Below are positions 1 through 22,364 of a stretch of DNA of 22,364 nucleotides, piece by piece. The DNA is taken from the IMG/VR virus record IMGVR_UViG_3300027861_001552, positions 1 to 22,364 of that record, one strand, 5' to 3'. Positions within the stretch are counted from its first letter, which is position 1; each line of letters starts with the position of its first letter. Both the position numbers and the translations under genes were made by a program. Below the pieces are notes generated by a model. That model did not search any database and was not told the origin of the DNA. It saw only the letters and a list, made by a program, of their open reading frames with translations. The stretch comes from a virus.

Positions 1-60
1 TATACCAGACTCTAACTCTTTAGCAACTTTACCTTCTTTGAGATTTAATAATATACCCAT
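1..60 (-). CDS. Partial late gene, N-terminus only, function unknown
   Basis: The ATG at 60-58 overlaps the stop codon of the upstream 178-aa gene in a TAATG arrangement, the same coupling used by most genes of this operon. Twenty codons are visible before the window edge, reading MGILLNLKEGKVAKELESGI. This is too little to assign a family. Its position after tail-associated genes suggests another virion or late gene, but that is inference from context only. No strong ribosome binding site precedes it, which fits translational coupling. Confidence 0.55.
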   Translation of the reverse strand, partial: MGILLNLKEGKVAKELESGI

Positions 61-596
61 TAACTTAGAGCAAGAACTAATCCAAGACTTACACCTGTAG
101 GTAATGCTGCAATCTGTGCATCTGTGTATGCTTTAATACTTTCTGAGCTAGCTACTTTTGTAGCAGCAGGACTTCCAAAACTATCATCATCTTGTAATAA
201 AGATGTTTGTATTGCACCGTCAGCAGTAACTTTAACTGCGTCTATTCTATCGTTAACATCTTCTATTTGTTGATGCACAACAGACATACGTACAGTTGTT
301 CCTACTTGATGATTAGGTGGTGTACCACCATATCTGCCTTCTACATCTCTTAAAACTGTTGTAAAACTTGTTGATGCAGATGCTTTAACTACGACAACTT
401 CTCTAGCACCAGAGTTGTCTGGGTCTATAACTAAATAAAACCATGTATCAGGTGTTCCAATAGTAGCATTAATTACTGTTGTACCGTTAGTAGTAGGTGC
501 AGATGATACAGTAAAAGATGTTGCAGCACTAGCTAAAATACTTCCAGAAATAGTTGATTCATAAAAGTTTACTATCTGTGTTTGTCTATCTGCCAT
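60..596 (-). CDS. Putative tail-associated or tail-fibre-like structural protein, 178 aa
   Basis: This 178-aa protein is rich in Ser, Thr, Ala and Val, as beta-rich phage structural proteins often are. The first ~90 residues look like a beta-sandwich repeat. They contain a segment with VLRDVEGRYGG and NHQVGTTVRM, resembling the 'residue-rich strand, R-G, H-x-x-G-x-x-V' pattern in many phage neck and tail proteins. It is followed by HQQIEDVNDRIDAV, a likely short helix or coiled coil. The C-terminal part has VASSESIKAYTDAQIAA, a pattern common in tail fibre proteins just before their distal domains. The gene starts one base inside the upstream gene's stop (CATAATGG), with GGAG about 7 bp upstream. 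It contains no cysteine. The structural assignment is by pattern and position; the exact role is unknown. Confidence 0.6.
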   Translation of the reverse strand: MADRQTQIVNFYESTISGSILASAATSFTVSSAPTTNGTTVINATIGTPDTWFYLVIDPDNSGAREVVVVKASASTSFTTVLRDVEGRYGGTPPNHQVGTTVRMSVVHQQIEDVNDRIDAVKVTADGAIQTSLLQDDDSFGSPAATKVASSESIKAYTDAQIAALPTGVSLGLVLALS

Positions 597-2593
597 TATG
601 CTCCGAACCTCATTATACCATAAGCTGCAATACCCGGTACGTTAATAGATGTTACATCGTCAAACGTAGGTTGTCTAGTACCACGTACAGTAATGATAGC
701 ATATTGTGTATCACTTCCTAGTACTTCATTAGTTTGTATTGGATAGCTTATTCTTTCTACTACACCACGTATTATTTCACGTGGTTCAAATATTTCTAAT
801 GTAGCAGAAGTACCTTCTTTTGCTTTTAGAGAAGCATACAATACATCTCCTAAACCTTTTACTTTCAAAGGTTTTCTATTAGGTCTCTCTACTCTATCAG
901 AAATATTTATAGGTATTTGTGCTACTACTAATTCTGGTCTAGCTAATGCACGAAATTGTACAGACTTGACTTTAGGAGTATCTATATTGTCTATACTTTT
1001 AAGTATTATTTTACCTATAATATATCGTGAAACTTCTGCTATTTGTTTTTCTACATCTCCTACACCAGACACTTGTGTTATAGCTGTAGCAAATGTTGCT
1101 GCTTCTGGTGTATCTAAATCTTCAAACTTTGTAGAATATTTTAAATCTACTTCTGTGTTTATCGGTAATGCAAATGTAGATATCTCTGCACCAACAAATT
1201 GTTTTTCTTCTGCTGTAAAGAAATCTGCTGCTGACATTAATAGATAACCTTCAGATACATATGTAGATTGTTCTTTATAAATGTCATTACCTGATAGAGA
1301 AACAATAAATTTAGCGTCTGCTTGTGTTACTCCTTGCATTAATCCTGTACCTGTGTAACTTAAATCTCTAGCCAAACCACCTGTTGGTAAGTAGTATCGC
1401 CACAAATTTACTTCATTAGTATTTTCTTTTACACCCATGTATACACTATCACGACTAACAAACATGGCATGTGGTGTTGCATCTATACTGTCATATATCC
1501 ATTCTTTAACTAGCTGTCTATTAGCTAATACATATAAATCATCTACAGCTACAAGTTGTGTTCTGTATAAACGACCTACACCTGTAGAATTACCACCTTC
1601 TTCTTTAGTTCCAAGAAATATAATTCCTTCTGATGCAGCTAAACTATGTACTTGTTCAAAAGGTATTTTTGTTTGTCCTTGATTAACAAATACACTACTT
1701 ACTAATTTAAAAGAATAAACATTGCCATCAGTACTTCCTGCTAATACAGCAGCTCCACCATCAATAATGCTTGTAAACTCATGTGTAGGTTCTACTTCTA
1801 CTATGCTATCTGCATCTTGTAAATCAGAAGCAGACCATGTTTTGTTAAACGGACTAGCTTCCCATATGTATTCAGCAGTACCATCATTACCTGTAATCCA
1901 TAGTCTGCTTTTAACAAACCATATACCAGTTAAACCACCAGAACTTGATTGTGCAGTAGTACGTACAGTCCAAGAAGAACCATCATATTCAATTAATTGT
2001 GACCCGGATGTACCATTAGCTGTTGTAAGAAATAAACTATTACCAAAAGCAGCTATACCTGTAAAGTTATGTGTTGCGTTGTTAGTTGTATTGTTTATTT
2101 CTATCCAGTTGTCACCATCATCTGTAGAGTAATAAACACTTGTGTTATCTGTTACCCATAATTTACCATCTGTAGTTTGTGCTATATAATTATTTGTACC
2201 CGCAAATTGTGTACTTGCTCCTCGTACATTAACATCAGCTGTCTGATGTAGTAAGTGTACGTGATAAGAAGTTTCATCATCTGCATGAAATACATCAACA
2301 CCTTTACTATCCCAATATCTGTTTACATCATCAGGTTGACCATTACTTCTATGTGCTGTATCTAATCCCTGACCTGACCTAAAATTATTTCTAGAGTATA
2401 TACGACCAAGGTTTGAAGTAAAGTCTTCAGGATTTTGTTTAACATTAATACCTGCTTCTTCTACTTCGGATGATTGTATAGTCATTTGTACATTAGGACC
2501 AATAGCAGTTCTTAATAATACATCGTCTAATTTAATGTCATATCCGTATTGTTTAGGTTTACTAACTATAGATGTTGTTGCAACTCTAGGCAT
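596..2593 (-). CDS. Putative tail protein with beta-propeller-like repeats, 665 aa
   Basis: The 665-aa product is beta-rich. Its middle (about residues 130-420) alternates short strands of the kind LWVTDN, VYYSTDDGDNWIEI, LFLTTANG, LWITGNDG and VLAGSTDGNVYSF. Residues 156-163 (STDDGDNW) fit the Asp-box (BNR) pattern S-x-D-x-G-x-x-W found at the turns of sialidase-like beta-propellers. The N-terminus has NPEDFTSNLGRIYSRNNFRSGQGLD, resembling the start of other phage tail proteins that line or cap the tail. The C-terminal ~200 residues look like a separate domain involved in assembly. No catalytic set is obvious, so a role in tail structure or host surface binding is more likely than an enzyme. 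It overlaps both neighbours by one base (TAATG). It is cysteine-free. The tail assignment is inferred from fold-like pattern and position. Confidence 0.6.
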   Translation of the reverse strand: MPRVATTSIVSKPKQYGYDIKLDDVLLRTAIGPNVQMTIQSSEVEEAGINVKQNPEDFTSNLGRIYSRNNFRSGQGLDTAHRSNGQPDDVNRYWDSKGVDVFHADDETSYHVHLLHQTADVNVRGASTQFAGTNNYIAQTTDGKLWVTDNTSVYYSTDDGDNWIEINNTTNNATHNFTGIAAFGNSLFLTTANGTSGSQLIEYDGSSWTVRTTAQSSSGGLTGIWFVKSRLWITGNDGTAEYIWEASPFNKTWSASDLQDADSIVEVEPTHEFTSIIDGGAAVLAGSTDGNVYSFKLVSSVFVNQGQTKIPFEQVHSLAASEGIIFLGTKEEGGNSTGVGRLYRTQLVAVDDLYVLANRQLVKEWIYDSIDATPHAMFVSRDSVYMGVKENTNEVNLWRYYLPTGGLARDLSYTGTGLMQGVTQADAKFIVSLSGNDIYKEQSTYVSEGYLLMSAADFFTAEEKQFVGAEISTFALPINTEVDLKYSTKFEDLDTPEAATFATAITQVSGVGDVEKQIAEVSRYIIGKIILKSIDNIDTPKVKSVQFRALARPELVVAQIPINISDRVERPNRKPLKVKGLGDVLYASLKAKEGTSATLEIFEPREIIRGVVERISYPIQTNEVLGSDTQYAIITVRGTRQPTFDDVTSINVPGIAAYGIMRFGA

Positions 2594-3588
2594 TATGCAC
2601 CCGGATAGTTGATGCTATTCATTGATACAGGTTCTGGAAACCTAGCTCTTAAATCTTTTCTAGCTTGTTGTATAAGCAGTTGTTGATATTGTAATAAACT
2701 ATTTCTTATTTGATTAGAACTACCTATAGGTGCATTTTGTACAGCTAACTGGTCAGTAAGATATTTAGCATCTAATGTACCTATATCTTTTCCTGCAACC
2801 ATTTGTGCAGCAACTCCTGCCATAATAATTGGTTCATATTCATTTTCTAAACCAACAGCAGCTAATGTTGTTGTCTCATCTGCAGGTTCTACAAATTTCT
2901 TTTTAAAAGATATGTACATTGTTTTACCAGAAGATATACCAAAATTTTGTAACGCGTGTACTACAGACGGACCACCTGTATAGGTAAGTGTAACTGAAGA
3001 ACCTGCATCATTTGTATATGTAAATGGATTAGGTAAGTCAACTAATTGTACAGACACACCTCTAAATTGTGAACCTGTTTCATCTTGTCCTGCATCGTAG
3101 TCTGTGTATTGTGATATAGCTTTGATTGGTGTAACTAAGTAATTATCTGTGGCACCATCTAATATATTAATACCGCTTTTAGCAGTTATTGTTTGTGTTT
3201 CTACAGCAAATAATGTTGGATATAAATTTTCTATTTGGTCTACGATTGCATCATATACAGCTTGTCTTGTAAACGTAGGTGATACTTTGATAATATCTCC
3301 TGCAGAATGTGCAGTTTTTGTAGTTCCTCTAGCACCTCTAGTTACAGTAATTTCATTGTTAACTGTATTGAGTGCAGTTGTATACATTAATTCTTTATTA
3401 ATTTCTATAACTGTTCCTGCACCTAATGCATCTTCTTCTTCACTAGAAAACAAATTATCATCGTATGCGAGTGTTGTTGCAGTTGAATCAATTCCACCTG
3501 TTAGATAAGAGTAACTTTCTAAATTGTCAGGTGCTTCAAGGTATTCTCTATAAACCCTATTTACTAGGTCTCCTATAGTGGTACTCAT
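2593..3588 (-). CDS. Putative neck / head-to-tail adaptor protein, 331 aa
   Basis: This 331-aa protein starts with IGDLVNRVYREYLEAPDN. It is followed by a beta-strand domain of about 80 residues with EEEDALGAGTVIEINKELM and VTRGARGTTKTAHSAGDII, then FTRQAVYDAIVDQIENLYPTLF. I recognise this order (short helix, 'residue-rich beta domain ending in R-G-x-x-G-T-x-x-x-x-H-x-x-G', then a helix) from proteins encoded after the capsid in actinobacteriophages and other phages, usually annotated as head-tail connector or structural protein. The C-terminal ~80 residues are helical and Gln-rich, ending in RARFPEPVSMNSINYPGA. The gene begins 9 bp after its upstream neighbour's stop and overlaps the next gene by one base. 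The start is chosen for the AAGGGG sequence upstream. The function is inferred from position and family memory. Confidence 0.6.
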   Translation of the reverse strand: MSTTIGDLVNRVYREYLEAPDNLESYSYLTGGIDSTATTLAYDDNLFSSEEEDALGAGTVIEINKELMYTTALNTVNNEITVTRGARGTTKTAHSAGDIIKVSPTFTRQAVYDAIVDQIENLYPTLFAVETQTITAKSGINILDGATDNYLVTPIKAISQYTDYDAGQDETGSQFRGVSVQLVDLPNPFTYTNDAGSSVTLTYTGGPSVVHALQNFGISSGKTMYISFKKKFVEPADETTTLAAVGLENEYEPIIMAGVAAQMVAGKDIGTLDAKYLTDQLAVQNAPIGSSNQIRNSLLQYQQLLIQQARKDLRARFPEPVSMNSINYPGA

Positions 3589-3597
3589 TTATACCCC

Positions 3598-3942
3598 TTA
3601 AGCAGCTCTAAATATTAATGTTATTTTTCTGTCTGCAGCTTCTGTGCTTCCGGATGTAACTCTTACAAAACCTGATGATGCAAAAGCCCAACCACTAGGG
3701 TCAACTCTAACTGCGTCACCTGCAGTAATTGTATAAGATACTTCTGTACCGTCTGTTTCCACAACATCGTACCATGTACTTCCGTCTAATGAAAAGTCAA
3801 CTGTTAATGCTGAACCTGTCATAGTACCGGGAAAAATAATTCCTGATAATAACATACCATCAGTACTTATTCCTGATGAATTGTTAGCATCTGCAGATAC
3901 ATCTATTGTTACACTTTTAGCTATTGATTTACTTAAACTCAT
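3598..3942 (-). CDS. Small beta-rich virion protein, possible head decoration, 114 aa
   Basis: The protein of 114 aa sits directly after the major capsid gene, the usual place of a decoration or head-stabilising protein. Its sequence reads as an all-beta domain. It has the typical strands of phage minor structural proteins: SALTVDFSLDGSTWYDVVETDG, then VRVDPSGWAFASSGFVRVTSGST and RKITLIFRAA. The D-G-S-T-W-Y turn is common in immunoglobulin- or jelly-roll-like phage surface domains. The short N-terminus (MSLSKSIAKSVTIDV) may be an arm. The ATG follows an AGGAG sequence. There is no cysteine and no membrane segment. A decoration role is inferred from position; it could instead be a neck or tail component. 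Confidence 0.55.
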   Translation of the reverse strand: MSLSKSIAKSVTIDVSADANNSSGISTDGMLLSGIIFPGTMTGSALTVDFSLDGSTWYDVVETDGTEVSYTITAGDAVRVDPSGWAFASSGFVRVTSGSTEAADRKITLIFRAA

Positions 3943-3961
3943 AATCTCCTACTTTAGCAGA

Positions 3962-3994
3962 ACTTTAGGGGGAAGGTGGATTCCCCCATAAAGT
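3962..3994 (-). terminator. Strong stem-loop between capsid gene and next gene; possible attenuator
   Basis: The arms ACTTTA+GGGGGAA (3962-3974) and TTCCCCC+A+TAAAGT (3981-3994) form a 13-bp stem with a single bulged base and a 6-base loop. It lies in the 66-base gap after the capsid stop codon. No U-run follows on the minus strand, so it is not a classic intrinsic terminator. It could reduce read-through or protect the capsid mRNA 3' end, giving more capsid than downstream product. The structure is seen directly; the function is inference. Confidence 0.5.
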
Positions 3995-4008
3995 TCAATA
4001 CTTATCTA

Positions 4009-5040
4009 TTAAGCAATGTCGGCAATTTCACAATGGTATTGTGGAGGACCGAAGTCAAATCCCATTTCCATGTAAACTGCTTTACCCATTCTTGCATTGT
4101 CGGCTTGGTCTAAGTCTCTTATGAAGACTGTTCCCTTGCCCGGAATGTTCAAGAAGATAGGTGCAACATATGCCATATCTACAATAAATGCTTTGTTAGC
4201 AGGTAAGTAGTCAGACAAAGCCAATCCCATAGCTCCGAATGGAGTTACGATAGTGTCAATGTCAACACCTCCGACATTTCTGTCTCTAGGTAGAATACCG
4301 CCTGTTAAAGCACCTGATACTGTTGGGTTAACAAGTTCTTTGTTAAGGTCCAACAACATTGCAGGAGAAATAAATAATACTGGTTCTCTTAATGGAGCGC
4401 CTGCATCATATAGTTTCTTCATAGCACCTGCTACTGTGTCCCAATGTATTTTTTGGTCTGCACCGGTACCATCGCCTGAAGCATCGTTAAAATAAACGTT
4501 ACCTCCAGTAAGGTTACAATGAGCATCTAAGCCCCTCATTTGCCTACTAGCTGCTGTTCCGTCTGCAAAGGTACCATTAAATGCTTGGAACTCTGCTTTT
4601 TTTGCGACTAACTCTAGAACTAACTGAAGTTGTTCAGCCATTTCATCATTAACAGGGTTAGTACCCTCTAATGCGAGTTTGTCAATACTGTTCTTATAGT
4701 TCGCTGCCAAGTCAAACGGCACAATCTCTCCATAAGCTGCTTGAGCAGTAAAGGTTAACTGTACTGCTTCATGAAATATCTCAAGTACACCTTGGATAGC
4801 AGAACGTGAGCGACCATTATAGTTAGGTGCGCCACCTTCTGTTCCCGGTGTTACGGAAGATACTGTAGCATTATCAATCGTTTGGAACTGGAAGAATGTG
4901 CTATTGATAGCTTTTCCTCCGGTAAGTCCTCCGGATGCTGATAATAATGGAGTTCTATGTGGTGTGACTTTGAACAACTCGCCTGTAAAGTTGTTAATCT
5001 CACTTGCTGAGATTGGATTAGGGCTACTTATAACGCCCAT
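4009..5040 (-). CDS. Major capsid protein (HK97-fold, SU10/DUF5309-like), 343 aa
   Basis: The 343-aa product matches the expected size and position of a major capsid protein, right after a scaffold. The N-terminus contains NNFTGELFKVTPHRTPLLSA, followed by a glycine-rich stretch and FFQFQTIDNATVSSVTPGTEGG. This is the pattern I associate with the DUF5309/SU10-type capsid family. The middle holds long helices (about 120-155, EMAEQLQLVLELVAKKAEFQAF) that fit the HK97 spine helix region. The C-terminal part (GVDIDTIVTPFGAMGLALSDYLP, then KAFIVDMAYVAPIFL) resembles the A-domain strands. It has the strongest ribosome binding site in the late operon, AGGAGG about 6 bp before the ATG, as expected for the most abundant virion protein. 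It carries two cysteines (in AHCNLTGG and YHCEIADIA). Confidence is high for capsid, moderate for the family name. Confidence 0.85.
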   Translation of the reverse strand: MGVISSPNPISASEINNFTGELFKVTPHRTPLLSASGGLTGGKAINSTFFQFQTIDNATVSSVTPGTEGGAPNYNGRSRSAIQGVLEIFHEAVQLTFTAQAAYGEIVPFDLAANYKNSIDKLALEGTNPVNDEMAEQLQLVLELVAKKAEFQAFNGTFADGTAASRQMRGLDAHCNLTGGNVYFNDASGDGTGADQKIHWDTVAGAMKKLYDAGAPLREPVLFISPAMLLDLNKELVNPTVSGALTGGILPRDRNVGGVDIDTIVTPFGAMGLALSDYLPANKAFIVDMAYVAPIFLNIPGKGTVFIRDLDQADNARMGKAVYMEMGFDFGPPQYHCEIADIA

Positions 5041-5080
5041 AATTACCTCCTACATAATTACTCGTACTTATACTAAATTT

Positions 5081-5566
5081 TTATAGATTCTTTTGAGCTT
5101 CCATTATGTTGAGTTTGGCTCTAATACTGTCTTTAGTATTACCGCTTTCCGCAACCTTTTGTAAAACTTCTAAAGCATCTTTGGGTACAACTGATTGTGA
5201 ACTACTTTCAAGTGCTTCTACTCTAGCGCGTGCATCACTTTGAATTACAGCTTCCTGAACTGGTTGTGGTGCCTGTCCTGAAACACCTGTTGGTTCATAG
5301 CCATACTCTTGCTTTGCAAAATCTAAAAGAGAGTCTTGATTTACTTCTCCTTTATACACTTGCTTTAATGCTTTACCAAACCCTGCGTTAGGGTCTAAGC
5401 CAATTCCTGTTACAGCAGTTTCTAATTTCTCCTGTTCATACATTGCTAACTTAGCTTTTAAATCTGCATTCTCGTCTTCTTGCGATTTAATTTTCTGACG
5501 CATTTGTTTAGCACCGGAAGATTCATTAATAGTTTCTTCGCCTGCATCTGTATAGTCATCTGTCAT
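5081..5566 (-). CDS. Capsid scaffolding protein, 161 aa
   Basis: This is an acidic protein of 161 aa immediately upstream of the capsid gene. Residues about 18-48 (AKQMRQKIKSQEDENADLKAKLAMYEQEKL) form a clear heptad-type coiled coil. The flanking parts are low in hydrophobics, and the C-terminus is basic and helical (SIRAKLNIMEAQKNL), as in many phage scaffolds whose C-terminal helix binds the capsid. The start is set at the ATG at 5566 and not the in-frame GTG 15 bases further upstream, because the sequence AGGAGG lies just before this ATG and would be inside the gene if the GTG were used. It follows the structured non-coding element at 5597-5749 and precedes the capsid gene by 40 bp. It should be needed transiently during procapsid assembly. 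Confidence 0.8.
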   Translation of the reverse strand: MTDDYTDAGEETINESSGAKQMRQKIKSQEDENADLKAKLAMYEQEKLETAVTGIGLDPNAGFGKALKQVYKGEVNQDSLLDFAKQEYGYEPTGVSGQAPQPVQEAVIQSDARARVEALESSSQSVVPKDALEVLQKVAESGNTKDSIRAKLNIMEAQKNL

Positions 5567-5596
5567 TTCGTACCTCCTCACAGTATTACCCTTGCA

Positions 5597-5749
5597 GTTA
5601 GACCCTGTGGATGTCTAACGTGGGACTACAGACCACACTTGACTTTAGTTACTGTAGCTCTAGCTAAAGTCCTTTACTCTACGAATTTAAGTACAAGATT
5701 TTGACGTAGGACCAAAATCTGATTGCAGGTCTTTAAGCGGACCACGCAA
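5597..5749 (-). ncRNA. Array of five consecutive stem-loops upstream of the scaffold gene (structured leader or small RNA)
   Basis: Almost the whole stretch can pair locally. In minus-strand order: 5749-5723, arms TTGC..GGTC / GACC..GCAA with an 8-base loop; 5720-5696, arms AGATTTTG / CAAAATCT with a 9-base loop; 5671-5641, arms GACTTTAG / CTAAAGTC with a 15-base loop; 5636-5620, arms GTGG / CCAC with a 9-base loop; 5619-5597, arms GTTAGAC / GTCTAAC with a 9-base loop. Two loops are complementary: CTACAG in the third and CTGTAG in the fourth. CTACG in the second loop can pair with CGTAG just downstream. No open reading frame was found here. A TATAAT box lies just upstream. I do not recognise a known RNA family. 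It may control scaffold and capsid translation, be a processing site, or be a free small RNA. Confidence 0.45.
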
Positions 5750-5762
5750 CGCTATACATATT

Positions 5763-5790
5763 ATTATACACTAATCTTCTAAAAGTCCAA
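5763..5790 (-). promoter_or_regulatory. Putative promoter for the scaffold-capsid genes and structured leader
   Basis: On the minus strand a perfect TATAAT (5768-5763) is preceded after 16 bp by TTGGAC (5790-5785), which matches only three bases of the -35 consensus. It lies across the 3' end of the upstream 324-aa gene. A start about 7 bases downstream (near 5756) would place the first stem-loop of the leader at the very 5' end of the transcript. The -10 match is visible; activity is inferred. Confidence 0.4.
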
Positions 5791-6745
5791 CTACTTCGCC
5801 TGTTTGTGTAGATGCTGCGCCTAGTTGTGTACCACCTGCAGATTGTATTTCAGCTTGAATACGTTGTAATCTTTGTTGTGATGTAACGTCACCTAATGCT
5901 GCTTCTTCTAGTGTTTCTAATTCTACTTCTCTACCTACTGTAGATGCAGCTTGCATAAAGCCAGTTGCTTGTTCATATACCTGTGCTGCTTGTTGTGTAG
6001 TTAATCCTGCTTTTCTAAGTTCTTCAAATCTAGCAAATGATTGTGTAAACCCTCTAATACTTGCTTGTGCTTGTAATTGTAGAGTTTGTATGTCACCTTT
6101 AAGTACTTTATCTGATATGTCTGGGTCAAGTAATGCACCAAATATAGTAGGTTGGTCTAATTCAATTCCAAATCGGTCTCTATATAAACGTTCTACTTCT
6201 GGTATTTGGTCTACCACTTGATTGTATACAAGGTCAACTCTTTGTTGAAACTCTGCTGCAGATACTTCTCCACTTATTAGTTCATTAAATTTATTTTCAA
6301 ATTCTGTCATATCTGTTATGTCTACTTCTCTTAATGTTTCTGCGTAACTAGCTTTAGTAGATAACATTTCAGCTTCAGACATAATTAAACTACCATCATC
6401 TCTTTGTAAGAAACCAAACTCTTTTTTCCATGAAGGTTTAGTTCTAACTTCAGCTATAGCTAATGTTGTATCATCATATTTAATCCAAGCATTTGCATAG
6501 TCTTTTAATACAGCTTCAGGAAAAAAACTAAATAGACTTCTTGCAACTGCCATAGCTGCGTCTGTATTTGGAGCAGGTTGACTAGTTCCTGCATCACTAG
6601 GAGCAGTTGTACTCCATCCATCAGCAAGTTTTCTGTTTAATTCAGAAGCACTTTCACCTTCACGTCTTCCCTCTTGTGCAGTTTGTACTTGACCATTTTT
6701 ATAAATAGTTACTTGATTGTTTGTACCTTCTACTATAGCTGCCAT
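5771..6745 (-). CDS. Putative internal virion protein, 324 aa
   Basis: No family is recognised with certainty. The 324-aa product is mostly helical. It has a Ser/Ala/Pro-rich linker around residues 45-65 and a short hydrophobic stretch MAVARSLFSFFPEAVLKDYA (about 65-84). The rest is long amphipathic helices rich in Glu and Gln (for example 215-300). The segment VYNQVVDQIPEVERLY (173-188) echoes YYNSVVDQV in the neighbouring 405-aa protein. The C-terminus is Gln/Gly/Thr rich and probably flexible. There is no cysteine. It starts one base inside the stop of the upstream gene, and its 3' end carries the promoter for the scaffold transcript. It is one of five consecutive large proteins between portal and scaffold. 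A virion component, possibly packaged with or ejected with the DNA, is the best inference. Confidence 0.5.
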   Translation of the reverse strand: MAAIVEGTNNQVTIYKNGQVQTAQEGRREGESASELNRKLADGWSTTAPSDAGTSQPAPNTDAAMAVARSLFSFFPEAVLKDYANAWIKYDDTTLAIAEVRTKPSWKKEFGFLQRDDGSLIMSEAEMLSTKASYAETLREVDITDMTEFENKFNELISGEVSAAEFQQRVDLVYNQVVDQIPEVERLYRDRFGIELDQPTIFGALLDPDISDKVLKGDIQTLQLQAQASIRGFTQSFARFEELRKAGLTTQQAAQVYEQATGFMQAASTVGREVELETLEEAALGDVTSQQRLQRIQAEIQSAGGTQLGAASTQTGEVVGLLED

Positions 6746-7962
6746 TATCCCTCCAAGTATCCTGCAGATTTAACTATGCCTGTACCAAATGCATCAGCCA
6801 TACCACTAGCAAAATCTGTCACAGTCTTTTGGTATCCTCGTTCTAAGCCAATCTTTTTAAGTTCTTGTCTTGATACACTTTGATTGTTTCTTTGTACAGC
6901 ATCTAAAATAACTGGGTCATCTACAGTTGCTTGTACTCCCCATATGTCACTAGCTTGTGATACATAAGTATTTATAATATTGTTCCACGCAATGTCTCTC
7001 TCATACATACCATATTGTGCAAATCTTTTATCTTTTAAGTCTTCAATAAACTCTGCTTCGTATCCACCTTTGTTTCTTATATCGCCTGCAACTTGTGCAA
7101 TGTTAATTTCATTGTGCATGTGTTTAGGTAGCCATTTGTTTAAAAGTTCTTGTACTTTAGTTTCACCAGTTTGTATAGGTGTAGCATCTCCTGCAGCAGC
7201 TTTAAATCCTTCTGATACAGGCATATTAGAATATGGGTCTAAGTAACCAATAATTTCTTGTGTAACTCTAGTCGTGTTATATAAACCATTAACCCATTGT
7301 GTGGCTAAATACATCATACCTTTTTCAGATATTTCTCCACCTAGTTTTGTAACTTGGTCAACTACAGAATTGTAATATGTTTGTTTTTGTTCATCATAAC
7401 CTTTTTTATTTGTAGCTCTAGTAATAGCAGCATTGTATTCTGCTTCTGACATATCATACTTTTTTAAAAACCCTGCCATTTGTGCAGCATTAAGTTCATA
7501 GCTACCTGTTTCAGCATAGTTTTCTTGTACCATGTTTATATAGCTACCATCTTTCCACCAATACAATTCATCTGCAATAGTTTGCATATCTTTTAAAAAC
7601 CCTTGTACTGGAGTTAAATTAGTTAAATCAGATTTAAGTTCGTTATAACTACCTGCAGATACTATTTGATTGTTAATACTTAATGTATTAAATGTAGCTA
7701 ACGGTACTTTTCTATTAGGAAGTGTATTAGTTACAGCTTCTTTTAAAGCACCACGTTGTAAGTTTTCATCTAAATCTGTTACTACAGATAGTTCTTGTTC
7801 TGGTACTGACCACAAAAAGAATGTCCCATTAGCATCTTCATACCCTAAAAAGTATGCAGTATCCATACGGCTACCTTCTACTAAGTTACCTTCTTCATCT
7901 GATTTAGCACCTTCAACTACAATTAGTTGTGTACCTTTAGGACCCCAAGTTATTTCGCTCAT
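6745..7962 (-). CDS. Putative internal virion protein, 405 aa
   Basis: The 405-aa product is not assigned to a family. The first ~70 residues read as beta strands (TQLIVVEGAKSDEEGNLVEG, AYFLGYEDANGTFFLWSVPEQEL). From about residue 105 it becomes helical, with many aromatic residues (DELYWWKDGSYINMVQENYA, 131-150; GMMYLATQWVNGLYNTTRVTQEIIGYL). YNSVVDQ at 197-203 matches YNQVVDQ in the 324-aa neighbour, so the two may share a repeated domain. The C-terminus ends with a Gly/Ala-rich segment (DFASGMADAFGTGIVKSAGYLEG) that is mildly hydrophobic and could touch a membrane. There is no cysteine. The start overlaps the upstream stop by four bases (ATGA). The context places it in the 10-kb block of large late proteins; structural and perhaps ejected during infection, by inference. 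Confidence 0.5.
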   Translation of the reverse strand: MSEITWGPKGTQLIVVEGAKSDEEGNLVEGSRMDTAYFLGYEDANGTFFLWSVPEQELSVVTDLDENLQRGALKEAVTNTLPNRKVPLATFNTLSINNQIVSAGSYNELKSDLTNLTPVQGFLKDMQTIADELYWWKDGSYINMVQENYAETGSYELNAAQMAGFLKKYDMSEAEYNAAITRATNKKGYDEQKQTYYNSVVDQVTKLGGEISEKGMMYLATQWVNGLYNTTRVTQEIIGYLDPYSNMPVSEGFKAAAGDATPIQTGETKVQELLNKWLPKHMHNEINIAQVAGDIRNKGGYEAEFIEDLKDKRFAQYGMYERDIAWNNIINTYVSQASDIWGVQATVDDPVILDAVQRNNQSVSRQELKKIGLERGYQKTVTDFASGMADAFGTGIVKSAGYLEG

Positions 7963-9347
7963 CTATCTAACATCTTTCCTACCCAACTATAAGAGTTGTA
8001 CTCTCCTTGGTCAGGCATTTCTGCAAACTTTTCAGCTGCTTTAGCAGTAGGAGAAATCTTAGCAGTTGTTTGTAAGTTTTCTATTACTTGTTGACCATAT
8101 GTTTTACTATCTAGTTTACCTTTAAAGCCGGGAACTATCATAGGCATTAGAGGATTTAATGCTTTTTGTACAGCAGGTTCTACTAATGCCATACCAATTA
8201 AACCTAGTTCATATATATCTAAAGCGTCTACTCCACCTATTGCTAGTTTTTTTAATCTGTTTTTAATAGTTTGTTTAATTACTTTACCAGTAACTGGTAC
8301 ATCATTTACTTTAATTGTTTGAGCATCATCTATCATATTTTCATAATGTGCATCAATTAATTCTTGGTCTGCTTGATTTAAACTTTCATAATAAGAATTA
8401 ACATTGTCAATGTTAGGTTCTTTTGCAGCCATGTCTGCGTAATAATCATCAATTTGAGGTTGAACATCTCGCATAAATATTTCATCATCAGTTAAAGCAT
8501 TTTCTAAATCAAAATCTAAATTTTGTATTTCTATTTCATCAAGCATACTTGGTAGTTTATTTTTTAAATTTTTAAAATCATCTTCTATTGCATTATCGTA
8601 TATTGTTAATTCTTCTAAAGACAAATCTACATCATTTTTACGATTGATTTTTAAATATTTCTCATCAAGTTTAAGTACTCTATCATTTATCATATCTAAA
8701 TAGTCATTTTTTTGTTTAAGAGTTAAATCAGGATTTTCTTTTAGAAATTCGTAAAAGATGTCGTACTGCTGAGTTACTAATTTTTTAAATTTTTGTCTAT
8801 CTTGGTATTCTAACTCTAAACTATGGAACATGAATTGAGTTCTTTTATATACATTTGTACCTTTTAAATCATCTAATATTTTTGGCAATTTAGTTTCATA
8901 AGGATTACCTCCAAACATTATTTTAAAATCTTCTATAGGTACATTTTCATTTACTATCATATTTGGAGTTTTTTCAGTAGTAGAACCATCAGGGTTTAAT
9001 GTTATATCAGGTCCATCAAAATCAAGTTCTTCTAAATTGTCAGGAAACATATCTGCATTAGATTGTTCTAGTCCTGCTAATGTATCATCTATTTGTGCTG
9101 TAGGGTCTACACCTCTTGATGTGTTTTCATTAAGCCATTCTCTAGCAGACAATGCAACTTCATCTGTATCGTCTACAAAAGATTTTGCTACATCTGTTTT
9201 AAACTCTGTGTTTATATCATTTATCTGAGCAGCTGTCATAGTTTTAGTATCAGTAATATAATCTTTACCATACTTTTCTCCATACCACTCTGCTATCTCT
9301 GCATCAGTTGTACCTGCCATGTGTTCGTCAAATGGTGTGTTTTCCAT
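7959..9347 (-). CDS. Putative internal virion protein, acidic, 462 aa
   Basis: A 462-aa, strongly acidic protein with no recognised family. The N-terminal ~140 residues are Asp/Glu/Asn-rich and probably partly disordered (NLEELDFDGPDITLNPDG). The middle (160-330) is made of charged helices with Lys and Asp/Glu alternating, and likely coiled coil (QKFKKLVTQQYDIFYEFLKENPDL). A single hydrophobic segment appears near the C-terminus (ELGLIGMALVEPAVQKALNPLMPMIVPGF, about 376-404). It is a candidate membrane-active helix pair in an otherwise soluble protein. The DNA of the middle section looks richer in A and T than its neighbours. It contains no cysteine. TAATG overlaps the upstream stop, with AGGA a few bases upstream. 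A virion or ejection role is inferred from position only. Confidence 0.5.
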   Translation of the reverse strand: MENTPFDEHMAGTTDAEIAEWYGEKYGKDYITDTKTMTAAQINDINTEFKTDVAKSFVDDTDEVALSAREWLNENTSRGVDPTAQIDDTLAGLEQSNADMFPDNLEELDFDGPDITLNPDGSTTEKTPNMIVNENVPIEDFKIMFGGNPYETKLPKILDDLKGTNVYKRTQFMFHSLELEYQDRQKFKKLVTQQYDIFYEFLKENPDLTLKQKNDYLDMINDRVLKLDEKYLKINRKNDVDLSLEELTIYDNAIEDDFKNLKNKLPSMLDEIEIQNLDFDLENALTDDEIFMRDVQPQIDDYYADMAAKEPNIDNVNSYYESLNQADQELIDAHYENMIDDAQTIKVNDVPVTGKVIKQTIKNRLKKLAIGGVDALDIYELGLIGMALVEPAVQKALNPLMPMIVPGFKGKLDSKTYGQQVIENLQTTAKISPTAKAAEKFAEMPDQGEYNSYSWVGKMLDR

Positions 9348-10480
9348 TATATCTGTCCTAACATAGCTGCTATTAATGATGACTGTTGTCTTCTAGCTGC
9401 ATTACCCTGTTCTATTGCGCTAGCTTCAGCACTCAAATCTTCTTGTATTTCTGATTGTATAACAGCTTCGGGGTCTGTAATTTGAAATATATCTGTTTTA
9501 AGTTGTTCTTCTTGTCCAGTAACCATTCTGCCTTCAAATGGTTTAGTAACACTTACAGTTTCAAATATGTTATTAGTCCTTATAGCTTTCTCTAATGCTT
9601 GTAGTTCTTTAAATCTTGGAGAATAAAGTTCTGCAAGTCTAGTGCTGTATCTTGCTTTTTCTGCAGCAGTAGCATCTCTAGGTACAATACTTCCAAACAA
9701 TTCATCAATAGTTTCTTCCATTTCTAAATCACTAGGTACATCGTATTGTGATGCAAGTACTTGTACAGCTTGTTCGTCTGCTAGTTTTTCCTGCATTTCT
9801 TTTTGTGATTTAACACTTTGAGATACACCTTCTATAGCTAAGTCTAATACAGCCATACTAAACGCTACATTATCAGGGTCTCCTTCTAAGAAACCATATG
9901 TAGAACCATGTTGTTCAATAAGTTTTTGACCATCTTCACTATCTTGTTGTATAAATATAGTATTGTCTGCATACTCCATGACTAAAGATAAAACAGCTTG
10001 TGTTTTTTCTCCAAACACTTCATCTTCATCATCAAAGTAATCTGCTTCTACTACTCCGTTTTTTATAAAACTATCTTGTAATTCTGCTAATAATTCTGGT
10101 TGTTGACTTATATTAAATAAAGCAGTAAAACCATTAGCAAAATTACTAGGTATTGTTTGAAGTACAAATTTACCTTCATCGTTTTTAGTATAAATTTTTC
10201 TTTGACCACCAAGAGCGCCTAATTGTTCCAAAACTTGTTGTTGACCTTCAGCTATTTTATCTTCAACTGTAGAAAAATCTTTACCACCTTCAGTAGCATC
10301 TACATCAGTAGGGTCTATACCATCAATTTTATCAAATATTTCTTGTAATTTTTCAGGGTCATTGGCATCTATAGCATTTACAATAACGCCAAACTGTGAA
10401 GGTATTATGACAGAATGTGTTTGTATAAATTCCTCTACAGAAACACCAAATTTTTGTTTAATTAATTCTTCAACTGTCAT
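9347..10480 (-). CDS. Putative internal virion protein, acidic helical, 377 aa
   Basis: This 377-aa acidic protein has no family that I can name. It starts with a short helical unit (TVEELIKQKFGVSVEEFIQTH). It has several Asp-rich loops (VEADYFDDEDEVFGEKTQAVLSLVMEYAD, about 144-172). A helical segment at about 250-285 reads LEMEETIDELFGSIVPRDATAAEKARYSTRLAEL, a pattern of 'F-x-x-x-x-x-R-x-A-T-x-x-E' similar to short helical repeats I have seen in other virion structural proteins. The last ~50 residues are Gln/Ser/Ala-rich. No membrane segment and no cysteine. It overlaps the end of the 1774-aa gene by 11 bp, which suggests the two are made in coupled amounts and may act together. Confidence 0.5.
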   Translation of the reverse strand: MTVEELIKQKFGVSVEEFIQTHSVIIPSQFGVIVNAIDANDPEKLQEIFDKIDGIDPTDVDATEGGKDFSTVEDKIAEGQQQVLEQLGALGGQRKIYTKNDEGKFVLQTIPSNFANGFTALFNISQQPELLAELQDSFIKNGVVEADYFDDEDEVFGEKTQAVLSLVMEYADNTIFIQQDSEDGQKLIEQHGSTYGFLEGDPDNVAFSMAVLDLAIEGVSQSVKSQKEMQEKLADEQAVQVLASQYDVPSDLEMEETIDELFGSIVPRDATAAEKARYSTRLAELYSPRFKELQALEKAIRTNNIFETVSVTKPFEGRMVTGQEEQLKTDIFQITDPEAVIQSEIQEDLSAEASAIEQGNAARRQQSSLIAAMLGQI

Positions 10481-13400
10481 TAAATATTCCTATTAGTTCA
10501 GTATCATCTCTAAACAATCTACTGTAAACACCTATCCATATATATTTAAAGTCTGGATATTCTTTAGTTATACTTCTAGCGATTTGGGCTACTCCCATTC
10601 TCAATGCTTTTGCTTCTGGTGCAGAACTCGTTAGCCACCAACTATCGCTAAAACCATAACTTTCCGAAATTTTGCCTGCTTCTTCCCATATAGGGTTAAA
10701 CTCAGCAAACGCTTTTCCAGACTCTAGTTTTAATACTAGCTCATTTGTAGTCCATTTTGCTTGCATTTCTTTTAAAACATCTTTTGCTTTAACTGGATTA
10801 ATAGAACCATAATCACTCATAAAACCCGGTAGTTGTTCAATTAGATAATTTCTATAAACTCTTAGCACTTGTATTTCATCTGCATTAGATAAATCCATAG
10901 CTTCTACTTGTTCTTTAAACCCTGTATATTGAAAATAACCAAGTGTATCATTTACTTGTCTTTGATATTCTTCTGGTGACAAAGTTACTCTATTTCCTTT
11001 ATTAAATGATTCATACATATTTGCATAGTTACGTTCGTCATAAGGACTATCTGGTAATACATACCATTTAGATAATCCTAAAGTTTCAAGTAATTCTTTA
11101 TTTTTATCTTGAAACTCTAATACTCTATCAGTAAAAGATTGTTTACCTACTTTAGATTGTGTTTTAGGAGCTGTTAACCAACCGTGTTCCATACCGTAAG
11201 TTCTTAAAAATTCATTAGCTCCTGCTATTTCGTCACTATCATTTTTATCAACTAGCTCTCTGTATTCATTAGCTAGTATTTGCGCACCCCAATATTGACC
11301 ATTTTTATCTTCAATGTAATATCTTGGTGTCCAACCTGTAGGTAAAAAGAATTGAGATAATCCTCTAAATAAATAAAGTTGTGATGCTTGTCGTTTAGAA
11401 TACGCCATAAAAGCATCGTCTAAACTCATACCTTTATTCAAATATTTATTTAGTTTACCTTGTTCTGCTAATGCTTTATCCCTACCAACTGCTTTACCGT
11501 ATCTATAAACATCAATAGTTGTAGATGCACGTAATTGTTGTCTATCATCACCGGCACCTACTGCAGTTAATATTTTTTCAAGCCATGCAGGAAATGGAAC
11601 TACATCTCCTAATGATGGTGGTCCAAATTCTCCATAAAGCAATCCTCTTACTTCTTTACCTATACCGTGTCTAGGTAATACTGTATCTGCAAGTACACCA
11701 AAATACGGTAATGGTCCCGGTACAAAACCTTGTCCTAATAAGTTAATACCTGATACAAAACCTTGTGGAGCTACTTTAACTCCACTATCTTTACCAAATA
11801 TTGCATTGCTTAAAAAATCCATACCCGGATACACAAACATTTCTGAACCTGAACCATTAGGGTCTGGTGCAAAAAATCCTTCTCCAGTATATTCGTTAGT
11901 ATTAGAACCTTTAGCTCCTGTACTAAACAACTGTGCTTGTCTAGCTCTATAAGGATTAGCTATAAGTATTTTGCTCCAAGTTTGTGCTAACTCAAACCAA
12001 ACTTCAGGGAAAGGAAATATGTTTCTAGTTATGTCTGATAATAAATGTTTTTTAGATGCGTCATACAATAATTCTTTAGTAGCAGATAATCCATAAGCCC
12101 TGCTTTGTACATTGGCTAAATCATAATCATCTATTTTTCCAGTAGCTACACCTTTTTGTCCACGCATTTCATCTATAACTTTTTTAGGTATTTTAGCTTC
12201 TTGAGCTTCTTTAATAAATTTTTTCTGTAGTTTAGGTGACATGTCCATAAAGTTATCGTTAACCCATTGCCATCTATATTGTTTCCAAACAACAGACCTA
12301 GAAAGATAAGCATTAGGTTTTGTCATAAGATGTTTAAAAGCTATATCAGTATATGTATCTAGTTTGTTTTCTAGTTTACCTAAAAAGCCAGTAACATTTG
12401 TTTGTGGTCTAGAACCTTTTACTAAACCAAAATTTACACCTTCATCTATGTAATAAGACAAACCTTCATAAATTTTATTAAGTTGTGTTTTTGTGTATTC
12501 TTTTGATACATCAGGTAAAAAATCAACAACGTTAGCTTTGCCTACTTTTTTACCTCTAGGTAGTTCTAATTTACCAGTAGCTATAGCATTTCTTAAATTT
12601 TGATTACCACCATACGTTCCAAACTTGTAACTGTATTTATCGCCTGCAATATAGTTAGTACCTTCAACTAATTGTTCACCAGTTTTAATTCTTATTCTTG
12701 CTTCTACAGAAGCTAGGTAAGCATCTGCATCACGTGCATTAGTGACAATACCTTCCATTCTATTACCACCTAATCTTGCTAATTCTTTTCTAAGTGGCAA
12801 TGCTTCTGCACTTCTAAACCATGCTTTAGATGCGTCATTAAATCCATTAGCAGCTAAATATCTAGCTATAGGGTCATTACGTAATTGTATTAATTCTGTA
12901 CCAATAGCTTTATCGTATCCTCTTTCACCCGGTCTAACTTCTATAAAATCTCTACCCATACTAGAACCTCTAGTAGGTCTACCTTTTAATGCACCTGCTG
13001 ACCAAACACTATTAGTAACTTCTTTGTATTCAAGAGTTTCTCTAATCTTTGCGCTGTCAATACCACCGGCATTTTCTCCTAAAAATTTCTTAGATAACCT
13101 ACCTGCTTGACCATGTGACCTAGCCCATATCATGTGACTAGCAGGATGTACAAACATATTGTCAAGTCCTGCAGCAGCCATTCTCATACTTTCTTCCATA
13201 AATACACGAACAAACCAAGCACCTCTAAGAAGTACTAATGGTTTAAATACATTTCTTGTCATGTAATCTAATGTCAAAGTATAAGCATCATCTGTTAAGT
13301 TTTTACTTGGAATAATTCCTGTAAAGTCTTCGCCACCTTTGAATGCTTTTAACATATTTTTACCAGTATGAGTAAGATTAGATAACAAACCACTTTCAAA

Positions 13401-15794
13401 ATCATTTCCGTATGTTGTAAATACTTTACCTAATGCTCTGTTAATTAATCTGTAATCTACTAATGGTGCCATTAATTCTGAAGATTCAGCTAATAAATGT
13501 AATGATGGTACAACCATATTTATTTCTTCACCGTTTGGTCCACGTTGAACAATAGTTTCCATTACATCACCAACAAATGGCATGTTGTCTCCAGTTAAAC
13601 TATCAACAAAATATTTTCTAATGTCTGCGTTACTTTCAAATATTTTTTTAGCAATTCTTTGTGTTGCAAAATTTTCACCAGTTTGTTGCATAATAAATTC
13701 ATCTCTTAATATTTGTTGATATGCAAAGTTTTGTATTGCTTCAAAGTTACCTTCTGGTATAGCTATTAACTCATCAACTATAGGTTTCATTGCATCATAA
13801 CTATATCCTGTAACTTGCATATGTGATACAAGATTGCGTACAGCACTATCTCTATTAGTAAATGACAATCCTTCATCGGGAGTAACACTTAATATTTTGT
13901 TTAAATAAGGTTTGTAACCTGAACGGATATTTGCACTAAAGCCCATAAGTTCACTAAACGCATCAGGACTTTTAGCTTGTCTACCATATAAATTACGTCC
14001 TATAACATTAGCTGTTTTTTTACCTGCACTCACAATTCCAGAGCTAGCACTTAAAAAAGCAGCGTCTTCTTTTCCTATAGCACTTAAACCTTTACCTATT
14101 GTTTGTTTAATAGGATTTGTACTATCTAATAATTCTTTACCTTTTAATGCTGATGTTCTTAATACTGCATTGGTTAATCCTGATTGTTTACCCGGTAATT
14201 GATTAATTACACCTGTATCAAATAAATTATCTAATATTTGTCTTACTTCTAAATAATCTGTTGCATCAGCTATTTGTTTATTTATTGTGTAATCTAAATT
14301 ATGAAGACCCGGAGTAGTCATTAATTTAGCAACATTATTTTCTTCTGTTAAAGCTTTAGTTATTTTTCTACCAAATGGGGAGTTCATCAAATCTTGTGTT
14401 GTATTTCTAAATAAAGATTTTCTAGTACCACTTATAACACCTGCTTGTTTATAAAGTTTTCTACCTGCAGCGTATTCTCTACCTTCGTCACCTTTAAACT
14501 TTCTAATAAGTTGACCATTTTTACCACTTATTAATGGTTTTTTATTTGAAAACGGGTCAACGTAATCTTCTAACTCATTAATATTTTTATTAAAAGTATT
14601 TAAATAATTATCTACTTTTGCAGCTTTTTGTGAATCAAGTAATTTATCTACAGTAATAGGAGCTTGTTTTAATTTATTTATAGTAGATATTCCTTTAGAC
14701 AAAGGTATGTCTGCAAGTAATCTAATTCCTCCGTCAATAATTCCTGACAAGGTATTTGCTGCTGTTGTTCCACTTGGAGTTACATTATATGCAACTTGTC
14801 TTCCCGGTGAATACGGTTGTAATACTCCAGTATCTAATCCTTGTTTTTGTCTCCACCAATTAGAAATACTAAACATATCGTTAATGTTATTACCCGGTGC
14901 ATAGTTAGATTTTCTACCCTCAAAAAATTGTATTCTATTAGGGCTAGATAAACTTGTGTATTCTTGCATGCCTAATGCTTCATTAGCTTTTATAGGTGTA
15001 CCTACATTGTCATAATATAATTTTCTAGCTTCTGTTTCACTTAGACCCATATCAAGTAATCGTTGATAACGTATGTCATCTTCAGCTAATAAACTTTCAA
15101 ATATAAATTTTCTATCTCTATCAAAGTTAACTGGGTTGCCATTCCATGCTTCTCTAAATGCAGCACTAAATGCAGTTTCTCCTGCAAGTTTGTTAGCTTC
15201 TCCCCACATTTTTGTATATTCTTTAAGTTCACCCCAAGTACCTTTATCTTTACCAATATCAGGTACTTGTGTATTACTTACATACATAGCTAAATTTTCT
15301 TGTGCTTCTGTTGGTAACATACCACTTTCAAGCATGCTGTCGTATGCGTGTAAATCAGCAACGTATTTAAGTTGACGATTTATTTTAATTACTTTTTCGC
15401 CCATACTCTCAAAACCAAGTAATGCCCATACACCTAACTGTGCATCTCCTTTAAGTGCTTTTGCTAAGTTTAATGTCATGTCTTGATGTTCTGGCATTAA
15501 AGGATTGCCTTGTCCATCTGTAGAAGCTAACTCCCATTGTTTAGCTGCTTGTTCAGATTGTGATATAGAATATCTATCCACTACTTCTTCTACTGCAGCT
15601 GAATTAGGGTCTGCTCCTACTTGTGTAAAACCAATTAATAAACTTTGTGGTGCGTTAGGATACTTTTGTGTAAACGCTATTAACGTTGGTGGGTCAACAT
15701 CGTTAAGATTTTCTTTTAAGTTTTTAAACTTTTTATTTCTAGCAACGTTACTAGCTACTTGTGATTGTTCAAATATTGGGTCAGGGAAGAACAC
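10470..15794 (-). CDS. Giant virion protein (putative internal/ejected protein), 1774 aa
   Basis: At 1774 aa this is by far the largest gene. It starts with GTG at 15794-15792, overlapping the preceding stop as TAGTG; the next in-frame Met is near residue 98, so the GTG start is favoured. The sequence is largely helical with scattered Trp/Tyr/Phe patches, notably TRNVFKPLVLLRGAWFVRVFMEESMRMAAAGL in the middle and ITRNIFPFPEVWFELAQTWSKILIANPYRARQAQ near two-thirds. A Pro/Gly/Phe-rich segment follows (QGFVPGPLPYFGVLADTVLPRHG). No polymerase, lysozyme, peptidase or MuF-type motif is evident. It contains no cysteine at all. I have the impression of similar large proteins in short-tailed marine and actinobacterial phages, annotated as structural or internal virion proteins. 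Ejection with the DNA is a plausible but unproven role. Confidence 0.6.
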   Translation of the reverse strand: MFFPDPIFEQSQVASNVARNKKFKNLKENLNDVDPPTLIAFTQKYPNAPQSLLIGFTQVGADPNSAAVEEVVDRYSISQSEQAAKQWELASTDGQGNPLMPEHQDMTLNLAKALKGDAQLGVWALLGFESMGEKVIKINRQLKYVADLHAYDSMLESGMLPTEAQENLAMYVSNTQVPDIGKDKGTWGELKEYTKMWGEANKLAGETAFSAAFREAWNGNPVNFDRDRKFIFESLLAEDDIRYQRLLDMGLSETEARKLYYDNVGTPIKANEALGMQEYTSLSSPNRIQFFEGRKSNYAPGNNINDMFSISNWWRQKQGLDTGVLQPYSPGRQVAYNVTPSGTTAANTLSGIIDGGIRLLADIPLSKGISTINKLKQAPITVDKLLDSQKAAKVDNYLNTFNKNINELEDYVDPFSNKKPLISGKNGQLIRKFKGDEGREYAAGRKLYKQAGVISGTRKSLFRNTTQDLMNSPFGRKITKALTEENNVAKLMTTPGLHNLDYTINKQIADATDYLEVRQILDNLFDTGVINQLPGKQSGLTNAVLRTSALKGKELLDSTNPIKQTIGKGLSAIGKEDAAFLSASSGIVSAGKKTANVIGRNLYGRQAKSPDAFSELMGFSANIRSGYKPYLNKILSVTPDEGLSFTNRDSAVRNLVSHMQVTGYSYDAMKPIVDELIAIPEGNFEAIQNFAYQQILRDEFIMQQTGENFATQRIAKKIFESNADIRKYFVDSLTGDNMPFVGDVMETIVQRGPNGEEINMVVPSLHLLAESSELMAPLVDYRLINRALGKVFTTYGNDFESGLLSNLTHTGKNMLKAFKGGEDFTGIIPSKNLTDDAYTLTLDYMTRNVFKPLVLLRGAWFVRVFMEESMRMAAAGLDNMFVHPASHMIWARSHGQAGRLSKKFLGENAGGIDSAKIRETLEYKEVTNSVWSAGALKGRPTRGSSMGRDFIEVRPGERGYDKAIGTELIQLRNDPIARYLAANGFNDASKAWFRSAEALPLRKELARLGGNRMEGIVTNARDADAYLASVEARIRIKTGEQLVEGTNYIAGDKYSYKFGTYGGNQNLRNAIATGKLELPRGKKVGKANVVDFLPDVSKEYTKTQLNKIYEGLSYYIDEGVNFGLVKGSRPQTNVTGFLGKLENKLDTYTDIAFKHLMTKPNAYLSRSVVWKQYRWQWVNDNFMDMSPKLQKKFIKEAQEAKIPKKVIDEMRGQKGVATGKIDDYDLANVQSRAYGLSATKELLYDASKKHLLSDITRNIFPFPEVWFELAQTWSKILIANPYRARQAQLFSTGAKGSNTNEYTGEGFFAPDPNGSGSEMFVYPGMDFLSNAIFGKDSGVKVAPQGFVSGINLLGQGFVPGPLPYFGVLADTVLPRHGIGKEVRGLLYGEFGPPSLGDVVPFPAWLEKILTAVGAGDDRQQLRASTTIDVYRYGKAVGRDKALAEQGKLNKYLNKGMSLDDAFMAYSKRQASQLYLFRGLSQFFLPTGWTPRYYIEDKNGQYWGAQILANEYRELVDKNDSDEIAGANEFLRTYGMEHGWLTAPKTQSKVGKQSFTDRVLEFQDKNKELLETLGLSKWYVLPDSPYDERNYANMYESFNKGNRVTLSPEEYQRQVNDTLGYFQYTGFKEQVEAMDLSNADEIQVLRVYRNYLIEQLPGFMSDYGSINPVKAKDVLKEMQAKWTTNELVLKLESGKAFAEFNPIWEEAGKISESYGFSDSWWLTSSAPEAKALRMGVAQIARSITKEYPDFKYIWIGVYSRLFRDDTELIGIFNDS

Positions 15795-16213
15795 TATTCG
15801 CTACCTTGATTAATCAACTCCGATATAATTGAATTAGGCATTACTTGATACATTGCGGCAAGTAACATATTAGCGTCTTCATCTATTGCTTGCATTGGAG
15901 GTGAACCTGCACCTAACATTGCGCCTTCTGTAATTGGTTGATTAGGAAACTCTGTTGCTCCAAAAACGTTTGGAGTTGCACCTGTTGTATTACCTACAGG
16001 TATTTGTCCTTGTTGTGCTACAGGTAATGGCGCTGCAGCTTGTTGCTGAGATAAACCTTTTTGTTCACCATAAGCTACACCCGGTATTCTTCTTATAGGT
16101 TGTTTACTGTTACCTGCTCCACCATCAGTTCTCTGTGATAATGCACCCGGACCACTTACAGCAGCAGGTTTACTAGGTTGTCTGTATCCACCTCTACCTC
16201 TTTTCTTCGCCAT
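15794..16213 (-). CDS. Small disordered late protein following the portal, 139 aa
   Basis: The protein has 139 aa. It begins with a basic, Gly-rich N-terminus (MAKKRGRGGYRQPSKPAAVSGPGALSQRTDGG). It continues with RRIPGVAYGEQKGLSQQQAAAPL and a Pro/Gly/Thr-rich, low-complexity middle, and ends with a short helix (EDANMLLAAMYQVMPNSIISELINQG). The pattern 'basic start, P-V-S-G-P-G-x-x-S-x-R-T-D-G, then Y-G-E' is one I associate with a conserved small gene placed after the portal in actinobacteriophages; its function there is unknown. The ATG has GGAGG upstream, located inside the 3' end of the 52-aa gene it overlaps by 20 bp. It is likely a minor head protein or assembly factor. The family resemblance is from memory and needs a search. 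Confidence 0.6.
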   Translation of the reverse strand: MAKKRGRGGYRQPSKPAAVSGPGALSQRTDGGAGNSKQPIRRIPGVAYGEQKGLSQQQAAAPLPVAQQGQIPVGNTTGATPNVFGATEFPNQPITEGAMLGAGSPPMQAIDEDANMLLAAMYQVMPNSIISELINQGSE

Positions 16214-16352
16214 GTTCCTCCATTATTACAACATAAACACCCGGATAGGGGTTTAGTATTTCGTATGCTTGTTCAAAAGATACTACTTGAGTATCTCCGT
16301 ATTCTTCATTTACGATACTCCAAAACTCTGCTTCAACAAATTCTTGGTTCAT
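16194..16352 (-). CDS. Small conserved-position late gene, 52 aa, function unknown
   Basis: This 52-aa reading frame is short but convincing. Its ATG (16352-16350) overlaps the portal stop codon as TAATG, the coupling used throughout the operon. Its 3' end overlaps the start of the 139-aa gene and carries that gene's GGAGG ribosome binding site, so without it there would be an odd 138-bp gap between portal and next gene. The product starts MNQEFVEAEFWSIVNEEYG, continues TQVVSFEQAYEILNPYPGVYVV and ends IMEEHGEEKR. It looks like a compact acidic alpha/beta fold. I do not recognise a family. A role in portal or head assembly would fit the position but is inference. Confidence 0.7.
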   Translation of the reverse strand: MNQEFVEAEFWSIVNEEYGDTQVVSFEQAYEILNPYPGVYVVIMEEHGEEKR

Positions 16353-18127
16353 TATGCTAATCCAAAAGCAGCAGCCATATCTGGCGGTGGTCCCTGTGGA
16401 GCTTGCATCATTTGTTGTTGTTGTATTAATGCCATTTGCTCTGGAGACATCTGTGGTTCTTCTGGAGTATAAAATTGTTTTAGTATTTCTGTCATAGCGT
16501 TTGGATTTTCATATATAGCTATAACTGCCATTGTGGCTTGTGGGTCTCCTTCTGCTGACCTAGCAAGAACACTATCAAATAAAACATTTTCAGCTTTATT
16601 CTTACGTATACGTTCTTGTACTTTGCCTACATTCTCAAGACCATCAATATTATCTTGTAAAGTTTCTGTATCAATAATACCTGCTTGTACTAATTGCAAA
16701 CCTGTAACTATTTTTTGTGGCTCATCAAATCCTGCCATAACACCGTAGATACGTCTTGTTCTATGGTCTCCACCTATATCACTAAGTGGTTTATAGTTTT
16801 CTGAAAAAGATGTTCCGTTAAAATAACCTGCCATAGGTTTACTTTGTGTACCTGTTTCTACAGCAAGTACTTCATCTAGTTCTAATCTTTTAGAATCCAT
16901 TTCTGATATACCGACTTTTATAATCTCTCTATATTCATTAATCATTAATGACATAGATGAATTAAGTTCTGCAAGACCTGCACCAGTAGTTACACTAGAA
17001 GGAGACTGTGCATCATCAGTTACTGGATAACCACCAACTAATCTAAGCTGTCTTTCTAATCTATCTACTTGTTGAAATAATTGATAAGGTATGTTATTTG
17101 CAGGTTTAGATACTTGTGTACCCGGAGCTAAATAGTTAACAGCAAATCTACCTTTACGATATTGTCCACTCTCTAACTCACCAGAAATATTTGTTTCTGT
17201 AAATACACTATCTTCCATTGCAATAGCAGACATAATATTTATCTTTGCCATCATGGACATTAAACCTATTGTGTGGTCGTATTGACCTTTAAGTTCGTCA
17301 AAACTAAATCGTTTCATAAATACAAACGGTGTTGTACTTAGTGTGTTAGGTATATAATCAAAAAGTTGTCTTGTTTCTGGATATACAATGTATGTACCAG
17401 TTATGTCATAGTATTCAATTATACTTACACCTTGACCTGTATTATCTTCCCAATCACCATCTTGTGTTGAATCTGTATATCCAATAAGAGATGTACTTGT
17501 GTTAGGAGACCCTTTAGGTTTATTAGGTTTTAAAATAACATTTTTATATTCAGGATATATTTGTGCAAGTTTCCATCTAGGTACACTTCTTAATACTGCT
17601 AGTTCTTGTGGTTTTTGGTCTGGACCAAAGTTACCCGGATATGTGTCATAGGGGTCACGTAGTTCTGCAGTAGGATACAAGAAACCATTCTTATCTTGTT
17701 TGTGTGTAATAATCCATGCACAATAACCATAACCCGGTAACCATCTAGCAGCTTGTGCTAACTGTAAGTTAAGTCTTTGCTTCTCATCATAGGAAGCAAC
17801 TATTCTTTCTAGCTTATCAGCACGTTTTCTAGCACGGTCACTATCGTTATTGTTCATTAAATCTACACGTATGTTAGGTACACCAGATATTTTTTGTGCA
17901 AGTCTGTCAATACCAGACTGCAATAAGTTTGGTGCAGGAAGTAAATCTGAATCAGCAGTATCCATTTGATTACCTAATAATGCTTTAATACCATCAGCAC
18001 CACCATTAAGGATTGCTCTTATTCTATATTTATTAGTTTGTCTATTGCTAGAAGAACCACCTGCGACTAATTCTTGCGCAGCATCTATGATTTCTTCAGC
18101 AGATTTTTTATCTAAATTTATTGCCAT
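16352..18127 (-). CDS. Portal protein, 591 aa
   Basis: The protein of 591 aa lies directly after the terminase and has the size of SPP1 gp6-like portals. The N-terminal part (NKYRIRAILNGGADGIKALLG; LPAPNLLQSGIDRLAQKISGVPNIRVDL) and RWLPGYGYCAWIITHKQDKNGFLYPTAELRDPYDTYPG match the usual portal sequence of a clip/wing region followed by a Y-P/D-P-rich loop. Residues about 285-330 (MSMMAKINIMSAIAMEDSVF) and the long helical part around 380-430 fit the stem and crown. The C-terminus is Gln/Met/Pro-rich and disordered. It forms the ring through which DNA enters and leaves the head, and docks the terminase. The start overlaps the terminase stop by 10 bp. It has one cysteine (Cys136). Confidence 0.85.
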   Translation of the reverse strand: MAINLDKKSAEEIIDAAQELVAGGSSSNRQTNKYRIRAILNGGADGIKALLGNQMDTADSDLLPAPNLLQSGIDRLAQKISGVPNIRVDLMNNNDSDRARKRADKLERIVASYDEKQRLNLQLAQAARWLPGYGYCAWIITHKQDKNGFLYPTAELRDPYDTYPGNFGPDQKPQELAVLRSVPRWKLAQIYPEYKNVILKPNKPKGSPNTSTSLIGYTDSTQDGDWEDNTGQGVSIIEYYDITGTYIVYPETRQLFDYIPNTLSTTPFVFMKRFSFDELKGQYDHTIGLMSMMAKINIMSAIAMEDSVFTETNISGELESGQYRKGRFAVNYLAPGTQVSKPANNIPYQLFQQVDRLERQLRLVGGYPVTDDAQSPSSVTTGAGLAELNSSMSLMINEYREIIKVGISEMDSKRLELDEVLAVETGTQSKPMAGYFNGTSFSENYKPLSDIGGDHRTRRIYGVMAGFDEPQKIVTGLQLVQAGIIDTETLQDNIDGLENVGKVQERIRKNKAENVLFDSVLARSAEGDPQATMAVIAIYENPNAMTEILKQFYTPEEPQMSPEQMALIQQQQMMQAPQGPPPDMAAAFGLA

Positions 18128-20010
18128 GGTGCATCATTCATATCAGTAACATTATAACCAGTAAAACTTGGTTTGTATTCCATTCCAACTTCTGCTAAGT
18201 GTTCTTTCTGTACTCGTCTAAATACTTTCATTGGGAACCAACTAGACATAACAATATCAGTCTTATGTTTATTCCTACTAGAAACAGGTTTACCATCAAA
18301 GTATACTAACTGTCTTTTGTAACTATCTATTTTAGCTTGACTTTCGGCATTGCCATAGGGTAAATGTATTTTATTTGCCTCAAACAATTCTGACATAGCA
18401 CCTACACCATAAAGTGGGTCATGTTTGTTTTTTCCTGTTAAGTGTCCTTGTAATAGAATACCTGTACGTAATACAAACTCTTTGATGTTTTCGTCTTGAC
18501 GTATAGCAGTCTGAAAACCGTTTTCTTCAATAATCCAATGTGCTAAGTCATACTTGTGATACCAGTCAGAGATAACTTGTGCAGCTGCTCTAACACCACC
18601 ACCTTTTTGATTATCTATATCTATACAATATAATTCTGAGTTAAACGTATCTATACCCCAAAGAAATGCAGCTTGATATCCTGAACTAGAAGGGTCAAGA
18701 CCTGCAACAAGTTGTAATTGTTTAGGTATTTCGCCAACAACTAATTCTTGTCTTTTACAAGCGTCAATAGCATCAGGACTAAATATTTGTGTGCCTTCTA
18801 CATAAGACTGATTAAAGTACACCATTTCAAATATCTGTTTACCACCTGTAGTTTCTGCTGCACGTAATCGTGACATCAACCATTTATGTGTACGCTTACC
18901 TTCCCATAACATACAATCAGTATGTTCTTCATCACTAGCTTCAGGTAGTTGACAAGTCAAATCATGTGCTGTCTCTACTATGCTTTCAAATGCTTCGTTG
19001 TTAAGTAAGTGATGATACAAGTCATCAGGATGCTGTCGTGAACCAATTACAACTACAGCTGTGTGTTCCTCTTTACGACTAGAGAGTGTTGTAGTCCACC
19101 ATTGTCTAGTGTTTTCTCTAGCACCGGGTTGCATTGTAGTTTGATGGTCTTCAATGTCATCTGCAATTATTAGGTCACAGTCACGAGAAAGTATCTTTCC
19201 ACCCTTACCAACTGCAACCATTGTCGGTGATTTAATACCCGGAACTGTTCTTGTACCTACAGTAAACTGATTGCTAGCCCACATCTTACCTGACCTATTG
19301 TCTGGTTTAAATGATTTGCCGGGTTCACAGAAATCTTCTTGTAATTGTTCATTACTTTCTAGTTGGTCAAGTACAGCAGATACAGCGTTCTTAGCTATGT
19401 CCTCGTTACCACCTACCCACATAATCCTAGTGTTAGGGTTCTTACATATTTGATAGACGGCAAAGTGTATTAACAGTTCTGTCTTACCATGACGTGGCGG
19501 AGACAGTACTAACAGTTCGCCCCCCTCGTCTATAGACTTAAGTATCTTGTTTATCCAGTTCTCATGAAAGTTTGCAGTCTCATACTTCTCTCCTGTTTCT
19601 GTAGCAAAGTACTTGTTGCGAAACGTAGAAAAATTTTCTAATGCTTGTTCTGCCTCCTGTGGCACAGACCAACCTTCCGCATCTAATTTGTTCTGCAAAT
19701 CAATCTGGTAAGCAGCATTCATCTTAGAAACAGTAGCAATAGGGCAACCAAGGGCTTCGGCAGCTTTAGTGGCAGTTAGCTCACCATTCATGACTAAGTC
19801 AGCTAAACCTTTATCTATGTACTCGTTATAGTATTTGCCCTTCATAGGAGTAAGTGCAGAGTATTTACTGTTTATAGGTTTATCCTGCTTCTTATTATGT
19901 CTGTACTCCCTCATGTATTGCTTACGTTGACAAGGAGCAGAGCAATATTTTGATTTACCGGCTGTTAAACGTTTCCTACAATTAGTAGCGTGACATATCT
20001 TTTTAGACAT
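18118..20010 (-). CDS. terL: Terminase large subunit with N-terminal zinc-finger and helix-turn-helix extension, 630 aa
   Basis: This is the ATP-driven DNA packaging motor and nuclease. Walker A is SPPRHGKT at 170-177, Walker B is LIIADDIED around 280-288, and a coupling motif IGSRQHPDDL lies at 322-331. The C-terminal RNase-H-like nuclease shows GLDPSSSG (Asp439), the CIDID strand (462-466), an acidic IIEENG (493-498) and HKTDIVMS (Asp585). Before the ATPase there is an unusual ~110-residue extension. It has four cysteines at 6, 11, 23 and 27 (C-x4-C-x11-C-x3-C), a basic stretch, and a helix-turn-helix-like segment (LADLVMNGELTATKAAEALGCPIATVSKM, 69-97). This may supply the DNA recognition usually given by the small subunit, which is not seen in the window. 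The start is at 20010, preceded by AGGAAT and by a good promoter. Confidence 0.9.
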   Translation of the reverse strand: MSKKICHATNCRKRLTAGKSKYCSAPCQRKQYMREYRHNKKQDKPINSKYSALTPMKGKYYNEYIDKGLADLVMNGELTATKAAEALGCPIATVSKMNAAYQIDLQNKLDAEGWSVPQEAEQALENFSTFRNKYFATETGEKYETANFHENWINKILKSIDEGGELLVLSPPRHGKTELLIHFAVYQICKNPNTRIMWVGGNEDIAKNAVSAVLDQLESNEQLQEDFCEPGKSFKPDNRSGKMWASNQFTVGTRTVPGIKSPTMVAVGKGGKILSRDCDLIIADDIEDHQTTMQPGARENTRQWWTTTLSSRKEEHTAVVVIGSRQHPDDLYHHLLNNEAFESIVETAHDLTCQLPEASDEEHTDCMLWEGKRTHKWLMSRLRAAETTGGKQIFEMVYFNQSYVEGTQIFSPDAIDACKRQELVVGEIPKQLQLVAGLDPSSSGYQAAFLWGIDTFNSELYCIDIDNQKGGGVRAAAQVISDWYHKYDLAHWIIEENGFQTAIRQDENIKEFVLRTGILLQGHLTGKNKHDPLYGVGAMSELFEANKIHLPYGNAESQAKIDSYKRQLVYFDGKPVSSRNKHKTDIVMSSWFPMKVFRRVQKEHLAEVGMEYKPSFTGYNVTDMNDAPWQ

Positions 20011-20048
20011 ATATTCCTATGCTTTTTGTAAATGTTTGTGTAATGATA

Positions 20049-20077
20049 ATTATATGGTAACATACTAATAATTACAA
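20049..20077 (-). promoter_or_regulatory. Late-operon promoter upstream of terminase
   Basis: On the minus strand TTGTAA (20077-20072) and TATAAT (20054-20049) are separated by exactly 17 bp. The -10 box is a perfect match and the -35 box matches four of six bases. Transcription would begin near 20042, about 30 bases before the terminase ATG. This is the best sigma70-like promoter I see in the window; a host polymerase could use it unless a phage regulator blocks it. Confidence 0.6.
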
Positions 20078-20323
20078 ACATAGAAACCCATTAATTAGTT
20101 ACAAGTAAAGTAGTAATCGGGATACTGAAAGTCTGGAATCGGTCAAACGATAACGTAGTAACGCAAACCAGATACTCAAGGACTAGCTAAAAGTTTCTAT
20201 CAAAGCTTGCTTTTTTTATTAGCCCGCTATATCCAAAACCCCTTTAGTTACAACGTTTTACTAGTATATTTTTTTCTACTTACATATATATACAGGGGGG
20301 TGGCACATTAACATGTGTGGGTC

Positions 20324-20359
20324 ATACGTATACACATAGACACGTATCGTGTAGGTGTA
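20324..20359. promoter_or_regulatory. Dyad-symmetry cluster, candidate operator
   Basis: ATACGTAT (20324-20331) is a perfect 8-bp palindrome. It is followed by ACACG (20340-20344), TAT, and CGTGT (20348-20352). The second dyad extends imperfectly outward: TACAC at 20331-20335 faces GTGTA at 20355-20359. ACATGT palindromes flank it at 20311-20316 and 20363-20368. Such dense symmetry in a divergent region suggests repressor or activator binding. The symmetry is seen directly; the function is inferred. Confidence 0.35.
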
Positions 20360-20415
20360 TGGACATGTATAGTTACTGTGAAGTGTCTTATGATTCTAAG
20401 TTACACAATATACAT

Positions 20416-20580
20416 ACTAGATATGGTAGTACGTTAATTAAATACCCCTATATGTAGTTAAGTTAACTTCTTCTAAAGAGATATGAACTCTTAGATACTT
20501 AGTAGGTAGTTAGGGGAAACACCACTAGATATGGTATGCACTAGATGTAGTGTCATCGGCAACAACCACTAGATGAGGTA
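20416..20580 (+). repeat. Four dispersed ACTAGAT repeats upstream of the small-gene array
   Basis: Copies lie at 20416-20428 (ACTAGATATGGTA), 20524-20536 (same), 20540-20550 (ACTAGATGTAG) and 20568-20580 (ACTAGATGAGGTA). The second and fourth extend to ACCACTAGAT..GGTA over 16 bp with two mismatches (20521-20536, 20565-20580). The third sits in a small dyad, CACTA (20539-20543) and TAGTG (20548-20552). The arrangement looks like a cluster of protein binding sites just before the first small gene. Confidence 0.5.
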
Positions 20581-20612
20581 GGGGAGAGCTGTGCCTTGAG
20601 GGGGAGATAATA

Positions 20613-20649
20613 GTATTTAACCCCTTACTAAAGTAAGGGGATTAAATAC
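20613..20649 (+). repeat. Intergenic palindromic repeat, copy 1
   Basis: The inner stem CCCCTTAC/GTAAGGGG encloses the loop TAAA. The outer stem is GTATTTAA/TTAAATAC, with one bulged A between the two stems on the 3' arm. No U-run follows, so it is not a standard terminator. It lies 25 bases before the ATG of the 107-aa gene at 20675. Confidence 0.75.
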
Positions 20650-20674
20650 ATTAGTCCTGTTGAGAGGAGCCGAG

Positions 20675-20998
20675 ATGAAAATTGATACAAAAATCATGGA
20701 TAAAGACAAATTCTTTGACAGAGGTTATGAATGTAAATGTGACAACCCTATGGTTGACGCAGGTTACGAGAACACCTACTTGTCTTTTAACTCTTTTATA
20801 GAGTTATATGACGGCGAAGTTGTCTCCGACATCATTCATTTACTCGTATGTCCTACTAAAGACTGTCACGTGTGGAATACGTCACTCATAATGCCTTACG
20901 CAATAGACGGCGAAATTGAGTTGTTTTCTACGGGGCAGGACGATGTAGGTTTTTCTTATGAACATAGTTCATTAGTGCCGAAAGGGTTGAAGTTTTAG
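20675..20998 (+). CDS. Small cysteine-containing early protein, 107 aa, function unknown
   Basis: This reading frame could begin at a TTG 15 bases earlier, but the ATG at 20675 is chosen. It is preceded at 5 bases by GGAG in AGGAGCCGAG, a leader shared with the next two genes. The 107-aa product has Cys20 and Cys22 (YECKCDNP) and Cys59 and Cys64 (LLVCPTKDC), which could form one zinc site joining a beta-rich fold (LSFNSFIELYDGEVVSDIIHLLVCP). There is no membrane segment or signal peptide. I do not recognise a family. The stop codon TAG shares its G with the first base of hairpin repeat copy 2. It is likely an early gene that modifies the host or controls expression, by context only. Confidence 0.7.
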   Translation: MKIDTKIMDKDKFFDRGYECKCDNPMVDAGYENTYLSFNSFIELYDGEVVSDIIHLLVCPTKDCHVWNTSLIMPYAIDGEIELFSTGQDDVGFSYEHSSLVPKGLKF

Positions 20999-21036
20999 GG
21001 TATTTAACCCCTTACGTAGTAAGGGGATTAAATCCC
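20998..21036 (+). repeat. Intergenic palindromic repeat, copy 2
   Basis: The inner stem CCCCTTAC/GTAAGGGG has loop GTA. The outer stem is GGG+ATTTAA paired with TTAAAT+CCC, with a bulged T on the 5' arm and the conserved bulged A on the 3' arm. It begins at the last base of the upstream stop codon and ends 25 bases before the next ATG. Confidence 0.75.
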
Positions 21037-21061
21037 TATAAGAGAGAGAGAGGAGCCGAGA

Positions 21062-21235
21062 ATGGTTTGTGAGAATTTTGAGAGTTGTGGAAACTTCCTA
21101 TATAACTTTGACTGTTCAATAAACATTGATGACGGTAATTTTATTAGAAGTAAATATTATTGTCCTAGTTGTTATAGACAAATAAACGTTGACTTAGCAA
21201 ACGATGAACTATTGGTTGCCGAGCAAGAAAGTTAG
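21062..21235 (+). CDS. Small zinc-ribbon-like protein, 57 aa
   Basis: The frame runs from ATG at 21062 to TAG at 21233-21235. It is supported by the AGGAGCCGAGA leader shared with its neighbours and by its fit between two hairpin repeats. The 57-aa product begins MVCENFESCGNFLYNFDC and continues to KYYCPSCYRQINVDL. Cys3, Cys9, Cys34 and Cys37 could bind one zinc ion as a short ribbon, with Cys18 as an extra. The rest is acidic. A role in binding nucleic acid or a host protein is possible, but no specific family is recognised. The stop codon overlaps the first base of repeat copy 3. Confidence 0.7.
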   Translation: MVCENFESCGNFLYNFDCSINIDDGNFIRSKYYCPSCYRQINVDLANDELLVAEQES

Positions 21236-21274
21236 GGTATTTAACCCCCTACTAAAGTAGGGGGATTAAATCCC
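21235..21274 (+). repeat. Intergenic palindromic repeat, copy 3
   Basis: The inner stem is CCCCCTAC/GTAGGGGG, a paired change relative to copies 1 and 2 that keeps the stem intact. The loop is TAAA. The outer arms are GGGTATTTAA and TTAAATCCC with the bulged A kept. It ends 20 bases before the ATG at 21295 and is followed, like copy 2, by TATAAGAGA. Confidence 0.75.
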
Positions 21275-21294
21275 TATAAGAGAAAGGAGCCGAA

Positions 21295-21501
21295 ATGGGC
21301 TTGTCTGAAGAAGAAAAAAATAAAATCATGCAACAACGTGCTAAACAGTACCTTGAAAGTAATGATGACGATACTACGTCCATACGTGATGACATAAAAG
21401 ATGTTGTAGAAACAACACTTGGTGTATGTAGTGCGAGTGAGGATATTATCCAAAACGTATTGCTTACAATTGAAAATCACTATGGCGAAATTGACGGTTA
21501 G
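21295..21501 (+). CDS. Small acidic helical early protein, 68 aa, function unknown
   Basis: The ATG at 21295 is preceded at 5 bases by GGAG in AAAGGAGCCGAA, the leader common to the three genes of this array. The 68-aa product starts MGLSEEEKNKIMQQRAKQYLESNDDD and continues RDDIKDVVETTLGV and EDIIQNVLLTIENHYGEIDG. It is acidic and probably two or three helices, with one cysteine. There is no membrane segment and no recognised domain. Small acidic helical proteins encoded early by phages often bind and inhibit host proteins, but nothing in the sequence shows a target. It is flanked by repeat copies 3 and 4, which gives it the same cassette layout as the two genes before it. Confidence 0.7.
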   Translation: MGLSEEEKNKIMQQRAKQYLESNDDDTTSIRDDIKDVVETTLGVCSASEDIIQNVLLTIENHYGEIDG

Positions 21502-21514
21502 CCGACAACATATA

Positions 21515-21551
21515 GTATTTAACCCCTTAACGAGTTAAGGGGATTAAATAC
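21515..21551 (+). repeat. Intergenic palindromic repeat, copy 4
   Basis: The inner stem is CCCCTTAA/TTAAGGGG with loop CGAG. The last pair of the stem differs from copies 1-3 on both arms, so pairing is kept. The outer arms are GTATTTAA and TTAAATAC, as in copy 1, with the bulged A. It closes the three-gene array; no gene with the shared leader follows. Confidence 0.75.
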
Positions 21552-21604
21552 ATATCCCCCCTGAAAAAACAAAGCATGAACCCATTGTGGTGGAGCGATG
21601 AAGT

Positions 21605-21666
21605 AGATATCCGATATCTCACCTACTGTGTGTAGGTTGACGTTCTCTTGTATGTGAGAGCGTCAA
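21605..21666 (+). promoter_or_regulatory. Three adjacent stem-loops upstream of the second 107-aa gene
   Basis: AGATAT/ATATCT (21605-21619, loop CCG), ACCTAC/GTAGGT (21621-21637, loop TGTGT) and TTGACGTTCTC/GAGAGCGTCAA (21637-21666, 8-base loop, one G-T pair) follow one another almost without a gap. No U-run follows. They form the leader of the gene at 21701 and may act on its mRNA or as binding sites. Symmetry is seen; function is not known. Confidence 0.45.
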
Positions 21667-21700
21667 AGTACACATAACACATACGAAAAGGAGTTCAGAA

Positions 21701-22024
21701 ATGAGCAAATTGATAAATACAGATACGACAACCGTATACAACGTTCGTAAGGACGATAATACGCCAATCAAAGGATACTTCATTGTCAAAGACAATGAAA
21801 ACAAGGAATACTTTGTATCCAACGTGCAGGTAGCAGACATAAACGAGTTAACAGGTGAAAATACTGTTTCTCATATGACTAAAAACTACACAGACGCACA
21901 AGATATGGTTAAATTGATGGGTGCAGACGCTACACTCAAGTACATTACCCCTGAGGGATTGACTGCAATCCGTTCAGCTAGAGGTAAAAAAGCTTGGGCG
22001 AAGAAAAAAGCACTTGTAAGCTAG
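21701..22024 (+). CDS. Early protein, 107 aa, function unknown
   Basis: The ATG at 21701 has AAGGAG seven bases upstream, the best ribosome binding site among the rightward genes outside the array. The 107-aa product opens with a beta-rich half (TTVYNVRKDDNTPIKGYFIVKDNENKEYFVSNVQVADINEL) and ends in a helical, strongly basic tail (AIRSARGKKAWAKKKALVS). The basic C-terminus could bind DNA or RNA. There is no cysteine, signal peptide or membrane segment. I recognise no family. It is preceded by three stem-loops and followed by a stem-loop at 22036-22059. The use of a full SD and a longer leader suggests it is strongly expressed. Confidence 0.7.
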   Translation: MSKLINTDTTTVYNVRKDDNTPIKGYFIVKDNENKEYFVSNVQVADINELTGENTVSHMTKNYTDAQDMVKLMGADATLKYITPEGLTAIRSARGKKAWAKKKALVS

Positions 22025-22035
22025 TAATTATCTCG

Positions 22036-22059
22036 CACACCCTCGTAAATGGGGGTGTG
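22036..22059 (+). terminator. Stem-loop after the 107-aa gene, possible attenuator
   Basis: CACACCC (22036-22042) pairs with GGGTGTG (22053-22059) around a 10-base loop, starting 12 bases after the stop codon. The following bases are TAGGATACTT, not a U-run, so efficient intrinsic termination is doubtful. It could stabilise the upstream mRNA end. Confidence 0.4.
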
Positions 22060-22062
22060 TAG

Positions 22063-22080
22063 GATACTTATAAGAGTATC
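22063..22080 (+). promoter_or_regulatory. 18-bp inverted repeat before the 46-aa gene, copy 1
   Basis: GATACT and AGTATC flank TATAAG. The same element, with one base changed in the spacer, stands before the next gene, and in both cases it ends exactly 12 bases before the ATG. Both a DNA operator and an RNA hairpin controlling ribosome access are possible. Confidence 0.55.
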
Positions 22081-22092
22081 AGATAGGATATT

Positions 22093-22233
22093 ATGAAAAA
22101 ATTATATAGAGCTTATCGTTTACGTAGATTAATACGTGCAATAAATAAACCATACAAGTACATGACTACTCGTGAAAGAGAAAGACATGAACTAAATGTA
22201 TACAATAAATTAAAGCAAGATATTTATTTGTAA
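22093..22233 (+). CDS. Small basic protein, 46 aa, function unknown
   Basis: The frame from ATG 22093 to TAA 22231-22233 encodes 46 aa. It is supported by AGGA four bases upstream and by the shared 18-bp inverted repeat in its leader. The product is very basic in its first half (MKKLYRAYRLRRLIRAINKPYKYM) and ends with a charged helix (RERERHELNVYNKLKQDIYL). It is likely helical and able to bind nucleic acid, but it is too short for a family call. Codon choice is AT-rich like the neighbours. It may be co-transcribed with the partial gene that follows. Confidence 0.55.
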   Translation: MKKLYRAYRLRRLIRAINKPYKYMTTRERERHELNVYNKLKQDIYL

Positions 22234-22234
22234 A

Positions 22235-22264
22235 TATCTAACTGCCCATGTATGTGGGTAGATA
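22235..22264 (+). terminator. Stem-loop after the 46-aa gene, possible attenuator
   Basis: TATCTA (22235-22240) pairs with TAGATA (22259-22264), and CCCA (22045-type inner arm at 22245-22248) pairs with TGGG (22255-22258), leaving ACTG unpaired on the 5' side. It directly follows the stop codon and directly precedes the second GATACT element, the same order as in the previous intergenic gap. Confidence 0.4.
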
Positions 22265-22282
22265 GATACTTATGAGAGTATC
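22265..22282 (+). promoter_or_regulatory. 18-bp inverted repeat before the partial gene, copy 2
   Basis: GATACT and AGTATC flank TATGAG, differing from copy 1 in a single base of the spacer. It ends 12 bases before the ATG at 22295, the same distance as in copy 1. Preservation of both arms and of the distance argues for function. Confidence 0.55.
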
Positions 22283-22294
22283 GGAAAGGTTATT

Positions 22295-22364
22295 ATGGGA
22301 TTTGAAAGAGAATTTATAATAAATATGTACGATAAACAAACATTTAAAGGTAGTTCTAGCGTAT
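22295..22364 (+). CDS. Partial early gene, N-terminus only
   Basis: An ATG at 22295 follows AAAGG and the second GATACT inverted repeat. Twenty-three codons are visible (MGFEREFIINMYDKQTFKG and on) without a stop before the window edge. The leader layout shared with the 46-aa gene supports it as a real gene. No function can be read from this fragment. Confidence 0.5.
   Translation, partial: MGFEREFIINMYDKQTFKGSSSV

Follow-up and report, generated by a model that had tools for sequence, protein, structure and literature searches.

A predicted structured leader RNA of tandem pseudoknots precedes the scaffold and capsid genes of uncultured marine phages

The window, that is, the whole 22,364-nt stretch of viral DNA under analysis, carries the late operon of a phage on its minus strand. 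The main features of this operon are as follows.

18118-20010, minus strand: terminase large subunit
16352-18127, minus strand: portal-like protein
5771-6745, minus strand: ORF upstream of the non-coding gap
5567-5770: non-coding gap, the largest of the late operon, between the preceding ORF and the scaffold ATG at 5566-5564
5081-5566, minus strand: scaffold-like gene of 161 aa (start ATG 5564-5566; PHROG 7813, a family with no assigned function)
4009-5040, minus strand: major capsid protein of the SU10 type, 343 aa (PF17236, E 2.7e-44; PHROG 1328)

Further structural genes of the late operon lie between the portal-like gene and the ORF at 5771-6745. The operon also includes an ORF of 1774 aa (window 10470-15794), and its second largest gap, of 138 nt (window 16214-16351), separates the portal-like gene from the next ORF. 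The product of the 161-aa gene is a putative scaffold protein by virtue of its position directly before the capsid gene, and its relatives are likewise placed. A search for DNA similarity to annotated phages returned none.

A preliminary description of this DNA had placed five stem-loops at 5597-5749, inside the large gap of the late operon. All five are present there, and they correspond to the P2, P3, P5, P7 and P8 hairpins of a leader RNA transcribed from the minus strand. The RNA itself had been drawn from the wrong strand: the genes are read from the minus strand, and the drawing has to be reverse-complemented to give the RNA. As for the image of a chain of independent hairpins, the hairpins exist, but P1, which interlocks with P2, had been missed together with the partners of the loops. 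These partners are 5679-5683 for the P3 loop, the P7 loop for the P5 loop, and 5579-5583 for the P8 loop. Comparison of folding energies with shuffled sequences, which had been suggested as a check, gave values modestly better than the controls and borderline. On the minus strand, nested folding reached a z of -1.52 for the whole gap (14 of 200 shuffles as good) and -2.06 for 5597-5749 (6 of 200), while the plus strand reached -1.69. Pseudoknots are invisible to nested folding, hence folding energy alone is weak evidence here, and it is the comparative evidence given below that places the stems beyond chance.

A search with the capsid protein recruited 62 contig stretches. In the relatives with readable upstream DNA, 157-357 nt separate the upstream gene from the scaffold ORF as called, and in B-type relatives a small ORF takes part of this gap. 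Two scans of 2.9 million viral contigs for the leader motif yielded 95 and 32 contigs (127 in all). In every contig of sufficient length the motif was located about 200 nt before a scaffold gene and about 700 nt before a capsid gene, the remaining matches being near contig ends. Leaders of greater divergence came from two additional scans with the capsid protein. Every one of the 121 distinct leaders obtained only by way of this protein has a hairpin with a loop that pairs downstream (combined score 26 or more), compared to 11 of 119 upstream controls that were similar in length. The leaders fall into at least four types with little sequence in common (A, which includes the window, B, C and D), along with sub-variants such as L013, L035 and L038. 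The small ORF of the B types, as seen in L017:2168-2341 and also in L024 and L026, encodes 57 aa (MFKWVRARNKKG...VLAWSVSAK) with one hydrophobic stretch. It ends just past P1, so that its 3' end is coding sequence, -10 box and first RNA stem together.

The conserved leader spans window positions 5768-5573 on the operon (minus) strand. Its unit is made up of three H-type pseudoknots (P1/P2, P3/P4 and P8/P9) and a loop-loop interaction between the P5 and P7 kissing hairpins, the latter being a feature of the A types, including the window phage. The elements of the leader, all on the minus strand, are listed below in the order of the transcript.

5763-5768: TATAAT, the -10 box of a putative sigma-70-type promoter, 9 nt ahead of P1
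5736-5753: P1, AGCG (5750-5753) with CGCU (5736-5739)
5723-5749: P2, GGUC (5740-5743) with GACC (5728-5731), interlocked with P1 as pseudoknot 1, and its outer extension UUGC (5746-5749) with GCAA (5723-5726)
5696-5720: P3 hairpin, AGAUUUUG (5713-5720) with CAAAAUCU (5696-5703)
5679-5709: P4, forming pseudoknot 2, CUACG of the P3 loop (5705-5709) with CGUAG (5679-5683)
5641-5671: P5 hairpin, GACUUUAG (5664-5671) with CUAAAGUC (5641-5648), helices 5 and 6 of the A alignment
5626-5657: P6 kissing interaction, CUACAG of the P5 loop (5652-5657) with CUGUAG of the P7 loop (5626-5631)
5589-5624: short helix enclosing P8, CCC (5622-5624) with GGG (5589-5591)
5597-5619: P8 hairpin, GUUAGAC (5613-5619) with GUCUAAC (5597-5603)
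5579-5609: P9, forming pseudoknot 3, CACAG of the P8 loop (5605-5609) with CUGUG (5579-5583), one base from the Shine-Dalgarno
5573-5577: Shine-Dalgarno GGAGG of the scaffold gene, invariant in A

Alignments of the four types support this architecture, with 92-95% pairing overall against 30-47% in slid controls; the structures were derived from the same sequences, which biases the percentage paired upward. The 43 sequences of type A have 91.6% of cells paired over 51 pairs (31-41% with partners slid), and double changes affect 27 pairs, with 123 double-change cells against 28 in shuffles. For the other types, pairing amounts to 93.4% in B (11 sequences; 30-44% slid; 14 pairs with double changes), 94.7% in C (19 sequences; 31-47% slid; double changes at 22 of 35 pairs) and 92.8% in D (20 sequences; 34-47% slid; 9 pairs with double changes). 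More weight goes to the double compensatory changes and to the controls made by sliding and shuffling. The preliminary description had proposed compensating changes in relatives as the support to look for, and these were found at many pairs in four leader types. A tree-aware test for covariation of the R-scape kind, applied to the A types alone, gave no significance (best values E ~0.3 for P8 and E ~0.6 for P4) because the independent substitutions are too few.

Individual helices changed sequence and kept their pairing. P1 occurs in the A types as AGCG:CGCU, GACG:CGUC and AGUG:CACU, and takes other forms in B, C and D. P2 covaries in B, and in C all four of its pairs do so; in A it was fixed by the search pattern, so that its invariance is partly imposed and is no evidence within this type. 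The outer extension of P2 reads UUGA:UCAA in L264 and L276, both recruited through the capsid protein. P3 displays double changes in A, B and C. P4 is 100% paired in the A types, with an A-U/G-C exchange, and appears across types as CUACG:CGUAG, CUGCG:CGCAG, CAACG:CGUUG, CAAGG:CCUUG and CUACU:AGUAG. The P5 hairpin is general among A types only in its outer five pairs, helices 5 and 6 being paired in 88% and 34% of cells, respectively. The kissing interaction P6 reads GCUACC:GGUAGC, GUUACCC:GGGUAAC or GUUAUCC:GGAUAAC in relatives, and an analogous pairing is found in B. The short helix enclosing P8 pairs in 100% of A cells and also occurs as CUC:GAG and ACC:GGU. P8 is also 100% paired in A, with double changes at seven of its seven pairs. 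The same full pairing holds for P9, in which three of five pairs were exchanged together (CUAUG:CAUAG). Over the leader types, P9 occurs as CACAG:CUGUG, CUAUG:CAUAG, CACAC:GUGUG, CCCAC:GUGGG, CUACC:GGUAG, CUAUC:GAUAG, CUAGC:GCUAG, CGAC:GUCG, CAAGC:GCUUG, CUGGC:GCCAG, CUAAU:AUUAG and CAUAC:GUAUG. One divergent leader, L358, lies within 250 nt before a scaffold ATG; inspected by eye, it has a P4 of CCUCG:CGAGG and a last pseudoknot that is followed by AG.

Searches with structural templates agree with the alignments. The template for pseudoknots 1 and 2, applied to 26 leaders, beat nearly all shuffles (0 to 3 of 40 as good), although it picked other helices in L038 and its choice of P2 in B and C was not always the covarying one. 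The template for pseudoknot 3 was present in 17 of 17 leaders and ahead of most shuffles in most of them, and taken alone was not significant in L038 (6 of 60 shuffles as good), L039 and L044. That these pairings arose by chance, or are palindromes acting at the level of DNA, is a negligible prospect. The nested folding energy is indeed only modestly ahead of shuffles, as such an origin would have it, but double compensatory changes occur at crossing pairs in four types and the pairing collapses on sliding. The same explanation also fails to account for an excess of G-U pairs on the minus strand. In the A-type alignment there are 72 G-U cells against 41 A-C cells, which favours an RNA from the minus strand and disfavours one from the plus strand.

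The signals that flank the structure are also conserved. In the A and B alignments the -10 hexamer varies little or not at all, and most C sequences and every D sequence have it. Its distance to P1 is about 7-9 nt in all leader types, from which it follows that a transcript would begin at P1. Scanning yielded neither a good -35 box nor a terminator. At the other end, the last pseudoknot strand in all types adjoins the Shine-Dalgarno or lies shortly before it, and in the window 12 bases separate the end of P9 from the scaffold start codon. We estimated the exposure of the Shine-Dalgarno with the conserved nested stems imposed and the pseudoknot strands blocked, a calculation that cannot model the pseudoknots themselves. 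Its predicted unpaired probability rose from 0.51 to 0.70 in A, from 0.51 to 0.76 in B, from 0.28 to 0.44 in C and from 0.59 to 0.66 in D, a modest change in the same direction in four of four types.

Leader type goes with the scaffold gene and the upstream gene rather than with the capsid gene. L042 and L043 (type D) share 96-97% capsid identity with L044 (type C), whereas their scaffolds are 28-38% identical; near-identical capsids next to divergent scaffolds and leaders place a recombination point between the scaffold and capsid genes. Likewise, A1 types such as L004 and the B-type L017 are about 70% identical in the capsid and only 29% in the scaffold. In L035:2334-2514 and L038:2217-2537, the 5' domain is A-like, whereas the nearest scaffolds are those of C types, and the 3' domain of L035 is also C-like, which suggests an exchange inside the leader. 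The co-segregation of leader and scaffold fits an action in cis on the scaffold gene, without proving it: the upstream gene shows the same co-segregation, and linkage by itself could account for the match.

Several matches point to the host of these phages. The nearest cultured relatives of the capsid are mostly actinobacterial phages, and the named matches of the portal, like the best matches of the terminase, are Streptomyces phages. A search of genome collections gave a single match, to RS345, a MAG of the Actinomycetota with a type A leader. Contigs C30 and C36 of RS345 hold two different capsid relatives in one small MAG, a hint at the host. The 42 searched genomes of the order of RS345 measure 0.6-1.1 Mb, and streamlined marine Actinomarinales have genomes of like size (PMC7771536). 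The host is thus probably a streamlined marine actinomycete in the broad sense of the phylum Actinomycetota, although the contigs may be misbinned.

The leader apparently represents an undescribed RNA family, the function of which we infer. Rfam 15 gave no match to the window at gathering score, and none of its 4227 families matched ten relatives (A, B and C-like) even at E values up to 1. Our literature searches found no work on the leaders that precede scaffold or capsid genes in phages, and nothing usable on scaffold autoregulation in P22. Among cultured phages with SU10-type capsids, Bernal13, Nebkiss, BigBern1, prophi91-3 and EL753P1 have only about 40-70 nt before the scaffold gene. Longer gaps, of about 100 nt in Dulem virus 32 and of about 200 nt in Propionibacterium phage B22, are G+C-rich and by eye bear no resemblance to the leader. 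A ligand-sensing riboswitch or self-cleaving ribozyme would suit a compact fold with several pseudoknots, but the lack of a match in the Rfam search of ten relatives and the few unpaired bases common to the leader types make it highly improbable.

We consider it probable, at roughly 70%, that the element is a structured 5' leader of the scaffold-capsid mRNA that shields the 5' end of this message and sets the translation of the scaffold. The preliminary description had suggested a selected RNA and had named, next to an RNase processing site and a free small RNA, a leader controlling the translation of scaffold and capsid; this last is the best reading of the comparative data, in which each leader type analysed shows compensatory changes. 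It is supported by the fact that the element always precedes a scaffold gene, reaches the Shine-Dalgarno and is exchanged with the scaffold and not with the capsid. We propose that a sigma-70-type promoter within the late operon would start transcription at or just before P1, yielding extra scaffold-capsid mRNA. With tandem pseudoknots at its 5' terminus, the message would have hardly any loose end there, if any, and would be protected from decay that depends on this end. The last pseudoknot, packed against the Shine-Dalgarno, could set translation initiation by keeping the site open or, if stabilised by a protein, by acting as a repressing operator; the first suspect for such a protein would be the scaffold protein.

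The preliminary description had also raised the idea of a free small RNA, cut or terminated from this region, such as a packaging RNA. The packaging RNA of phi29 is a structured phage RNA that acts as a separate transcript on the packaging motor. It is similar in size to the leader, and both have loop-loop pairing, which together with a likely promoter of its own would be compatible with such a role. Yet the idea did not hold up well and is very unlikely: no terminator is predicted, though processing could also make a 3' end, the conserved structure is fused to the scaffold gene and reaches its Shine-Dalgarno, leader and capsid gene are not exchanged together, and no match was found to Rfam Phage_pRNA or any other family.

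Protection of the 5' end might instead be the whole function, with tandem pseudoknots that block RNase J or RppH/RNase E and give a longer-lived capsid mRNA without regulation. In all types P1 starts where transcription is expected to begin, mRNAs of bacteria with RNase J are stabilised by 5' roadblocks (PMC3997798), and a flaviviral xrRNA, a viral RNA based on a pseudoknot, can stop the bacterial RNase J1 (PMC5760640). The likeness to such exonuclease-resistant RNAs is limited to the presence of pseudoknots, as xrRNAs are 3' UTR elements with a three-way junction and a ring, whereas here H-type pseudoknots stand in tandem at the 5' end. Protection alone also leaves the constant position of pseudoknot 3 beside the Shine-Dalgarno unexplained, and we regard it as unlikely.

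We would assign a similarly low likelihood to a specific form of the leader model, a translational operator in which scaffold or capsid protein, when free and in excess, would bind to the last pseudoknot and repress its own translation. The adjacency of this pseudoknot to the Shine-Dalgarno in all types speaks for it, as do the tracking of leader type with the scaffold gene and the A-like 5' domains joined to C-like scaffolds in L035 and L038. There are also precedents, as T4 gp32 and ribosomal protein S15 repress their own translation on their leaders (PMC3014915, PMC8470358). On the other hand, a protein family search recognised no RNA-binding domain in the scaffold-like protein, and linkage could explain the co-segregation of leader and scaffold.

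These precedents, and the block of RNase J1 by knotted RNA, bear on parts of the proposed leader, and none is a shown homologue. The gene 32 leaders of T4, T2 and RB69 contain an H-type pseudoknot upstream of the ribosome site that takes part in autogenous translational control, and a 2010 review suggested that it might be the sole viral pseudoknot in translational autoregulation (PMC3014915). An H-type pseudoknot in a phage mRNA leader is thus common to both systems. The T4-type leader has a single one, 67 nt upstream of an SSB gene, and its ribosome site is covered by an A+U-rich UUAA(A) tract without structure; here there are three that covary, the last of them against the Shine-Dalgarno of a scaffold gene, and there is no homology. 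In the rpsO leader of mycobacteria and E. coli, a 5' UTR pseudoknot is essential for translational feedback (PMC8470358). Mycobacteria share a phylum with the inferred phage host, but rpsO is a cellular gene whose one pseudoknot is recognised by S15, while the leader described here always precedes a scaffold-like phage gene and has no Rfam match. Consecutive UTR pseudoknots are also found in the upstream pseudoknot domain of TMV, with a role in translation and replication (PMC4683447); it is a 3' UTR element of a plant RNA virus, unrelated to the phage leader.

Few cases of structured RNA control of phage structural genes are known. The leader is a three-pseudoknot RNA that retains its shape in many uncultured marine phages despite a nearly complete change of sequence. 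It offers a structure based on covariation, a marker sequence by which these phages can be recognised, and a model, open to testing, of how scaffold and capsid levels are set. A more ambitious idea, which we hold to be doubtful at present, is that the three-pseudoknot chain makes the capsid mRNA resistant to 5' decay and at the same time senses free scaffold protein, and would thus constitute a new class of regulatory RNA. If this is true, these phages would match the synthesis of their shell proteins to assembly by means of a decay-resistant, scaffold-sensing leader.
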